64,000 bases of DNA from Acidobacteriaceae bacterium KBS 83 (lineage in GTDB: Bacteria > Acidobacteriota > Terriglobia > Terriglobales > Acidobacteriaceae): the NCBI GenBank assembly GCA_000381585.1, contig KB906734.1, forward strand, positions 434,001 to 498,000. The letters are read 5' to 3'. A program made the translations under genes and the position numbers. Below the pieces are notes generated by a model. It searched no databases. It was not told the origin of the DNA and saw only the letters and a list, made by a program, of their open reading frames with translations. Shown here one piece after another: positions 1-64,000 of this stretch (position 1 is its first letter; every line of letters starts with the position of its first letter).

Positions 1-397
1 TGGTTACCGAAAGCCCCTTGGGCTGAGGCTGGGCCTCCATGGTGCGGAACTTGTAGATGGTGAACAGTTGTCCCATGCGTCCCACGCGTTGCTGACGGAA
101 GATCACTGGCCCGGGCGAGCTGAATCGAACAGCCACTGCAAGAATCCCAAAGAGCGGCGAAAACATCACCAGACCGAAAAACGACAAAGTTAGATCCATG
201 ACCCGGCGAACTGCGGAAAGCGACCAGTCGCTCCCCGTAATCACAACTCCGAAGTCCGTCTCCTGCTCATCATAGGCAACGGCCGAAGCAGCTGCTCCGC
301 GCAAACGTTCCTCGCGATGGGGGGCAGCGCTCTTCCGTGAAAAATCATTCCAGATGGGTTGAACGGAGAGACTACGTGAGGTTTCGAATGAACTCAT
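1..397 (-). CDS. Polyprenyl-phosphate sugar transferase (initiating glycosyltransferase), 3'-truncated by window edge
   Basis: The reverse-strand frame opens at an ATG whose complement is 395-397, with an AAGGA Shine-Dalgarno 6 nt upstream, and runs off the left edge after about 132 codons. After a poorly conserved N-terminal 65 residues it reads ...DLTLSFFGLVMFSP..., a hydrophobic anchor, then SSPGPVIFRQQRVGRMG and FTIYKFRTM, the signature of the bacterial sugar transferase family (PF02397, WbaP/WcaJ/PglC type). These enzymes put the first sugar phosphate on undecaprenyl phosphate at the inner membrane and start a repeat unit. The short N-terminus lacks the usual four extra membrane helices, so this is a PglC-like short form or a shortened variant. 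It lies downstream of the glycosyltransferase operon on the same strand, after a 431-bp gap, and probably has its own promoter there. Confidence 0.85.
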   Translation of the reverse strand, partial: MSSFETSRSLSVQPIWNDFSRKSAAPHREERLRGAAASAVAYDEQETDFGVVITGSDWSLSAVRRVMDLTLSFFGLVMFSPLFGILAVAVRFSSPGPVIFRQQRVGRMGQLFTIYKFRTMEAQPQPKGLSVT

Positions 398-828
398 TCA
401 GTATCCTTGGATACACGTCTTGCCCGTCTGTTCGGCGCACCGCCGGGATTCTTCTCCCCGCTCTGGCGCATTAAGGTTGAGGCTGCATCCTTCTTGTTCA
501 GATGCAGCGGGGGGATGGAACACCGGCTATCCAAGTTCTAATACCGTCATTCGGGCTTGTCCTGCGAAACTTCCTGCCAGCTGCCTGCCAAGCTTCTGAA
601 AGCCTCTTCACAGCCGGTCTTATCTCGTACGTAAATAAGGTACATGCTTGTGCGACTTTAAAAGCTAGCATTACTGCGGCACTCTGCCAAAAGCGAGCCG
701 ACGGGGTATATACATCGCCAGCTTTCGGAGAACCAGTTTACCTGCACGTCAGCCGGATTGCTTGTTTAACCACGTGTAAAAAAGAGCATCAGCGGGCAAA
801 TAGCTCACTACTTTTGAAGCATTTACGC
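398..828. other. Intergenic region, no gene seen
   Basis: This stretch is visibly richer in A+T than its surroundings and separates the end of the glycosyltransferase operon from the sugar transferase start. The open frame at 502-903 on the plus strand has no family resemblance, runs into the end of the minus-strand glycosyltransferase gene, and I do not count it as a gene. The region probably holds the promoter of the sugar transferase gene, but I cannot point to convincing -35/-10 boxes. Confidence 0.4.
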
Positions 829-2106
829 TTAAACAACATTAGACGATACACCAAATTTCACAGGTGCAACCGCATCTTCAACAATCTGAACAAGCTGTGG
901 TAACAGACGATTCTGGGAATAGTTGCGCGACGCCGGGCTGACAATGGTTCGACCCGCCTCCCTCCAGTTCACCCAATCCGCCTCCAGACAGACCGTCAAT
1001 CCAGACACATCGCCGAAGTCTATTCGGATGTAATGGCTGCTGCACCTATCTTTTGTCCCAGCACCACCAGGTGTTATCGAACCGGTGCTTTCGAGGGCAT
1101 CGCTGATATGGCTCCGTTCCGGACCCACATATAGCACCCTGTTGCCTACCGCGAGCATGTTGTAAAGCTTTGAAGGATGGATTGTCCCTACCATTGCGCT
1201 GCCCAGGACCACTGCCTGCAGGTCTGCCGCGGAAAGCGAACCGGACAGCGACTCTATCGGCTGATAGGGCAGAAACTTGACATTCGTCAGGCCGAGGTCC
1301 TCTGAGAGCGCACGCAGTCGCGAAAACTCGCTCCCGCCGCCAACGAATACAAAGCAGAAGCGCGAATCCGATTTTAACTGGAGTGCCGCCTGCAAAAGCG
1401 TATCGAGCGGATGGACCGGGCTGTGATTGCCGGAGTACATCACCACATATTTTCCCGTGAGACCATGCCGCTCCCGGAATGCTGCCCTGCCCTCTTGATC
1501 GAAGTATGCGTAGCGGTCCATCGACCACGGCGGTACTACCCGCACCCTCGCAGCGTCCACACCCTTTGCCAGGATCCGGTCGCGCATGTAGCGGTCCAGC
1601 ACCACCACAGCATCTGCAGAATGCAGCGTAAAGCGTGAAATCCGCTCCAATGCCGAGGCCACGACCCCCGGTCGCAGCCATCCCGCCGCGAGGGCCTCAT
1701 CCGGATTCAAATCCATGACCCAGTACACAAATCGTTCGCCACGGAGCCGACAGCGTAGCGCCGCCAGGGCCGCGACGAGCGGCGGCGAGGTCAGGGCCAC
1801 CACGCAATCCGCCCCCGGCGGCATTAGAAGTCGCAACGTGGCCCGCAACAGGAAGCTGCCAAAATCCACGGCACGGCGCCACTTCGCATCCTTCCCGAAT
1901 CCTGTGCCGCCCACGCGCTCGATTTCGATGCGACCATAGCGCTCTCGCTTAGCGAAGCGGCGCGCTGGCTCATCGTACGCACGCCGCGCGGCCAACACAC
2001 GCACCTCATGCCCGCGCTCGGCCAGCCCATTGGCCAGACTCGACAGGTATTGCGCCGTCGCGACGACGTCCGGATAAAAGGTCTGGTTCAGGAGAAGAAT
2101 TCGCAT
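829..2106 (-). CDS. Glycosyltransferase family 4 (WbuB-like)
   Basis: A 425-residue GT-B glycosyltransferase that would add a sugar to the lipid-linked repeat unit at the cytoplasmic face. The N-terminus MRILLLNQTFYPD followed by a helix with LSSLANGLAERGHEV is the usual GT4 donor-independent Rossmann start. VVMYSGNHSPVHPLDTLL near residue 220 is the linker entry of the C-terminal domain, and the conserved E of the nucleotide-sugar site lies in the segment after SKLYNMLAVGN. The start is set at the ATG complementing 2104-2106; a TTG two codons upstream (2112) would also work, and no strong ribosome site distinguishes them. It follows the next GT4 gene with a 26-nt gap and is the last gene of the operon before a 431-bp break. 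Confidence 0.85.
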   Translation of the reverse strand: MRILLLNQTFYPDVVATAQYLSSLANGLAERGHEVRVLAARRAYDEPARRFAKRERYGRIEIERVGGTGFGKDAKWRRAVDFGSFLLRATLRLLMPPGADCVVALTSPPLVAALAALRCRLRGERFVYWVMDLNPDEALAAGWLRPGVVASALERISRFTLHSADAVVVLDRYMRDRILAKGVDAARVRVVPPWSMDRYAYFDQEGRAAFRERHGLTGKYVVMYSGNHSPVHPLDTLLQAALQLKSDSRFCFVFVGGGSEFSRLRALSEDLGLTNVKFLPYQPIESLSGSLSAADLQAVVLGSAMVGTIHPSKLYNMLAVGNRVLYVGPERSHISDALESTGSITPGGAGTKDRCSSHYIRIDFGDVSGLTVCLEADWVNWREAGRTIVSPASRNYSQNRLLPQLVQIVEDAVAPVKFGVSSNVV

Positions 2107-2132
2107 GAGCAAGAGAGGCTGTCGCTAATGCT

Positions 2133-3260
2133 TCAGTCGCGAGATGCCAAATGTTGACCGGTCACGTTCATGGCTTGGCGATACGCCTCCAGCGTGCCTT
2201 GCGCAGCCATTGCCCAAGTGTATCGTCCTGCCCGTGCTCGTCCAGCATCTACCTTTGCACACAACAGTGCGCCATCGCCAAGCAGCCGACCAAGCTCCCG
2301 CTCAAGCGCGCCTTCGATTGCCGGATCGAAATAGTGGGCGGCGTCGCCGCAGATTTCCGGCAGGGAGGACGAACAACTCACCAGTACGGGACATCCCGCA
2401 CTCATCGCCTCAAGGGGCGGCATTCCAAATCCCTCATACAAACTCGGATAAACGAACAGCACAGCATGGCTATAGAGCTTGCCCAAACGCGTCTCATCTA
2501 CCCGCGGCAATAACGCGACCCGTCTTTCGAGCCCGAGTTCTGCAATGGCCGCACGTTCCCTTCCACTCCAGTCTCCGCCGCCTGCCACTAGCAGCCGCAT
2601 ATCTCGGGCAGCCCCCGTCGCGCCAAACGCCCGCACCAACGAAAGAAAATTCTTATAAGGACTGCGCGAGCCTACATAGAGCACATAGGGCTCCCCTTCG
2701 TCTTCCCGCCCCGCCGCACAGGCCACAACCGGCGTAACGCCGTGGTGCACCACGCGTGTTCGCGATTCGGGCAGGCCGTAAATCTCAATCAGATCGCGCC
2801 GTGCCGACTCGGACACGCAGATCACCATGTCGGCTCGCAGGTAAAGTCTGCGCTTGCGCGCTTGAATCGCTGCCGCATTGCGGAACAGCTCTGGAAATCT
2901 CTCCTGCGTCGAATCGTGATGCGTCGCCACCATGGCTCGATGTCGAATCGACGGCTCCCAACGTTGATATGTCGCGTGATAAATGTCAAAACGCCCGCGC
3001 AGCGGCGCGATCGCAGCCGTCCACAGCGCATTTATCGCATAGCGCGGATAGCCGGGACCGATGCGGCTCTTCCAGCTCTCCACACGCACGGCCGCGCCTT
3101 CCAACTCGGAGAAAGGCAGCACAGAGTTCTCGCCGCCCAGCAGCAGATTGAGTGAAATGCTTTCCCTTCTGCGAAATTGCCGCGCCAGCTCGTAGTGATA
3201 GCGGGACATACCGCCTGCATCCTGCAGCGACGTTACCTGATGATCAAACGCGATCCGCAC
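2133..3260 (-). CDS. Glycosyltransferase family 4
   Basis: A 375-residue GT-B glycosyltransferase. MRIAFDHQVTSLQDAGGMSRYHYELARQF is the acceptor-side start; HHGVTPV and PYVLYVGSRSPYKNFLSLVRAF mark the start of the C-terminal donor domain; YPSLYEGFGMPPLEAMSAG is the diagnostic EX7E nucleotide-sugar motif of GT4. The start is GTG at 3260 with AGGAG six bases upstream, inside the end of the preceding GT2 gene (17-bp overlap), so the two are translationally coupled. Role: elongation of the exopolysaccharide repeat unit; mannosyl- or rhamnosyltransferases often look like this, but the sugar cannot be read from the sequence. Confidence 0.9.
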   Translation of the reverse strand: MRIAFDHQVTSLQDAGGMSRYHYELARQFRRRESISLNLLLGGENSVLPFSELEGAAVRVESWKSRIGPGYPRYAINALWTAAIAPLRGRFDIYHATYQRWEPSIRHRAMVATHHDSTQERFPELFRNAAAIQARKRRLYLRADMVICVSESARRDLIEIYGLPESRTRVVHHGVTPVVACAAGREDEGEPYVLYVGSRSPYKNFLSLVRAFGATGAARDMRLLVAGGGDWSGRERAAIAELGLERRVALLPRVDETRLGKLYSHAVLFVYPSLYEGFGMPPLEAMSAGCPVLVSCSSSLPEICGDAAHYFDPAIEGALERELGRLLGDGALLCAKVDAGRARAGRYTWAMAAQGTLEAYRQAMNVTGQHLASRD

Positions 3261-4197
3261 TCGCGCTCCTCATCTGCGCATGCCGCGTAATACGCGTTGC
3301 TCGCCGCGTCGTCAGCCGCTCCCACAACGCTTTGCGGCTGAGCCGCGCAAAGGTTTGGTCGGCATAGCTCCGCTGGTGCAGTATTCGCGCCGCCAGCCTT
3401 AGGAGATACATGGCGCGCTCCGCTCGTCCGCGATAAAGGTCCATGAAGTCGCTTTCCGCCGCAAGAAACGTGGCAAATCGCCCCGGCGTCATCCGCCGAT
3501 CGTAGTCCAGCATCGCCATCTCATGTTCGAGACTGAGATTACCTGCGATGCGGACGGAGAATTCGTGCTGATGCAACCTGTGGAAGACTTCGATGTCTGA
3601 GTAGTCCAGCCAAAAACGAGAACTGTAGCCGCCAATCGCTTCGAGCGCACGCGTCCGCATAAGTGAGCCGCTGTTCGCCGCAAAGATCGACCGCTTCTCC
3701 GTGTAGGCCCCGGCCGGCCGTGGCAAAGGCACATGCCGGGCAAACCGCCACAGTCGTGGTGACATACAGAACGTGCCGGCATGCAGAAAAGGCACAACAG
3801 CGGCGATCTGCTGCTCGTCGGCTGTCTCGACTGCGTGACTGAGCATCCCGCGCAGAAACTCCCCCGTCACCGAGGTATCATCGTCCAGCAACAACAGCCA
3901 TCCACAGCCCCGTTGCGCCGCGGTCCCAATCGCGGCGTTGTACGCACCACTCACGCCCTCATTTGCGGTCGAATGCCGATAGGTGGCTAGAAACGGAAGC
4001 CCGCTTTCCTCCTGGGCGTCGGGTCCGTTGTCCCACACCAATACATCCAGCTCCTGTCTCAGCACGGGATCCTCTTGAAACGCCTGCGCCAAACCCGCAA
4101 TTGTCTGCGATTCGTCGAACGACGTCCGATACAGCACGACTACGGCTAACGTGCGAACCGCCGCTGAACCCGCCTGCTGCTTCGGCGACTGGGACAT
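3244..4197 (-). CDS. Glycosyltransferase family 2
   Basis: A 317-residue GT-A glycosyltransferase. AVVVLYRTSFDESQT opens the fold, DVLVWDNGPD is the nucleotide-binding strand, and GWLLLLDDDTSV carries the metal-binding Asp motif. Downstream, FWLDYSDIEVFHRLHQHEFSV and LEHEMAMLDYD resemble rhamnosyltransferases of the WbbL/RfbN group. The start is the ATG at 4197, in a TAATG overlap with the stop of the upstream GT2 gene; a longer frame begins at 4335 but would lie within that gene. Its closest relative in the window is that neighbour, which has the same DNSPSSD/DQDT and FWLDHLDSW layout, so the pair likely arose by duplication. Confidence 0.9.
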   Translation of the reverse strand: MSQSPKQQAGSAAVRTLAVVVLYRTSFDESQTIAGLAQAFQEDPVLRQELDVLVWDNGPDAQEESGLPFLATYRHSTANEGVSGAYNAAIGTAAQRGCGWLLLLDDDTSVTGEFLRGMLSHAVETADEQQIAAVVPFLHAGTFCMSPRLWRFARHVPLPRPAGAYTEKRSIFAANSGSLMRTRALEAIGGYSSRFWLDYSDIEVFHRLHQHEFSVRIAGNLSLEHEMAMLDYDRRMTPGRFATFLAAESDFMDLYRGRAERAMYLLRLAARILHQRSYADQTFARLSRKALWERLTTRRATRITRHAQMRSASADRV

Positions 4198-5171
4198 TAG
4201 TGACTCTCCACGGATCCCGCTCCCGGCCAGCCCCCTAGCGCCCCTCGCCACGCGGTCAAACGCTTGCTCTTTGGTACCGCCAGACGCTGCCGCAGTGCCC
4301 GCCAGGTTGCTTCCCGCACCTCTCGGGTCTCGCACCGGAGCGCCTGCTTCATCAGTCGTCCCGCAAGTTGCATAGTGTGTGCAACACCTGCGGCCGGCGA
4401 ACAGTATTCATCGAAGTATGCCGACTCCGCAGCCAAAAAATTGCGCAGGCGAGCGAGTGGAACGCGGTCGCGGTAGTTCAGCAATGAAAATTGATGCTCC
4501 AGATGCAAAGAGTCCAACACATACATTCGCCAGCCTTGCAAATACAGCTGATGATGCAGCCAGCTGTCGAGGTGATCCAGCCAGAAGCAGGGGTCGAATC
4601 CGCCAATCGCATCGAGCGCCTCGATGCGCAGCAGCGCTGCCGAGTTGAAGGCTCGCGCTTCACGTCTCGGCACTCCGCCGAAGGAAGCCGGCATCGGTCT
4701 CGTTCTACTAAGCCCCACATACGCCGGGGAGAGCAGACGATTCCCCTCCGCCAGATGCGGCACAATCGCGGCAATCCGTGGGTCATCTTTGGCCGCGCGC
4801 AGCCCAGGTTCGATCGCTTTGAAAAAATCTGCAGGGAGAGCTGTGTCCTGGTCCAGCGTCAACAGCCAGTCGTAGCCTTGCGCTGGCGCGCCGGACCTCC
4901 CTGCCCCTGCGGATAGGCGTGCTCCCTCGTAGGCGGCATAGAGGCCGTGATTCACCGGCGCCGGGTAATACCGGAAACCCTCCGGAAACTCGTCCGCGGC
5001 AAAATCACTCGAAGGGCTGTTGTCATGAATCAAGACCTCACAGTCCAGTCCATGATTCTCGCGTATGGCACGTGCCAGCGTCGCCACCGTCACGGACTCT
5101 GACGGACGCTGCTTGTACAAAACGATGACCGCGAAAATCCGTGAGCGATCCACTGCACCCTCGCCCGGCAC
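4197..5171 (-). CDS. Glycosyltransferase family 2
   Basis: A 324-residue GT-A enzyme. FAVIVLYKQRPSESVT starts the Rossmann-like domain, EVLIHDNSPSSDFA and YDWLLTLDQDTALP supply the donor and metal-binding (DxD-like DQD) segments, and FDPCFWLDHLDSWLHHQLYLQGW plus LEHQFSLLNYRDRVPLARL form the acceptor side. The start is a GTG at 5171, only 7 nt after the stop of the Wzz gene, and the end overlaps the next GT2 start by one base, so it belongs to the export-assembly operon. Sequence layout shared with the following GT2 suggests tandem duplication with specialisation for two different linkages. Confidence 0.9.
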   Translation of the reverse strand: MPGEGAVDRSRIFAVIVLYKQRPSESVTVATLARAIRENHGLDCEVLIHDNSPSSDFAADEFPEGFRYYPAPVNHGLYAAYEGARLSAGAGRSGAPAQGYDWLLTLDQDTALPADFFKAIEPGLRAAKDDPRIAAIVPHLAEGNRLLSPAYVGLSRTRPMPASFGGVPRREARAFNSAALLRIEALDAIGGFDPCFWLDHLDSWLHHQLYLQGWRMYVLDSLHLEHQFSLLNYRDRVPLARLRNFLAAESAYFDEYCSPAAGVAHTMQLAGRLMKQALRCETREVREATWRALRQRLAVPKSKRLTAWRGALGGWPGAGSVESH

Positions 5172-5178
5172 GTCGGTT

Positions 5179-6438
5179 CTAGCCTCGAAGGTGCATCGCC
5201 CGCTTCACCTGCTTGTAACGCTCGCGCAGATCCGGACTGCTATCCAGGTACTCGTACAGATAGATAACTGCGCAGCGGATGCAGCCAAACATTGTCCCAA
5301 GCACCAGGCCAACAAGGATGAAAAGGAATGGCTTCGGCCACGAAGTCACCCGTGGCAGCTGCGGCGGATCCACGATCTGGACTGTCGGCGAGGCTTTGGC
5401 CTCGTCAATGCGCGCCGCCTCGAGTTGCCTCGCCAGCAGATCGTACAGCGTCTGGTGATACTGCACATCGCGCTCTTTGCGGATGTACTCCAGCCCCGCG
5501 CCTGGGAACTGTCGCTGCGTTAACATGTCGCCGCTAGTGCCCTTCTGCATTTTCTGCAGTTGCTCGCGCAGCCCGCTCAACTCTGTGCGTAGGCGCACCA
5601 CTTCCGGGTTTTGCTCCGTCGACGAAGAGAGCAACGCACCCAGCTGCACCTCGTGGCTCGTGATGTTGGCCTGGAGACTGGCTTCCTGGCCAATGATGTT
5701 CGACGCCTGCCCGCTTAGCTGCAGCACGCCGGTGGATTGCTGCGTTCTTTGCAGCGCAACCTCGGCATCCGCCAGACGATCCTTCTCTTCGGCAAGCTGC
5801 TGTTGGAAAAATCGGCGCCGCTGGCTTGCCGCCCCGATAGCCAGCCGGTTGTTCTGGTTGAAAAGCTCATCGGCGTAGCCGTTGACCAGTTCAGTCGCGA
5901 GCTTCGGGTCCTTGTCTTCCACCGAGATCTGAATCAGGCCATCTTTGCTGGAAGAAAACTTCGAGTACTTCCTCAGGTAGCCGGCCGCACCGTCCGGGTC
6001 GGGAATCTTGTACGCATCCATCAGGTGGAACCGGTCGACCATGTTATGGGCCACCAGGTTCGTCTGCAGAATCGCAATATACAGGTCAGCTGGATTCTTT
6101 AGTCCAAGATTGCTCCCGACTCCGGCAAATGCCGTCAGAGCCCCTAACTGGCTGAGCACGGTGGCGCTGGACTGCTCCTGCTGCGGCGGCATGATCGTTC
6201 CTTGGGATTTGTAAAGCGTTGGCGCGCGCAGAATCGCGATGATCGCGATCACCAGCCCCGCCAGCGCCCAGCCCAGGATCAGCCACTTACGCTGCGCAAA
6301 AACCAGGAGCACATCCAGCAGGTCGAGCCTGCGGACGGTCCCGTGCTCCGTTTCGATGGTCTGGCTCAATTCGTGATCACCATCCAGTGCCCCGAGCCTG
6401 CGGATGGTCCCGTTTTCAGTTTCGATTGTCCGGCTCAA
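5179..6438 (-). CDS. Wzz/chain-length determinant protein (polysaccharide co-polymerase)
   Basis: A 419-residue inner-membrane protein that sets polymer length and links polymerase to the outer-membrane exporter. Membrane helix 1 is at about residues 52-70 (WLILGWALAGLVIAIIAIL) followed by the Wzz signature region with YKSQGTIMPP. A long periplasmic coiled coil spans roughly residues 180-290, and a Pro-rich segment plus helix 2 (FLFILVGLVLGTMFG) lies near 370-390. There is no C-terminal Walker/tyrosine-kinase domain, so any BY-kinase is separate. The longest start is a TTG (6438) overlapping the stop of the export gene. The first 48 residues contain a duplicated segment (TIETENGT / TIETEHGT) caused by a 69-bp tandem repeat, so the ancestral start is probably the TTG at 6369. 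Confidence 0.88.
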   Translation of the reverse strand: MSRTIETENGTIRRLGALDGDHELSQTIETEHGTVRRLDLLDVLLVFAQRKWLILGWALAGLVIAIIAILRAPTLYKSQGTIMPPQQEQSSATVLSQLGALTAFAGVGSNLGLKNPADLYIAILQTNLVAHNMVDRFHLMDAYKIPDPDGAAGYLRKYSKFSSSKDGLIQISVEDKDPKLATELVNGYADELFNQNNRLAIGAASQRRRFFQQQLAEEKDRLADAEVALQRTQQSTGVLQLSGQASNIIGQEASLQANITSHEVQLGALLSSSTEQNPEVVRLRTELSGLREQLQKMQKGTSGDMLTQRQFPGAGLEYIRKERDVQYHQTLYDLLARQLEAARIDEAKASPTVQIVDPPQLPRVTSWPKPFLFILVGLVLGTMFGCIRCAVIYLYEYLDSSPDLRERYKQVKRAMHLRG

Positions 6439-6455
6439 TTCGTGATCACCGCAAG
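6325..6455. repeat. 69-bp tandem duplication across the wza/wzz junction
   Basis: The unit starting at 6325 (GAGCCTGCGG...) recurs at 6394. The first 57 bp of the two copies agree at 51 positions, including an exact 17-bp block CTCAATTCGTGATCACC. The period is 69 bp, so the reading frame of the Wzz gene is preserved. The copy nearer the export gene contains that gene's real last codons and stop; the other copy is now coding sequence of the Wzz N-terminus. Confidence 0.9.
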
Positions 6456-9191
6456 CGCCCCGGCGCCTAGAGCAAGCGTGGAGAAGAGCTGCGAGAAGGC
6501 AAGGACGGTCCGTAGGCCATTGCCCCGGTAAGTCTTCTCCGGCACTACAATCGTATCGCCCGGCTGCACTCGCGCCTGGTCGAATTCATTGCCCCAGAAC
6601 GTTTTCGCCGATTCCCGGCTCAGCACCGACCCGTCCGCCCGGATCACAAACGCATGGTCCTTGTCGGCGTCGCGGTTCGCGCCGCCAGCCTGCTTCAGAT
6701 AACCAAAGACGCGCCGCTGCGGATCGAAGAGGAACGAGCTCTGCTCGTATACCGCACCAACCACATTTACGCTGGAAGGCATCGTTGGAACGATGAACCG
6801 GTCTCCATCCTCCAACGGCAGTTCCGGCAGATTGTTCACACTGTTCGCATCGGGCGTCAGCGACAGCACGACCCGACCACTGGCGCGCATCTGCCGCAAC
6901 CGTTGCACCAGCAGTTGCGTTGCGGCAATTGCACCTGCGTTCGCCGTCTGATCCGTCGGCGTGATTGCTCCTGCGGAGCTCGCGGCGGCAGCGCGATCGG
7001 TGGACACTTCCAGCTGCGTGATGTAATTGTCCAGCCGCTGCTGTTGCACGATGCGCGTAGATTCCCGCGTCAGCTCTGCTCCGAACAAATAGGCGTTAGG
7101 CGTGAGACCACCAGCACGTTCCACCAGATGGCGCAACGTCTCGCCAGGCTCGGCACTATAAATGCCCGCATGCTCTACTTCGCCCTCGATCCGGACCAGT
7201 TTTGTCTGCTGGTTCTGCGGCACCCGAATATCGGCCTGCGAGAAGATGGTGATGACATCGTGCGGCTGCACCGCCAGATCCTGGCTTGCGTCGTGATCCT
7301 TCACCAGCTTGCCCAGGTCGAACGGTATCAAGGTTGTCTTCAGCGTCGCCGGATCCATACGCTCAATGACCGCGTAGGACCAATCGATCTCCGGCGCCAT
7401 CAGCGATACATCATTTAGGTAGCGCGCCATCGATATGTTCTCCGTCCGCGCGATGCGTTGCTCGTCCGCCAACGAACCCCCACCGATGGTGTCGTTGCGT
7501 GGGATCGGGCTCTGCGTCGTCTGAATCGACTGGCTCTGCACCGTGCCCGGCATCTGCACTTCAGGCGGCGGCACGTCGCTGGCGCTACTGCTGCCGGACG
7601 CCATAGTGTTCGACTGAGCATCCTGCGTGTCCCCAGTCGGTGCCGTTGTCGCGCCCGGTGCACCCCCCTGACCTTGCTGCGCGCTTTGTGCCGGGTGTTG
7701 CTGGTCGTAGAGCCGCTTCTGCTGGTCCTGCTGAAGGTAAAGCAGGTATTGCCGCTGACTCTCTGCCTGAGTCTCGCGATAAGCGGTGAAACGCTGCGAG
7801 TAGTCTGGCTGGAAAACGGGTGAAGGCAAGCCCAGTTGGTTGCGCTTCTGCCAGTAATCGCGAGTCACCAGCGCCCCGCTGTTCGGAAGCAGTTCGCTCA
7901 ACTTCATGCCCGGATGCCAGCCAAAGCGTCCCGGGTCCGCCACGTTGCCGCGTACCGTCACAGTCTGATCGAAGGTGGGCGAAATCGGCAGCACGCGAAC
8001 AATATCTCCATCGCGCAGGAGGGTTCCCTTGCCGGCGACGTCCAGCGCCACATCGAGAGCGCGCTGATGCTGTTGATCATCGATACGCTCGAGCGATGCA
8101 CGAGAAAGCGACGCCGTACTCGTCAGACCACCTGCAATCGTGAGCAGACTTCCCAGCGTCGAGGTCTCTCTGTTGTCCTTCAGCTCATAAATGGCCGGGG
8201 ACCGGACGCTGCCATAGACCGCTACTTGCGGTCCTACCGGCGGGATGTAGATCACATCTCCAGGAAGCAGCGACACGTCGTGCGACTTGTCTCCGTTCAC
8301 CAACAGCTCGTACAGATCCAAATCGGCGATTGCGGTGCCATTGCGCCGCAGCAGAATGTGACGTAGCGAACCCTGTGGCGCCGGCCCGCCCGTCGCGAAC
8401 AGTGCGCTTATCAGCGTGCTCATTGAGCTCACGGTATAGCTGCCCGGGTAGCGCGCCTGCCCCGTAATAAAGATGCGGATGGGATGGAGCTGTCCCAGGT
8501 TCACTGATACGTCGAAGTTTTTATAAATACGTCCAACGCCGCTTCGCACCCGCTGTTGCAGATCGCTATAGGGAACTCCACTCACATGGATTGCGCCGAC
8601 ATGCGGCACGTAAACCTCGCCGTTGCGGTCCACAGTAACTTCGGCGTTAAAATTCATCTGACCCCACACACGGATCAGCAACTGGTCGCCAGGACCCACG
8701 ACGTAATTCGACGTGACCGGCACCTGGTCCACGGGTGCGAAGGTACTCGGGCTTTGCAGAAACAGCTTTGCGCCGTAGACGGGAAGCATCTGCCCGACCG
8801 ACGCGTACACCATCCGTTGGAACTCGGTTGGCTGATCCGGCGAGAAGAAACGCTGGTAATACAGGGGATAGGTGCGGGCGTTTGTACCTTCACCTCGGCC
8901 GCCAAGATTGTCCGTATAGGTGGGCACCTGTTGCAGATCTATCGACTGCGCGGGGCCGCTAATGTTGATGCCGCCTCCCCCATAACCGGCACCTGTACCG
9001 TAGGGATTCTGCGCATTCGGGAACCCGCCATTCTGCAGACCCGGCAATTGCAGTTGCTGACCGGTTGTTGTCGTGCTGCCCCCACAGTAAGAGGTGTTGG
9101 GATCACACCCCGTCTGGCTGAGTGCTGGCAGCGGTTGCAGCACCGCAACCGTCAGTGCGCTTGCCAGAAAGACCGCTAAACGTTGACTCAT
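6435..9191 (-). CDS. SLBB-domain polysaccharide export protein (Wza-like)
   Basis: A 918-residue secreted outer-membrane exporter, more than twice the length of E. coli Wza. Residues 1-26 are a signal peptide ending PLPALSQ. After a Gly/Asn-rich linker, NYVVGPGDQLLIRVWG and VDRNGEVYVPHVGAIHVSG form the polysaccharide export domain (PF02563). Several SLBB beta-grasp repeats follow (for example GQARYPGSYTVSSMSTL, GSVRSPAIYELKDN, GEVEHAGIYSAEPGETL, GAVYEQSSFLFDPQ). A Gln/Pro/Ser-rich low-complexity insert lies around residues 470-570. The C-terminus is hydrophobic (TVLAFSQLFSTLALGAGALAVI). No lipobox Cys follows the signal peptide directly (the first Cys is three residues after the predicted cleavage site). 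It is the first gene of the operon, and its stop overlaps the Wzz TTG. Confidence 0.9.
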   Translation of the reverse strand: MSQRLAVFLASALTVAVLQPLPALSQTGCDPNTSYCGGSTTTTGQQLQLPGLQNGGFPNAQNPYGTGAGYGGGGINISGPAQSIDLQQVPTYTDNLGGRGEGTNARTYPLYYQRFFSPDQPTEFQRMVYASVGQMLPVYGAKLFLQSPSTFAPVDQVPVTSNYVVGPGDQLLIRVWGQMNFNAEVTVDRNGEVYVPHVGAIHVSGVPYSDLQQRVRSGVGRIYKNFDVSVNLGQLHPIRIFITGQARYPGSYTVSSMSTLISALFATGGPAPQGSLRHILLRRNGTAIADLDLYELLVNGDKSHDVSLLPGDVIYIPPVGPQVAVYGSVRSPAIYELKDNRETSTLGSLLTIAGGLTSTASLSRASLERIDDQQHQRALDVALDVAGKGTLLRDGDIVRVLPISPTFDQTVTVRGNVADPGRFGWHPGMKLSELLPNSGALVTRDYWQKRNQLGLPSPVFQPDYSQRFTAYRETQAESQRQYLLYLQQDQQKRLYDQQHPAQSAQQGQGGAPGATTAPTGDTQDAQSNTMASGSSSASDVPPPEVQMPGTVQSQSIQTTQSPIPRNDTIGGGSLADEQRIARTENISMARYLNDVSLMAPEIDWSYAVIERMDPATLKTTLIPFDLGKLVKDHDASQDLAVQPHDVITIFSQADIRVPQNQQTKLVRIEGEVEHAGIYSAEPGETLRHLVERAGGLTPNAYLFGAELTRESTRIVQQQRLDNYITQLEVSTDRAAAASSAGAITPTDQTANAGAIAATQLLVQRLRQMRASGRVVLSLTPDANSVNNLPELPLEDGDRFIVPTMPSSVNVVGAVYEQSSFLFDPQRRVFGYLKQAGGANRDADKDHAFVIRADGSVLSRESAKTFWGNEFDQARVQPGDTIVVPEKTYRGNGLRTVLAFSQLFSTLALGAGALAVITN

Positions 9192-9701
9192 ATTTTGGGG
9201 TTTGCAGCACGCCGATTCGCTTGTGACCGATCGGCCCGCGACGCTGTTTCACTCCTTGAACAATCCTGGGCGAGGTCGCTACGCGGCCCGCCCCACCAGT
9301 GTAGAGCCTTTGTGGATTTTGCGGTATGCCCGTTTCGATTCTGCCCGGGAAAGGCGCAAGAACTTCATTCCGCGCCTGGGACGGTTACAACTGGATCTGG
9401 GTAACGGGGTGCGTGAGTACAATGAGCGCGAGCACTCACGCAAGCACTGCTTCGGGAAAACGCCGTTGCAGACGTTCCTGGATGCGGCGCACCTGGCGCG
9501 GGAGAAGATGCTGGACCGTCTGATAATCGGGAATGCATCTGACACCCTTGGCCCGCGTGCCGCGCCGGAACGCAGCCTTCAACAGGAGAGTGCAGGCACA
9601 GCACACCGCCGCGCGACCATGGTCTCTGTCAGACGAAGTCTTGGTCGGAACACCTATTCCCAGCAGGCAATGGTTTCGAATCACTACTGCGAGTCAATCC
9701 T
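9192..9701. other. Intergenic region between export operon and MBOAT gene
   Basis: Besides the transposase remnant I see no gene in this gap. It should contain divergent promoters for the export operon (minus) and the MBOAT gene (plus). A T-loop-like GGTTTCGAATC at about 9670 is not part of a foldable tRNA. Confidence 0.4.
9352..9534 (+). pseudogene. IS481-family transposase remnant (C-terminal fragment)
   Basis: The plus frame reads RRKNFIPRLGRLQLDLGN, then REYNEREHSRKHCFGKTP, then LQTFLDAAHLAREKML. This matches the end of the rve/DDE domain of IS481-type transposases, which typically read (F)RKKxY...LQxDLDxWLxxYNxERPHQGxxCxGKTPMQTFLD...AREKM. No upstream catalytic part survives in frame; a few residues before it (VDFAVCPFR in another frame) may be the decayed preceding segment. 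No start, ribosome site or terminal inverted repeats were seen. It sits in the 510-bp gap between the export operon promoter and the MBOAT gene, evidence of past mobile-element activity in the locus. Confidence 0.75.
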
Positions 9702-10871
9702 TTGATTTTTAATACATTTGCCTACTATCTAGTTTTTCTGTTGCCTGCCGCAATTCTGTATCGCCTTGCCCCAGCCTCGCTGCGAGTGTGGGTCATTGTG
9801 GTATTTGGGAGTGCGTTCTTTCTTTACTTCAGCTACTCAATGGCTGGTATCTGGGGAGCCTTGTGCCTTCTGATTTTCCTGTGGGAGTCGATCATAAGCC
9901 GACTCTATAGGCCCCGCTCTCGTTGGTGCATCGTCGGAATCCTGCAAAGCGTCATCCTCCTCGGGATCTTCAAGTACTGGAACTTCTTTACGGGGCTAGC
10001 ATTCTTTGGAAGAACCGACCTGATCCGCTGGCAAGGCGCATTTCTCCCGCTGGGCATTTCCTTTTTTACGTTCGAGTTCTACCACTACGCATGGGATCGT
10101 AAGGCAAACAAGACCGAAGCCGGCACGCTCGGAGAATATCTCGCGTTCATTCTCTTCTTTCCCACCATGGTGGCGGGCCCAATCAAACGTTACGAGGACT
10201 TTCTCCCAAAGCTCCGCAAAGAGCCGACCGCTTGGACCCTGGATTGGGAACGCGGCATCACCCGCATACTCATTGGTCTTGTAAAGAAATTCGCAGTGGC
10301 TGACCTATTGACTGCGTGGACTGATCATCTGAATGTTCACGACATTCTCATCGCTGATCGACGCGTGCTGATCCTTTGGGGCTTGGCCTACGGTGCCAAA
10401 ATCTACGCTGACTTTTCCGGTTACTCTGACATCGCGATCGGCTCTGCACGTCTATTCGGCATCCGTGTACCGGAGAATTTCGATTGGCCGTACGGGCGAC
10501 GCAACATCCAGCGATTTTGGCAGTCCTGGCATATCTCCCTTACCCGCTGGCTGATTGATTATGTATACATCCCGCTAGGCGGATCCCGAGTTTCCACCCC
10601 GCGCATCTACCTCAACATCATAGTGGTCATGCTTGTAAGTGGACTCTGGCACGGAGCCGGAATCAACTTCATCGTTTGGGGCTTATGGCACGGGCTTCTT
10701 CTCGCTGGCCATCGCCTGTGGCGGCGATTTAGGGGTGATCCGAGCAGCAACCCTGTCGCTGTCTTTTCCAGCCGGCTGCTCACTTTCGTGCTTGTCAACG
10801 CCGGCTGGCCATTCTTCTGTATGGACATGAACACTGCTACCCTGTTCTACAGGAGGCTGCTGTTCGGCTGA
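9702..10871 (+). CDS. MBOAT-family O-acyltransferase, C-terminus cut off by a frameshift
   Basis: A multi-pass membrane acyltransferase (AlgI/DltB type) that passes acyl groups across the inner membrane to periplasmic polysaccharide. MIFNTFAYYLVFLLPAAILY at the start, PLGISFFTFEFYHYAWD, MVAGPIKRYEDFLP, and NIQRFWQSWHISLTRWLIDYVYIPLGG are family landmarks; GLWHGAGINFIVWGLWHG holds the active-site His. The start is a TTG, as the frame has no better codon. The frame stops at 10871 after FYRRLLFG, about 60 residues before MBOAT proteins normally end, and the missing tail is readable in the -1 frame to 11047. Downstream is its usual SGNH partner. Confidence 0.88.
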   Translation: MIFNTFAYYLVFLLPAAILYRLAPASLRVWVIVVFGSAFFLYFSYSMAGIWGALCLLIFLWESIISRLYRPRSRWCIVGILQSVILLGIFKYWNFFTGLAFFGRTDLIRWQGAFLPLGISFFTFEFYHYAWDRKANKTEAGTLGEYLAFILFFPTMVAGPIKRYEDFLPKLRKEPTAWTLDWERGITRILIGLVKKFAVADLLTAWTDHLNVHDILIADRRVLILWGLAYGAKIYADFSGYSDIAIGSARLFGIRVPENFDWPYGRRNIQRFWQSWHISLTRWLIDYVYIPLGGSRVSTPRIYLNIIVVMLVSGLWHGAGINFIVWGLWHGLLLAGHRLWRRFRGDPSSNPVAVFSSRLLTFVLVNAGWPFFCMDMNTATLFYRRLLFG

Positions 10872-11047
10872 TGCTTTCGAGATTCCGCAGCACCATTGAG
10901 TATCTAGCAGGAGAGCGAGATGCGTGTCCTCCGTTTCTTAGAGGCCACATCGACTTACTGTTGCGGTGTTTGGTCTGGGCTCTCGCGATGCTCCTCATCT
11001 ATTCGTTCTCAGGTCAATCCTCGAAGTTCATCTATATTGATTTCTGA
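10862..11047 (+). pseudogene. Detached C-terminal tail of the MBOAT gene (-1 frame)
   Basis: In the frame one base back the sequence reads without stops LMLSRFRSTIEYLAGE..., then a hydrophobic helix LVWALAMLLIYSFSGQSS, then KFIYIDF and stop at 11045-11047. A final helix followed by a short S-G-Q/Y...FIYFxF ending is the characteristic terminus of MBOAT acyltransferases. Restoring one lost base near 10860-10868 would give a normal protein of about 449 residues ending 8 nt before the SGNH gene. The cause may be a real mutation or a sequencing error. Confidence 0.8.
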
Positions 11048-11055
11048 GTTGGTCG

Positions 11056-12075
11056 ATGCCGAAGCGTTCTTTACTTCCACTTGGAATTGTCGGTCTGTTG
11101 CTGATAGTGATTCTTGATGCCTTCTTCAGTGTTTGGAGTCACCACCAACCCTATTTTCGGAAGCTTCGCTCGATTGAATCTGCTTCGGATGCAAATCTGC
11201 TGCTTCTTGGCAATTCCCTGCTCGACGACCGTCTTGATGAGACTTTATTCGTTACCGCTGCATCCGAGCGAGGCAAATCCTTCCGGCCTCTGAATACAGC
11301 TTTGGGAGGCATTCCGCCTCAGGAGCAGAGATTGTTCTCCGAGTATGCACTGTACAGACACCCACATATTCGAACCCTCGTGGTTGGAATCTTCGACTTC
11401 CAGCTAACGGATGAGGATCATACCCGACCTTGGAACCTCACTGGAAATGGCTTGGTCGCTATCGATCCAGCGGTTCCGATATCGGAGGTCGCGGACGCAT
11501 ACAATTTTGGTCAACTGGACCTGATGGAGGTACGCGTGCTGCGCGCCCTTCCCTTCTTGCCGAACCGATTCTCCGCCTGGAAGGCTGTGGAGCTGCTACG
11601 ACGTTCCATGGGTGAGATCGGTATGCCACATGCACAAACCACGGACCTGGGCCGAGCAAGTGACTTCGCAAATCTTGAAGCAGCGGCAGCCTCCGATTTC
11701 GACGACAAAGCTTACCAGTTCCTGCAGCATCCAAACAGATTCAATTCGAGTTATGAATACATCTTTCAGCATGGACGGAGCGCCGGATTAGACCCGGTGA
11801 TCGTCATCATGCCAATGTCACCTTCTCATCGGGCGAAGTTTTACAGTCTCGAATCGTGGGCCCTTTATCGAGCCGCCTTAATTCGTCTCGCCAGCGAACG
11901 TGGCATTCGCGTGATCGATGCCAGCGATTGGTTGCCACGAGGAGAGTATTTCGACGACAACCTGCACATGTCCAGAACTGGCGTAACTAAATTCTCCGAA
12001 CGGTTGGGTCGTGAACTTGCCGAGAATCCGGTCCAGATAGCGAATGCAGCGGGCTCCAGGGCCGAAATTCATTGA
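11056..12075 (+). CDS. SGNH/GDSL-like periplasmic protein paired with MBOAT acyltransferase
   Basis: A 339-residue membrane-anchored protein. Residues 5-25 (LLPLGIVGLLLIVILDAFF) are a signal anchor. ANLLLLGNSLLDDRLDE provides the block I Ser (GNS) of SGNH hydrolases, and YFDDNLHMSRTGVTKFSERL near residue 310 provides the C-terminal D-x-x-H dyad (DNLH). VIVIMPMSPSHR is the central strand. In AlgI/AlgJ/AlgX and DltB/DltD systems such a protein receives the acyl group and transfers it to the polymer. It starts 8 nt after the frame-restored end of the MBOAT gene, so the two form an acyl-transfer pair. Confidence 0.75.
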   Translation: MPKRSLLPLGIVGLLLIVILDAFFSVWSHHQPYFRKLRSIESASDANLLLLGNSLLDDRLDETLFVTAASERGKSFRPLNTALGGIPPQEQRLFSEYALYRHPHIRTLVVGIFDFQLTDEDHTRPWNLTGNGLVAIDPAVPISEVADAYNFGQLDLMEVRVLRALPFLPNRFSAWKAVELLRRSMGEIGMPHAQTTDLGRASDFANLEAAAASDFDDKAYQFLQHPNRFNSSYEYIFQHGRSAGLDPVIVIMPMSPSHRAKFYSLESWALYRAALIRLASERGIRVIDASDWLPRGEYFDDNLHMSRTGVTKFSERLGRELAENPVQIANAAGSRAEIH

Positions 12076-12141
12076 TTTCGACTCGCGATTCATGTCCTCA
12101 TTTTCCTAGCCTCTTTCGTCAGCTAAAGGACTAAAAACGCG

Positions 12142-13308
12142 CTATGCCACTTCGGACCTCTGCGAGAGATCAGCGATCGCGATTCTGAGCCTTTGCGGCC
12201 AGGCGGGATCCATACACGGTCTTTCAATCAAGATGAAATAAATAAAGGAGAACGCCAGAATGCAGGGCAAGATGAGCGCACTTTGTAGAAGAAAGTTGGC
12301 CAAAAGGTCATGGGTGATCAGGATCCGGCGAGAGATCTTGAAGACCAGCGCAATGACGAAAAAATGCCAGAGATATATGGAATAACACATGCCGCCGACG
12401 AGAGCGATCCATGGGATGGCAAACAGGCGGTGCAGAAGCTTGCCACGGAATGCGCCGATAAAAGCGAGAACGATAAGGAGCGGTTCCAACGAATAGAACC
12501 GGTTATGTTCGGTAAGCAGCAGGATGGACCACGCAAGGCCGCTGGCCAGATCCCATGTCCACGATGCGGGCCATGACGGCATATCGGTGACGTAAATATC
12601 GCTGAGTAGCATGCCGCCCAGGAAATATTGCAGCCACCAGCCGACGGTAGCCCAGAAATGAGAGTGGCCGCTGATCTTGCCGAAGACGAATAGCTCAAGT
12701 ACCGCCGGTATCGCGATGCAGCTCGCGCTCAGCACAGTGCGGCGCAGCCACCGGTGGCGCACGAGAAAGATGAGGGTGAGCAGTGGGACCAGAAGATAGA
12801 ACTGCACCTCCATCTCGAGCGTCCAGGCTACAGGATTGATCACACCGTTCTCTCGGAAGAAGAAACTATGCAGGTAAACCGCGCTTGCCGCGAAATGAGG
12901 CAGGAGTTCGCGTACCGGAACGCGCGCATAAAGTCCGATGGCAGACGCGCAAACGGCGATGTTGATGAGATAGGGCGGTTCGAGACGAGTGAAGCGCCGT
13001 AGGTAGTAGCTGCGCAGCGAGGGCTTCGCGTGACCAAGAAGATAATGACTCGCGAAGGGACGGCCAAGAATAAAACCGCTGATCACAAAAAAAATGGGCA
13101 CGCCGATGCCACCTCGGCCAAGGAAGGAAAAAAGGCCGGCATACCACGCTTTCGTGGTAAAAGTGACGGCGCCTTTGGTCACGATCTCCGCCGCAAGGTG
13201 AAATAGCACGACGAGTGCAATGGCAATGAAGCGCAATCCATCAATCTCTGGGATCCATGAGGAGCCGGAGGTGATGCGTCGCAGGTTAAGTGGTGTATGC
13301 ACACCCAT
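12142..13308 (-). CDS. Acyltransferase family 3 (OafA/YrhL type) membrane protein
   Basis: A 388-residue inner-membrane acyltransferase (PF01757) with about ten helices. IPEIDGLRFIAIALVVLFHL carries the family signature and the catalytic His, and GVPIFFVISGFILGRPFA with YLRRFTRLEPPYL supply the conserved Gly/Phe and R-x10-R segments. NPVAWTLEMEVQFYLLVPLL and GGMCYSIYLWHFFVIAL are typical later helices. It has no C-terminal SGNH domain, so it is the short OafA type. It would O-acetylate polysaccharide, independently of the MBOAT pair. ATG start at 13308, with GAGGAGA about 11 nt upstream. It is monocistronic, convergent to the SGNH gene. Confidence 0.88.
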   Translation of the reverse strand: MGVHTPLNLRRITSGSSWIPEIDGLRFIAIALVVLFHLAAEIVTKGAVTFTTKAWYAGLFSFLGRGGIGVPIFFVISGFILGRPFASHYLLGHAKPSLRSYYLRRFTRLEPPYLINIAVCASAIGLYARVPVRELLPHFAASAVYLHSFFFRENGVINPVAWTLEMEVQFYLLVPLLTLIFLVRHRWLRRTVLSASCIAIPAVLELFVFGKISGHSHFWATVGWWLQYFLGGMLLSDIYVTDMPSWPASWTWDLASGLAWSILLLTEHNRFYSLEPLLIVLAFIGAFRGKLLHRLFAIPWIALVGGMCYSIYLWHFFVIALVFKISRRILITHDLLANFLLQSALILPCILAFSFIYFILIERPCMDPAWPQRLRIAIADLSQRSEVA

Positions 13309-13657
13309 CCGGGGGAGTTCTCCTCTAAAGTGATCGCTGCTGTCGCCTTAATAGCGTACCGGGATACTGAGCCGCAACGCGAAAAAACGAACCGCCAGGA
13401 GTTGATTAAGCCTGCCTATGAGATCGAAGTAACAACATTTGCGCATCCTTGTCCCAAAGTTGTTTGGGAATTTGCTTCTTGCAACTGCAAAGATTTCGAG
13501 TGCTCGGCTCGTCCGGTGACCGCTTATCGTCATCTTCCGATACAACTCGAGTGTTATTCCAAAGACCGTGACGGAATAAGCCTTGTTCGCCGTATGCGCC
13601 CGGAGCCTGTTCGATTGTATTTTCGCCTTCACCGGGAGGCTTCATTAATTAAGGACT
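13309..13657. other. Intergenic region, no gene seen
   Basis: Short open frames exist on both strands (13297-13677 plus, 13348-13632 minus), but they lack ribosome sites and recognisable sequence and overlap each other. It is the upstream region of the acyltransferase gene and the downstream region of the ligase gene, both on the minus strand. I see no clear terminator. Confidence 0.4.
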
Positions 13658-15031
13658 TCATTCCGCGCTCGATCTGAACGTGCCGGCAGTTCCCCATGCC
13701 AGCGTCTTCGCCACCACATGCGGCGACGCTTTCACCTTCTGCATCACACGCGCCCGCATCCCGCCGCCCACCAACTCCTGCCGCGAGCCAGCCATGAGGC
13801 ACAGGATGCAAAGGGAGAAAGGACTACCGAAACTGAACAGATACCGGGTTGAGATGTTATTGAAGAAATAGACGATCATCATGCACCACAGCATGATGTA
13901 GTACCGAGTCCAGGCGTTGTTCTCCCGCAGGCGCGAAGCCCCCCACAACAAATAGAAGACCCGCAGCATGCTTCCGAAGATCATCAAACCAGCAATCAGG
14001 CCGCTCTCAAACAGCAACTGAACGTATCCGTTGTCGATGGTGCCCACCAGGCGATCGCCTGCCCGATAGCCGAAACCAAACAGCCACCTGTTGTGCGTGC
14101 GCAGAATTCGAAAGGCTATCTGCCAGATACCCGTACGCCCGGAGAAGCCAGACTTTAGCCCGCGCTGGGTTGAATTCAACTTCAGGAAATCGTAAAGAAA
14201 ATCCTCAAAATGACCGATTCGGTTGTGCTGATGCAGGAACATTACCACTAATGGAATCATCATCAGGAAAACGACCACGTGGAAACGGTTCATCCGAAAT
14301 CTGTGCAGCCGTCCACTGCCCACAGCCCGCGCCAGCAAGGCTATGCCGCCGGCAAGCACGGCCGCGAGACTGCCTCTGGAGCCGGTCATGAACATCAGAA
14401 CGAAGGTAGTCATCGAAAGCAGGATCAGCGCCCGCTTGCGCCAGCGCTCCTTCTCCTCCATCGCTCGCCACACGATGACTGGTAAGTAGCCCGCCAAAAT
14501 GAAGGAGAGCAGGTTGGGATGGGCGCGAGTGCCACCACTAAACCGGCCGGGTTCGTTTGCCAGCAGTGCCTGGCGGCCGGAAACCAGAATTAAAGTGGCC
14601 GTCACAAATCCCGCATGGGCATACGCGCGCAGCACGTTTGGCAGGCCAATCTCCTGCACGACCAGCCTCGCGCAGAAAAATACTCCGATAAAGACGATTC
14701 CGTACAGGACGGAGTACGTGTCGTTCGACGAATAGGAGACAACTTCACCGAAGACCATCGCCGCGAACCAAAGACCACCGCCGCTAAGGATATGTTGCAC
14801 GCGATCGCCACGCCGCCGTCCGCAGAGGACCAGCAAGCCGCTAAAACCCAGGGCTGCCAGAGACATATATGACGCAAGACCGACGTTGACCTCATATTGA
14901 AGAAAGGCGGCGAGAAAACTCAAAGACATGCCTGTCCGGATCAGCCACGAAAGGCCAACCCGCGCGGTCGGTGGCGCAGCGAAACCATTACCCGACGGAG
15001 CCCTCCACTCAACCCGTCCTGTCGTTGCCAA
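13658..15031 (-). CDS. O-antigen ligase / Wzy-like polymerase family membrane protein
   Basis: A 457-residue protein with about 11 membrane helices and the Wzy_C/WaaL layout. TGSRGSLAAVLAGGIALLAR is the conserved segment before a helix. A large periplasmic loop follows, with SGRTGIWQIAFRILRTHNRWLFGFGY and the NGYVQLLFESGLIAGL ligase motif. It would polymerise lipid-linked repeat units or ligate the chain to an acceptor; the two functions cannot be told apart from sequence, but in an operon with Wza and Wzz a polymerase is plausible. The start chosen is a TTG at 15031 preceded by GGGAGGGG; an upstream TTG (15058) is possible. It is divergent from the FkbM gene. Confidence 0.85.
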   Translation of the reverse strand: MATTGRVEWRAPSGNGFAAPPTARVGLSWLIRTGMSLSFLAAFLQYEVNVGLASYMSLAALGFSGLLVLCGRRRGDRVQHILSGGGLWFAAMVFGEVVSYSSNDTYSVLYGIVFIGVFFCARLVVQEIGLPNVLRAYAHAGFVTATLILVSGRQALLANEPGRFSGGTRAHPNLLSFILAGYLPVIVWRAMEEKERWRKRALILLSMTTFVLMFMTGSRGSLAAVLAGGIALLARAVGSGRLHRFRMNRFHVVVFLMMIPLVVMFLHQHNRIGHFEDFLYDFLKLNSTQRGLKSGFSGRTGIWQIAFRILRTHNRWLFGFGYRAGDRLVGTIDNGYVQLLFESGLIAGLMIFGSMLRVFYLLWGASRLRENNAWTRYYIMLWCMMIVYFFNNISTRYLFSFGSPFSLCILCLMAGSRQELVGGGMRARVMQKVKASPHVVAKTLAWGTAGTFRSSAE

Positions 15032-15146
15032 CTGTTCCCCTCCCGTTTCCTCGGGCAATCGCTTGCAGTCTGCCTTGCCTGTATTTCTGCTGCTCGAATG
15101 GAGTCTAGAGCGAATATTACCTTGCTCTACGAGGCCGGCAACGCTA

Positions 15147-16051
15147 ATGGCCTACTCCGGTAATTCCACCACGCCTTCGGCTGGTTCCGCCATGCTCAAC
15201 GCTCTACGCCATGTCTGGCGTCATCCCCTCGATGCAGAGGCGCCTCTTGCGGGCATGGTTCGCTTCGTCCGCTGGCAAATTGCTATCCGGTTCCTTCCGG
15301 GAGCGGCGCTGGCCGTACCGGTTACCGATCGTGCCAGACTCCCGGTATCAGTGGAAGATACGGAACGACGCCAAATGGCAAATTGCGGTCTCAACGACTT
15401 CGATATGAGGCTTCTTCTTCACTACCTCAGAGAAGGAGACATCTTCTCCGCCCTAGGCGCGAACGTGGGCGCCTATAGCGTGCTCGCATCGGCTGCCGTA
15501 GGGGCGCAGACCATGCCTTTGATCCGAGCCCTGCCGCCATCGAGTTATTGCCCGCCTGCATTGACCTCAATCGCATCGCCGATCGTGTCAGCGTCGAGCC
15601 GTACGCCGTGGGACGCGCTCCGGGCAACGTATCCGTATCGACCAGCGGGCCGTCCGCAATGCATCACGTTGGCGCCGAAGGGTCCTCTTGCCTGATCGAA
15701 ATGCGCACCATCGACTCCTACGCTCTGCATCCGTCCATCATGAAGATCGATGTGGAAGGCTACGAAGGAGCAGTCCTGGCGGGCGCAAATGAAACCGCGG
15801 GGCGTCCTGAGCTGGTAGCAATTCTCACCGAGAATAATGAAGAAAGCATCAAATACGGAGACGGGATCGAGAGCATCTCCTGCTTCATGAGCGAGCACAG
15901 CTTTACCGCCGTCACTTACAATCCCTGGCTTCGCACCGTCACTGCAAAGAACAATCGGTCAGACAATACTCTCTACATTCGCGATATCGAAAAGGTGAAT
16001 CAGCGGGTCGCCGAGGCCGAACCTTTCCGAGTCTTCGGACGCTCCACTTAG
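15147..16051 (+). pseudogene. FkbM-family methyltransferase, split by a frameshift
   Basis: The first part (ATG at 15147, or 15192) gives an N-terminal helix region, then YLREGDIFSALGANVGAYSVLAS, the SAM-binding glycine motif. The continuation is one frame back and reads DHAFDPSPAAIELLPACIDLN, then MRTIDSYALHP, IMKIDVEGYEGAVLAGA and EPFRVFGRST. Together they make a complete FkbM methyltransferase (PF05050) of about 300 residues. The switch falls at 15500-15514, next to a GGGG run (15501-15504); one more G would restore the frame exactly (VGGADHAFDP). FkbM enzymes O-methylate sugars of capsules and glycolipids, which fits the locus. It ends 32 bp from the convergent giant secreted gene. Confidence 0.82.
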
Positions 16052-16083
16052 GGTTACTCAGTCTCAGTCGGCGCTGACACCGA

Positions 16084-19000
16084 TCACTCCACTGTCAGCT
16101 TCAGTGTGACGCTCCGGGAGACGCCGGGCGCGCCCGCCTCGACCATGATGGTGTATACGCCCTGGCTGCCGCCGTCGCCCTGCCCAGGAGGGGTTCCGCC
16201 GCCGCCCTTGATCGATAGCCCGCAGCCGCTTAAACCCACACAGACGAGACCAAGCACCAGCAACACACAGAGTGACTCGAACGATCTCGCCCATTCCCGT
16301 CTCCGCCACAGGATCAGGCAAGCCAACAGCACTCCAGCACCCGATTTGCTCCAGGGCATCGCCGGCTTCGAGTGCGCACTTGTCGCGGAGGTATTCACCG
16401 TCACCTGAATCGTCGACGTCGCGCCCGTGCCTGTCATGGTCACATTTGCCGGGTTGGTCGAGCAGGTGCTTGCCCCTGGAGCGCCCGTGCATGTAAAGCT
16501 GACCTGTCCCGTCGACGTGCCAATCGGCGTCAGCAACAGTTGGTATGTCGCACTGTTTCCGCCCGTGACTATGCTGCTCGAGGCCCCTTGAACGCTCAGC
16601 TGGAAGTCGGCGCCATTTCCCGTCACCGGCACATTGAACGGCGTGCTCACTCCGTTGGCCGTTACCTGTACGGTCCCTTGCTGCGTACCGGTCGCCTGCG
16701 GGGCGAAGGTTACTCCTACCGTGCAGCTCGCGCCCGGCGCGACGGTCACTGTACAGGCATTGTTGGCTATGGCGAATTGCTGGCTTGCTGCAACTGAGAT
16801 GCCGCTTAGCGCATTTGTCCCCGTGTTGATCAGCGTGAGCGTCTGCGGTGCCGAAATCGAATTGACGCCCTGAGTTCCAAAATCGATGGTCAATGGCGAC
16901 AGGGTTGCTGCCGCGCCGCTCCCGGAGGCAGGCGGAATGCCTGTGCCGCTCAGCGTTACCACCTGCGCGCCCAGTCCATCCTGGATCGTCATTTGGCCAC
17001 GCTCAGCTCCCAGCGCCTTGGGCGAATACACCACCTGCAGCGCGCAGGTGCTATGCCCCGGCAGTGACGTGCCGCACAGGTTCGTCACCGAGAAGTCTCC
17101 GGTTACCTGAACTTTGATATTTGTTAGCGCGCTGTCGCCGCTGTTCGTCACTGTCACCTGTTGCGCTGCGCTGGTAGTTCCTATCACCTGCGGCGCAAAG
17201 GTCACTGCCGTCGCGCTCAGCGTATCGGTCGGGCCCGTCTGTCCATCCCCGCTCAACAGGGCGGTCTGTACTCCGGCATCGTCGGCGGCGATCAGACTGC
17301 CGGACGCTGCGCCCGAAGAGATGGGAGAGAAGACCACACCGACCGTGCAGCTCGTGTTCACCGGCAACGACGAGCCGCATGTATTTGCAGTCGTACTGAA
17401 CGGACCGCTGATGCCGAACGGCTTCAGTCCCGTCGGCTTCACGCCAGTATTTGCGATAGTTATGTATTGGACTGAGCTGGTTTGGCCGATCCGCACCGAC
17501 CCGAAGTCCATCCGCAGGGGCGTCAGCACCATGGTGCTTCCCTGCGTTCCCGTGCCCTGCACGTCGGCCGTCAATAAGCCGCCTTGGACATTGGCTGGAA
17601 CTATCACCGTCGCGGCGCGCTGACCCGTTGCGGTCGGGGCAAACACGATTGAGATCGTGCACGACGTGCCCGCTCCCAGGCTTCCCGGGCATTTGTTGCT
17701 CAGAACAAAATCACTGCTATTCACCGTCGGCGCATCCAGCGTCAACGTCACTCCGCCGGTGTTCCGGATCGTCAGGCTTTCTGCACCGCTTGTCGTAGCT
17801 ATCGCCTGGGAGGCGAAGGTAAGCGTCGCGGGTGTGATTGTTGCCGTCGTTACCTGTGTTTTCAGCGCGGTGCTGGCCAACTCGGCCTGCCACACACCGC
17901 GACCCTTGGTTCCCGCCCGCAGCCACTTCTCGGCGCTCGAATCTACCGCGCTCAGGGTCGTGACTCGTACCGCCGGCAGGCCGGTACCGTAAGCGCTCCA
18001 GCAGTTCTGCTTGACATCAATGCACTGTGTAATGGAGGTGGTTACATAAACTCCGACGTCCGTCCCCACATACACGATTGCCGGATCCCCGAGATCCACC
18101 AGCACTGCGTTCACAGGCGCATTCGGCAGGTTGTTGGTCAGATTCTGCCAATGGCCGCCCGCATCCGTACTGCGGTAAAGCACCGGCACATTCCGCCACG
18201 ATCCCAGCGGCGCAAACCCCTGTCCGCCGAAACCGGCTATTCCCACATATACGGTTTTCCCAGTCGTATCCGTTGGATCCACCACAATCGAAGAAACCCC
18301 TACTTGAGCCGGGTTGAAGACCTCCGAATCTGTTGGATCATTCGTGACTGGACTAGCCGTGATATCGCTCCAGCTTGTCGAGTTAGCAACCGACGATGGA
18401 GTGACCAGTGCCGTCAGCACGTGGCCCGCGTGGGTCGTCGCGCCATCAGGCGTGCCCGCCAACCCCACATAGACGCGCTCAGCATTATCGCCTCGTCCGG
18501 AGACCGCACCCGTTGCAGCCAGAGCGCGCACCTGCGTATTGCTCGACTGGCACACCGACGCATTGTTCCCGTCGAGCATGCGGCTCAATGCATTCGCCGA
18601 TGTCCAATTGGTCCCATCGGCTGGCCCGCGCCACACCCTGCACGTGGCCACTATCATCCGCGTCGGATCTTCCGGATCCAGTGTCCACACTGCTGGCACG
18701 CCCAGCGCCGAGCCGTCGCCGCTCACCTGACCGTTGCCTATTACGGCACCACTGCCGAATTGCCCTGGCCCGCATGATGCTCCCGCCGCGCATTTGCTGA
18801 TCGAAACTCCAGCGCCCGAAGTCGCAAACCACGTGCCAGTATTCTCGTCCCATCCTGCAGCGGTGAATCCCCCGGGACCGTTCAGTAGTAACTGCCAAGA
18901 GCCGTCGCGACCGCCTGCCGTTCCCGCCGCACCGGTTCCCGCCAGCAACTGATTCGTGTCTGTGGGGTCTTGAGCGAGGGACGTCACCTCCGCCAGCGAC

Positions 19001-20514
19001 CCCAAGGTTGCGTTCAGGTTGTCGAAATGCGCCGCATCGTCGGCAGAGCAGGCAAGCTGCTGTTGGTTCACCGCATCTCTGCTGCGCCACAGGCCGCGAT
19101 CGTTTGCAAAATACATGGTCGGCGTTCCCGACATACTGTTCGTCGAAACAACGGCATGCTGATTCGGTCCGACCTTCGCCGCCGCGCAGCTGTTCACATT
19201 GGTTGTATTGCGCCACACGCAACCCGCCGCCAGACTGCACCGAAACAGATCCTGCGTCCCGGCAAACAGCACCGTGTCGTTGCCCGAGGGAATTGCCTCA
19301 AGCCCCAGGGCGTGACTTGCTCCAGCGATAAACCCCATGGTGGTCTCGAGCGCATTGGCAATGCTGATCTGCTTGGCAAAAACCGGGAGTGGCGTGGTGC
19401 ACCTTCCGCCGGACGCGCCGCAGACGTCCTCCCATAGACCGCCGTCCTTGTCGTTCTGATCCACCGCCAGCGCGAACATATCGCCGCTGCCAGGCTGCAC
19501 AGCCAACCCCGCGCTGTAGATCGGGCAATTCGAACCGCCTGGGTACTGGCATGTTTTGGCACTTAGCGCTGTTCCGGGTTGGTTTTGGAGCCGCGTCCAG
19601 GCTGCACCATCCTGTGATGAATAGAATCCATGGTTGCGCAGCGCTGCCACGAAGATCTGCCGGATGGGGTTCCAAACCACAGCGAGAGCGACGATGCCCG
19701 TCCTTTGGCCCGGCGCCTGTAAGACCTGATTCGGTCCATCCTGGATCGCCGCCAGTTGCCAGGTCTGTCCCGCGTCTTCCGAGTAGTAAAGCCCACTCGC
19801 GCTGTTGTCGCCTGTACCCGTATATCCCGCATTTACTCGGTAAGCTCCCGGCGCGGTCGTCACTGCAGTCACCACCAGGTTCGGCTGCATCGTGCTCCAC
19901 GCGAAGCCGGCGAACGCCTCTCCGAAGAAGCTGTTCTGTTCGAGGCCGGTGCCAGGATCACGCGAGCCTGTTATCGATATCCATGAGTTGCCGCCATCGG
20001 CGGAGCGCAGAATACCCGTCCCGTAAAGGGAGTCCCGCTGGTTGGTGGGGTCGCCCGTGCCGGCAAGCACCACGTCATGGTTGCCAGGCTGCACCGTCAC
20101 CGCTCCAATGTTCGCGAGGTTGATATGGGTATGAGCTACGTCCACTGCCGGCACCAGATCTGTCACCGGCGCGAATGCCACGCCAGCCGATGCGGCAGCA
20201 TTCGTCGATTTAAAGACTCCACCGGTCGTGCCGATATATACGGTATTGCCGTTCGGATCGCTGGGATCGACCGCCACGCTTAACACGCGCCCGCCGGCCG
20301 CACCTGTCGCAGCAGTACTCAGGCTTTGAGGTGCCAGCGGGGACCACGGGACGTTCAGCGCCGCAGTATTGCCACTCTGCGCCCTTGATGGCACACCGGC
20401 ACTCGCCAGCAGCAGAGCTGCGCAACGCAGTACCCCCCGACAAAGTACACGGGGTACACTGGCGCGGCGATTCTGCCGGTTCCAGATGAATTGTTTGAGC
20501 CCCTGCTGGTGCAT
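16084..20514 (-). CDS. Giant secreted protein: BNR/propeller region plus choice-of-anchor-D (Ig-like) repeats
   Basis: A 1,476-residue exported protein. A signal peptide spans about residues 20-46 (LRCAALLLASAGVPSRAQS). Residues about 50-870 have repeated Asp-box/BNR-like strands such as LRSADGGNSWISITGS, YYSEDAGQTWQL, and YRSTDAGGHWQNLTNN, typical of sortilin/glycosidase-like propellers. Residues about 880-1330 are four to five Ig-like repeats of the choice-of-anchor D/ASH type, each with LTIRNTG or a similar line, SCTISIVFAPTATG and a V-x-G-TG end. A final Ig-like domain is followed by a hydrophobic segment (VLLACLILW, VLLVLGLVCVGLSGCG) and a short beta tail. It is probably surface-anchored through this segment. 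Position next to the polysaccharide genes suggests a matrix or adhesin role; this is inference. Confidence 0.8.
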   Translation of the reverse strand: MHQQGLKQFIWNRQNRRASVPRVLCRGVLRCAALLLASAGVPSRAQSGNTAALNVPWSPLAPQSLSTAATGAAGGRVLSVAVDPSDPNGNTVYIGTTGGVFKSTNAAASAGVAFAPVTDLVPAVDVAHTHINLANIGAVTVQPGNHDVVLAGTGDPTNQRDSLYGTGILRSADGGNSWISITGSRDPGTGLEQNSFFGEAFAGFAWSTMQPNLVVTAVTTAPGAYRVNAGYTGTGDNSASGLYYSEDAGQTWQLAAIQDGPNQVLQAPGQRTGIVALAVVWNPIRQIFVAALRNHGFYSSQDGAAWTRLQNQPGTALSAKTCQYPGGSNCPIYSAGLAVQPGSGDMFALAVDQNDKDGGLWEDVCGASGGRCTTPLPVFAKQISIANALETTMGFIAGASHALGLEAIPSGNDTVLFAGTQDLFRCSLAAGCVWRNTTNVNSCAAAKVGPNQHAVVSTNSMSGTPTMYFANDRGLWRSRDAVNQQQLACSADDAAHFDNLNATLGSLAEVTSLAQDPTDTNQLLAGTGAAGTAGGRDGSWQLLLNGPGGFTAAGWDENTGTWFATSGAGVSISKCAAGASCGPGQFGSGAVIGNGQVSGDGSALGVPAVWTLDPEDPTRMIVATCRVWRGPADGTNWTSANALSRMLDGNNASVCQSSNTQVRALAATGAVSGRGDNAERVYVGLAGTPDGATTHAGHVLTALVTPSSVANSTSWSDITASPVTNDPTDSEVFNPAQVGVSSIVVDPTDTTGKTVYVGIAGFGGQGFAPLGSWRNVPVLYRSTDAGGHWQNLTNNLPNAPVNAVLVDLGDPAIVYVGTDVGVYVTTSITQCIDVKQNCWSAYGTGLPAVRVTTLSAVDSSAEKWLRAGTKGRGVWQAELASTALKTQVTTATITPATLTFASQAIATTSGAESLTIRNTGGVTLTLDAPTVNSSDFVLSNKCPGSLGAGTSCTISIVFAPTATGQRAATVIVPANVQGGLLTADVQGTGTQGSTMVLTPLRMDFGSVRIGQTSSVQYITIANTGVKPTGLKPFGISGPFSTTANTCGSSLPVNTSCTVGVVFSPISSGAASGSLIAADDAGVQTALLSGDGQTGPTDTLSATAVTFAPQVIGTTSAAQQVTVTNSGDSALTNIKVQVTGDFSVTNLCGTSLPGHSTCALQVVYSPKALGAERGQMTIQDGLGAQVVTLSGTGIPPASGSGAAATLSPLTIDFGTQGVNSISAPQTLTLINTGTNALSGISVAASQQFAIANNACTVTVAPGASCTVGVTFAPQATGTQQGTVQVTANGVSTPFNVPVTGNGADFQLSVQGASSSIVTGGNSATYQLLLTPIGTSTGQVSFTCTGAPGASTCSTNPANVTMTGTGATSTIQVTVNTSATSAHSKPAMPWSKSGAGVLLACLILWRRREWARSFESLCVLLVLGLVCVGLSGCGLSIKGGGGTPPGQGDGGSQGVYTIMVEAGAPGVSRSVTLKLTVE

Positions 20515-20644
20515 GGTCCCGGACGAATTGGCCCTTTCCCCTCCCGCGCCGTACAGTTCCGGAGGGTCCTCAGCCGATTATCCGTTGCAAACGAAAGGAA
20601 TTACGTCTGTAGCCGAAACAGTCACGTTACCAAACGGGCACGGG

Positions 20645-21601
20645 CTATCCCACTTGGCGGGCAAAACTTTCCCGAAACCAATCCACTGTCCGCTTCAGCC
20701 CTTCCTCAAATCCCACCACCGGCTCGTATCCAAACGCCTCACGCGCTGCCGAGATATCCGCTTCGGAATCCGTGATATCTCCCAAACGCGGGGGACCGAA
20801 CTGCGCCGGATGCGGAAATTTAAGCAGCTTCGCCAGAAGTTCATAGGTCTCGTTCAGCGTATGCCGCTCGCCGCAAGCAACGTTGAAGGTCTTTCCGCCA
20901 ATCTTCTCTTTAGGCGCTGCCGCCGCCAACGTGTTCGCCGACACAGCATTCGCGATGTGGGTAAAGTCACGCCCCTGTTCTCCGGTCCCCAAAATGGTCG
21001 GGCGCTCTCCACGCAGCATCTGCAGAATGAATTTCGCCATCACGCCGCTGTACGGCGAATCCGGCGCCTGCCGGGGGCCGAAGATGTTGAAATAGCGTAG
21101 GCAGGCCGTCTCCATTCCATAGACCTGCCAGTAGCTCTTCATGTACAGTTCGCCGGTCAACTTCTGTACCGCATAAGGCGAGATCGGCGCCGGTGTCATG
21201 GACTCGCGCCGCGGCATGCCCGGCTGATTTCCGTACGCAGATGACGAGGCCGCATAGATAATCCGCCGCACTCCCGTCGCCCGGGCCGCTTCGAGCAGGT
21301 TGAATGTGCCGTTGACGTTGCAATCGTGGCTGGGCGCGGGCTCTTTCACCGAGCGCGGCACGGAAGGCAGCGCGCCCTCATGAAAGATAATCTCCACGCC
21401 CTCGCACGCCGATCGCATCGCTACCGCATCGCGCAAATCGGCCTCGCGAAAGTCCATTTTCTTCAAGAATTGTTCGATATTCGTGCGCCTTCCGGTGACA
21501 AAATTGTCCACCCCGCGCACATCTTCCCCGCGCTCCAGCAAGACCTCCGCTATTGACGAGCCGACAAATCCGGCCACTCCAGTAATCAGATATTTCGTCA
21601 T
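20645..21601 (-). CDS. NAD-dependent nucleotide-sugar epimerase (extended SDR, GalE/WbpP-like)
   Basis: A 318-residue extended SDR enzyme. MTKYLITGVAGFVGSSIAE holds the GxxGxxG NAD site, YAASSSAYG the catalytic Ser strand, and ISPYAVQKLTGE the Tyr-x3-Lys dyad. RYFNIFGPRQAPDSPYSGVMAKF and FNVACGERHTLNETYELLAKL are the substrate side, as in UDP-GlcNAc(A)/UDP-glucose 4-epimerases. It would supply an epimerised UDP-sugar for the exopolysaccharide. The start is the ATG at 21601 with TTAGGAGC just upstream; a longer frame from 21664 has no such site. It is the last polysaccharide-precursor gene of the locus. Confidence 0.88.
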   Translation of the reverse strand: MTKYLITGVAGFVGSSIAEVLLERGEDVRGVDNFVTGRRTNIEQFLKKMDFREADLRDAVAMRSACEGVEIIFHEGALPSVPRSVKEPAPSHDCNVNGTFNLLEAARATGVRRIIYAASSSAYGNQPGMPRRESMTPAPISPYAVQKLTGELYMKSYWQVYGMETACLRYFNIFGPRQAPDSPYSGVMAKFILQMLRGERPTILGTGEQGRDFTHIANAVSANTLAAAAPKEKIGGKTFNVACGERHTLNETYELLAKLLKFPHPAQFGPPRLGDITDSEADISAAREAFGYEPVVGFEEGLKRTVDWFRESFARQVG

Positions 21602-21868
21602 TCCGCTCCTAAGGTGTTCTTCGTCTGTGCTCAACCGTCCCGAATCCCCGCGCACTGCGTTCATTCGGCATCATAATGATTTCACTGCGCCAGCCTCTGT
21701 CCCGAATTGTTCGCGGGCAAACTACTTCGCTCGGGTGGAAGGTATTGATCCACCAGAATGCGATAGTGCCGGATATGACGAGGTTTTGGTGAACCACGCA
21801 TTCTGCTGTTAACAATCCGAGATCATGCGCAAAGCTGTAAATAAGTGCAGAGCCGGAAAGACTCGCGT

Positions 21869-22531
21869 ATGTGCTTTTCCGCAACAGCCAACTTCGTGGG
21901 CAGCGGGATCCTCGCTACCGTCGGCATTGTGACGTTGACTCGCGTCAGGCATCGTCGCGAGCCTCTCTTCGCATTGCTTCCCACGCTCTTTGCCGTCCAT
22001 CAGTTCATCGAGGGATTCGTCTGGCTTGGCCTCGACGGCATCCTCTCGCAAAAGGTCACACATAACATGGGCGCAGCCTTCATGCTATACGCGCAGGGGC
22101 TGCTTCCATTTCTTCTCCCGCTCAGCGTACTGCCCTTCGAACCAGACAACGCCGGCCGCCGGCGCATGCGTCCATTTCTTCTCATCGGTGCTCTGATCGC
22201 GCTCTATATCCTCCGGGCGCTCACTGCCTATCCAACCCAGATCTTCCTCCGCGGAAACAGCATCGTCTATCTGAAGGCGGCTACGAACAACATTATCGTC
22301 GCCGTCTTCTACGTCATCGCCACTTGCGGATCGCTGCTCTTCTCAAAGATCAAAGATATGGTGGTCTTTGGCGTTGCCAATATCGTCATCCTGCTAATCG
22401 TCATGGCCGTAAAGAGCTATGCATTTACCTCGGTATGGTGCGCCTATGCAGCCGTCGCCAGCATCATCATCCTTGCGTACTTCTGGAAGAGCCACGCGAT
22501 CCGGCCGTTTTCATACCGCGAGGCGGTATAG
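21869..22531 (+). CDS. DUF6629-like multi-pass membrane protein
   Basis: A 220-residue protein beginning MCFSATANFVGSGILATVGI, the hallmark opening of the DUF6629 family, and about seven membrane helices to residue 205. FAVHQFIEGFVWLGLDG is a second conserved feature of the family. Function is unknown. The start at 21869 is set by the family N-terminus and a GGAAAG site; an upstream in-frame ATG (21845) is less likely. It stands alone between the minus-strand epimerase and the plus-strand GMC oxidoreductase. Confidence 0.75.
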   Translation: MCFSATANFVGSGILATVGIVTLTRVRHRREPLFALLPTLFAVHQFIEGFVWLGLDGILSQKVTHNMGAAFMLYAQGLLPFLLPLSVLPFEPDNAGRRRMRPFLLIGALIALYILRALTAYPTQIFLRGNSIVYLKAATNNIIVAVFYVIATCGSLLFSKIKDMVVFGVANIVILLIVMAVKSYAFTSVWCAYAAVASIIILAYFWKSHAIRPFSYREAV

Positions 22532-22777
22532 GCATTAAGGTTTCTCTCACGCCTCTCCGGCTCGCACTGCGGCATGACCACTTTCCAAAGAAAAGGGTCA
22601 GAACTAGGAACCTCCAGCCAGGCGAGAATAGCCTTTGCGTGGCTCGAGAAAGCTCAACTGCGTGAAAGACCGCCGCCGGGTGTGCTGTTGTGAGGGTTAC
22701 ACGATTAGCCAGCGCGAAAGCTGTTGTACATCCAACTAGGCATCCGCGACTATCAATTTTCGACCTATGATCTCCGT

Positions 22778-24349
22778 GTGCATATCGACCTCGAAGAGTC
22801 GTCGGTCGGACATTCTTTTCGCTCAACCGTCTGTGTAATCGGAGGCGGAATTGCTGGGCTGATTCTTGCCATGCGCCTCGCGAAACAAGGCATTCAGGTC
22901 CATCTTCTGGAAGCTGGCGGACTCGCCTTTGAGGAACGAAGTCAGGCCTTTTATCACGCCCAGATGAGCTATGACGACCATCGTGGGTCTAATGAGGGAC
23001 GCGCACGTACGTTTGGCGGGTCGTCCACCCGTTGGGGCGGTCAATTGCTCCCCTTCACTCCCGATATCTTCAATCCTCCAGATGGCTCGTCGCGGGAGGG
23101 ATGGCCAATTTGTGCCCAGGACATAACTCCTTATTACCAAGAGGTGGAAAGAATTCTGGGCGTTGATTCTCTCCCTTTCACTTCGGACTTACTTTCGACG
23201 CTAAGGCGCAATATGCTTCCGGCTTCCGAAGACATCCTCGTCCGTTTCTCCAAGTGGGCGCCATTCAAAAAACGCAATCTCGCCAAGACCGTCGGCGTCG
23301 AAGCCATTGCGCACCCGGGCGTGACCGTCTTTACCCATGCCAACGCTGCATTTTTAATGGCAAGAGCTGGCAACCGAAACCGCATAAGCTCGATCCTTGT
23401 CCGCAACTACGATCGCCAGGATTTCTCGTTCACAGCGGATCATTTCGTGGTCTGCGCCGGCACAGTAGAAAGTTCTCGTCTGCTGCTCTGCTCGCCGGAT
23501 GTCCCAAACCCGCACGATCAGATTGGCCGCTACTTTCATGATCATGTTGGCTTTCTTGCAGCTCAATTTCTACCTCCCGGCCGCGCACGCGCAATCCAAA
23601 GGCTCGGACCTTTCTACGTCGACGGCACTCTGCATACATGTAAGTTCGAGGCGTCATTGCGACTGCGCCTGCGGGAGGGTCTGCTTGCAACTGTCGGATA
23701 CATACTTATCGATGAACCTGCAGAATCCGGAGCGTCAGCAACTCGAAACGTGCTCCGGTCCATCCAGCGCGGGCAATTCAAAGAGGGAATCGGCGTCAAT
23801 CTGGGCCCCATGCTTTTCGGCGCGGGGGATGTCGCACGCCTCTTACTCTATTCCCGCTTCGCGGGACGCCGAGCGGTCAGCAAGCGTGCAACCCTACGGC
23901 TGACCATCGATGTGGAACAAGCTCCAGATACGCAGAATCGGATCCGGGTCTCCGATTGCAAAGAAGACGCTCTTGGCATGCGTACGACGATCGTTGACTG
24001 GCGCATCAACGAGCCCGAGAGGTCAACTGCAGTGCGATACTCGCAGATCCTCCGGAAGTACCTCAAATACGCGGAGATGGACCCCTCGCAGTGGAACGAG
24101 ACAGCCCTCGAAAACACCGCGCCTGCCATGTCCGATACTAACCACCCCATGGGAGGCCTGCGCATGGGCACGGATATTCGCCGGAGCGTTGTCGATCGGG
24201 ACCTTAAGGTGCACGGGGTGGACAACCTCCACGTGGCAAGTTGCGCCGTGTTCCCGTCAGGAAGCAGTTCCAACCCTACCTTCACGATGATAGCGCTGAC
24301 CCTCAGACTGGCAGACCATCTCGCTCGTCAAACTTCAGATCGGTACTGA
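22778..24349 (+). CDS. GMC-family FAD-dependent oxidoreductase
   Basis: A 523-residue flavoenzyme. VCVIGGGIAGLILAMRLAKQG near residue 20 is the FAD dinucleotide fold; FGGSSTRWGGQLLPF and GWPICAQDITPYYQEVER are GMC landmarks. The C-terminal block MSDTNHPMGGLRMG contains the catalytic His of the GMC_oxred_C domain, and NLHVASCAVFPSGSSSNPT...IALTLRLADHL closes the FAD site. I start at a GTG (22778, MHIDLEES...), because relatives begin similarly; a TTG at 22724 would extend it by 18 residues. Substrate is unknown; GMC proteins near polysaccharide genes oxidise sugars or alcohols. It is convergent with the next gene (10 bp). Confidence 0.85.
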   Translation: MHIDLEESSVGHSFRSTVCVIGGGIAGLILAMRLAKQGIQVHLLEAGGLAFEERSQAFYHAQMSYDDHRGSNEGRARTFGGSSTRWGGQLLPFTPDIFNPPDGSSREGWPICAQDITPYYQEVERILGVDSLPFTSDLLSTLRRNMLPASEDILVRFSKWAPFKKRNLAKTVGVEAIAHPGVTVFTHANAAFLMARAGNRNRISSILVRNYDRQDFSFTADHFVVCAGTVESSRLLLCSPDVPNPHDQIGRYFHDHVGFLAAQFLPPGRARAIQRLGPFYVDGTLHTCKFEASLRLRLREGLLATVGYILIDEPAESGASATRNVLRSIQRGQFKEGIGVNLGPMLFGAGDVARLLLYSRFAGRRAVSKRATLRLTIDVEQAPDTQNRIRVSDCKEDALGMRTTIVDWRINEPERSTAVRYSQILRKYLKYAEMDPSQWNETALENTAPAMSDTNHPMGGLRMGTDIRRSVVDRDLKVHGVDNLHVASCAVFPSGSSSNPTFTMIALTLRLADHLARQTSDRY

Positions 24350-24359
24350 AGGACTACGT

Positions 24360-24836
24360 CTACACAACGGCCTGGCGTGGGTTGGCGCGGCGGAGAGGGT
24401 GCAATGGGATCGAGTTCGCAGTGTCCCGAAGGCCGCTCCACGTCTCTGCCACGATGAGGCTGTTGCCGGGGTTGTGCGGATCATACCGGACAGACGCCGG
24501 GAAGCTCAGCCGGATTTTATGGATGTCCACCACGTGCTGCAGGAGCGTGACATCCTGGGAGCACTCATAGGTGACGCCGGCGACATCATATTGATAGAGG
24601 ATGAGTTGCATACCCAGGGGCCGGTCCGACTCTTCGGGTGACAGCTCGTTGATGTCGAGAACCGTGGCATCAATAATGCGGCCCTTCTGTACTAGTGCGT
24701 CGCGGCGATCGCGCTCCAGCTCATCGGGGCTGGGACGCTTCCGTGACATCCAGTAGAGCGCCGACGCTGCGGCCACGGCCGCCACTACTGTCACGCCACC
24801 CACCAGTTGAGTCTCTCGCAGAGTGATGCCGAACAT
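24360..24836 (-). CDS. Single-pass membrane protein with DUF3592-like domain
   Basis: A 158-residue protein: one N-terminal membrane helix (VGGVTVVAAVAAASALYWMS), a charged linker, then a soluble domain with GRIIDATVLDI, LYQYDVAGVTYECSQDV and VRYDPHNPGNSLIVAETWSG. The G-x-V/I-x-A...Y-x-Y-x-V-x-G-x-x-Y...V-x-YDPxNP sequence order is that of DUF3592 proteins. Function is unknown. The start is taken at the ATG at 24836; an in-frame ATG at 24887 also exists. It is divergent from hslV by about 217 bp. Confidence 0.6.
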   Translation of the reverse strand: MFGITLRETQLVGGVTVVAAVAAASALYWMSRKRPSPDELERDRRDALVQKGRIIDATVLDINELSPEESDRPLGMQLILYQYDVAGVTYECSQDVTLLQHVVDIHKIRLSFPASVRYDPHNPGNSLIVAETWSGLRDTANSIPLHPLRRANPRQAVV

Positions 24837-25053
24837 CGCTGCTCCGGGTATCGGAGAGCCAAAGCAGCGCTCTCCAATCTCCTGCAAGCATAGCGCAGCA
24901 ACGATGCGGATCGAGTTACGAATCAGTGTCGGAGAGATGGCGCAAAAGGGGGATACAAAACCATTTCACCGTCACACTGTGCGCGGCCAGTAGCGCTCGT
25001 GTATGCAGCTACGGTGAGGTGCTTAGGACCACGAAGCGTATAGTGAAGAGAGC

Positions 25054-25692
25054 ATGGACCAGTCAGTCGTTACGCCGCCAGCGGGACCTCCGCGGCGGTT
25101 TTCCACATCTGCAGCCCGAAGTCCCGAAGCGGGAGCGCTTTCCCTCTCCGACGGGCGTCGCATTCGCTCCACTACCGTTATCTGCGTGCGCCGGGGCCCT
25201 AGCGTCGTCATGGCCGCCGACGGCCAGGTAACGCTGGGCGATAGCGTGATCAAGCACACGGCCAAGAAGATCCGCCGCCTCTACCAGGACAAGATCCTGG
25301 CCGGGTTTGCCGGCTCGACAGCGGATGCCTTCTCACTCTTCAGCCGTTTCGAGGGGAAGCTGGAGCAATACGCCGGCAACCTGGGGCGGGCGGCCGTCGA
25401 ACTGGCGAAGGAGTGGCGCACGGACAAGATGCTGCGGTCGCTCGAGGCGCTCTTGGTGGTGGCGGATCCGCACCAGACATTCCTGATCAGCGGATCAGGG
25501 GACGTGATCGAGCCGGATGAGGGGATTGCGACGATCGGCTCGGGCGGCTCCTTCGCGCTGGCGGCGGCCCGGGCCCTGATGCAGAACACGGATCTCTCCG
25601 CGCGGGATATCGCGGAGAAGAGCCTGCGGATTGCCGGCCAGATCTGTATCTATACGAACGACCAGATGACGATCGAAGAGCTGAGCGCCTAA
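25054..25692 (+). CDS. hslV: ATP-dependent protease subunit HslV, with N-terminal extension
   Basis: The peptidase ring of the HslUV (ClpYQ) protease, which degrades unfolded and regulatory proteins in the cytosol. From residue 38 the protein is a classic Hsl[69 protein letters not shown], and [15 protein letters not shown]. The nucleophile Thr, normally exposed by Met removal, aligns with Thr40, so a 39-residue Ser/Arg/Pro-rich leader precedes it. I see no in-frame ATG, GTG or TTG close to Thr40, so either a leader is cut off or initiation is unusual. It lies 36 nt upstream of hslU in the usual order. Confidence 0.93.
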
Positions 25693-25728
25693 GGCGGCGC
25701 GATCGGCCCAGAAGGGAACACCAAGCAA

Positions 25729-27294
25729 ATGGCTATCTATTTACCGGGCGCAGCGGAAGACCAGGAGCTGTCGCTGGATGAACTGACTCCGCGACAGATC
25801 GTGGCGGAGCTGGACAAGTATGTCGTTGGGCAAAACGCGGCGAAGCGCGCGGTGGCGATTGCGCTACGCAACCGGATGCGGCGGCAAAAGCTGCCGCCTG
25901 ACCTCGCCGAGGAGATCATGCCGAAGAACATCATCATGATCGGGCCGACGGGCGTGGGCAAGACGGAGATTGCTCGGCGGCTGGCGAAGCTGACGGGCTC
26001 GCCGTTCCTGAAGGTGGAGGCGTCGAAGTTCACCGAGGTCGGTTACGTGGGGCGCGACGTCGAGTCGATGATCCGCGACCTGGTGGAGATCGCGATCGAC
26101 ATGGTGCGCGAGGAGCGCCTTGAAGAGGTGGAAGACAAGGCCGAGCTGAACGCTGAGGAGCGGCTGCTCGATCTGCTGCTACCTGCGCCGGCTGCGGCCC
26201 CGAAGCAGCCGGAGACGAAGACGGATACGAAGGTGATCGACATCGTGCGCGGACCGGAGAACGGGCCGACGATCGAGGCTCCCAAGGAAACCAACGATAG
26301 CCACAACCGCACACGCGAGAAGCTGCGGCAGCAATTCCGCGAGGGCAAGCTGGACGAGCGAACAGTCGAGATCGATGTGCGCGAGCGGAATACGCCGAGC
26401 TTCGAGATCATCTCCAATCAAGGGACCGAGGAGATGGATGTCAACCTGAAGGACATTCTTCCCGGACTCTTCGGCCAGCGCACCAAGAAGCGGAAATTGA
26501 AGGTGAGCGAGGCGTTCGAGTACCTGGTGCAGGAAGAGGAACAGCGGCTCATCGATATAGACCAGGTGAACCGCGTTGCGGTTGAGCGGGTCGAGAACTC
26601 CGGAATTGTTTTTCTGGATGAGATTGACAAGGTGGCGGGGCGTGAGGGTGGCCATGGGCCGGACATCTCGCGCGAGGGTGTGCAGCGTGACATCCTGCCG
26701 ATCGTTGAAGGAACGACGGTGAACACGCGTTACGGCATGGTGTCGACCGACCACATCCTGTTCATCGCGGCAGGCGCCTTCCACGTGTCGAAGCCGAGCG
26801 ACCTTATCCCAGAGCTGCAGGGTCGCTTCCCGATCCGCGTGGAGCTGCAGTCGCTCACCGTCGAGGACTTCATCCGCATCCTGACCGAGCCGAAGTCGTC
26901 ACTGACCAAGCAGTATGCGGCGCTGCTGGAGACCGAGGGACTGAAGCTCGAGTTCACACGCGAGGCGCTGGAAGAGATGGCGCAGTTTGCGTTCCGGGTG
27001 AACGAGACGACGGAAAACATCGGCGCTCGACGGCTGCACACGATCATGGAGCGAGTGCTGGACGAGATCAGCTTCCTAGCGCCGGATCTGCAAAAGGGAC
27101 AGAAGACGGCTGAGGGTGTCGTCGACCTGGCGGCGGCTGCTGCCGACGGTTTGGGGGCTACGGTTCCACTTCCGGTGGTCGAGCGTACGACCGAGCATGG
27201 AGTTGAGAAGGTCGTGGTGGTCGATCCGGCTTATGTGCAGGCGATGGTGGCGACGATCGTGAAGAATCAGGATCTGTCGCGGTACATCCTGTAG
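25729..27294 (+). CDS. hslU: ATP-dependent protease ATPase subunit HslU
   Basis: The AAA+ unfoldase partner of HslV, 521 residues against about 443 in E. coli. [21 protein letters not shown] is the N-terminal motif, GPTGVGKT (about 72-79) is Walker [15 protein letters not shown] is the pore loop (GYVG), VFLDEIDKV (about 294-302) is Walker B, and [21 protein letters not shown] is sensor 2. The C-terminal LSRYIL is the tail that docks into HslV. The extra length sits mostly in the I domain (about residues 150-200, Pro/Lys/Glu-rich). It forms an operon with hslV and is followed by a strong hairpin terminator at 27454. Confidence 0.95.
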
Positions 27295-27453
27295 TCAGAG
27301 TGGTACCCCTCCCCCGGTACGGGAGGGTGGCTTGTAAGTTCTTTCATATGAGCTGCTTGAGACGCCCACCGAGGGCTAAAGTCGTCCAAAAAAAGGACTT
27401 AGGGGTTAAGTCGTCTTTCTATTGGACTTAGCGGCACGACAATTCGGGTCTAC

Positions 27454-27494
27454 GAAGACAAAGCCACGGAATGGTATCCGTGGCTTTCGTCTTC
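27454..27494. terminator. Bidirectional hairpin terminator between hslU and hydroxylase gene
   Basis: GAAGACAAAGCCACGGA (27454-27470), a six-base loop ATGGTA, and TCCGTGGCTTTCGTCTTC (27477-27494) form a stem of about 17 bp with one unpaired base. Convergent genes end at 27294 (plus) and 27618 (minus), so it can serve both. The surrounding 323-bp gap has no other recognisable feature. Confidence 0.75.
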
Positions 27495-27617
27495 TAAATT
27501 CGGTCCTATTTCCAGAATAACAATTGGGGTGGATATATCTGGCAGGTTTCTGCGAGAAGCTGTTACGAATAGGTCCGTTTTGGGATTCAACCTTCAGCAT
27601 CAGAGAGCCTTGGCCGG

Positions 27618-28337
27618 TCAATAGTTGTCGCGAAAGGCCAGCATCCGTCCCAGATTCCTTTCGTGGTCATTGGGAAAGCCACACTGCGGCGCAAAGCCGC
27701 TGGTATCCCGAAATGTGCCAAATAAACGGTCCCACCATGTGATGTCTCCGTAGTTGAACTGGTGAACATCGAGCTGGTGGTGGATGGAATGATGTTCGGG
27801 ACGCTGCAGGAAGTAACCCATCCAGTGCGGCGTGCGCAGGTTGCTGTGGTAGAAGTACTCGCCTAAGACGGCGAAGACGTTAAACCACGCGCCGGCTTCC
27901 GGAGATGCTCCCAGGAAGGAGTACAGCAAAGCGCTGGCAATCACCGAGTCGGCGATGATTTCGACTGGGTGTTTATAGAACGCAGTCAGCAGCTCGATTC
28001 GGGCAGGACTGTGATGAATCTGGTGGCAGACGCGCCAGAAGAAATTGGAATCGTGGCGCGCTCGATGCCACCAGTAGAAGACGAATGTGCCAACAAACCA
28101 GCCGAGCATGCCCTGCACGAACGCTGGCATCGCCCTGGAGATATGGAAGAGCGACCATTCCTGCAGCCATCGATTCCATGCAACGCCCGCCAGCAGCACG
28201 ATGCCCAGTTGACAGATGTTCAGGAAAGCGGCCCTCGCGTACCAGCCCGGCGCTTCCGGTAGCTCGCGTCCGGGAAGGAGCCGCTCAGCCAGAAAGAACA
28301 AGGCAGTTGCCGCGATGATGATAATGACAGGAATCAC
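27618..28337 (-). CDS. Fatty acid hydroxylase / sterol desaturase family membrane protein
   Basis: A 239-residue di-iron membrane hydroxylase (PF04116). The eight-His pattern is complete: WWHRARHDSNFFWRVCHQIHHSPAR gives HxxxH and HxxHH, and FLQRPEHHSIHHQLD gives HHxxHH. Hydrophobic helices lie at residues 1-20, 40-60, 75-95 and 125-145. It would hydroxylate or desaturate lipid chains or carotenoid/hopanoid-type substrates. The start is a GTG at 28337 preceded by GGAGGTGAT, a near-perfect Shine-Dalgarno. Divergent from a GntR-type regulator that may control it through the palindrome at 28413. Confidence 0.88.
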   Translation of the reverse strand: MIPVIIIIAATALFFLAERLLPGRELPEAPGWYARAAFLNICQLGIVLLAGVAWNRWLQEWSLFHISRAMPAFVQGMLGWFVGTFVFYWWHRARHDSNFFWRVCHQIHHSPARIELLTAFYKHPVEIIADSVIASALLYSFLGASPEAGAWFNVFAVLGEYFYHSNLRTPHWMGYFLQRPEHHSIHHQLDVHQFNYGDITWWDRLFGTFRDTSGFAPQCGFPNDHERNLGRMLAFRDNY

Positions 28338-28412
28338 GACGGATCACCTCCGAACTGAAATGTGCAACGAGCCGAGCTTAGGGTGAGACCGAGGCGCACT
28401 CCAACGAAGCGG

Positions 28413-28435
28413 GTGACAGTTTTGCTGGCTGTCAC
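28413..28435. promoter_or_regulatory. Perfect inverted repeat, operator candidate for the GntR regulator
   Basis: GTGACAG-N9-CTGTCAC is a perfect 7-bp dyad in the 155-bp gap between the hydroxylase (minus, starts 28337) and the GntR-type regulator (plus, starts 28493). GntR-family dimers bind such palindromes, often in their own promoter. Confidence 0.5.
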
Positions 28436-28492
28436 ATAGCTGTCCGCCATCGCTCCGGTGGATTTGTCGCGGGATTAGAATCGCGATACCCG

Positions 28493-28900
28493 ATGCAGAT
28501 TTCGCTTACGAGGAGCAGCGACGTTCCGCTGAGGCAACAGCTCGCTGAGCAGATCGTGTTCCTGATTACGACCGGCCAGCTGCGCACGGGGGAGGAGATG
28601 CCCAGCGTGCGCGCGCTGGCGCGTCGCCTTCATGTCCACCACAACACGGTGAGCGAGGCCTACCAAGTCCTGGTTGGCCGTGACTGGCTGACGAGACGAC
28701 ACGGCAGCCGATTGATGGTGGGAGCGCGCAAGGACGGACGGGCGGAGCCTACCAGTCTGGATGAATTGATCAATGAGAGCATTCGGCGAGCCAAGGAGAT
28801 GGGCTACTCGTTGGAGGATTCCGCCGCGACAGCGATTTTTGGATACGTACATTTTTCAAATCGGTTAGGTAGGCGAAGGCGGATAATTCTCGTCGATTAA
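28493..28900 (+). CDS. GntR-family transcriptional regulator, YtrA subfamily
   Basis: A 135-residue regulator. Residues about 12-75 are the winged helix: LRQQLAEQIVFLITTGQLRTGEEMPSVRALARRLHVHHNTVSEAYQVLVGRDWLTRRHGSRLMV. The short C-terminal part (LDELINESIRRAKEMGYSLED...) is a dimerisation helix pair of the YtrA type, with no effector-binding domain. No good Shine-Dalgarno precedes the ATG; a -10-like TAGAAT at about 28476 lies 12 nt upstream, so the mRNA may be nearly leaderless. It may control the divergent hydroxylase and/or the membrane operon downstream (DUF3500-HupE). Confidence 0.85.
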   Translation: MQISLTRSSDVPLRQQLAEQIVFLITTGQLRTGEEMPSVRALARRLHVHHNTVSEAYQVLVGRDWLTRRHGSRLMVGARKDGRAEPTSLDELINESIRRAKEMGYSLEDSAATAIFGYVHFSNRLGRRRRIILVD

Positions 28901-29007
28901 GGCTGACGAACGAAGGCGGCCCGGCATGCAAGAACGGTCTTCCGAAATTTGCGGAAATAACAGAGTGAGTGAGAAGACGGTTGAGGGTGGGCGGCAAGGA
29001 GAACACG

Positions 29008-30171
29008 ATGGGCGTTTTTTCGATGAGGATGATCCGTGTCGTTGGCGGGGTGGTGGCGATCGGGATTTCGGCGATGGCCGCCACAGGGCAAACAGCGACT
29101 TCAGCGACTTCAAGGATTGTGAGCGCCGCGAACAGATTTCTTGCGACGCTCGATGCGAAGCAGCGGCAGAGCGTCCTATTCGCTTTCGATGACGCACGGC
29201 AGCGGGCGCGCTGGTCGAACTTGCCCACCAGCTTTGTTCCCCGGGGTGGCATCAGCCTGAAGCAGATGAATGCCACGCAGCGTTCCGCGGCAATGGCGCT
29301 GCTGTCATCCGCCCTGAGCCAGAAGGGATTCGTGAAGGTTGAGCAAATCATGGAGGGGGACGAGGTCCTCCATGTCGACGAGGCAAAGAACGGCAATCGT
29401 CCGCCACGGGGAAATGGCGGGCCGCCGCCGGGGAATGGTGGGCCACCACCGGGCGCAGGAGGACCGCCACCGGGGGCCAGAGGAGGCCAGCCACCGTTCG
29501 GCGGCGACGGCGGTTCGATGTTTGGAAAGGACCTTTACTACATCACTATTCTCGGCAAGCCTTCGGAAAAAGATCCGTGGATGCTGCAGTTCGGAGGCCA
29601 TCATCTGGCGCTGAACATTACGATTGCCGGCGAGCGTGGTGTCCTCACACCGACTCTGACGGGGGCGCAACCCGCGCTCTACTCGAGCGGTGGAAGGACG
29701 ATACGGCCTCTCGGTCAGGAGAGCGACGAGGCGCTGGCCTTGCTGCATGCCCTTGACGATAAGCAACAGAAGCAGGCAATTCTCAGTTACCAACTGGCGG
29801 ATCTTGTGCTCGGTCCGGGGCAGGACGGCAAGACGATTGTTCCAGAGGGATTGAAAGCTTCCTCGATGACTGAGCACCAGCGGGCCATGCTGCTGGATGT
29901 GATCTCGGAGTGGGCGGACATCATTCATGAAAGCGCGGCTGCGGCGCGCATGGCCCAGCTAAAGGCTGACATTGACGAGACGTGGTTCGCGTGGAGCGGC
30001 CCGACAAGCGCGACTCCGGGAAAAAACATTACGGCCTATTACCGGATTCAAGGCCCACATCTGGTTATTGAGTACGCTCCCCAGACGCTTGGCGGCGACC
30101 CAGCCATGCATGTTCACACCATGTATCGCGATCCGACGAACGACTACGGCAGGGAGTTTGCGAAGAAATGA
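29008..30171 (+). CDS. DUF3500 family secreted protein with PPPG-rich insert
   Basis: A 387-residue exported protein. A signal peptide (MIRVVGGVVAIGISAMAATGQ) leads a DUF3500 domain: RFLATLDAKQRQSVLFAFDDARQRARWSNLP, KDPWMLQFGGHHLALNITI (GGHH), and MHVHTMYRDPTNDYGREFA. Residues about 130-160 carry a proline/glycine repeat (units GGPPPGN, GGPPPGA, GGPPPGA). The start at ATG 29008 is supported by AAGGAG six bases upstream. Its stop overlaps the HupE start by four bases (ATGA), so the two proteins are made together. The His-rich motifs suggest metal binding; the function is unknown. Confidence 0.82.
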   Translation: MGVFSMRMIRVVGGVVAIGISAMAATGQTATSATSRIVSAANRFLATLDAKQRQSVLFAFDDARQRARWSNLPTSFVPRGGISLKQMNATQRSAAMALLSSALSQKGFVKVEQIMEGDEVLHVDEAKNGNRPPRGNGGPPPGNGGPPPGAGGPPPGARGGQPPFGGDGGSMFGKDLYYITILGKPSEKDPWMLQFGGHHLALNITIAGERGVLTPTLTGAQPALYSSGGRTIRPLGQESDEALALLHALDDKQQKQAILSYQLADLVLGPGQDGKTIVPEGLKASSMTEHQRAMLLDVISEWADIIHESAAAARMAQLKADIDETWFAWSGPTSATPGKNITAYYRIQGPHLVIEYAPQTLGGDPAMHVHTMYRDPTNDYGREFAKK

Positions 30172-31493
30172 AGGCGAAGGTCATCGCGGTTGCAGCGGTT
30201 CTTCTCTGTCTCGGAGCGCTTGCCTCTGCGCACCGGCTGGATGAATATCTGCAAGCCACCATCCTGTCGGTGGAGAAGGACCATGTGCAGGCATCGATGC
30301 GGCTGATTCCGGGTGTTGCAGTGTCCTCCTCCGTGATTGCGAGTATCGACAGCAACGGTGACGGCATCCTCTCCCAAGCCGAGCAGAGAGCTTATGCGGA
30401 GCAGGTACTCGGCGATCTGTCGCTAACCGTGGACGGCAATCGGCTGCGACCGAATCTTGTCTCAGCGTCTTTCCCGCAAGTCGAGCAGATGAAGGAAGGC
30501 CTTGGTGAGATCCATATTGAGTTCACAGCGGATCTGCCACGCGGCGGCTCCCATCGGAGGCTCATTCTTGAAAACCATTACGCCGACCACAACGCTGTTT
30601 ACCTCGTGAATTGCCTGGTTCCGAGAGACGATGACATCCGTATCGTGTCGCAGAGCCGGAACCAACAGCAGTCCTTCTATGAGTTGGATTATGTGCAGTC
30701 CGGCGTTCCGTCGGATTCCGCACCTTTCGAATGGTGGAGCCGTGTCCGCGGCTGGATGAATGCGAGCAGCATTGCCAGCCTCTTCCATCTTGGCATGCGG
30801 CACATTGCTGAAGGTACGGACCATCTTCTGTTCCTGCTGGCACTTCTTTTACCTGCGCCGCTTCTCGCCTCCAACCGGCGGTGGGGCGGATTCGCCGGCG
30901 CACGCGTCAGCCTGAGACGAATTCTCAAAGTTGTTACCGCATTTACTATCGGGCATTCGATCACACTTGCAGTTGCGGCACTGGGAGTAGTACGCGTGCC
31001 CGCTCGCCCGGTGGAAGTGCTGATTGCTGTTTCCATCCTTGTGTCCGCCATCCATGCGCTGCGCCCGATTTTCCCGGGGAAAGAGGCTGCGATAGCGGCC
31101 CTCTTCGGCCTCATCCACGGCCTGGCGTTTGCTGCCACTTTGGACCAACTGGGGCTTGGGCGATGGGAGCGCGTGGCCGGCATTCTGGCGTTCAATCTGG
31201 GCATCGAAACGATGCAGGTGATCGTGGTTGCCGCTACGATACCGTCCCTGGTTCTGATGAGTCGTACAGGCGCATATCCATTTGTGAGAATCAGCGGGTC
31301 GCTCTTTGCGGGTCTTGCGTCCCTGGGCTGGATCATTGAACGGGTGTTCGACGTGCATGGTTCTGTAGACGTTGTGGTGAATATGGTGGCGCATCATGCG
31401 GTCTGGATTGCCGGCGCAATGTTTCTCATCAGTCTCGGTTGCTGGCGGCTGCACCGCGGTTTCGACCGGCAAGCCACAGCTACGTCTCCCTAG
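30168..31493 (+). CDS. HupE/UreJ-like membrane protein with periplasmic N-terminal domain
   Basis: A 441-residue protein. A signal peptide ends at LASAHRLDEYLQA; a periplasmic domain follows, with an EF-hand-like loop DSNGDGILSQAE near residue 64. From residue 205 (LFHLGMRHIAEGTDHLLFLLALLLPAP) a multi-helix HupE/UreJ_2 domain has HSITLAVAALG and IFPGKEAAIAALFGLIHGLAFAATLDQLGLG. The H-x-x-E-G-x-D-H motif is likely a metal-passing site, as in nickel/cobalt HupE/UreJ permeases. Translationally coupled to the DUF3500 protein by a 4-nt overlap. Confidence 0.82.
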   Translation: MKAKVIAVAAVLLCLGALASAHRLDEYLQATILSVEKDHVQASMRLIPGVAVSSSVIASIDSNGDGILSQAEQRAYAEQVLGDLSLTVDGNRLRPNLVSASFPQVEQMKEGLGEIHIEFTADLPRGGSHRRLILENHYADHNAVYLVNCLVPRDDDIRIVSQSRNQQQSFYELDYVQSGVPSDSAPFEWWSRVRGWMNASSIASLFHLGMRHIAEGTDHLLFLLALLLPAPLLASNRRWGGFAGARVSLRRILKVVTAFTIGHSITLAVAALGVVRVPARPVEVLIAVSILVSAIHALRPIFPGKEAAIAALFGLIHGLAFAATLDQLGLGRWERVAGILAFNLGIETMQVIVVAATIPSLVLMSRTGAYPFVRISGSLFAGLASLGWIIERVFDVHGSVDVVVNMVAHHAVWIAGAMFLISLGCWRLHRGFDRQATATSP

Positions 31494-31595
31494 CATTACG
31501 ATTTGCCGTTCCGCACTCTCACTACTCACCGAAGTGGAATGAAGGGGACAACCTGCGTTACGCCTGTGATGATGGATGCGGAGGATGCAGGCGCT

Positions 31596-32123
31596 ATGGC
31601 GACGAGTGCAGACGATGCGAACGGCGGCAGCTGGTGGAAGCGGAAGCATATCCGCCAGAGCGCGATTGGCGCCTTCAAGACAGGCATTGCGGCGGTGCTT
31701 TGTCTTTGGCTGGGAAGTCTGTTTGGACTAAGCCACAGCTATTGGGCGGCGGTTTCGGCGATTGTCGTGATGGGTTCGGAGGCGGTAAGTCTTGTGGCTT
31801 GCCGCGACCGGGTGATCGGCACAGCGATCGGCGCGATGCTGGGATGGGCAACCTCCTATGTCTGGCATGGGCACTATCTCGTGTATGGGTTCGCGGTGAT
31901 GCTGTGCCTGCTGGCCTGCAGCACGCTGAAGTTCGAGAAGGCGGGACGCCTAGCCGGCGTGGCGCTGACGATCATCGTGCTGATCAATTTGGATGGGGGA
32001 CCGGGTCAGGCGGCGCTGGCGAGATTTCTTGAAGTCAGCCTGGGAATCGTGGTGGCCTTAGCGGTGACCCTGCTGGTGTTTCCCGAGCGGCCCGCGGAGT
32101 TTGCCGATGGTGCTTCCCGATAG
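31596..32123 (+). CDS. FUSC-like / aromatic acid exporter family membrane protein
   Basis: A short FUSC-type membrane protein (about 175 residues from this start). RQSAIGAFKTGIAAVLCLWLGSLFGLSHSYWAAVSAIVVM is the family's first helices, followed by VIGTAIGAMLGW, LVYGFAVMLCLLACSTL and FLEVSLGIVVALAVTLLVFP. Such proteins are thought to export aromatic acids or act as permease halves. The start is uncertain: ATG 31596 has GGAGG 11 nt upstream, while ATGs at 31539 and 31569 or a TTG at 31503 would extend it. It follows the HupE gene by about 100 nt and may share its operon. Confidence 0.7.
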   Translation: MATSADDANGGSWWKRKHIRQSAIGAFKTGIAAVLCLWLGSLFGLSHSYWAAVSAIVVMGSEAVSLVACRDRVIGTAIGAMLGWATSYVWHGHYLVYGFAVMLCLLACSTLKFEKAGRLAGVALTIIVLINLDGGPGQAALARFLEVSLGIVVALAVTLLVFPERPAEFADGASR

Positions 32124-32606
32124 ATCAGGCTCGATGCGATTTGCGAAACGGCACCGCACCCGAAGTTGCAAAGCTTTCGTCTTAGCGTGTGGCGCTTCGG
32201 AACTGATACGAGCGGCGATTCAATCGTTGTGTCGTCATACGTGTTGACAGCCGCCTGAGGCGCGAGTATCTATATCTGGCCGAACCCCCGCCGGCATTTT
32301 CCCTGAGCCAATAGCTTTCCGCTCGAACGCCTCTCGATCCGCCGATCCTCTTCGGCGCCGGCCATCTTTTCTGCTCCAGGTCCCGGGCTATTCACAGAGT
32401 CCACAGGAGGTGAAAAGTGCAGTACGCTTTCTGGCCTTGGCGGTGTTCACGGCTGCCAGCAGCCTGCTCGTCCATGGCCAAAGTTATTCAAGCTCCGTTA
32501 GCCTGCCGGGAGTTGCCGGCTTAACCACCTACCACGCTGCTCAGTGAGTTCTACTATGAGGCCCCCCAAAATTCAGGCACTTCATGTGCCAAAGGAGTGT
32601 CCACCA
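32124..32606. other. Intergenic region with one doubtful small frame
   Basis: A 483-bp stretch between the FUSC gene and the secreted protein at 32607. Apart from the small signal-peptide-like frame at 32410-32547 I find no gene; it should hold the promoter of the downstream gene. Confidence 0.4.
32410..32547 (+). CDS. Possible small secreted peptide (45 aa) or gene remnant
   Basis: A GTG-initiated frame gives a basic start, a hydrophobic core (VRFLALAVFTAASSLLV) and an AxA-like exit (VHGQ), then SYSSSVSLPGVAGL and a Tyr/His tail. It reads like a signal peptide plus 20 residues. The AGGAGG overlaps the GTG itself, so initiation is doubtful. It could be the cut-off N-terminus of a lost exported gene. 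Confidence 0.25.
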   Translation: MKSAVRFLALAVFTAASSLLVHGQSYSSSVSLPGVAGLTTYHAAQ

Positions 32607-33635
32607 ATGAAACGAGGTCGACTTCTAAGTTTGCTAGTCGTGATGTTTGCCTGCGGGATCGCAGCGCGAGCTCAGGTGTTGGCGGGCCCAAACCGCCCTG
32701 CGACAGTTCCTGAGGGATATCTTGTCACGCCCATGGGTTACTTCCATCCGAGCTGCGTCAAGGAAGTGGCCAGAGGGGATATTCTCAGACCGGACGAAAT
32801 GGCGATCCGACACCCGAATGGCTCCTTCAGCGCGATGCATGTTTGCGCTTATCCACATTTCACGGCCGATGGGAAAGAAGTACCGTTGAATCCCTCGGAT
32901 GATACAGCAACTGCCAAAGGTGAAACGGTGCCTCTGGGACCCTCAAAAGATGCCAAGGTCGAGCCGCCGCCGTTCATCGGTCATAGCTGGATCGAGGCTA
33001 TTTACGCGCGAACTTCTTCCTCCTATGGCGCGATCTCGACTGAGTTCAAGGTGCCATCCGGTCCGGCATCCCACGATGGCCAGACCCTCTATTTCTTTCC
33101 CGGCCTGCAGGACTTTGGCAATGTGAAAACCATCCTTCAACCTGTTCTGGGCTGGAATGCCGATTTCAGGAACGCGTGGGGTATAGCCAGTTGGAATTGC
33201 TGCGTCAAGGGCACTGTCTTCAAGAGTCCGGGAGAACATACCGCAACAGGCCATGTCATCTATGGCGTGATCGTTAACCAGTGCAGCGCCGGCACGCTGT
33301 CATGCCGCTTGTGGACCGTCAACACTAAAGATCTGACATCCGGCGCCTTCTCAAAACTCTTCAACGAGTCAAATTTTGGGCAGACCTTCGATTGGGGATT
33401 TGGAGCCGTCCTTGAGGTTTATAACGTTGCCCGGTGCAGTGATTATCCTGGAGGGAGCAAGGGCAAGCTCACATCTTATAATGTGAATTTTTACAATAAC
33501 AAATTCCAGAAGATCGCGGCTCCCACCTGGTTTTTGTGGAAGGTTTGGCTTGGACCACCTGCCAAGTCGCCAGTGTGCGGATACGGCGGCTTTCTGAATA
33601 CTGCGTCAGGATCGGCAATGACCCTGACTTACTAG
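32607..33635 (+). CDS. Secreted protein of unknown family
   Basis: A 342-residue exported protein with a signal peptide (MKRGRLLSLLVVMFACGIAARAQ) and AAAGGAG well placed before the ATG at 32607. Residues about 120-342 look like one beta-rich domain: YGAISTEFKVPSGP, TLYFFPGLQDF, ILQPVLGWNADF, ASWNCCVKGTVFKSPGEHTATGHVIYGVI, and WKVWLGPP. The pattern of a thin, aromatic-rich beta sandwich and paired Cys (NCC; QC...SC) suggests a lectin- or jelly-roll-like secreted domain, but I do not recognise the family. Confidence 0.7.
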   Translation: MKRGRLLSLLVVMFACGIAARAQVLAGPNRPATVPEGYLVTPMGYFHPSCVKEVARGDILRPDEMAIRHPNGSFSAMHVCAYPHFTADGKEVPLNPSDDTATAKGETVPLGPSKDAKVEPPPFIGHSWIEAIYARTSSSYGAISTEFKVPSGPASHDGQTLYFFPGLQDFGNVKTILQPVLGWNADFRNAWGIASWNCCVKGTVFKSPGEHTATGHVIYGVIVNQCSAGTLSCRLWTVNTKDLTSGAFSKLFNESNFGQTFDWGFGAVLEVYNVARCSDYPGGSKGKLTSYNVNFYNNKFQKIAAPTWFLWKVWLGPPAKSPVCGYGGFLNTASGSAMTLTY

Positions 33636-33817
33636 ACGTTGTGCTGGAGTGAAAACCAAATCATTGAGGAATCAATTCGAATGGGGTGGTAGGCGAGGGT
33701 CCTGTTCTCGTTTTGCTCGAACGAAAATGGCTCTGAGCTAGCCTTGAAGGCAAGAGATCGTTGTTCAAGGTCGTGCTGTACTGGATTGCTAGAGATGCTC
33801 CCAGTTCAGAATATTCT

Positions 33818-33847
33818 GCGTGGCCCGTCAGTGATGGCGGGCCACGC
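33818..33847 (+). terminator. Hairpin followed by short T tract
   Basis: GCGTGGCCCG (33818-33827), loop, and CGGGCCACGC (33838-33847) form a perfect 10-bp G+C-rich stem followed by TGTTT. It probably ends transcription from the gene finishing at 33635. It is only 35 nt before the esterase start, so it could instead act in the esterase leader. Confidence 0.55.
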
Positions 33848-33882
33848 TGTTTCCAGTTGGAGGGGAGAAGAATGAATTCACC

Positions 33883-35004
33883 ATGTTCTGTCCTCTAAAG
33901 CCCGTGGCCACTCTGTTTCTAATCAGCGTGATGGGTGCCGCCCTTCCAGCGATGGCACAGCCGCGCCCGACACCGCCGACTCGCGACCCGCATACGGCTG
34001 GCTATGTGAAAGCTACAGAGCTACCGGACGGCGCGAATGCGCCGGCGGACGCAGATGGAAACTTCATCCTTGGGCCGACGCAACCGCCCGCGACGGAGAT
34101 GGAGGTGCGCGCGGATGTGCCGCACGGAACGGTCTCCGCGTTCACAATGCGTTCGGAAGAGAGCCGGCTCTATCCTGGCATTGCGCGGGAGCCCCATACA
34201 TTTGGCACGGTGGATCCGCGTGATCCAGCCAAACTGATCGTGACGACGAGCCACCCGGCCCCGTATACACGGCGTGTGACAGTGTATGTGCCGAAGCAAT
34301 ATGTAGCCGGGGCGGTTGCGCCATTCATTGTCGGCGCGGATGGGCCGGACGAGGGGCTGTTCATTGCCCTCGATAACCTGATCGCCGAGCGTCGGGTGCC
34401 GGCGATGATTGCCATTTCAATCAGCAATGGCGGAGGTGATGCACAGGGCAGCGAGCGCGGCCTGGAATACGACACTATGTCCGGGCGATATGCAGAGTTC
34501 GTGGAGACAGAGGTACTGCCTCGAGTGGAGAAGCAGTATCACGTGCGATTGACGAAGGATCCGGATGGCCGCGCGGCGACGGGCGGCAGTTCCGGCGGCG
34601 CGTGCGCAATGATCATGGCGTGGTATCACCCTGAGCTTTATCATCGCGTGCTGAGTTATTCGGGAACGTTCGTGAATCAACAGTGGCCTTACCACGAAGC
34701 CACGCCGCATGGCGCGTGGGAGTTCCACGAACACCTCATTCCGGAGAGCAAGCGGAAGCCGCTGCGCATCTGGATGGAAGTGGGCGACCAGGATTTGCTG
34801 AATCCGAATGTGATGCGCGACGGAATGCATGACTGGGTCGTAGCAAATGAAAGGATGGCCACGGTGCTGGCGGCGAAGGGCTATCACTACCAGTTTGTGT
34901 TTGCGAGGAACGCAGGGCACGTGGACAAGGGCGTGAAACAACAGACATTGCCGGAGGCTTTGGAGTATGTATGGCGGGGCTACCGTGTGCCGGCGAGGCA
35001 TTGA
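33883..35004 (+). CDS. Secreted esterase D / enterochelin esterase-like hydrolase
   Basis: A 373-residue exported alpha/beta hydrolase (PF00756). A signal peptide ends PAMAQ. TRRVTVYVPKQYVAGAVAPFIVGADG is the first strand; RAATGGSSGGACAMIMAWYHP is the nucleophile elbow (GxSxG, Ser in GGSSGG); LRIWMEVGDQDLL carries the Asp region; and NAGHVD near the C-terminus holds the catalytic His. Relatives include feruloyl/acetyl xylan esterases and siderophore esterases, and in Acidobacteriota they often act on plant polysaccharides. No binding module is fused. Confidence 0.85.
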   Translation: MFCPLKPVATLFLISVMGAALPAMAQPRPTPPTRDPHTAGYVKATELPDGANAPADADGNFILGPTQPPATEMEVRADVPHGTVSAFTMRSEESRLYPGIAREPHTFGTVDPRDPAKLIVTTSHPAPYTRRVTVYVPKQYVAGAVAPFIVGADGPDEGLFIALDNLIAERRVPAMIAISISNGGGDAQGSERGLEYDTMSGRYAEFVETEVLPRVEKQYHVRLTKDPDGRAATGGSSGGACAMIMAWYHPELYHRVLSYSGTFVNQQWPYHEATPHGAWEFHEHLIPESKRKPLRIWMEVGDQDLLNPNVMRDGMHDWVVANERMATVLAAKGYHYQFVFARNAGHVDKGVKQQTLPEALEYVWRGYRVPARH

Positions 35005-35070
35005 ATCTGATATGGATGGAAGGCAGACGGAGTGTCTTCGCGAATCCATTTGTAATTGAGGTGTTGGGAT

Positions 35071-35340
35071 ATGTGCCGCAGTATCAAGATGCTGTTTAAC
35101 TTCGATCCACCGGTGACGGACGAGGAGGTTCGTGCGGCGTCGCTGCAGTATGTGAGGAAGATCAGCGGATTCAGCAAGCCATCGAAGGCAAACGAGGCCG
35201 CATTTCTGGCTGCGATTGAGGAGGTCGCGGGTGCTTCGACGCGACTGCTGCGGTCGCTTGAGACGAATGCGCCCCCGAAGAACCGAGAGGAAGAGGCCGC
35301 GAAGGCGAAGGCACGCGGAGCGGCGCGATTTGGCACGTAA
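35071..35340 (+). CDS. DUF2277 family small protein
   Basis: An 89-residue cytosolic protein starting MCRSIKMLFNFDPPVTDEEVRAASLQYVRKISGF, which is diagnostic for DUF2277 (typical length about 85-90). It keeps the conserved Cys2 and the FNFDPP motif, and ends in a Lys/Ala/Arg-rich tail ending AARFGT. Function is unknown; similar proteins are common in soil bacteria. ATG at 35071 with GAGGTG upstream; an earlier in-frame ATG (35056) lacks family support. Confidence 0.85.
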   Translation: MCRSIKMLFNFDPPVTDEEVRAASLQYVRKISGFSKPSKANEAAFLAAIEEVAGASTRLLRSLETNAPPKNREEEAAKAKARGAARFGT

Positions 35341-35374
35341 AAGGTGAAGAGAACAGCGACGGGCGAGGTTGCGC

Positions 35375-35587
35375 CTACGCCGCTCTCTTCAGGTTGCGAA
35401 GGTGTTCGTCCGCTTCGCGGGTCCATCCAATTGCGTCGAATCCTTTGGCCGCTGCGGGCGTTGGCTCTGCCGGCGTTTGCGAGACGCCAGCAGAGACCAG
35501 GCAAAACGTCTGATTCCGCATCGTGAGCGGAAAGTACATCAGTGCCGCAGCGGGCCCGCATATGAGAAGGAATACGCAGAGTCCCAT
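35375..35587 (-). CDS. Small single-pass membrane protein, hypothetical
   Basis: A 70-residue frame opening with one hydrophobic helix (MGLCVFLLICGPAAALMYFPL) and a short soluble tail. GGGAGG lies 7 nt before the ATG, a good ribosome site. The tail (AKGFDAIGWTREADEHLRNLKRA) could form an amphipathic helix. I do not recognise a family; it may be real, given the ribosome site and the helix. Confidence 0.45.
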   Translation of the reverse strand: MGLCVFLLICGPAAALMYFPLTMRNQTFCLVSAGVSQTPAEPTPAAAKGFDAIGWTREADEHLRNLKRAA

Positions 35588-35791
35588 AGACTGCCTCCCA
35601 AGTTGTTCTCATGTTGTACGACGTGTCGGGCGCGATGAACAGATCACGACGTAGGCGGATTCGGAGTTACTCGTCACCATTTCGCTGATTACGTATGAGG
35701 TACAGGGCATTTCGCTGCGTGCTACGCCTGTCGTGCTTGCAAACCAACTGCAAAATTCTGCACGTCGACGTGCCGTAGGGAGGCGCTCGCG

Positions 35792-36808
35792 TTAGCAAAA
35801 TCGCTTTGGATGGCGCCGCATGTCTTTCTCGACGGCGTTCCACTTCTTCCTGATTTGGCGTGCGCGGTGGATATCGGTCTGAAGTTCAAGGAAAACGAGC
35901 TCCTTTTGGAGTTTGCGGTAGCTGCGCAGGCGCTCCGGGTCGAGTGCGGCTTCGCGAACCGCGCAACCGGGTTCCTGGTTGTGGCTGCAGTCGCGAAAGC
36001 GGCACTGCCGGGACAAGTCGACGATATCGGCGAAGGTGGAATCGACGCGCTCGGGATCGGCCCAGAGTTGCAGTTCGCGCAGACCGGGCAAGTCCATGAG
36101 GAGCCAGTTGCCGGGCATGCGGATGAGCTCGCGATGGGTGGTGGTGTGGCGGCCTTTGCTGTCGGATTCGCGCACATCGGTCGTGCGCTGCCGCCCTTCG
36201 CCGAGCAGCGCATTCACGATGGTCGACTTGCCCGCGCCGGAGGAGCCGATGAGGGCCGCGGTCTGGTAGAGCTCGACACTGCGGGAGATTGCCTCGAGGC
36301 CCCATTGCTCGAGAGCGCTGAGGGCAAATACGGGGACCCCGAGAACGTGTCGTTCGGTCAGCCGAACGACGTCTGCGAGATCGCCACGCAGATCTGCCTT
36401 GTTGAGCAGGACGACGGGACGGGCGCCGCTCTGATGCGCGAGGACGAGGTAGCGTTCAAGGCGGCGCGGGTTGTAGTCGCGATCGAGTCCGCTGACGATG
36501 AACAGGATATCCATGTTCGCGGCGAGTACCTGCTCACGCATGCGCTTGCCAGCTTCCTTGCGGGAGAGCTGCGTGCGCCGGGGCAGAACCTCGGTGATGA
36601 TGCTTCCCTCTCGCAGGATGACCCAGTCGCCGACGCAGGGCGGGTCGTGGTCAAGATGACGAAGGTGGCCGCTGATGGTTGCCATGACTTCGCCGGTTGT
36701 TGTCCAGACGATGTGGTGGTCGCGGTGGACCAATGCCACGCGGCCGCATGCGGGATCAGGCGTTGCGTGGGGCGCGAAGTGCGCCCAGCCTGCTTCTTCG
36801 AAATTCAT
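35792..36808 (-). CDS. rsgA: Small ribosomal subunit biogenesis GTPase RsgA
   Basis: A 338-residue circularly permuted GTPase that helps 30S maturation. An N-terminal OB fold (DWVILREGSIITEVLPRRTQLSRKEAGK) is followed by LNKADL (G4), then GSSGAGKSTIVNALLG (G1), TDVRESDSKGRHTTTHREL (G2), and DLPGLREL (G3). The C-terminal zinc knuckle is CRFRDCSHNQEPGCAVREA (C-x5-C-x-H-x5-C). The order G4-G1-G2-G3 is diagnostic. The start at ATG 36808 has GAGGA upstream; an in-frame ATG at 36853 is possible. Confidence 0.95.
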   Translation of the reverse strand: MNFEEAGWAHFAPHATPDPACGRVALVHRDHHIVWTTTGEVMATISGHLRHLDHDPPCVGDWVILREGSIITEVLPRRTQLSRKEAGKRMREQVLAANMDILFIVSGLDRDYNPRRLERYLVLAHQSGARPVVLLNKADLRGDLADVVRLTERHVLGVPVFALSALEQWGLEAISRSVELYQTAALIGSSGAGKSTIVNALLGEGRQRTTDVRESDSKGRHTTTHRELIRMPGNWLLMDLPGLRELQLWADPERVDSTFADIVDLSRQCRFRDCSHNQEPGCAVREAALDPERLRSYRKLQKELVFLELQTDIHRARQIRKKWNAVEKDMRRHPKRFC

Positions 36809-37142
36809 GTCTAAATCCTCTTTTTTGGGAAGCCTCTTTGTGGTGAGAGGCACACATCTGCTGCGCTACCGATGGGACCGGCAGCGATCGAGACGAGAGG
36901 GTTAGACAGAGACGGTCATAGGCAAGGAGCTTACGGCGCAAGCCTGGCGGGATGGTATCAGTTTCGGATGGCGATGGACTACGAGAGAGCACAATTCCAA
37001 GCCCTGCACTGCTGGGGCAGGGGACAACGGCTTCGGATAACGGTTTCGCGGTGCGATTTGCGATGTTATACCGCAACTTGCGCCGGTGGCGCGGCGTCTG
37101 GATACGCAGGTTCTTCGAATACAGGCTTCTTCGAGGTGCTTC
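36809..37142. other. Intergenic region between rsgA and the His-rich exported protein
   Basis: A 334-bp divergent gap. I find no gene; it should hold promoters for rsgA (minus) and the secreted protein (plus), but no motif stands out. Confidence 0.4.
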
Positions 37143-37892
37143 ATGGTCGTTCGCTCGCGCACAGCCTTTGCATTGCTCTGCCTGGCTCTCGGAACGGCAG
37201 GAGTCTTTCTGCGGCACCATCTGGCGCCACGGCCCGCTCTGGCTGCGGCCGAGCTGCCGAATGTCGGGATGGCGCGCATGGCAGGCCACATGTATATGAC
37301 ATCGCCGCGACCGCAGCAGCCGGGCGATCAGCAGAAGGCAGATGCCGTTGTGGCAGCGGCGAAGCAGGCAATGGCGCCGTACGAGGACTATCGCAAGGCG
37401 CTGGCAGACGGCTACACGATCTTTCTGCCCGAGGTTCCACAGCCGCAGTATCACTTTACGAAGCGTGAGTATGCATTCTCGGCTGCGTTTCATTTCGATC
37501 CGCTGAAGCCGACCTCGCTGCTTTACAAGAAGACCGCGGACGGCGGCTACAGGCTGATCGGGGCGATGTACACGAACCGTGTGAACGCGACGGAAGATGA
37601 ATTGAACGAGCGGATTCCGCTAAGCATTGCCCACTGGCACCAACACATCAATTTCTGCAAGGCTCCGGCGGGACAGAAGGCAGCGTACTTCGGACCCGAC
37701 GCCAGGTTCGGGCTGCGCGGCTCGATCACGACGAAGGAAGCTTGCGACGCAGCGGGCGGGGAGTTTCATCCCCACCTGTTTGGATGGATGGTGCACGTGT
37801 ATCCGTATGAGACGGACTCAAAGAAGATCTGGTCCGTCGACGATGACGACCAGGGACACGACAACATGGACCAATCGGCAATGCCAGGATGA
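37143..37892 (+). CDS. Exported His-rich protein, family not recognised
   Basis: A 249-residue protein with an N-terminal signal/anchor (RTAFALLCLALGTAGVF). The mature part has MARMAGHMYMTSPRPQQP, then a helix-rich stretch, then YHFTKREYAFSAAFHFDP. Conserved-looking His/Trp patches are IAHWHQHINFC and EFHPHLFGWMVHVYPYE near residues 160-235. These clusters of His, plus Met-rich HMYM, suggest metal (copper?) binding, but I know no family name. ATG 37143 has GAGGTG 4 nt upstream; an ATG at 37086 lies in frame further up. Confidence 0.65.
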   Translation: MVVRSRTAFALLCLALGTAGVFLRHHLAPRPALAAAELPNVGMARMAGHMYMTSPRPQQPGDQQKADAVVAAAKQAMAPYEDYRKALADGYTIFLPEVPQPQYHFTKREYAFSAAFHFDPLKPTSLLYKKTADGGYRLIGAMYTNRVNATEDELNERIPLSIAHWHQHINFCKAPAGQKAAYFGPDARFGLRGSITTKEACDAAGGEFHPHLFGWMVHVYPYETDSKKIWSVDDDDQGHDNMDQSAMPG

Positions 37893-37956
37893 AGATGAAC
37901 TAGACGCAGCGCGCTGTTTTTGTGCGCGCGTTCAGTCCGCACCGCCAGCGGGTGAG

Positions 37957-38403
37957 CTAGCTCCCGGTATCGAGATGAAAGGATTGCGTGTATGGCTCGA
38001 CCGGATAGCCCTTCGCCTTCCAGCCGTCCAGACCCCCCTGAAGAAATTTGATTCGCGAGAGGTTCCTGGCGAGCGCTTTGCGTAGGACAGACCGGCTGGT
38101 CTTTTCGCTGGGACAGGTGCAGTAGACGATTGTGTCCTTGTCCTGCGGAATGAGGTTGGGGTTCTTAAGCACCTCTCTGGGCGTGATGCGTTTTGCGCCA
38201 GGAATGATTTCGGAAGCGACCAGGAGGTCGAGCGGCAGACGTACATCGAAGATCAATGTCTCCTGCTTCCCTGCCAGCAATGCATGAAGTGCTTCCGGGG
38301 TGATGCTGTACTGATCCAGCAGACGCCGGTCTCTTGCACGCTTGATCCAGTAAACGACTCCCAGGACGACGGCGACACCAACGATGATGAGCGTCAGAAT
38401 CAT
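37957..38403 (-). CDS. Membrane-anchored rhodanese-domain protein
   Basis: A 148-residue protein with one N-terminal helix (MILTLIIVGVAVVLGVVYWI) and a single rhodanese domain: LIFDVRLPLDLLVASEIIPGA, then IVYCTCPSEKTSRSVLRKA, with the active-site Cys in YCTCPSEKTS, and IKFLQGGLDGWKAKGYPVE at the end. Rhodaneses transfer sulfane sulfur to thiols; the second Cys of CTC could form a disulfide with it. Probably faces the cytosol or periplasm as a sulfur carrier; the substrate is unknown. Confidence 0.85.
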   Translation of the reverse strand: MILTLIIVGVAVVLGVVYWIKRARDRRLLDQYSITPEALHALLAGKQETLIFDVRLPLDLLVASEIIPGAKRITPREVLKNPNLIPQDKDTIVYCTCPSEKTSRSVLRKALARNLSRIKFLQGGLDGWKAKGYPVEPYTQSFHLDTGS

Positions 38404-38571
38404 CTCTGCACATCCACGGCAATTCGGGCGGCCTGGACTGTTCGACCAGACTGCTTGGTTGAAGATTCACCAGACGGGCTGAGGATTCAGGGATGTGGTG
38501 AATGAACCGTCCAGGCGAAGATTGTGGAAGTGATTGAAACCGCGGGTACCAAGCCCGGCGCCTTCAAATGG

Positions 38572-40962
38572 CTATGACTTTTTCATACGGGCGACGGCCG
38601 CTTGATAGGCGGCGTCATCGCGCAGGCTATTCCATCCTTGATCCTGTCCAATTTCATCCGGGTCAGCATATCCGTGATCGATAGCGAGATGTAGGTCTGT
38701 CAACGCTTTGGCGCGTTTGCCCTGCGCGGCTTCTACGGTGGCGATGTTGTACCATGCGTAGGCGATTTCAGGGTGATGCTCCCCCAGGATTCTGATCTCG
38801 CCTTCGAGCGCCTGCCGGTACAGGGTTTCGGCCTCGCCGTAGCGCTTCTCCGCGAGGAGGATATTACCGAGGTTCGCCATGGCGAATTGCGTCTCCTGGT
38901 GATCCGGACCGAGTACACGGAGACGACCGGCGAGCGCCTCCCGCTGCAAGATCTCTGCTTCATGCAGCTTGCCCTCGCTCATCAACGTATCCGCGAGATT
39001 ACCCAGGGCAAGCAGAACGCTTGGGTGATCGTTGCCCTGGACGCGGCGGCCGATCTCGAGCCCTTGCCGCTGCAAGCTCTCCGCCTCCGCGAATCTGCCG
39101 AGTCTGAAGTACACACGGGCGAGGTTCTGCATGGTACTGACCGTATCGGGATGATCGGCGCCGAGTTCCTTCAGCCGGCGGCGGTACAGTTCCTCGTCCA
39201 GGGCCGCTTCTTTCTCATAGTTCCTCAATCCGTCATACGCGATGGCCAATGTATGCAGTGCTGACAGTGATTCGGGACTACTGGGGCCTGATACACGATC
39301 CATTGACTGCACAACTTGTGTCAGAAGCTTTTCAGCGTCGGCATAGCGGCCTTCTTCAAAGAGGACCGTGCCGAGACCGCTTTTTGTACGAAGCGTGTCG
39401 ATATCGTCTGCGCCGAAAGCCTGCTCCTGCTTCTGAATCGTTTCCCGGTAGAGCTTTTCGGAGTCAGAAAAATGGGCCTGCTTTTGCAGGATTGCAGCCA
39501 GGAGTTGTTGAGAAGAGAGCGTCTCGCGATGGCTTGGTCCAAGCACGCGGTGTTGAAGAGCGATTGCCTTTTCGATCAGTTGCCTCGCAGGATCGTACAG
39601 TCCAAGTCCCTCGTAGACCCGGCTCATCGTAACCATCAATCGCGCCTGGAGGTACGGTTGCGACGCGAGATCGACATCGATCCGACGAGCACCGCCATCG
39701 AGAATTTCGCGTGCTGTGATTTTGTTACCGCGCGACTGATCGGGATCTGCAACCTTGAAGGTGCCCACGAGGAAGTCGGAAACCCGTTCGGCAGCCGTGG
39801 CCTCTCGGTTTGCGCGATCGCGCTCGCGCGCAATGCGAATCGATCCGACAACCAGGGATGCGATCAGCGCACATGTAGCTACGGCGACTGCAAGCGATGC
39901 GGTTACGATGATGCGGTGCCGGCGAACGAATTTGCGGGCACCATAAGCCAGGGAAGGAGCAACTGCCAGGACAGGCTCATTGCGGAGATATCGCTCGACG
40001 TCAGCCGCGAGATCGGAAGGAGAACCATAACGCCTGGACGGGTCCTTTTCGAGGGCCTTCAAAACGATGGAATCCAGGTCGCCCTTTAGCTTCTTTGCCA
40101 GGTCACCTGGTTCGGTGCGGCGATTGCGGGCCGCGATTGGGCTGCCAGCAGAGATTCGAACCTTGGTACTTGGACGCGGCGCATCCTCTTCGCGTATGCG
40201 GCGGAAGACCTCGTGGAAGGCGAGGTCGCGACCTTCCGTAACGCCCAGCGGCAGAGCGCCAACAAGGAGCTCATAGAGGACGACGCCAAGAGAATAGACA
40301 TCCGTCCGGGTGTCGACCGCCTCCGCTCGAAAGGCCGCCTGTTCGGGGCTCATGTATTCGGGCGTTCCGACAGGCCCATGGACCGTAAGTATCGTTTCCT
40401 CGGTCAGGTCCGGGGAGACTGCCTTGGCGATGCCGAAGTCGATGATTTTGGGGACCGGCTTTCCATCGACTTGCGTGGTGAGGATGTTAGAGGGCTTCAG
40501 ATCGCGGTGGATCATGGCCTTCTGGTGAGCGTGCTGCACGCCGCTGCATACCTGCACAAAGAGCTGCAGTCGCTCGCGTATGGAGAGCCGATGATTGTCG
40601 CAGTAGAGCGTGATCGGCACGCCGGCAACATACTCCATCACGAAGTAAGGCAGGCCTTCCGCGGTCGCGCCGGCGTCGAACACTTTGGCGATGGCGGGAT
40701 GGTCCATGAGCGCGAGGGCCTGCCGCTCTAATTCAAAGCGAGCCATGATCTCGCGCGTGTTCATGCCGGCTTTGATCAGTTTCAGCGCAACGCGGCGGCG
40801 TACTGGATGTTGTTGATCGGCGAGCCAGACCTCACCCATGCCGCCCTGACCAATAGGTTCCAGAAGGTGATACGGCCCGATCACCTGCGGGGAAGCCGGC
40901 TCGCCAGGCAATCCTTTGCCGTGCGGCTCGAGAGTGGTCGGCGGTGAGGGCTCTTCTGGCAA
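38572..40962 (-). CDS. Serine/threonine protein kinase with TPR repeats
   Basis: A 796-residue membrane kinase. The Hanks kinase domain (about residues 28-330) is complete: GQGGMGEVW (38-46), ALK with Lys61, HRDLKPSN (152-159), DFG (175-177) and GTPEYMSPEQA (199-209). A membrane helix is at about 351-374 (IIVTASLAVAVATCALIASLVVGSI). The rest of the protein, about 400 residues, is a run of 42-residue TPRs (for example EKLYRETIQKQEQAFGADDIDTLRTKSGLGTVLFEEGRYADAEKLL, the TPR_10/12 type). The TPRs face the periplasm, probably sensing or scaffolding. Monocistronic. Confidence 0.93.
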   Translation of the reverse strand: MPEEPSPPTTLEPHGKGLPGEPASPQVIGPYHLLEPIGQGGMGEVWLADQQHPVRRRVALKLIKAGMNTREIMARFELERQALALMDHPAIAKVFDAGATAEGLPYFVMEYVAGVPITLYCDNHRLSIRERLQLFVQVCSGVQHAHQKAMIHRDLKPSNILTTQVDGKPVPKIIDFGIAKAVSPDLTEETILTVHGPVGTPEYMSPEQAAFRAEAVDTRTDVYSLGVVLYELLVGALPLGVTEGRDLAFHEVFRRIREEDAPRPSTKVRISAGSPIAARNRRTEPGDLAKKLKGDLDSIVLKALEKDPSRRYGSPSDLAADVERYLRNEPVLAVAPSLAYGARKFVRRHRIIVTASLAVAVATCALIASLVVGSIRIARERDRANREATAAERVSDFLVGTFKVADPDQSRGNKITAREILDGGARRIDVDLASQPYLQARLMVTMSRVYEGLGLYDPARQLIEKAIALQHRVLGPSHRETLSSQQLLAAILQKQAHFSDSEKLYRETIQKQEQAFGADDIDTLRTKSGLGTVLFEEGRYADAEKLLTQVVQSMDRVSGPSSPESLSALHTLAIAYDGLRNYEKEAALDEELYRRRLKELGADHPDTVSTMQNLARVYFRLGRFAEAESLQRQGLEIGRRVQGNDHPSVLLALGNLADTLMSEGKLHEAEILQREALAGRLRVLGPDHQETQFAMANLGNILLAEKRYGEAETLYRQALEGEIRILGEHHPEIAYAWYNIATVEAAQGKRAKALTDLHLAIDHGYADPDEIGQDQGWNSLRDDAAYQAAVARMKKS

Positions 40963-41032
40963 GGCACACGTCCAGTTGCGGCTGGATTATACCGCTCGGG
41001 CCATTCCCTACAAGGGCGAAGGATGCACCCGC

Positions 41033-43474
41033 CTATTCAGTGCGGAGAGCCTGTACGGGATCGATGCGTGTGGCGCGGATGGCCGGCACCAGGCTGGCGA
41101 GGGCGCCGGTGAACAGTAGGACGGTAGCCGCGACGACGGCGATGCCGATATTGAATTCGCCGACACCGAAGAGAAGTCCGCTGATAGCACGGGCAGCGAG
41201 CGCAGCCACGGCGATGCCGGAGATGGTGCCAAGCAGGACGGGGGTGACGCCGTCTTCAAGTATGAGGCGGTAGATCTGCACGGGCTGAGCGCCGAGCGCG
41301 ATGCGGATGCCGAGTTCGCGCGTGCGTTGCAATGCAGAGTAGGCGACAACGCCGTAGATGCCGAGCGCGGCGAGCACGAGCGCGCAGGCGGCGAAGGCGA
41401 GCAGCAGATGAAGCTGGAAGTTGCGCGCGGCGAGCGAGCCGTCGACGATGGTTGCCATGGTGCGGACTTCGGGCACAGGGACCTGGGCGTCGATGCTCCA
41501 GATCGCTTTGCGGATGGCATCCGCGCTCGCTGCGGGGTCGTTCTCAGTACGGATGACGAAAGACCCGTTCTGGTTGGTGCGGTAGGTGAGCGGCACGTAG
41601 ACCATGGCGGGAGCTTGTTTGCTGAGATCCAGCGTGCGAACGTCTCCGACGATGCCAATGACCTGGATGGGCTTTTCATCGGGATCCCCGCGACTGAAGA
41701 ACTGGCCGACGGGATTCTGGTTGTGCCATGTGACACGCGCTGTGCGTTCCGAGATGATAGCGACGTTTTTGCCGAGGTCATCGCGAGTAAGAAAGCGGCC
41801 GGCGAGCAGCGGAATCTGCATGGTCTCGAAGTAGCCGGGACTGATCCAACGGAAGCTGGCAGCGGGGCGCGACCACATCGGGCGTGTGTCGGCAGGTATG
41901 GATATGATGTCGCCCCATTGGTCGCCCGCGAGCGGGAGCACGCTGATGACACCGGCCGAGCTGACCCCGGGTATCTGACGGAAACGGTCCAGAGAGTTTT
42001 TGTAGAACGCTTCGCGCGTTTGCGGCGTGTCGTATTGGTGCCGGGGAAGTACGACGGTGGCGCTGATGACGTGCTCGGTGGTGAAGCCGCGATCGACGCG
42101 TAGCAGGCGATAGAGGCTGAGCAGGAACATGCCGGCGAGGACAACCAAAGTGATACTGGCGGCGACCTCTCCGACGACCAGCACGCGGCGCACCCGCTTA
42201 CCGCCCGTAGATTCTGAAGCAGTGCGGCCTTCAGCGCGCAGCGCCTGCTGGGGATGGCTGCGAACGAAACGGGCCGCAGGCAACAGGCCGCAGAGGAGGG
42301 CGCAGAGCAGTGAGGCGCCGATGGCAAAGAGGACCAGCGGCGCATCCATGCGCAGCGGATGCAGCAGGGGGAGGGCCGAGGGGAGGGCATGGGCAATCGA
42401 GGGGAGAGCTGCGGTCGCGAGCAGGAGCCCGAGCAGGCAGCCGACGGCCGAGAGCAGGAGCGGTTCTGCAACTGCACTGCGCACCAATTGCGCGGGGCTG
42501 GCACCCATCGCGGAGCGGACGGCGGCCTCATGCTCGCGGCTGGCGGCGCGGGCGAGCAACAAATTGGTGATGTTGACGCAGCCGATGAGGAGCACGGTGG
42601 ACACGGCGGCGAGGAGCATGAGCAGAGAGTTGCGGCTTGAACCGGTGAAATACTGTTGCAGGCCGGCGATGGTTGCGCCGAGCGTGACGTGATCCGGGGT
42701 CTGGCGGCCGATGGCCTGCTGCATGGTGTTCATCTCCGCGGCAGCCTGCGCGAGGGAAACGCCAGGTTTCAGGCGGGCGATGCCGAAGTAGTTATGGTCG
42801 CCTTCGATTTCGGCGAGTTGCTCCGCGCTCCATCCGAAGGGCACGAAGGCTTCCAGTGGATGATTCGTGCCGCGAAAGTCACCCAGCAGTTGCGGGTTGG
42901 GCAGGGCGAAGCTCGAAGGCAGTACGCCGATTACGGTGTAGGGGCGGCCATCGAGCGGGATGGCGCGACCGATGATGTTGGGATCGCCGGCAAAGCGGCG
43001 GCGCCAGAGACCTTCAGTAAGGATGACAACATCGTGGCCGGGCTGCTCTTCTGCCGGCAGGAGGGTGCGGCCGAGAATGGGCCGCACGCCAAGCAACGAA
43101 AAGAGATTCGCAGTGTGTGGGGCGACACCGATCTGCTCAGGCTGGCCGCCGCCGCCGAGAGGCACCGATTCCGTGCCGATGGCGGCGAAGCCCTGGAAGG
43201 ACTGCGCGTGCTGCCGCCAATAGAGCAAGTGATTGGCATTGACGGGGAGATCGTTGAAGCTGTCCGGACCGGCGTGGACGGTCTCGCGAATGACTACGAG
43301 CTGCTGGGGCTGGGTGTAGTCCGGCAGGCGCAGCAGGACGTTGCGCACGACGGAGAACATGACGATGTTTGCGCCGATGCAGAGGACGAGGGTAAAAAGA
43401 GCGGTCGCGCTAAAGGCCGGGCTTCGGCGCAACTGTCGAAGTGTGAACCGCAGTTCGCTGAGAAGTCCATGCAT
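41033..43474 (-). CDS. ABC transporter permease, ADOP family (MacB/FtsX-like)
   Basis: An 813-residue permease with the acidobacterial duplicated layout: ELRFTLRQLRRSPAFSATALFTLVLCIGANIVMFSVV at the start, a periplasmic MacB_PCD domain, an FtsX block near residue 280-440 (VLLIGCVNITNLLLARAASREHEAAVRSAMGAS), a second MacB_PCD, and a final FtsX block with ALVLAALGIYGVVAYSALQRTRELGIRIALGAQ and SLVPAIRATRIDPVQALRTE. No ATPase gene is next to it. ATG 43474 is the family-typical start; an upstream in-frame start at 43621 is weaker. A 36-bp TGTCC element lies about 200 bp upstream. Confidence 0.9.
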   Translation of the reverse strand: MHGLLSELRFTLRQLRRSPAFSATALFTLVLCIGANIVMFSVVRNVLLRLPDYTQPQQLVVIRETVHAGPDSFNDLPVNANHLLYWRQHAQSFQGFAAIGTESVPLGGGGQPEQIGVAPHTANLFSLLGVRPILGRTLLPAEEQPGHDVVILTEGLWRRRFAGDPNIIGRAIPLDGRPYTVIGVLPSSFALPNPQLLGDFRGTNHPLEAFVPFGWSAEQLAEIEGDHNYFGIARLKPGVSLAQAAAEMNTMQQAIGRQTPDHVTLGATIAGLQQYFTGSSRNSLLMLLAAVSTVLLIGCVNITNLLLARAASREHEAAVRSAMGASPAQLVRSAVAEPLLLSAVGCLLGLLLATAALPSIAHALPSALPLLHPLRMDAPLVLFAIGASLLCALLCGLLPAARFVRSHPQQALRAEGRTASESTGGKRVRRVLVVGEVAASITLVVLAGMFLLSLYRLLRVDRGFTTEHVISATVVLPRHQYDTPQTREAFYKNSLDRFRQIPGVSSAGVISVLPLAGDQWGDIISIPADTRPMWSRPAASFRWISPGYFETMQIPLLAGRFLTRDDLGKNVAIISERTARVTWHNQNPVGQFFSRGDPDEKPIQVIGIVGDVRTLDLSKQAPAMVYVPLTYRTNQNGSFVIRTENDPAASADAIRKAIWSIDAQVPVPEVRTMATIVDGSLAARNFQLHLLLAFAACALVLAALGIYGVVAYSALQRTRELGIRIALGAQPVQIYRLILEDGVTPVLLGTISGIAVAALAARAISGLLFGVGEFNIGIAVVAATVLLFTGALASLVPAIRATRIDPVQALRTE

Positions 43475-43669
43475 GATCGAGATTGTCTCCTGCTGTGTAC
43501 CCGGCATTGCTGCCGTGTCCAGACCGAAGGAGACAAGCTCGCGCGCGACCGCTTTCTCCTTAGGAATGATGAGGTAAATGCACGTTTCCTGCCGGTGCCT
43601 CGCATCGCGCCTGAGTGCCAATTATCAACGACTTCCGTGCAGTCTTTTGATTTTCGCGGCGGGTAGTGA

Positions 43670-43705
43670 TGTCCGCAGACGTTCTGATGTGACCGGATTT
43701 GGACA
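43670..43705 (-). promoter_or_regulatory. TGTCC element, copy A (upstream of ADOP permease)
   Basis: On the minus strand it reads TGTCC-AAA-TCCGG-T-CAC, 14 more bases, then the half-site GGACA, 36 bp in all. On the plus strand the core is the dyad TGACC-N6-GGACA. It lies 196 bp upstream of the permease ATG. A TGGCAC box (complement of 43615-43620) between element and gene looks like a sigma-54 -24 box, but its -12 spacing is off by one. Confidence 0.5.
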
Positions 43706-43788
43706 CCCAGATTTGAAAAGGGGCGCGTTCGCGAGGCGTCCTAACTCAGGCCGCCGGTGCGCTTGCCTGAGCGATTGCGAGTGGCCTT

Positions 43789-44336
43789 TCAATGGCCGGC
43801 TTGCAGCCAGCAGAGCGCGTTGCGCGCGCGGACGCGCATGGCGGGTGTTCCGGTGATGAGCGCCTGATGGAGAAATGGCTCGATCCCGTTGCGCAGGGCC
43901 GGATCTCGACGCGCGAGCAGACCCAGACCTTCGACAGCGGAAGCGCGGACGACGTTGCTTTTGTCTTCACTGAGATGCCAGAGGATTTCGGCAGCGAGTC
44001 GGATTTGCTGGTGAGTGCGGGCTGAGCGCGCGACGACGAGGCCGAGGTGCCAGCGGGTGCGTGATTCGGAGATAGGTATCTCCGCCAGGATCAAGGCCAG
44101 CTCAGCGGCATGCGCGACGAGAAAGGCATCGTCTTTTTCCGTGATGCGGCGAGCTACATCGGCAGCGCGAACGCGCTGCTCCGGATCATTCGTCGAAGCG
44201 CCTGAACGAGTTGGCGCGCGATGCGGCGGCGATCCTGCTGCGCGAGCAGATGCCGTGCCTGCGCGCGGGCGATGGCGAGTCCCCAGCAGGCTGGCTTCAT
44301 CAGATCGTCTTTCAGAGCAGGACGAGTGGCAGGCAT
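43789..44336 (-). pseudogene. HEAT-repeat-like protein, split by a frameshift
   Basis: The start frame (ATG at 44336, MPATRPALKDD) yields AIARAQARHLLAQQDRRRIARQLVQAL, then breaks. The frame one base back continues with NDPEQRVRAADVARRITEKDD, VAHAAELALILAEIPISESRTRWHLGLVVAR, and SNVVRASAVEGLGLLARRDPALRNGIEPFL. Joined, it is about 180 residues of alpha-helical repeats (HEAT/ARM type). The break falls at 44190-44200. It may be a genuine mutation or a base-call error. Function is unknown; proteins of this kind are common, often short, in Acidobacteriaceae. Confidence 0.6.
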
Positions 44337-44494
44337 ACCGGTTTACAGGACCGACGACCATGATTCATTGTATTGGGAGTGCGCGCGCCGTCGGACCGTT
44401 TGACGAACTCTGGGCAGACCCCCGACTTCGCCGTTCTCTCTTCAGCGAGACAGCGGCCCGGCATGACGACACCGAATGGATGATGAAAACGAAG

Positions 44495-44518
44495 AGGCCA
44501 CTCCTTGCGGAGTGGCCT
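44495..44518. terminator. Hairpin terminator (GGCCACTCC family)
   Basis: AGGCCACTCC (44495-44504), loop TTGC, GGAGTGGCCT (44509-44518), then TTCTGTTT. It ends the FG-GAP gene that stops at 44543 on the minus strand, and may block read-through in either direction. Confidence 0.7.
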
Positions 44519-44542
44519 TTCTGTTTGTGTGATGGGAGTGGT

Positions 44543-46012
44543 CTATTTCACAGTGATGTAAGTGACACGGTGAACCTTAATGTGTGCCGCGTCGATGGCG
44601 TAGTAGCCGAGACGATGTACGCCTGGTGAGAGGGTGAGCGTAGCACGCAGTTCGTTGCTGCTACCGTAGCCAACGCGCTTTACGCCATCCACCCAGAGTT
44701 CCATGAAGACTGCCGGGTTCTGGCTGGTTCCATCCGCGAGGATGTTTACCGTGGTTCCGGATTTGAGCCAGGGGCTGCATACATTGATACCGGGCTTGAT
44801 GGGTGCTACGCATGCCCCGCCTGGATATGGACTGGTGTTGGTGAAGATGGTGAAGATGGGCCCGTTGCCCGATCCTGCGGAGAGCATTGCCAGGTCGGTC
44901 TTGCCGTCGCGGTTGTAGTCGCCGAAGACCAGTTCCTCGGGAACGCCGTTTGCGTCAGGCAAGGGCTGGGTGCTGATCACAGCGAAGGATTGTGTCGGGT
45001 CGCCCTGGAGTATTTTGATCTCGGCCCCGGAGGCTGAGGTGGATATGTAGGCAATGTCCGGAAATCCATCTCCATTCATGTCCGCCACAGCAAGGGGACC
45101 GCTCAGCGACGGATCGCCGATCAGTTTGACTTTGAAAGTGCGATCCTTCTGCCCATAGCCGATGCCCAATGTGGGTCCGTTGACCCCTCCGCCGGTTGCA
45201 TCCACGGTGACAAGGAGGTCGCTGACTCCGTCGCGATCCAGATCGGCTGTTTGAATGTTGTCGATCAGGCCGACAGCATTGGCGATGGGTGTAGTTACGA
45301 CGAAGTTGCCATGGCAATCACCATAGGCAACTCTGATCTGCGCCAGAGTCCCGGGCCCGGCTTCAATCCACGCGAGATCCTGGCACCCGTTGCCGTCGTA
45401 GTCGCCAACGGTGAGGTTGTAGGAGCCTCCGGTCCGGCTTGCCGCGGAACCGCCGAGAGTCGCGATCCAATGCGGCCCGGCGAAGCCGCCATGTCCATCG
45501 CCGCTGTAGAGTTCGAGAGCATTCCCATCGAGGATGACCGCGTCGAGATTCTGGTCTCCCGTGAAATCCGCTGTGACGGCCGCCAGAGCGGCGTTGCTGG
45601 AAATCGGAATCTTGCTATGGAGCTGGAAATTGCCGGGGAGCCCGCTCAGATAGTCGGCAAAGGTGCCACCAGTCGCGCCGGAACAGCTTGCGTCCGCGGT
45701 TGTGCTGACCAGCAGATCGTTCTTTCCGTTGTGCTTGAAGTCGCCACCCACCAGCGGGCTCGCCGGGCAATAGGCCGTCGGGATCACCCAGTTGGCATAA
45801 GCGCCTACGCCGTTCGATTTGAAACCATAGATATCCACCGAAGGAGAGACTGCGAGGAAATCGGTAAGGCCGTCGTTATTGAAATCGCCCTGAATGAAGG
45901 AGTGGGTGGAAAAGGGAACGGCCCTGTCTGTCGGTGTGAAGGTGATGTCCTGAGCCAGCGCGGAACTGGCAATCAAGGCAAAGCTCGCTAAGATTGGCAG
46001 CATTCTTTTCAT
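44543..46012 (-). CDS. Secreted FG-GAP/VCBS-repeat propeller protein
   Basis: A 489-residue exported protein: signal peptide MKRMLPILASFALIASSALA, then at least five integrin-like FG-GAP calcium repeats with D-x-N/D-x-D-G: GDFNNDGLTDFLAV, GDYDGNGCQDLAWI, ADLDRDGVSDLLVT, ADMNGDGFPDIAYI, and GDYNRDGKTDLAML. A final Ig-like domain (about residues 400-489) has VCSPWLKSGTTVNILADG and a short beta tail. A calcium-dependent surface or matrix protein is likely. ATG 46012 fits the signal peptide, although the ribosome site (CAGGAGAG) is about 12 nt away; a GTG upstream (46036) is possible. Confidence 0.82.
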   Translation of the reverse strand: MKRMLPILASFALIASSALAQDITFTPTDRAVPFSTHSFIQGDFNNDGLTDFLAVSPSVDIYGFKSNGVGAYANWVIPTAYCPASPLVGGDFKHNGKNDLLVSTTADASCSGATGGTFADYLSGLPGNFQLHSKIPISSNAALAAVTADFTGDQNLDAVILDGNALELYSGDGHGGFAGPHWIATLGGSAASRTGGSYNLTVGDYDGNGCQDLAWIEAGPGTLAQIRVAYGDCHGNFVVTTPIANAVGLIDNIQTADLDRDGVSDLLVTVDATGGGVNGPTLGIGYGQKDRTFKVKLIGDPSLSGPLAVADMNGDGFPDIAYISTSASGAEIKILQGDPTQSFAVISTQPLPDANGVPEELVFGDYNRDGKTDLAMLSAGSGNGPIFTIFTNTSPYPGGACVAPIKPGINVCSPWLKSGTTVNILADGTSQNPAVFMELWVDGVKRVGYGSSNELRATLTLSPGVHRLGYYAIDAAHIKVHRVTYITVK

Positions 46013-46289
46013 GGGCACTTTAAACTCTCCTGCCACAGCAGTGATTTTGGTTGTCTGCCCCGTGTGCTGCTATTTCCTTGCAGCAGACGCGGAGTAGCTG
46101 TGGATCTATGTCGCCGCTGATAACTTGTAGAGGCTCGCAGGTAATTTAGGGAAGTGGCATCTATAACAAGGGAGAGCTAGTGAAGTCTCAGTCAAGAAGG
46201 AAAGAATCGACTTACAACTATCTATGTAACAAGGGGATAGGTGCATTTTGGGAATGCGTATCAAATGCGGAAGAATGGCTGGCTTGTAC

Positions 46290-46323
46290 CACGGAAGTAG
46301 TAGTTTTTACTATTACCTCCGTG
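46290..46323. other. Near-perfect 15-bp hairpin in a 525-bp intergenic region
   Basis: The arms 46290-46304 and 46309-46323 match at 13 of 15 positions around a TTTT loop. No T tract follows, so it is not a standard terminator; it may be an RNA element or protein site. The rest of the 46013-46403 gap (A+T-rich) has no gene I can support. Confidence 0.35.
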
Positions 46324-46403
46324 CGCGCAGATGAGTGATTTGATCGTTCGAGATAGCCGCAGCGAAATGGCTGGGAGATATCGGGAAGCAGTTCTATGAA
46401 GGA

Positions 46404-46433
46404 AAAGGCCACTCCGGGTCAAGTGGCCTTTTT
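46404..46433. terminator. Hairpin terminator with T tract (GGCCACT family)
   Basis: AAAGGCCACT, loop CCGGGTCA, AGTGGCCTTTTTT: a 9-bp stem and a run of Ts on the plus strand, and A/T-rich flanks on the minus strand. It follows the small secreted gene that ends at 46538 on the minus strand. Confidence 0.7.
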
Positions 46434-46537
46434 TATCGTCCCTCGATGCGTTGCTTACTTAGCAGACAGTATTCGTCCCCGTTCTTTGCAGGATCGCACC
46501 ATTCGACGCCCACCTGGACGTTCGTGCGCCAGTTCCA

Positions 46538-46837
46538 TTATTTGCCAATAGAGACGGTGGAATTGCTGCTTAGAATGCTGGATACGACTGTGACGACTGA
46601 ACCGGCAGGATGATGCTCCGTTGCAGTATTGGTGATGATTCGAGTTCCTACAGGCAGCTTCACAGCAAGAACCTCGTCTTCCTTCAAGGTCGCGATCTTA
46701 TCGCCAAGCTTGAGCTCAAGCGGAATACCAGTGTTGTTTTGCAGATTGAACTTAACTTTCTTTTCCGCATGAGCCACAGGCAGCGCGGCGAGAAGAATCA
46801 GTGCGAAGCAGGACGCGAAAGCAGCACGAACTTTCAT
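46538..46837 (-). CDS. Small secreted protein, paralog 1
   Basis: A 99-residue exported protein: signal peptide MKVRAAFASCFALILLAALPVAHA, then a mature domain of 75 residues with KVKFNLQNNTGIPLELKLGDKIATL, VKLPVGTRIITNTATEHHPAG and VSSILSSNSTVSIG. GAGGA precedes the ATG. The mature part aligns along its length with the neighbour at 47257 (PLELK[IL]GDK[IV]ATL, KLPVGTRI[IT]TNTAT, S(N/D)ST(V/L)SI), so it arose by tandem duplication. It is probably a small beta-barrel/beta-sandwich; I do not recognise a family. TTGCA about 49 nt upstream of the ATG and a TGTCC element 214 nt upstream are candidate control sites. Confidence 0.75.
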   Translation of the reverse strand: MKVRAAFASCFALILLAALPVAHAEKKVKFNLQNNTGIPLELKLGDKIATLKEDEVLAVKLPVGTRIITNTATEHHPAGSVVTVVSSILSSNSTVSIGK

Positions 46838-47050
46838 AACACTTCCTCCTCGGTGATGCAGCGCCGCGACGAGCGTCGCTGCGCGTGCAACATAGCTGCA
46901 CGTGATGTGACAATTGACCGGCATATTCGCTTAGCGCACCGCCTTGTGCTGCTCTCTGTTGGGTGGGCGATGAGATAGCAAAGCGCAGGGATGAGTGACG
47001 ATCATGGAGTTGGTGTCTCTGCATCCGGCGGCAGAGAAGGAGCGATTAGG

Positions 47051-47087
47051 TGTCCGATTTCACGCGCGGAGTGGCCGGAAGCGGACA
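47051..47087 (-). promoter_or_regulatory. TGTCC element, copy C (upstream of paralog 1)
   Basis: Minus strand: TGTCC-GCT-TCCGG-C-CAC, then to GGACA, 37 bp. The outer half-sites form a perfect 7-bp inverted repeat (GTGTCCG/CGGACAC). It lies 214 bp upstream of the paralog-1 ATG, just past the terminator of paralog 2. Confidence 0.55.
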
Positions 47088-47132
47088 CTGCGGAGGACAA
47101 CCGCGCCGGCGATCGATAGATGCAAACGCGCG

Positions 47133-47160
47133 AAGGGCCTCTCCATGCGGATTGACCCTT
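47133..47160. terminator. Imperfect hairpin terminator
   Basis: AAGGGCCTCTCC and GGATTGACCCTT pair at 9 of 12 positions around ATGC, followed by CTGTTT. It is the degenerate member of the same hairpin family and follows paralog 2 on the minus strand. Confidence 0.45.
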
Positions 47161-47256
47161 CTGTTTGCAGCGGAAGCAGCCGTTCCGAGCGATAGTGCGC
47201 GGCAACGCTCAGCAGAACCGCGAGGTAGACCCGACAGTATCGCTTGCAGATTGTGG

Positions 47257-47601
47257 CTACTTGATTGACAGCGTCGAGTCGCTATACATACCTGGGATGA
47301 TTTCAGCGATAACGTCGCCGACCTTGTGGTTTGCCGTTGCGGTGTTCGTGGTGATGCGTGTTCCCACCGGCAGTTTCTCACTCACAACCTGGCCTGCCTG
47401 AAGCGTCGCGACCTTATCCCCGATCTTCAACTCCAGCGGGGCGCCGGTGTCGTTGCGGAGATTGATTTTGATGGTTCGCTGTCCATTGCTGCGGTATAGC
47501 GCATGAACAGGTGCAGGAATACTGACCGAGGCATAGGCTGCGGGAAGTGCGGCGAGGAAAAGGATTGCAGCGGAGCTAGTAAGAGCGGTACGAATTTTCA
47601 T
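47257..47601 (-). CDS. Small secreted protein, paralog 2
   Basis: A 114-residue exported protein: signal peptide MKIRTALTSSAAILFLAALPAAYA, a spacer (SVSIPAPVHALYRSNGQ), then TIKINLRNDTGAPLELKIGDKVATLQ, KLPVGTRITTNTATANHKVGDV, and SDSTLSIK. It is the paralog of the 99-residue protein at 46538, with a 15-residue longer mature N-terminus. GGGAG precedes the ATG. TTGCA lies 44 nt upstream of the ATG, and the TGTCC element about 350 nt upstream. No family name. Confidence 0.75.
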   Translation of the reverse strand: MKIRTALTSSAAILFLAALPAAYASVSIPAPVHALYRSNGQRTIKINLRNDTGAPLELKIGDKVATLQAGQVVSEKLPVGTRITTNTATANHKVGDVIAEIIPGMYSDSTLSIK

Positions 47602-47952
47602 GACATCTCCCAGTTGTGTTGTTGCGAATCGGCGCGGGCGGCGCTGCAAATCGCTGTCACCGCCGCCAGTAACGTGCTCGTGAGCAAATACGACGGTTGA
47701 AGTGCACGGTTCAAGTATTTCTGTCGCCTTGTTTTATGTTGTGTGTCCGGTGGCACGAGACAACAAGGAACAGGGACGGGGAGCAAATGTAGGCGGAGCT
47801 GATACAGAGAAAGATCGAATTTGTCATCTCTGCGGCTACGTTCTCCTTATCCTGATTCATGGCACGTCTGCTGCCGAAGTTGTCCGGCGAGTTGTGGCAT
47901 CGAGTTTTCAATCAGTTGCGTGCGCAATGAGGACGCCATCGCGCGATCGCGG

Positions 47953-47988
47953 TGTCCATTCCTGCGCGCGGGTGCCCGGAATCGGACA
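47953..47988 (-). promoter_or_regulatory. TGTCC element, copy B (upstream of paralog 2)
   Basis: Minus strand: TGTCC-GAT-TCCGG-G-CAC, then to GGACA, 36 bp. It is 352 bp upstream of the paralog-2 ATG, immediately after the terminator hairpin of ahcY. Confidence 0.55.
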
Positions 47989-48027
47989 TTGTGGTACTGG
48001 ATCAGTACGAATTGCATACAAATGCGA

Positions 48028-48055
48028 AAAGGTCACTCCTGGCGGAGTGACCTTT
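48028..48055. terminator. Hairpin terminator of ahcY
   Basis: AAAGGTCACTCC, loop TGGC, GGAGTGACCTTT: a perfect 12-bp stem followed by CTTTA. It ends ahcY (stop at 48081, minus strand) and belongs to the same hairpin family as those at 44495 and 46404. Confidence 0.8.
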
Positions 48056-48080
48056 CTTTATTGGTGCTTGGTTCCGTTAC

Positions 48081-49526
48081 TTAGTAGCGGTAGTGGTCAG
48101 CCTTGTAGGGACCTTCGACAGGCACGCCGATGTAGTCGGCCTGCTTCCTGGAAAGCTGAGTGAGCTTCACGCCGATCTTTTCGAGATGGAGGCGCGCCAC
48201 TTCTTCGTCGAGCTTCTTGGGTAGGGTGTAGACATCGACTTTGTAAGTGTCCTTGTTCTTCCAGAGGTCGAGCTGCGCGAGCGTCTGGTTGGAGAAGCTG
48301 TTGGACATGACGAAGCTGGGATGGCCGGTGGCGCAGCCCAGGTTCACCAGGCGACCTTCGGCGAGAAGGAAGATCGCGTTGCCGCCGGGGAAGGTGTACT
48401 TGTCGACCTGCGGCTTGATGTTGAGCTTGGTAACGCCTTTCGTGCTGTTCAGGCGGTCCATCTGGATCTCGTTGTCGAAGTGACCGATGTTGCAGACGAT
48501 GGCCTGGTCCTTCATCTGCTCCATGTGCTCGTAAGTGATGATGTCGACGTTGCCCGTGCAGGTGACGTAAATATCGCCGCGGCCGAGCGTGTCTTCGAGC
48601 GTGGTGACTTCGAAGCCTTCCATCGCGGCCTGCAGGGCGTTGATGGGATCGATCTCGGTGACGATGACACGCGCACCCATGCCACGGAGCGAGTGCGCAG
48701 AGCCCTTGCCCACGTCACCGTAGCCGCAGATGACGGCGACTTTGCCGGCGACCATGACATCGGTGGCGCGCTTGATGCCGTCCGCGAGCGACTCACGGCA
48801 GCCATAGAGGTTGTCGAACTTCGATTTGGTCACCGAGTCGTTTACGTTGATGGCAGGAACGAGGAGCTTGCCCTGCTCCATCATCTTGTAGAGGCGATGG
48901 ACGCCGGTGGTGGTCTCTTCGGAGACGCCGCGCCATTCCTTGGCGACGTTGGTCCAGCGCTTGGGGTCCTTCTTCAGGGTTTCGTTGAGGAGGTGCTTGA
49001 TGACCTGCTCTTCCTCGCTCTCGGCGGGAGCATCGACCCAGCTACGGTCGCCCTTCTCGAGCTCGACGCCTTTGTGGATGAGCAGCGTGGCGTCGCCGCC
49101 ATCATCGACGATGAGCTGGGGACCGAGGCCGCCCTTGTGCGCGAGAGCCTGCGCGGTACACCACCAGTATTCTTCGAGCGTCTCGCCCTTCCAGGCGAAG
49201 ACCGGAACGCCCGCGGCAGCAATGGCGGCGGCAGCGTGGTCCTGGGTGGAGAAGATGTTGCACGAGGCCCAGCGCACGGAGGCGCCGAGATCGACCAGCG
49301 TCTCGATCAAGACGGCGGTCTGGATCGTCATGTGCAGCGAGCCGGTGACGCGCACGCCGGCGAGCGGCTTCGATGGCGCGTATTTGGCGCGGATGGCCAT
49401 GAGGCCGGGCATCTCCTGCTCGGCGATGGTGATCTCTTTGCGGCCCCAGTCGGCGAGCGAGATGTCGGCGACTTTGTAGTCGGCGGTGGACGTGGGGGCG
49501 GCGGTCTGCGACAGAGTTGTGGCCAC
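48081..49526 (-). CDS. ahcY: Adenosylhomocysteinase (S-adenosylhomocysteine hydrolase)
   Basis: A 481-residue cytosolic NAD enzyme that splits S-adenosylhomocysteine into adenosine and homocysteine in the methylation cycle. [57 protein letters not shown] and [15 protein letters not shown] are the substrate side; [15 protein letters not shown] is the NAD-binding glycine motif; [11 protein letters not shown] and the C-terminal KADHYRY are conserved. Length is typical for bacterial enzymes with the 40-residue insert. The start is GTG with AAGGAG five bases upstream. No S-adenosylhomocysteine riboswitch is seen upstream. Confidence 0.97.
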
Positions 49527-49682
49527 GGGGGCTCCTTAGCTGGCTTGAAAGATATTGCGACACTTAAGGATATCGTGGATGACGGTTACCCCGAAACCAG
49601 CCCCGGCGGGTGGCAGCGGGTGAGGGTTGAGGGGGGCTTCAGAGGGTCCGAGGTGGCCTGGAGAGCCGTGGAGGAAATCAGA

Positions 49683-49725
49683 GAAAAAAGACGCGGCAGA
49701 CTGAGAGGATGCGGTCTGCCGCGTG
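49683..49725 (-). terminator. Terminator of the secreted gene at 49754
   Basis: On the minus strand an 11-bp stem (ACGCGGCAGAC/GTCTGCCGCGT, 49692-49725) is followed by a TTTTTT run, a classical Rho-independent terminator just 28 bp after the gene's stop. Confidence 0.85.
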
Positions 49726-49753
49726 GAGGCCCTATGTTAGGGGCAATCAGGCG

Positions 49754-51472
49754 TTACCAGCGGTCGTGACCCGAATCGTGGCCGGGATCGTTGTCATCGA
49801 CGCCGGTGCCGGGAGCGAAGGCGACGCCGCGCAGCACTTCGGCGAAGCCTGCCTGGCGCACGATGGAGAACCGCTGCTTCGCGGCGACGGTTGCGTCGGT
49901 GTTCGAGAGGCGATCGTTGATGGCAACGAGGCGGTTGGGATCGGCACCGGTGTCACCGCCGCCGCTGATGGTCGAGGTGATGGCCCAGATGGTTACGGTG
50001 CCGTCACGGTTGACGCGGCCTTCCATGTTGCGCAGGCCATCGGTTGCCGGTGACCAGGGCAGGCTGGTCGCCGCGTTGGTGCCAGTCGGATAGCCGTGCA
50101 CGGAGTAGGGCACGCCGAGCTGCAGCCCGCTGGTGAGGGTGTATGCGAGATTCCAGGTGTTGGTGGTTTTGTTGAAGATCCACTTCTGCAGGCCCGCGGT
50201 GGTTTGCGCGGCGGCATGGGTGTAGAGAGTGGAGTCGTCGGCGAATCCGTCACCTTCATCAGCTACGTAGAGAGTGGTCGCGTTGGCAAACCAGAGCGCG
50301 AAGGGAAAGGCCACGGGATTGGCGTTTTTGGCTAGCGCCGTGGGGAAACCGGCGAGGATGCACATGTTGGAGGGAAGGCCCGTAGTCTGGAGGGCGGCTG
50401 GATCGTAGGTAAGTGGCATGGTGGGAAGCTGTGCATTCGCGGCCGGCAGACCGACGCCGTTGGGGCAGGCTTTGCCGGTGGTGTCGACGAAGTAGACGGT
50501 GTTGACGCCGTTGCTGCCGCTGCCCTTGGTGTAATAGAGCACATTGTTGAAGATCGTCATGCCACGGAAGTTGTCGTCCTTGCCGACCTTGTCGGCCTTG
50601 TCACCGAGCTGAGTGACGGAGAAGCTGGCGACTGGCGTGGGCGTGCCGGGATCCTGCTGGGCCTCATGCTTGCCGCTGAGGTCGATGAACTGCGCACCAG
50701 CGCCGAGAACAATGCCGACGGGCTGCGGGTTGGCCCCGTTGCCGGCGTTCCCCGCGGTGTAGACGATGGCGTTGCCGTCAGAGTTATTTAGGATTGCCGA
50801 CCGGCCGTTGTTGCCGCTGTAGGCATTGATCTCGGTGAAGCTGAAATGGCTGTTGCGGTCTACGGTGGCTACCCCGCGAAGGAATTCCTGCCCGACGGGA
50901 TTGGTCGGATCGAGGGCGAGCGGGGTGTTGGAGTTCGAGACGTCGATGGTGTTCACCGGGGCGACGTAGCCCATGAAGGTGAGCGCGCGATGATCGGTCG
51001 AGAGATGAAGGGCGATCTCTGACTTGGAGCTGAAGCTGGTGACGAGTTGATCGCTCGTGCTCTTGATCCCGCGATCGAGACTGTTGGGGACTTCGAGCGA
51101 GTCGAGGAAACGGCCGTCGGGCGTGATCTGATCGAGGAAGATGCGTGAGGTGATACCGAACGAGGGGTCGTAGAGGACATCATTGAAGACGCCAGGGTAC
51201 GTGCCGTTGTAGGGAGCGCCCGTAGCGGCGCCGCAGCCGCCTTGAGTACTTGCGCAGTTGGGCGGCAGGATGGTGCCGACCTTCACGTTCGCGGGGTTGT
51301 TGTCGTAGACGCTACGGCTGACAACGAGATTGCCGGGCGCGAAGTGGTCTTTGTCCCGGTGGTCCCGGTTCTGCTGAGCTCCGGCGGCAAGTGAGGCCAG
51401 AGCGAGGCCCAATACGGTGGTGGCTTGCGCCAGAGTGTGGATGGTGCGGCGGCTATTGCTCGGTTGATGCAT
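49754..51472 (-). CDS. Secreted propeller-like protein, family not named
   Basis: A 572-residue exported protein: a long signal peptide (MHQPSNSRRTIHTLAQATTVLGLALASLAAGA), then repeats that look like beta-propeller blades (NLVVSRSVYDNNPANVKVG, VFNDVLYDPSFGITSRIFLD, SFTEINAYSGNNGRSAILNN, FRGMTIFNNVLYYTKGSGSNG, FALWFANATTLYVADEG), ending DDNDPGHDSGHDRW, a His/Asp-rich tail. The start at 51472 fits GGGGAG 9 nt upstream. Similar proteins are known to me only as uncharacterised surface proteins. A metal role for the His/Asp tail is inference. Confidence 0.7.
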   Translation of the reverse strand: MHQPSNSRRTIHTLAQATTVLGLALASLAAGAQQNRDHRDKDHFAPGNLVVSRSVYDNNPANVKVGTILPPNCASTQGGCGAATGAPYNGTYPGVFNDVLYDPSFGITSRIFLDQITPDGRFLDSLEVPNSLDRGIKSTSDQLVTSFSSKSEIALHLSTDHRALTFMGYVAPVNTIDVSNSNTPLALDPTNPVGQEFLRGVATVDRNSHFSFTEINAYSGNNGRSAILNNSDGNAIVYTAGNAGNGANPQPVGIVLGAGAQFIDLSGKHEAQQDPGTPTPVASFSVTQLGDKADKVGKDDNFRGMTIFNNVLYYTKGSGSNGVNTVYFVDTTGKACPNGVGLPAANAQLPTMPLTYDPAALQTTGLPSNMCILAGFPTALAKNANPVAFPFALWFANATTLYVADEGDGFADDSTLYTHAAAQTTAGLQKWIFNKTTNTWNLAYTLTSGLQLGVPYSVHGYPTGTNAATSLPWSPATDGLRNMEGRVNRDGTVTIWAITSTISGGGDTGADPNRLVAINDRLSNTDATVAAKQRFSIVRQAGFAEVLRGVAFAPGTGVDDNDPGHDSGHDRW

Positions 51473-51643
51473 GGACAACTGTCTCCCCTCGCGGTTCGCG
51501 CGATATAGCGGGCTGTACGCTCGCCGCATGCGAGGCTAGCAGTGAGAGATGAGCGGGGAGTTACAGATGTGTAACGGGAGTGTTGCGGCGAGAATTCATG
51601 CCGGCGCGCGATGCAGAGTGCACCGCGCGCACGGGCGGTCGTC

Positions 51644-52189
51644 CTACATGAGGTACTGCTGCTGCTTGCCCTTGCCCGGAGTCAGCGCCCGGCGGCGGTC
51701 GAGTTCCTCGCGCACCAGATTGAGGCCGAAGATGCAGGTCTCGAACTTCTCCGAGAGGCGCTCGAAGAGCGGCGCTTCACGCGCGTACTCGAAGAGATTG
51801 AAGGCGGCGACGATCGAATAGGAGTCGCGCCCGGTCTCTACCAGCCGCTCGAAGCTGATGGGCTTCGACGAAACACCTATGGCCTCCGGATACATTCCGG
51901 CGAAGAATAGTGCGTAATCGCCGATCTGCTTGCGAGCGGAGCGCTCGGCATCGAAGGACGCTGCGGTGCCGTTAACCGGGTCGGCGGCGAGGAGCATGGC
52001 ATCCAGATCGCGCAGCGGACGGCCGATCTCGTCGCGCAGGGAGTAGATGCGTTCGTTTTCAGTGAAGTCGGTAAGCAGGTCAGCCACGTAGGTAGAGATT
52101 TCGGCGTCGTCGACGCCGGCCCCCTGGCTGTAGCAGTCTCCCACAAGCTCGTGGAAGAGCGAACGGAGCATGTGTTCCTGGGGAACCAT
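51644..52189 (-). CDS. Conserved hypothetical protein
   Basis: A 181-residue soluble, helix-rich protein with no signal peptide: MVPQEHMLRSLFHELVGDCYSQGAG, DAEISTYVADLLTDF, YALFFAGMYPEAIG, FERLVETGRDSYSIVAAFNLFEYA, and a basic C-terminus. The start at ATG 52189 has AAAGGA upstream (a TTG/ATG run further up is unsupported). I know no function; the compact helical pattern and Tyr/Phe-rich line suggest a regulator or scaffold. Confidence 0.6.
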   Translation of the reverse strand: MVPQEHMLRSLFHELVGDCYSQGAGVDDAEISTYVADLLTDFTENERIYSLRDEIGRPLRDLDAMLLAADPVNGTAASFDAERSARKQIGDYALFFAGMYPEAIGVSSKPISFERLVETGRDSYSIVAAFNLFEYAREAPLFERLSEKFETCIFGLNLVREELDRRRALTPGKGKQQQYLM

Positions 52190-52560
52190 GGCAGGAGTCC
52201 TTTCAGCGACCAAGTACTGCAAGCTGGTGCGCGGACCGCGTCCGGTATCCATTAAGCATTTCACTGCATACCTACAGTGAAAGTGCTCTTCTGCAGGAGA
52301 GGACTCCCGTGTCGAGCCTGGTCATCCGCTCCATCCCGGCCTGACTTACCTCACCGTCGTGAGTTTCAACAGGTGGGGACATTATTTGAACGTGAATGTA
52401 GCGTGATAGTTGCGTGAAACCAATAGCACGCTTGGGTCGGGGGCATAGTTCTTTAGCAGTCACTCTCGGGGAGTGCGAGAGCGTTTTCTCAATCGGCTCG
52501 GGTTCGGGGCAATTGTTTGCTGAGGTGCGCTCTCATTCCACGCCGATGCGTTAAGAGCCT
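52190..52560. other. Intergenic region, no gene seen
   Basis: A 371-bp gap holding the upstream region of the hypothetical gene ending at 51644 (minus) and the downstream region of the aspartic protease gene (minus). Nothing else recognisable. Confidence 0.4.
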
Positions 52561-53460
52561 TTACCACAATTCAAGCACAACAAAACGGTTGGCATAGTCG
52601 ATGTAGACGCGGCGGAACTGGGCTGTTGGCAGGAGTCCGTCCACATCGATTGGCGGTGCTTCCCTGCTGTTTGCTGCAGGGGTTGCGAAGGAAATCTGGT
52701 GGACGAGCAGCTTACCGATTTGCATGTCCTGAGGCTGCAGGATGGTGAATGCCGGACCCGCGGTTTGTCCGGCAAAGATGTTTGCTCGTGCTGCAGTGTT
52801 CCGCAGACGCATCTCCTCCGCTCTCCACAGAAACGGCGCGTTGGCACCCGAATCAAGAAGCAGAAGGAGCGGACGAGCTGCCATTCCAGAAAGCCGAACC
52901 GGAATCACCAGCGGCTCGGTCGAAGCTGCACCGCGCTCCGTGTGTGGCGGCGCAAACGCCAGTTGCTCGCCATGAATGTGACCGCGCATCTCTCCTCCTT
53001 TTCCGAGGCAAAGGAGGCCGTTGGCTTGATCGATGAGCACATCGAAGTGCCGCAGGAAGTCTCCTCCCAGCACTCCCCGGATCGCGCTGTCTGTGGATTG
53101 AAGTTGCGTGAGAGGCAGGATCGCAACCGGAAAATGAGGGGCATTTTGTTCCCCGACTCGAATGTCATCCAGTTGCGCAATTGGAACGGCTTCACGCGAG
53201 GCCACCCCGACCATTTGGGCGTTCATTTGCGCCCTCAACTGAAGTTCAGACGCAAGGACCGGATCGACGGACGTGATCTGTGCGCCCGTGTCCAGCAGGA
53301 AGGAGTACGGACCGGATTGGTTGACGGAGACTGCGACGATATTGAGATATTGTGCGACGTGGCGCGCATGTACACTGGCGACGTTTCCCGGACAATGGGC
53401 CGCGTACGCGGATGGCAGCAAGAAAAAACTTGCCAGAGCAGACCACTTGACATGAAACAT
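52561..53460 (-). CDS. Retroviral-type aspartic protease family protein (two-domain), exported
   Basis: A 299-residue exported protein: signal peptide (WSALASFFLLPSAYA), then two aspartic protease-like halves. YSFLLDTGAQITSVDP near residue 55 is an hhDTGA active-site motif, and RPLLLLLDSGANAPFLW near residue 200 is a second, DSGA. GVLGGDFLRHFDVLIDQANGLLCLG is the conserved post-active-site strand of the gag-asp_proteas group. Both halves in one chain could form a pepsin-like pair. Divergent from the winged-helix/TolB regulator by 103 bp, so the two may be co-regulated. Confidence 0.8.
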   Translation of the reverse strand: MFHVKWSALASFFLLPSAYAAHCPGNVASVHARHVAQYLNIVAVSVNQSGPYSFLLDTGAQITSVDPVLASELQLRAQMNAQMVGVASREAVPIAQLDDIRVGEQNAPHFPVAILPLTQLQSTDSAIRGVLGGDFLRHFDVLIDQANGLLCLGKGGEMRGHIHGEQLAFAPPHTERGAASTEPLVIPVRLSGMAARPLLLLLDSGANAPFLWRAEEMRLRNTAARANIFAGQTAGPAFTILQPQDMQIGKLLVHQISFATPAANSREAPPIDVDGLLPTAQFRRVYIDYANRFVVLELW

Positions 53461-53563
53461 TGGAGATCACCTCGGCCGTGAAGGCTCGGGTGAACTCTTG
53501 GCCCATGGTTCGGCATGGTCATGAGGGAGTCCTGATCATTTCCTGAAGGCAGGTGATGAATTC

Positions 53564-55762
53564 ATGACGGAGCAAAAGGGCCATATCCTTCGCTTCGCGG
53601 AATTCGAGGTACAAGAGGGGGAGTTCTGTCTCATCCGCGGTGGCGAGACGATCCCGGTTGAGCCGAAGGCCTTTCGCGTCCTGCTGTATCTGCTGCGCAA
53701 TCCTCACCGGCTGGTCACGAAGGACGAGTTGCTGGATGCCGTCTGGCCGGACACATCGGTGTCTGAGAATTCGCTGACGCGCAGCATTGCGTTGCTCCGC
53801 CGTCTGCTGGGAGATGACACGCATGAGCCGCGTTTCATCGCCACGGTGCCGACGGTTGGGTATCGGCTGCTGTGTAAAGTAAGTCTGACCGGCGACGAAA
53901 CGGGAGAAGCGCCTAATTCTTCTGCAACGACGACCCACACGGGAACTGAAATCAAGGTCGCGGATCAAACCCGGCCCGCGCATTCCGCCAGGACCCGTCT
54001 CGCGTGGCTTGGAGTTGCCATCCTCGTGGCGGCTGTCATTTCGGTTGCCCTGCTGCGGCGATTCGAATTCGAAAAAAAAGCCCAGAAAGCCGGGGAAACC
54101 GATACGGCCAATGCCATGCGGGTCACTATGCTCACGACCCTCCCCGGATTGTCCTTTGCAGGAGCGCTTTCACCGGATGGCGAAAAGCTGGCATTCTTCT
54201 GGAACCAGGCGGGTCCAAAGGTACCAAACCTATATGTTCAGCTCGTCGGCGGCAAGAATCCCGTCCAACTCACGCACGACCATAGCGGGAATCTCTGCTG
54301 TGCCAACTGGTCCCCCGATGGGCAGCAGATCGCGTTCGGGCGATGCGACGATTCCGGCGGTGGAGTCTTCGTCATACCGGCGCTGGGAGGTCCGGAACGC
54401 AAGCTGACGGATGTCATCTGTCCAGATGGCGAAGCCGGATATCCCAAATGGACGAGAGATGGGCGCTCGATGATCCTGGGGGACCGGTGTACTCCGGAGG
54501 GCGCGCGAGGCATTGTCCGTTTTTCCCTGGACACCGGCAATAAGCAATGTCTGCATAATCCTCCGACCGGCGATGAGGGTGATCTCGGACCCGCTCTGTC
54601 GCCGGATCAGAAGACCGTTGCCTTCCTCAGAAATACGAGCACCGATGTGTCACAGATTGACGTGGTTCCGGCATCGGGTGGCCAGGTGCGGGTGCTGGTG
54701 CCTGCAAATTCCTACACGAGTGGTGAATTGATGTGGTCACCGGAAGGGGATCGCGTCATCTTCTACTCAAGTCCGACCGGCACTATGCGCGCCTGGCAGA
54801 TATCTCCGGAAGGTGGTGCGATAAAGCCGGAAGTCGAGTATCCGCAACCTGGCTCGCTCTCACGAGATGGCCGGAGGATCGTTTACCAAGGCTCCGCTGG
54901 ACTGTTTGGTTTCTCCGATACGATCTGGCGCGCGGAACTCTCCAAGGCAGGCGGAACGATCCTCTCCGAGGAAGTGATCCCGACGTCAGAAGGACAGAAC
55001 AGCGGGATTCAGATATCGAGCGATGGGCGACAGATTGTGTACCAATCCGAACAGTCCGGTGAGACTGGTGAGGTGCAGATATGGAAAAACGATCTGGACG
55101 GCAACCATCCGCTGCAGTTGACCTCGTTTCACACGGGGTATCCAGGCACGCCCCGATGGTCGCCGGACGATCGGCAGGTCGCCTTCGATTATCACCAATC
55201 TCCTCACAGCCAGATCTATGTCGTCGACGCGGAAGGCAGGAATCAACGCCGCATCACGTCAGGAGACTATGAGAATGTGGTTCCCAGTTGGTCGCGCGAC
55301 GGGAATTCCATTTACTTCGCCTCCAATCGCACAGGCAGGTGGCAGGTATGGAAGCACTCTATTACTTCAGGGCAGGAGTCGCAGGTCACCAGGAACGGAG
55401 GCTTCGCTCCGCTGGAGTCATACGACGCGAAAACTCTCTACTACTCGAAGTTTGAGGGTGGTGGACTGTGGAGTCTCATCGACGGTGAAGAGCGACACCT
55501 GACGGATGCTCCCCACCTCGGAGACTGGGGGCAATTCGCCATCGCTCAGGATGGTATTTATTTGCTCGATTCCTGGACGGAGGCAGGACCTACGATTCTT
55601 TACTACGACGTTCACACACGACGGAAGTCGCCGGTGCTGGTGCTCAAGAAAAGCGCGAAGCCTTGGAGCTCCAATCTTTCGGCCACACGCAACGGCAGAA
55701 CCGTCCTGTACGTGCTGGAGGAAATGCACGGCTCGATACTGATGGCGGAAAAGACACAGTAG
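53564..55762 (+). CDS. Membrane-bound winged-helix regulator with TolB-like propeller (CadC-like)
   Basis: A 732-residue protein. Residues about 10-110 are an OmpR/PhoB-type winged helix (VEPKAFRVLLYLLRNPHRLVTKDELLDAVWPD...SLTRSIALLRRLLGDD...GYRLL). A membrane helix follows near 145-165 (AWLGVAILVAAVISVALL). The C-terminal two thirds has WD40-like PD40/TolB repeats (LSFAGALSPDGEKLAFFW, CCANWSPDGQQIAFG, YPKWTRDGRSMILGD, TPRWSPDDRQVAFDYH, VPSWSRDGNSIYFASN). The propeller probably senses a periplasmic ligand and the winged helix acts on nearby promoters, as CadC/ToxR. ATG with AGGTGAT upstream. Confidence 0.9.
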   Translation: MTEQKGHILRFAEFEVQEGEFCLIRGGETIPVEPKAFRVLLYLLRNPHRLVTKDELLDAVWPDTSVSENSLTRSIALLRRLLGDDTHEPRFIATVPTVGYRLLCKVSLTGDETGEAPNSSATTTHTGTEIKVADQTRPAHSARTRLAWLGVAILVAAVISVALLRRFEFEKKAQKAGETDTANAMRVTMLTTLPGLSFAGALSPDGEKLAFFWNQAGPKVPNLYVQLVGGKNPVQLTHDHSGNLCCANWSPDGQQIAFGRCDDSGGGVFVIPALGGPERKLTDVICPDGEAGYPKWTRDGRSMILGDRCTPEGARGIVRFSLDTGNKQCLHNPPTGDEGDLGPALSPDQKTVAFLRNTSTDVSQIDVVPASGGQVRVLVPANSYTSGELMWSPEGDRVIFYSSPTGTMRAWQISPEGGAIKPEVEYPQPGSLSRDGRRIVYQGSAGLFGFSDTIWRAELSKAGGTILSEEVIPTSEGQNSGIQISSDGRQIVYQSEQSGETGEVQIWKNDLDGNHPLQLTSFHTGYPGTPRWSPDDRQVAFDYHQSPHSQIYVVDAEGRNQRRITSGDYENVVPSWSRDGNSIYFASNRTGRWQVWKHSITSGQESQVTRNGGFAPLESYDAKTLYYSKFEGGGLWSLIDGEERHLTDAPHLGDWGQFAIAQDGIYLLDSWTEAGPTILYYDVHTRRKSPVLVLKKSAKPWSSNLSATRNGRTVLYVLEEMHGSILMAEKTQ

Positions 55763-55909
55763 CGGCTTGCTTGCTGGCGTGGCAGGTATCCGACGAAAAC
55801 ACTGTTCGCGGAATACAAGGTCACGAGCTCATCACCATGGTCGAATATCAGCAGTAGCTTGGATCAACCGGCGTACGAAGCTGCCATCATTCCCCGAAAG
55901 GCGATATCC

Positions 55910-56647
55910 ATGACAGTGCGTGGCGCACGAGAGCGGCCTGCCAGTTGGAAGAGCCTCACGAGTCGCATGAAGCGGCGCTGGCTGCTTCCGTTTATCGCAT
56001 TTGAATGGATCTGGGACTGGACGGCCTACCTTCTGAGTTGCTGGAGCTTTCTCGAAGTGCTCGACTATCTTGGGCGCTTCTCGATTCTGGTGGCTGTCAT
56101 TTTCTATTTCACGGAGTCCGGCAACCGGATCAAGCAAAAACACTACCAGGCGTGGCAGGTGATCAATACGGCCCAGGGCAAGGGCGGCAGCGGCGGCCGC
56201 ATCGAGGCTTTGCAGGAGTTGAATGCAGACGGTGTTCCGCTGGTCGGCGTAGACGTCTCGTCCGCATTCCTGCAGGGACTCAAGCTGGAGCGAGCAAATC
56301 TATTGCGGGCGGATTTTAGCGCAGCCGATGTGCGGCGCAGCGATCTCAGGTCCGCGGATTTCACAAACGCGAATTTGCACTTCGCGAATCTTCGCGAAAG
56401 CTACCTTGAGAATACTTCGTTCCAATCTGCAGACATGACGAATGCGGATTTGTGGGGATGCGATCTGACAGGAGCGACGCTGGACGACGCGGACATCAGC
56501 GGCGCGGACCTGCGATTTGCCGATCTCAAGAACATTCGATGGAAGCAATTGAAGAAGGTGGCCGGTGCGAACATCGCTGGAGTGAAAGATGCGCCGGAAG
56601 GATTCGTGGACTGGGCGTTGAAGAACGGCGCGGTGCAAATGCCTTGA
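55910..56647 (+). CDS. Membrane pentapeptide-repeat protein
   Basis: A 245-residue protein: a basic N-terminus, two hydrophobic helices (WIWDWTAYLLSCW, YLGRFSILVAVIFYF), then pentapeptide repeats at about residues 125-220 with A(D/N)L-x-x units (RANLLRADFSAADVRRSDLRSADFTNANLHFANLRES...TNADLWGCDLTGATLDDADISGADLRFADL). These fold into a right-handed quadrilateral helix. The start (ATG 55910) has AAAGG upstream; a TTG at 55859 and a later ATG at 55964 are alternatives. The gene is followed by a strong hairpin terminator. Function unknown. Confidence 0.85.
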   Translation: MTVRGARERPASWKSLTSRMKRRWLLPFIAFEWIWDWTAYLLSCWSFLEVLDYLGRFSILVAVIFYFTESGNRIKQKHYQAWQVINTAQGKGGSGGRIEALQELNADGVPLVGVDVSSAFLQGLKLERANLLRADFSAADVRRSDLRSADFTNANLHFANLRESYLENTSFQSADMTNADLWGCDLTGATLDDADISGADLRFADLKNIRWKQLKKVAGANIAGVKDAPEGFVDWALKNGAVQMP

Positions 56648-56676
56648 TGCTGGCACTCCAGAAAGGCCGCAAAGCA

Positions 56677-56705
56677 AAAGGGCAGCCGGTGTCGGCTGCC
56701 CTTTT
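56677..56705. terminator. Bidirectional hairpin terminator
   Basis: AAAAGGGCAGCCG, loop GTGT, CGGCTGCCCTTTTT: a perfect 12-13 bp stem between convergent genes (pentapeptide ending 56647 and transaldolase ending 56724). Confidence 0.9.
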
Positions 56706-56723
56706 TGACGCGGTTACGGTTGC

Positions 56724-57725
56724 TTACTTGGTTGCGAATTCCTTCTGTTCAAGCTGCGCGAGACGGTTGGCGAGGAGTTTTTCGAGTTCTTCGAGAGACT
56801 TCGAGAAGCCCTCAATGCCCTCCTTGAGCTTGTCGTGTGCCATGCGGTCGGCGGCGTGCATCTTTTCGAAGGTGGCCTGGTCCATGGGAATCTTGTCGAT
56901 CTTCATGTCCTTTGCCTTCGCGGGATCGAGCTTGCGCGGCAGCTCGCTGGTATCCGCTTCGAGCTCACCAAGCAGCTTGGGAGCGATGGTCAGCAGATCG
57001 CAACCGGCGAGTTCCTTGATCTCCCCGGTGTTGCGGAAGCTGGCACCCATCACCACGGTCTTGTAGCCGAAGTGCTTGTAGTAGTTGTAGATCGTGGTGA
57101 CTGATTTCACGCCGGGATCGTCGGCTCCCTGATAGTCCTTGCCGGTGTCCTTTTTGTACCAGTCGAGGATGCGGCCTACGAAGGGGGAGATAAGCGTGAC
57201 CTTTGCTTCGGCAGCGGCGATGGCCTGATGCAAGCCGAAGAGCAGGGTCATATTGCAATGAATGCCTTCCTTCTCCAGCTCCTCTGCGGCGCGGATACCT
57301 TCCCATGTGGAGGCGAGCTTGATCAGGATGCGCTCGCGGCTGATACCCGCCTTCTCGTAGGTGGCAATGATCTCGCGGGCGGTGGCTATCGATTTGTCCT
57401 TGTCATACGAGAGGCGGGCATCCACCTCTGTCGAGACGCGGCCGGGGACGATCTGAAGGATGCGCTTGCCGAACTCGACGGCGAGCTGCTTGAAGGCGAG
57501 GTTGGCGACCTTCTTCTCGTCGGCGCTTTCGCCGAGCTGCTTGCGCGCGTCTTTGAGCGTCCCGTCAACGATGTCCGAGTACTCGGGCATCTGAGCCGCG
57601 GTGGCGATAAGCGACGGATTAGTGGTCGCATCCTGCGGCTTGAATTCCTTGATGGCATTGAAGTCGCCGGTATCCGAAACGACTGTGGTCATGCTGCGAA
57701 GCTGCTCTAGCACTGGTTTTGCCAT
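56724..57725 (-). CDS. tal: Transaldolase
   Basis: A 333-residue TalB-type transaldolase of the non-oxidative pentose phosphate pathway, moving a dihydroxyacetone unit between sugar phosphates. [28 protein letters not shown] is the start motif, [13 protein letters not shown] holds the catalytic Asp region, [14 protein letters not shown] contains the Schiff-base Lys, and [11 protein letters not shown] and [12 protein letters not shown] are the barrel. The start at ATG 57725 has AGGGAG upstream; an in-frame start at 57755 is weaker. Length fits the family. Confidence 0.95.
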
Positions 57726-57837
57726 GATGAACTCCCTATCTCTCAATTCTACCAATGCTGGGATGCGGGGCGATGAAAGGAAGATGACGCCCGTGTCAGG
57801 GCAGCGTCAGGGGCACATTCTGCAGGTCAGCGTTCCC

Positions 57838-58632
57838 TCACTTTCCGGCTTCGACCGGATTCTTCAGCAGCCCGAGGCCTTCGATCGAAACTTCGACCGT
57901 GTCGCCGGCGGACATGGGCCCGACGGCGGCGGGAGTGCCGGTGGGGATGAGGTCGCCGGGCTCAAGCGTCATGGCGGCGGTGATGTAGACGAGCAGGCGG
58001 GGTACGCCAAAGATGAAGTCGCGGGTGAAGCCGTACTGCTTGCGCTCGCCGTTCAGCTTTGTTTCGACGAAGACGCCGAGAGCGGGATTGATTTCAGCGG
58101 ATACGAACGGGCCGCAGGGGCAGAAGGTGTCGAAGCCCTTGGCACGAGTCCACTGGCCGTCCTTCTTCTGCAGGTCGCGCGCGGTGACATCGTTCACCAT
58201 GGTGTAGCCGCGGATGTAAGGGCGGAGGTCGGTGTCGGCGTTGAGTGCGCGGGCCTGTTTCGCGATCACGATGGCGAGCTCACCTTCGAAATCGACACGT
58301 GAGGATTGCGCAGGCAGACGGATGGCGGCGCCGGGCGCGAGCAGCGACGATGGCGGTTTTAAGAACAGCAGCGGTTCGGCGGGAACCTCGTTACCCAGTT
58401 CTGCGGCGTGATCGCGATAGTTGCGGCCGACACAGACGATCTTTGAGGGCTCGACCGGTGGGAGGAGCGTGGCCTCGGAGAGGGCGATGGCAGAGAAGTT
58501 CTCGGCCGGATCGTAGACGACCCGCGACTCGGGCGGGGGAGCCATTAAGGCAGTGGCCCAGGGTGCGCCATCGCGGTCTTCGATGGTGGCATAGCGTGGG
58601 CCGTTTGGGGTTTCGAGGCGGCAATAGCGCAT
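57838..58632 (-). CDS. Fumarylacetoacetate hydrolase family protein
   Basis: A 264-residue FAH-fold enzyme (HpcE/FahA-like acylpyruvate or 2-oxohept-3-ene-dioate hydratase group). KIVCVGRNYRDHAAELGNEVP, FLKPPSSLLAPGAAIRLP, VDFEGELAIVIAKQAR (metal-ligand Glu), GYTMVNDVTARDLQ and GTPAAVGPMSAGDTVEV line the active site. It would cleave or hydrate a diketo acid, perhaps in aromatic degradation. AGGAG precedes the ATG. It forms a run with the lipoprotein upstream (33-bp gap) and the epimerase before it. Confidence 0.9.
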   Translation of the reverse strand: MRYCRLETPNGPRYATIEDRDGAPWATALMAPPPESRVVYDPAENFSAIALSEATLLPPVEPSKIVCVGRNYRDHAAELGNEVPAEPLLFLKPPSSLLAPGAAIRLPAQSSRVDFEGELAIVIAKQARALNADTDLRPYIRGYTMVNDVTARDLQKKDGQWTRAKGFDTFCPCGPFVSAEINPALGVFVETKLNGERKQYGFTRDFIFGVPRLLVYITAAMTLEPGDLIPTGTPAAVGPMSAGDTVEVSIEGLGLLKNPVEAGK

Positions 58633-58665
58633 GGGGCAGGCTCCTATTGGTCAAGGATTGGTTGG

Positions 58666-59874
58666 TCAGGGATTGGGTTGTGAGCTGGGCGCGTTCCATT
58701 GATCTTCTACCTCAGTGGAGCGCTGGCTTTCGTTGCCGGAGAGATCGACGGCGCTGACGGAGTAGGCGTAACGCTGTCCGGGAGCGGCGGTGGTGTCACT
58801 CCAGGTCGAAGTCGTGACTGGCTTGCCCGCCGGCGAGATGCGCTGCGGGCTTTCATTGGTGCCGATGGCGCGACGGTAGACGATATAACCGGCGAGGCCA
58901 CTATCGACATCGGGGCTCCAGTCAAGGTCGATGGATCTGGACGCCGAGTCCGCGGCGGAAACCAGACCGGCCGGCACGGGCGGTGGGAAGACATCACGAT
59001 ACGCAGTCTCAACCGAGACGCTGGGCTGGCTGGCCATTTCGATGGTGCGGCCGTCGAGCGTGACGTCATACATGCGTTGGGCCATATAGCGGTAGCTGTT
59101 CCCGGTGTGCGCCGTGGCATCGATGGCAGACATGGGATGTCCGGCGCCTGTTTCCGAGAGACGCAATAGCTGCTCGGCGGGTTCTGGTCCAGGCTTTGCG
59201 CCAGTCAGGGGATGATGGCCAGCTTCCGGGGTTTCGACCTGCTGGGGCGGGGCCGAAGTGCGGATGCGATCGACGCGGATCCAGCCGGCGATGCCGGCGG
59301 GCATGTCGTTTCCCTGCCATGAGAGCACGATTCCCTTTCGCTGGGGCATAGCCTTGAAGCCAGCGACGGGCGCTGGCGCGGCACCTGCGGCAGTAGCAAC
59401 CGGGTCGGCGAAACCGGCGGAATTCCCGGCGCGATTCAGGACAGAGAGCGTGTAGGTCAGGAGGCGGGGCGGGCCCTGGGTCAGCTCAGGTGGCAGAGTG
59501 TCTTCCGCCGAGACGGACTTCTGCTGCTGGGGAATGGGCAGCGTGACCACAGGCTGGCAAGGGGCGCCCTCCACGCTGCGACAGAGACGGGCCGTCATCG
59601 CGCCACGAACAGGAAGTTTATCGGTGGTCTTTTCTGGAACCGAGAAGGTGAGGTGGACGGTGTTGCCGGCTCGGGTTGCGGCCAGATTGCGCACGGGCTG
59701 GGGCAGGTTCAACGTAGGAGGCTGAGGCGCGGCGGGCGCCCCGCAGCCACCCGCAAGGCCAGCCACGATGCAGGTCAGGAGGAGGGCGGCGGAGCTGAGA
59801 ATCCAGGTGCGCAGAGGCCGTGGGCGCAGCGCAGTCCAGGTGCAATGTCTTCCTGAGAGGGCGCCCTCGATCAT
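58666..59874 (-). CDS. Lipoprotein with fibronectin type III domains
   Basis: A 402-residue exported lipoprotein. The lipobox is LLLTCIVAGLAGGCGAP, with Cys at about position 34. Then FN3-like domains: PVRNLAATRAGNTVHLTFSVPE, PVAGFKAMPQRKGIVLSWQGND, and DWSPDVDSGLAGYIVYRRAI...YSVSAVDLSGNESQRST near the C-terminus. The start at ATG 59874 is set by the signal peptide. The FN3 modules may bind polysaccharide or protein partners at the envelope. It follows the TIGR01777 gene by 38 bp. Confidence 0.8.
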   Translation of the reverse strand: MIEGALSGRHCTWTALRPRPLRTWILSSAALLLTCIVAGLAGGCGAPAAPQPPTLNLPQPVRNLAATRAGNTVHLTFSVPEKTTDKLPVRGAMTARLCRSVEGAPCQPVVTLPIPQQQKSVSAEDTLPPELTQGPPRLLTYTLSVLNRAGNSAGFADPVATAAGAAPAPVAGFKAMPQRKGIVLSWQGNDMPAGIAGWIRVDRIRTSAPPQQVETPEAGHHPLTGAKPGPEPAEQLLRLSETGAGHPMSAIDATAHTGNSYRYMAQRMYDVTLDGRTIEMASQPSVSVETAYRDVFPPPVPAGLVSAADSASRSIDLDWSPDVDSGLAGYIVYRRAIGTNESPQRISPAGKPVTTSTWSDTTAAPGQRYAYSVSAVDLSGNESQRSTEVEDQWNAPSSQPNP

Positions 59875-59912
59875 TGGGCTCAAGCGTAGCAGACCCGCTG
59901 GCAGCGCTGCCG

Positions 59913-60821
59913 CTAGACCATTTCGCTGATGGTCTGTTCCAGCCGCTCGTGGCTGAACTGGAAGCCGGCCGAATGCAGGCGCTCCGGGATGGCGCGTGTG
60001 CTGGCCAGCAGTGTGTCCTGCGCCATCTCGCCCAGCGCTGCGAGTAACGCCAGGGATGGTACGCGGAAGAGGGTGGGACGGTGAAGGGTACGGCCAAGGA
60101 TACGGGTGAATTCCGCGTTGGTGACCGGGTGAGGCGAGGTGGTGTTGAAGGCGCCGCTCAGATGCGGTTCCGCAATTGCGAACTGGATGGCGGCGACCGT
60201 GTCTTCGAGCGAGACCCAGCTCATCCATTGACGACCACTGCCGAGACGGCCGCCGAGGCCTAGGCGAAAGAGGCGCAGGAGCCCCGGGAGGGCGCCCCCA
60301 CGCGCGGTAAGAATGACCCCGAAGCGCAACTGCACGACACGCGGAGCCAGCGTGGAGGTCGCAGTTTCCCAGGCCTGGCAGACGTCTGGAAGAAAACCCG
60401 TACCGGGACGGGACGCCTCAGTAAGATGCTCGTTGCCGCGGTCGCCGTAGTAGCCGATGGCCGATGAGGCCACCACCACGGGGGGCGGGGCCGTGAGCGC
60501 TTTGAAGATGCGACCGAGGGCATGCGAGGTCTCCACGCGACTGTTGAGGATGAGGCGTTTGTAAGATGGGGTCCAGCGATGGGCAGCGAGATTTGCGCCG
60601 GCCAGATGGACTGCCGCGTAACAACCTTCGAGAGCCGAGGTGTCCGCCACGGGCTCAGGACGGTCAGGGTGCCACTCGATCTCGAGCACCGTCTGCTCGG
60701 AGTGCCGACGGGGCGGCCGCCGCACCAGGAGGATTACATGTTCTCCCTCGCGAACCAGACTCTGAGTAAGCGCCTTACCCACGAGGCCTGTCCCGCCGCT
60801 CACCAAAAGCTTCCGGATCAT
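59913..60821 (-). CDS. TIGR01777 family SDR-type protein (YfcH-like)
   Basis: A 302-residue extended SDR of the YfcH/SDR39U1 group: MIRKLLVSGGTGLVGKALTQSL (NAD(P) site, GGTGLVG), AVHLAGANLAAHRWT, SSAIGYYGDRGNE, LRFGVILTARGGALPG, and a C-terminal DUF1731-like end with LLASTRAIPERLHSAGFQFSHERLEQTI. Function is unclear; these proteins are widely conserved. The start at ATG 60821 is chosen from the family; an upstream in-frame ATG (60929) is not supported. Confidence 0.9.
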   Translation of the reverse strand: MIRKLLVSGGTGLVGKALTQSLVREGEHVILLVRRPPRRHSEQTVLEIEWHPDRPEPVADTSALEGCYAAVHLAGANLAAHRWTPSYKRLILNSRVETSHALGRIFKALTAPPPVVVASSAIGYYGDRGNEHLTEASRPGTGFLPDVCQAWETATSTLAPRVVQLRFGVILTARGGALPGLLRLFRLGLGGRLGSGRQWMSWVSLEDTVAAIQFAIAEPHLSGAFNTTSPHPVTNAEFTRILGRTLHRPTLFRVPSLALLAALGEMAQDTLLASTRAIPERLHSAGFQFSHERLEQTISEMV

Positions 60822-61060
60822 CAGAATCGCTACCGGTCGCAGCTTTGCTGTAACAAAGTTGCCACAGCCAACCAAGCCGCCAAACGGATTGGATGATCCT
60901 GCGCCCGCAGGCGGCCAATTGTGTTCCAACCGACGTGATTTCGACTATTTCCCACGTTCAGGCACTTTCACCACCGCTGTGACGCATCTTTATTGCTGTG
61001 GAACTTCGTAATTAGGCCACGGGCCATGCCAGGAAACGCCATGCCAGGAGACGCACAACG

Positions 61061-61888
61061 ATGCAATCTGTAACGATACAACGCAGAGACGGAGTCGCGA
61101 AGGAGACGAGGCCGGAGACGGCACACTCCGTCATTACCATGAGCAGCGTGGAGGTAGATAGCGCCACCGCAGAGGCCTTCATCTCGGAGAAGCACATCGG
61201 CGAGCGCATCAAGCGGCTGCGGTTGAAGAGATCCATGGGTCTGGTGGAGCTGGGTAAACACACCGGGCTCTCGGCCAGCTTCCTATCGCAACTGGAGACG
61301 GGGCGCGTGATTCCGACATTGCGGAACCTGGCGCGTATAGCGATGGTCTTCAGCAAGGACCTGTCCTTCTTCTTCGAATCCGAGCCAGTGTCGCTGTTTC
61401 GAGTGCACCGCAAGCATGACCGCATGCGGCTGCCCCAGAGCGGCGTCGACGATCCAACCTACTTCTTCGAAAGCATGGGTTACATGGTGCCGGACCGACA
61501 GCTGGACCCCTATTACGCGGAGTTCCTGCCGGTGCGAAAGACGCAGGAGATCCGGCCACATGTGCATCCTGGGTTCGAGTTTCTGTACGTGCTGGAGGGC
61601 GAGTTGGAGGTGCGGCACGCCGATGCGGTGCAGGTGCTGAACCCGGGAGACGGAGTGTACTTCGATGCGAGCACGCCGCACAGCTACCGTTGCGCGGGCA
61701 AAGAGTCCTCGATCGCGATCATCGTCACCATGCATCAGACAGCCACGTCGCAACCCGCTTACAACCTGCGGCCGCTAGGTGCTCCGATGAGCATACCCAA
61801 CCAAGCGAAGCCGGTTGCGGGCAGGCCGGCTGCGATGCCGACAGCACGGGCGGTAGTGAACGGCAATGCGATGCAGGAGAAGATCTGA
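61061..61888 (+). CDS. XRE-family regulator with C-terminal cupin
   Basis: A 275-residue cytosolic regulator. Residues about 45-110 are an XRE helix-turn-helix: IGERIKRLRLKRSMGLVELGKHTGLSASFLSQLETGRVIPTLRNLARIAMVF. Residues about 165-230 are a cupin_2 fold: HVHPGFEFLYVLEGELEVRHADAVQVLNPGDGVYFDASTPHSYRC, with the metal-ligand His-x-His...His pattern. Such XRE-cupin proteins (PuuR/SutR type) are ligand-responsive repressors. AGGAGA lies before the ATG. Convergent with the 5'-nucleotidase gene (8 bp). Confidence 0.9.
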   Translation: MQSVTIQRRDGVAKETRPETAHSVITMSSVEVDSATAEAFISEKHIGERIKRLRLKRSMGLVELGKHTGLSASFLSQLETGRVIPTLRNLARIAMVFSKDLSFFFESEPVSLFRVHRKHDRMRLPQSGVDDPTYFFESMGYMVPDRQLDPYYAEFLPVRKTQEIRPHVHPGFEFLYVLEGELEVRHADAVQVLNPGDGVYFDASTPHSYRCAGKESSIAIIVTMHQTATSQPAYNLRPLGAPMSIPNQAKPVAGRPAAMPTARAVVNGNAMQEKI

Positions 61889-61896
61889 TCTGGAGG

Positions 61897-62427
61897 TCAG
61901 GCCGGAAAGAAGAGGTCTTCGACTTCCAGCCAGTTGTTGACGCGAACCGGCGCTGCAATCTTCGCGTTGTGAGCTGCGGTAAAGAGCACGCCTTGTCCGG
62001 CGAAGCGCTCGAAGTGACGCGGCATGTCGTCGATGAGAAAGTCGGCGTGGAGGATGCTCTTGTCCCCACAGAAGACGAAATGGGTCGGCGAGAGAAAGGG
62101 GAAGTGCCGCTCCAGCCAGCGAAATTTTGGGCCGAAGGATTTGGGAAACTCCATCGCGGCGGTAGCGACGAAGATTTCATAGCCGCGTGAGAGCCGCTCC
62201 AGGACGCGCTGGCTATTCGGGATGATGTCGAGATCTTCGAAGAATTCGTCTTCCTGGAGGTACGACATGAGGCGATCCTGGCGGCCTGGTGGAAGCACAT
62301 TCACCATCCAGTTTCCCCACATGTCGTGGACGGTCAGGTTCTCGGAGAACTCGGCGTTGTAAAGACGGATGAGCTTGCCCAGAGCATCGGCAAGCACCTC
62401 ATCCATGTCGACACAGATACGCTTCAT
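61897..62427 (-). CDS. 5'-nucleotidase, deoxy-type (HAD family, NT5C)
   Basis: A 176-residue HAD phosphatase: ICVDMDEVLADALGKL (DMDEV nucleophile loop), NLTVHDMWGNW, YEIFVATAAMEFPKSF (motif II), KSILHADFLIDDMPRHFERF (motif III/IV), ending LEVEDLFFPA. It matches the small bacterial 5'(3')-deoxyribonucleotidases (PF06941). Role: dephosphorylates dNMPs in pool control. Its start overlaps the stop of the upstream zinc-ribbon gene (ATGA), so the two are coupled. Confidence 0.88.
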   Translation of the reverse strand: MKRICVDMDEVLADALGKLIRLYNAEFSENLTVHDMWGNWMVNVLPPGRQDRLMSYLQEDEFFEDLDIIPNSQRVLERLSRGYEIFVATAAMEFPKSFGPKFRWLERHFPFLSPTHFVFCGDKSILHADFLIDDMPRHFERFAGQGVLFTAAHNAKIAAPVRVNNWLEVEDLFFPA

Positions 62428-63182
62428 GCGGTCTGTGCGCCACTGTCAGTGGCGGGACGGCCGGTCTCAATCTGGGGCTCGCGACGGTTGTCCACGTAGA
62501 GGATGCGGCCGCAGCTTTCGCATTTCAAAGACTGGCCGTCGCGCAACTGGTTCCAGAACTGCGGGCGAAGGCCCATCTGGCACCCCGTACAGCGCTGATC
62601 GCGAGCGCGAGCAAGCGCGGTGCCGCGCGCAGTGGAGATGCGGTCGTATTCGCCCAGCCGATCCTCATCAATTTGAGGGCGAAGCGCGGCGCGTTCCGCC
62701 TGCCACTTCTTGAGGTCAACCTGCTCAAGTGACGTGCTGCGGTCCGCAGCCGCCCTTTCAGTTTCGAGATAGGCTGCGTGGCTGGAGTGCTGCTGACGTG
62801 CGGCGAGCAGATCGCGGTCGATGATGTCCGAGCGCTCCATGCTTTCAAGCTCGTCATCCTCGAGCCGACTCACCTCCTTCTCCGCGAAGGCGATCTGGTG
62901 TTCGAGCGCTGTAGCCTGCGCCTGGTTCTGCACGATATTGAGCTGTTGACGGGACTTGGCAATCTTGGCCTGCTGATCTTTCAGATCGCTTTCATCGCGA
63001 CGGCGCTTTGTTTCTTCCTCACGCTGGCGCTGCTCGAGGTTGCGAATGGTGGTGGCGTGCGTGGCCAGCTCACTCTCGATACCGCGGATGCGGCGGGGCG
63101 TCGCTTCGAGCGAGGCGCGGAGCTGCCGGATCTCAAGGTCGAGCTGTTGCAGACGAATCAATTTTTCGAGGGCTTGGTCCAT
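62424..63182 (-). CDS. Coiled-coil protein with C-terminal zinc ribbon
   Basis: A 252-residue protein: a long coiled coil over about residues 10-180 (EKLIRLQQLDLEIRQLRASLEA, RQREEETKRRRDESDLKDQQAKI, ALEHQIAFAEKEVSRLEDDEL), then a four-Cys zinc ribbon, RCTGCQMGLRPQ...LKCESCGRILYVD. This is the CT398-like family, which may have a role in RNA, secretion or flagellar biology; here it is coupled to the nucleotidase. The start at ATG 63182 is chosen; an in-frame start at 63197 is possible. Confidence 0.85.
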   Translation of the reverse strand: MDQALEKLIRLQQLDLEIRQLRASLEATPRRIRGIESELATHATTIRNLEQRQREEETKRRRDESDLKDQQAKIAKSRQQLNIVQNQAQATALEHQIAFAEKEVSRLEDDELESMERSDIIDRDLLAARQQHSSHAAYLETERAAADRSTSLEQVDLKKWQAERAALRPQIDEDRLGEYDRISTARGTALARARDQRCTGCQMGLRPQFWNQLRDGQSLKCESCGRILYVDNRREPQIETGRPATDSGAQTA

Positions 63183-63365
63183 ATGGCCACGATGCAATGG
63201 GTGGAGTTTAAATCATTTCCAAACGAGGCACCGGCGACGGGAAACTGCAGGGCCCGCTTGTCAGTCCATTGTCCCTGCTGGTCGAATGCCGGCAGCCGCT
63301 CCTGTAAACTGATCCATCGATTTCTGGCCAGAAAGAAATATTCCCACCTGCCGGAGTTTGTCCTT

Positions 63366-64000
63366 GTGATCCATCGTTCGCGCTTGCATTCCATCAGTTT
63401 TTGCATCTTCGCCTCGTTTGCTGCGGCAGCCGTCCAAGCGCAAACGAAGCCGCTAACCATTTCGGCGATCTTCAACGATCCTGGCTTCACCGAGGATGCG
63501 CCGCGGGGGCTGGCATGGTCTCCGGATGGGACGCGGGTGACGTATCTGAACGCAAATGGCGACCTTATGGCCGCTTGGGGAGGGTCGGGCCAGACAACCG
63601 TTCTGGTGCCGAAAGCGAAGATCGGCAGCATGCACTCGAATGCTGTGAGCGAAAAAGACAAAGACCACCGCAGTCGCTATGGAGAGGCCAGCTATATCTG
63701 GGCTCCGGATGCGAAGCACCTATTATTCGATTCCAATGGAGCGCTCTTGCTCTACTCGCTCAAGAATGGCCTTGCGATCTCGGTTGCGGAGAAGGGCACG
63801 GCCAGCGGAGACGACCCGAAGTTCGCGCCGGACGGCAGCGCCGTGACTTATGTGCGCGATCACAATCTGTATCTGCGCCACCTGCCCTATACCCAGCAGC
63901 CGATGCAGCTCACAGCCTCGCGGGAGCCATCACTTTTGAACGGCGAGGTGGACTGGCTCTACCTGGAAGAGCTGGACGTGCGCAGCAATTACTTCTGGTC
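63366..64000 (+). CDS. S9 family (DPP-IV-type) peptidase, 3'-truncated by window edge
   Basis: The frame from GTG 63366 (GGAG 9 nt upstream) gives a signal peptide (SISFCIFASFAAAAVQAQ), then the propeller domain of dipeptidyl peptidase IV-like enzymes: APRGLAWSPDGTRVTYLN, YIWAPDAKHLLFDS, PKFAPDGSAVTYVRDHNLYLRHL. It ends at the window edge in GEVDWLYLEELDVRSNYFW, which aligns with the substrate-binding Glu-Glu region (DW-x-YEEE) of DPP-IV. The catalytic C-terminal alpha/beta hydrolase domain lies beyond the window. It is a periplasmic peptidase. Confidence 0.88.
   Translation, partial: MIHRSRLHSISFCIFASFAAAAVQAQTKPLTISAIFNDPGFTEDAPRGLAWSPDGTRVTYLNANGDLMAAWGGSGQTTVLVPKAKIGSMHSNAVSEKDKDHRSRYGEASYIWAPDAKHLLFDSNGALLLYSLKNGLAISVAEKGTASGDDPKFAPDGSAVTYVRDHNLYLRHLPYTQQPMQLTASREPSLLNGEVDWLYLEELDVRSNYFW

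Follow-up and report, generated by a model that had tools for sequence, protein, structure and literature searches.

The locus analyzed here raises the question of whether three similar DNA elements, found in a 64,000-nucleotide stretch of Acidobacteriaceae bacterium KBS 83 (hereafter the window), control the genes that follow them, and by which kind of regulator. The original prediction placed three minus-strand copies of a core, TGTCC-N3-TCCGG-N-CAC, upstream of an ADOP permease gene and two genes for small secreted paralogs. A pattern search of the window bore this out, with 17-bp cores at 43689-43705, 47071-47087, and 47972-47988 (no mismatches) and full lengths, including the outer GGACA, of 36, 37, and 36 bp, in agreement with the predicted coordinates. 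Copy A (43670..43705, minus strand), an enhancer-like element of the form TGTCC-N6-GGTCA-N15-GGACA, ends ~195 nt from the permease start codon (ATG at 43474). Copy B (47051..47087, minus strand; TGTCC-N6-GGCCA-N16-GGACA) and copy C (47953..47988, minus strand; TGTCC-N6-GGGCA-N15-GGACA) end ~213 and ~351 nt from the start codons of paralog 1 (46837) and paralog 2 (47601), respectively.

The permease gene (41033..43474, minus strand) encodes an ADOP-type protein in which a domain search identified two stretches each of MacB_PCD and FtsX; it lacks an N-terminal extension, and its start, MHGLL, is kept in the sister species G001. Paralog 1 (46538..46837, minus strand) is a predicted secreted protein of 99 amino acids whose model, built from two sequences (mean pLDDT 78), is all beta. 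Paralog 2 (47257..47601, minus strand), also predicted to be secreted, has 114 amino acids and is 46% identical to paralog 1. A Pfam search gave nothing convincing for either small protein. The two-sequence model of paralog 1 matched nothing in the PDB at an E value of 0.001 or better, and we therefore claim no function for it.

Comparison with G001 separated the history of copy A from that of the other two. The half-sites of copy A are conserved in this sister species, while its flanks have diverged. Copies B and C have flanks in common, and G001 carries a single paralog gene preceded by a single element; B and C thus very probably arose by duplication of the gene together with its element. 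Copy A is independent of that duplication. Both halves of this history had been anticipated in the original prediction.

The proposed core proved too local. Three exact copies of its 13 fixed bases exist, all inside the window, among the 6,250,814 bases (6.25 Mb) of the genome, but the core was derived from copies A to C themselves, so that the remaining genome and relatives provide the independent tests, and the fixed bases TCCGG-N-CAC are partly specific to these copies. With two mismatches allowed, the 13-base core gave four matches in the window against 1.77 expected and did not single out the copies. Genome-wide, the 17-mer with one mismatch matched 15 times and its reversed control 12 times. 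The bare dyad with one mismatch was at chance level in the window (16 versus 16.2 expected) and showed only slight enrichment genome-wide (140 versus 108 per strand). These looser one-mismatch patterns were discarded as near chance in favor of a three-half-site form, TGTCC-N6-GGACA-N15/16-GGACA, in which the third GGACA lies ~21 bp beyond the dyad; the left half-site of the second dyad is poorly conserved in the elements of this genome. The strict form of this general element had five matches in the genome versus none for the reversed pattern, and this three-half-site architecture was the sole pattern that stood out there. A sequence-only profile (R1) found 12 places in the genome, which we do not use as proof because it was trained partly on elements from this genome.

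Are the copies confined to the duplicated paralog region? The exact core occurs only here, but the general element recurs elsewhere. Across a phylum sample of 396 genomes, the strict element had 59 matches versus five for the reversed pattern, although four genomes of a single family account for 24 of the 59; 26 new loci from this set were classified, as were five further stretches, with gene names assigned by eye. A cross-collection scan returned 16 stretches, of which nine fall within open frames longer than 150 codons and appear to be chance matches. Four others (L160, L162, L165, and L167) adjoin MacB-like or ABC genes, and the other three are L157, L159, and L161. Five genomes were chosen for holding a cross-collection match, so that only their five extra places count as independent, and four of these (L180, L181, L183, and L185, not L177) are upstream of permeases.

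Enrichment upstream of ADOP permeases, a test proposed in the original prediction, was evident in the genome itself, which encodes 60 full ADOP permease copies. With a matrix built from 14 hand-picked elements, all upstream of genes in other genera, scores >16 were found upstream of 10 of the 60 genes (two of the 10 sharing one site) versus one of 1,800 shuffles, and the reversed maximum was 9.0. Elements of the sister species and five intragenic-looking ones (L045, L046, L050, L055, and L056) had been left out of the matrix; L050 is in fact upstream of an HlyD gene. None of the 27 ADOPs of the N-terminally extended class is element bearing. At 40 of 58 loci elsewhere, a match to an ADOP/MacB-like permease, HlyD adaptor, or ABC ATPase starts within 500 nt, counting near-identical elements separately (L232/L233 and L234/L235) and using eight query proteins, of which L178 and L223 come from tested loci and match themselves and L247 comes from another element locus. 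In 35 of these 40, the match starts at 80 to 140 nt. No permease, adaptor, or ATPase was found at the remaining 18 of the 58; several of these are intragenic and look like chance, and two are small secreted genes.

Sigma-54 had been suspected in the original prediction, with the reservation that no site meets the GG-N10-GC rule. Promoter scoring reversed that reservation. Seventy-five nt past copy A lies a sigma-54 type promoter, CGGCAGGAAACGTGCA (43579..43594, minus strand), which reads CGGCAAGAAACGTGCA in G001. Two weaker candidates follow copy C on the minus strand, CGGCAGCAGACGTGCC at 47861..47876 (76 nt past the element, score 15) and TGGCGTCCTCATTGCG at 47923..47938 (14 nt past it, score 16). 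We consider the former weak because 231 of 1,200 shuffled windows reach 15 or more; the latter is the best site between copy C and paralog 2 and is nearer its element than the sites scoring at least 15 at other loci. The site after copy B, TGTCACATCACGTGCA (46897..46912, minus strand), scores 15 and is degenerate, failing the rule with GT in place of the -24 GG. Its G001 counterpart (score 13), likewise degenerate, conserves the -12 half CACGTGCAG and not the -24.

More broadly, -24/-12 sites usually accompany the element. A GG-N10-GC site scoring at least 15 lies between element and gene in all 10 element-bearing ADOP genes of this genome. At loci elsewhere, such scores occur on the gene side of the element in 34 of 40 versus 13 of 40 on the far side (p 1e-8) and 70 of 800 shuffles. 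The -24 motif lies 39 to 93 nt from the element end in those 34 loci, with clusters near 51, 62, and 72. An exploratory phasing test on 30 loci elsewhere (three in the sister species), among which related loci are not independent, gave R 0.63 at 10.5 bp (p 6e-6). Excluded from it were the near-identical promoters L233, L235, L238, and L243, six loci scoring <15, a divergent ADOP pair lacking the third half-site, and copies B and C. Phasing in our own nine loci alone gave a p value of 0.3, and the best period over all 39 loci was 11 to 11.5. The genome also encodes RpoN (PF04552 match, E 2.2e-58). The suggestion of a distal activator site in a sigma-54 system is thus upheld, since in many genera the element precedes ADOP, MacB-like, or HlyD genes and in most cases a -24/-12 site comes after it.

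A candidate activator was found by gene context. An NtrC-family response regulator gene (receiver-AAA+-Fis) with a histidine kinase gene nearby lies at G000:C4:352338-353747 of this genome, within an HlyD-ABC-ADOP-TolC operon headed by another copy of the element; at L067:9336-10760, the regulator has PF00158 (Sigma54_activat), PF00072 (receiver), and PF02954 (HTH_8) domains. HlyD followed by the regulator forms a single gene run in six genera (our genome, G032, G033, G034, G035, and G036); the strict pattern did not pick up G034, but a relaxed element (score 27.6) precedes HlyD in that genome. Of 61 genomes, 29 carry a regulator ortholog (at least 568 bits, with the next class at 422 or less). 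Among the 16 genomes that have a strict element, the number is 13 (Fisher p 0.003), or 10 of 12 when only elements adjoining permease or HlyD genes are counted (p 0.009). The three of 16 in which no ortholog was found are G001 (85% complete), G017 (81% complete), and G004, whose single element match has no permease. In Pontibacter (L160), a homologous regulator gene flanks the element, opposite a permease or ATPase gene, and among the enhancer-binding proteins (EBPs) of our genome it is nearest to this regulator (385 versus 282 bits). A point against the candidate is that the activator loop reads GAFTDA rather than the usual GAFTGA in the six regulators read; EBPs with GAFTGA-loop variants can be active.

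The computations show the element, how it recurs and which genes adjoin it, the -24/-12 sites, that the genome encodes sigma-54, and that the regulator is linked to the element. From these observations, we propose that each element is quite likely an upstream activating sequence for an NtrC-family EBP, most likely the regulator at G000:C4:352338-353747, in a sigma-54 efflux regulon. A kinase would sense an envelope signal and phosphorylate the regulator. Judging by the spacing, regulator dimers would bind the TGTCC-N6-GGACA dyad and, two helical turns further, the third GGACA half-site. The AAA+ ring would then contact sigma-54 holoenzyme at a -24/-12 promoter about 40 to 95 bp downstream and open it, as promoter sequence and spacing suggest. 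With the left half-site of the second dyad poorly conserved, a hexamer would have to load on three half-sites, which counts against this scheme. Targets would include the HlyD-ABC-ADOP-TolC operon, in which the regulator gene lies, some of the scattered ADOP permeases (that of the window among them), and, less surely, the small secreted protein family.

These same elements might be bound by another EBP of this genome, leaving the operon-borne regulator a bystander. The genome encodes some 15 further EBPs with a strong AAA+ match, and elements lie beside permeases in the two incomplete genomes, G001 and G017, without a detected ortholog; the identical gene run in six genera, the divergent linkage in Pontibacter, and the co-occurrence across 61 genomes argue against such an activator, which we regard as unlikely. 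More improbable is that a sigma-70 regulator, either a repressor or an OmpR/PadR-type activator, uses the copies as operators and that the -24/-12 matches are incidental. The dyad form would suit many dimeric regulators, and good -24/-12 sites are wanting at copy B, its G001 counterpart, and the L236 homolog, with weak ones only at copy C, yet this account sits poorly with the gene-side GG-N10-GC excess, the copy A promoter kept in G001, and the association with an EBP.

We give very little credence to the idea that B and C are simply duplicated flanks, with copy A resembling them by chance. The shared B/C flanks, the one gene with one element in the sister species, and the unenriched one-mismatch 17-mer are compatible with it, but it is contradicted by the independent elements that a matrix trained without our own sequences found at other ADOP genes; the copy A footprint and the elements near small secreted homologs of other genera (L236 and L219) also speak against it. 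A structured RNA or riboswitch seems scarcely conceivable: the dyads could fold and the paralog leaders are long, but the window had no Rfam match at the gathering score, and the predicted start points are downstream of the elements, which therefore would not be transcribed from those promoters.

Within the favored sigma-54 regulon, membership is less certain for the small secreted genes because copy B lacks a good -24/-12 promoter, and they fit the sigma-54 part poorly. The homolog at L236 has no -24/-12 site (best score 12), the G035 homolog has no element, and the sole homolog with a good site is that of G032 (score 17). The control circuit appears to be common to two bacterial phyla. A more doubtful extension is a two-component sigma-54 regulon conserved across Acidobacteriota and Bacteroidota in which a three-half-site enhancer, at helical-turn steps from its promoter, would select one class of the many "orphan" ADOP permeases and pair it with a small secreted beta protein of its own that acts alongside it, whether as substrate, as sensor, or as accessory part; we give it less weight because of the L236 homolog. 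If true, this regulon would be an envelope defence response and the first defined physiological context for ADOP permeases.

Known systems resemble this one in part. GlrR/QseF of enterobacteria, as described in PMC8745638, likewise pairs a response regulator and kinase with a sigma-54 promoter and TGTC/GACA half-sites, with three putative TGTC-N10-GACA boxes upstream of glmY. Here the spacing is TGTC-N8-GACA (alignment A4) with a third half-site ~21 bp on, and the targets are permeases rather than an sRNA. The DVU2894/FlrA-type dyad, yGTCA-N6-TGACr, shares the 6-bp gap of an EBP dyad but differs in half-site sequence and has flagellar targets (PMC4641369). Promoter matrices have predicted sigma-54 control of FtsX-like ABC permeases (COG0577), the same permease kind, in Bacteroidia, Opitutia, and Gammaproteobacteria (PMC12316311). 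A term search of that text gave no Acidobacteria, MacB, or TGTCC, and in its examined passages these permeases are given no enhancer element and no activator; an element and a candidate activator are now offered for them. In the open-licence PMC papers that literature searches brought up, no title or abstract opening describes an element of ADOP genes, whether for sigma-54 or of the TGTCC type; PMC11573002 is the one among them that spells out the name ADOP.

A proposed enhancer, a promoter class, and a candidate two-component system make ADOP induction directly testable. Two sets of ADOP copies can now be told apart, one with putative sigma-54 enhancers and the N-terminally extended class, which has none. 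Separately, inspection by eye showed a PadR-like gene before an extended ADOP in L065.

Three minus-strand copies of the element, at 43670-43705 (copy A, ahead of an ADOP-family permease gene), 47051-47087 (copy B, ahead of small secreted paralog 1), and 47953-47988 (copy C, ahead of paralog 2), were verified as originally predicted. Each matched 13 of 13 fixed bases, and the outer GGACA half-site sets the total element length to 36, 37, and 36, respectively. Across the whole genome (6,250,814 bases), only these three copies, all inside the same 4.3 kb, match the core exactly. Since the pattern was derived from these very copies, that number is inflated; looser versions of the core or dyad occur near chance level. 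The pattern TGTCC-N6-GGNCA-N13..17-GGACA (hereafter the strict element) had five matches in the genome versus none for its reversal; the second spacer is 15 or 16 in every match, although 13 to 17 was permitted. The distinguishing feature is the three-half-site architecture, not the loose core.

The fourth strict element lies upstream of an ADOP permease gene (contig C2, 761462), and the fifth (contig C4, 371271) precedes an HlyD-type adaptor gene, the first of a series that continues with ABC ATPase and ADOP permease genes, so copies of the strict element are not limited to the duplicated paralog region, a restriction that the original prediction had considered. A matrix trained on 14 elements, taken from other genera only to guard against circularity, was used to scan 700 bp upstream of each of the 60 full-length ADOP genes. 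Scores above 16 were found upstream of 10 of the 60, two of which (a divergent pair) have one site in common, compared with 1 of 1800 shuffles and a reversed-sequence maximum of 9.0. An N-terminal extension of ~75 residues, recognized by HMM, is present in 27 ADOP genes and absent from 33, and the element was upstream of 10/33 unextended versus 0/27 extended genes (Fisher p 0.0013). The 60 genes fall into two ADOP permease classes, with the element confined to the class lacking the extension. Two divergent ADOP genes at C1:235394-235715 have in common two dyads (235524 and 235556) that lack the third half-site typical of the element; they may be a single enhancer acting both ways. Profile matches at C9:219456 (L173, with a sigma-54 site of score 17) and C6:448528 (L174) are not upstream of ADOP genes.

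All 10 element-bearing ADOP genes have a GG-N10-GC site, scoring 15 to 19, between element and gene. Scores of at least 16 within 20-140 nt before the model start were found for 8 of these 10 versus 5 of 50 ADOP genes without the element, and shuffles of the same 20-140 nt reached 16 in 63/1200. Outside this genome, sites of at least 15 were found on the gene side in 34 of 40 loci adjoining permease, adaptor, or ATPase genes versus 13 of the 40 when the opposite side of the element was scored (p 1e-8; shuffles 70/800). The original prediction had found GG-N10-GC spacing nowhere, but copy A has CGGCAGGAAACGTGCA at 43594-43579 (minus strand), 75 nt past the element; this site and the half-sites are kept in the sister species, and the DNA in between has diverged. 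Copy C has two minus-strand candidates, CGGCAGCAGACGTGCC at 47876-47861, separated from the element by 76 nt, and the slightly higher-scoring TGGCGTCCTCATTGCG just 14 nt past the element, with scores that are not unusual in shuffles (15 in 231/1200 and 16 in 63/1200). Between copy B and its gene, the best candidate, TGTCACATCACGTGCA, lacks the -24 GG. The genome encodes a single sigma-54 gene. At loci elsewhere, distances from element end to -24 motif group around 51, 62, and 72, and values of 39, 41, and 93 each occur once. An exploratory Rayleigh test with a 10.5 bp period gave R 0.63 and p 6e-6 for 30 such loci, of which the related ones are not independent, and phasing was not significant for the nine own-genome sites alone (p 0.3). 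The distances at the loci elsewhere suggest helical phasing.

Downstream of the C4 element, a gene run encodes HlyD, an ATPase, five ADOP permeases, a second ATPase, TolC, a response regulator (C4:352338-353747) with receiver, sigma-54 interaction, and Fis HTH domains, a glycoside hydrolase-like protein, and a histidine kinase. With genes in relatives named by eye, a similar HlyD-to-regulator run occurs in five other genomes (G032 to G036), the regulator-kinase pair lies ~6 kb further along in G018, and it follows a TolC-like gene in G005 and G007. G034 has no strict-pattern match, but a relaxed element of score 27.6 precedes its HlyD gene. Regulator orthologs and paralogs separated cleanly (at least 568 versus at most 422 bits). 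Orthologs were detected in 29 of 61 genomes and in 13 of the 16 with strict elements (p 0.003), the exceptions being G001 (the sister species), G004, and G017; counting only elements beside permeases or adaptors, the figure was 10 of 12 (p 0.009).

A scan of named genomes requiring both element and sigma-54 site yielded 16 stretches, of which nine fall within open frames and are probably due to chance. Those from two Pontibacter species, Chitinophaga hostae, and Dyadobacter endophyticus adjoin MacB-like permease or ABC ATPase genes. In Pontibacter, the element separates such a gene from a divergently oriented regulator gene, and among the enhancer-binding proteins of the KBS 83 genome the operon-borne regulator is closest to that of P. 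beigongshangensis. Overall, 40 of 58 element loci outside this genome have an ADOP, MacB-like, HlyD, or ATPase match starting at most 500 nt away (by source scan 16/22, 8/10 in the named-genome follow-up, and 16/26 in the phylum sample). Of the 59 matches in the phylum sample, 24 came from four genomes that all belong to family f29, whose targets look more varied. Many of these elements have four half-sites (L247-L249 and L251, in G087, G112, and G379), and the genes near them are by eye HlyD, CreD-like, and M16 peptidase genes.

The element, its context, the promoters, sigma-54, and the regulator linkage were computed, and their best reading is an NtrC-family two-component enhancer. The regulator would be phosphorylated in response to a presumed envelope signal, its dimers would occupy the three half-sites, and DNA looping would activate the sigma-54 promoter. 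The element would resemble other enhancers of this protein class, such as that of GlrR/QseF; the GlrR/QseF consensus, TGTC-N10-GACA (PMC8745638), differs in half-site spacing. Sigma-54 control of FtsX-like permeases has been predicted for Bacteroidia, Opitutia, and Gammaproteobacteria by a promoter survey from 2025 (PMC12316311), which does not mention Acidobacteria and whose passages on these permeases name no activator or enhancer. Our search of open-licence PMC articles found no paper on this element.

The element also recurs beside the small secreted family. Paralogs 1 and 2 share 46% identity across 113 aligned columns. As the sister species carries a single gene of this kind and a single element with it, copies B and C would most simply reflect duplication of a gene together with its element, in keeping with the original suggestion. 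In genome G427, from another genus, a strict element lies 155 nt ahead of a homolog (L236); the element is flanked on the opposite side by a uvrD-like gene, toward which its strict orientation points, and no -24/-12 site precedes the small gene (best score 12). G032 encodes a weak homolog with a score-17 sigma-54 site and a relaxed element (score 23.2) that overlaps a divergent reading frame, and the G035 homolog has no element; the element thus recurs beside this family with mostly poor sigma-54 promoters. The small secreted protein is predicted to be all-beta, and its model had no significant match in the PDB.

Near-alike terminator-like hairpins, by eye of type AAGGCCACTCC...GGAGTGGCCTT, end successive genes at 44490-44525, 46395-46437, 47130-47165, and 48020-48056, and copies B and C lie directly past two of them. 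In G018 (L061, C1:1044049), a gene whose product by eye is a winged-helix OmpR-like regulator is preceded by an element of four half-sites (one TGCCC) and a strong sigma-54 site scoring 18, which hints at a regulatory cascade.
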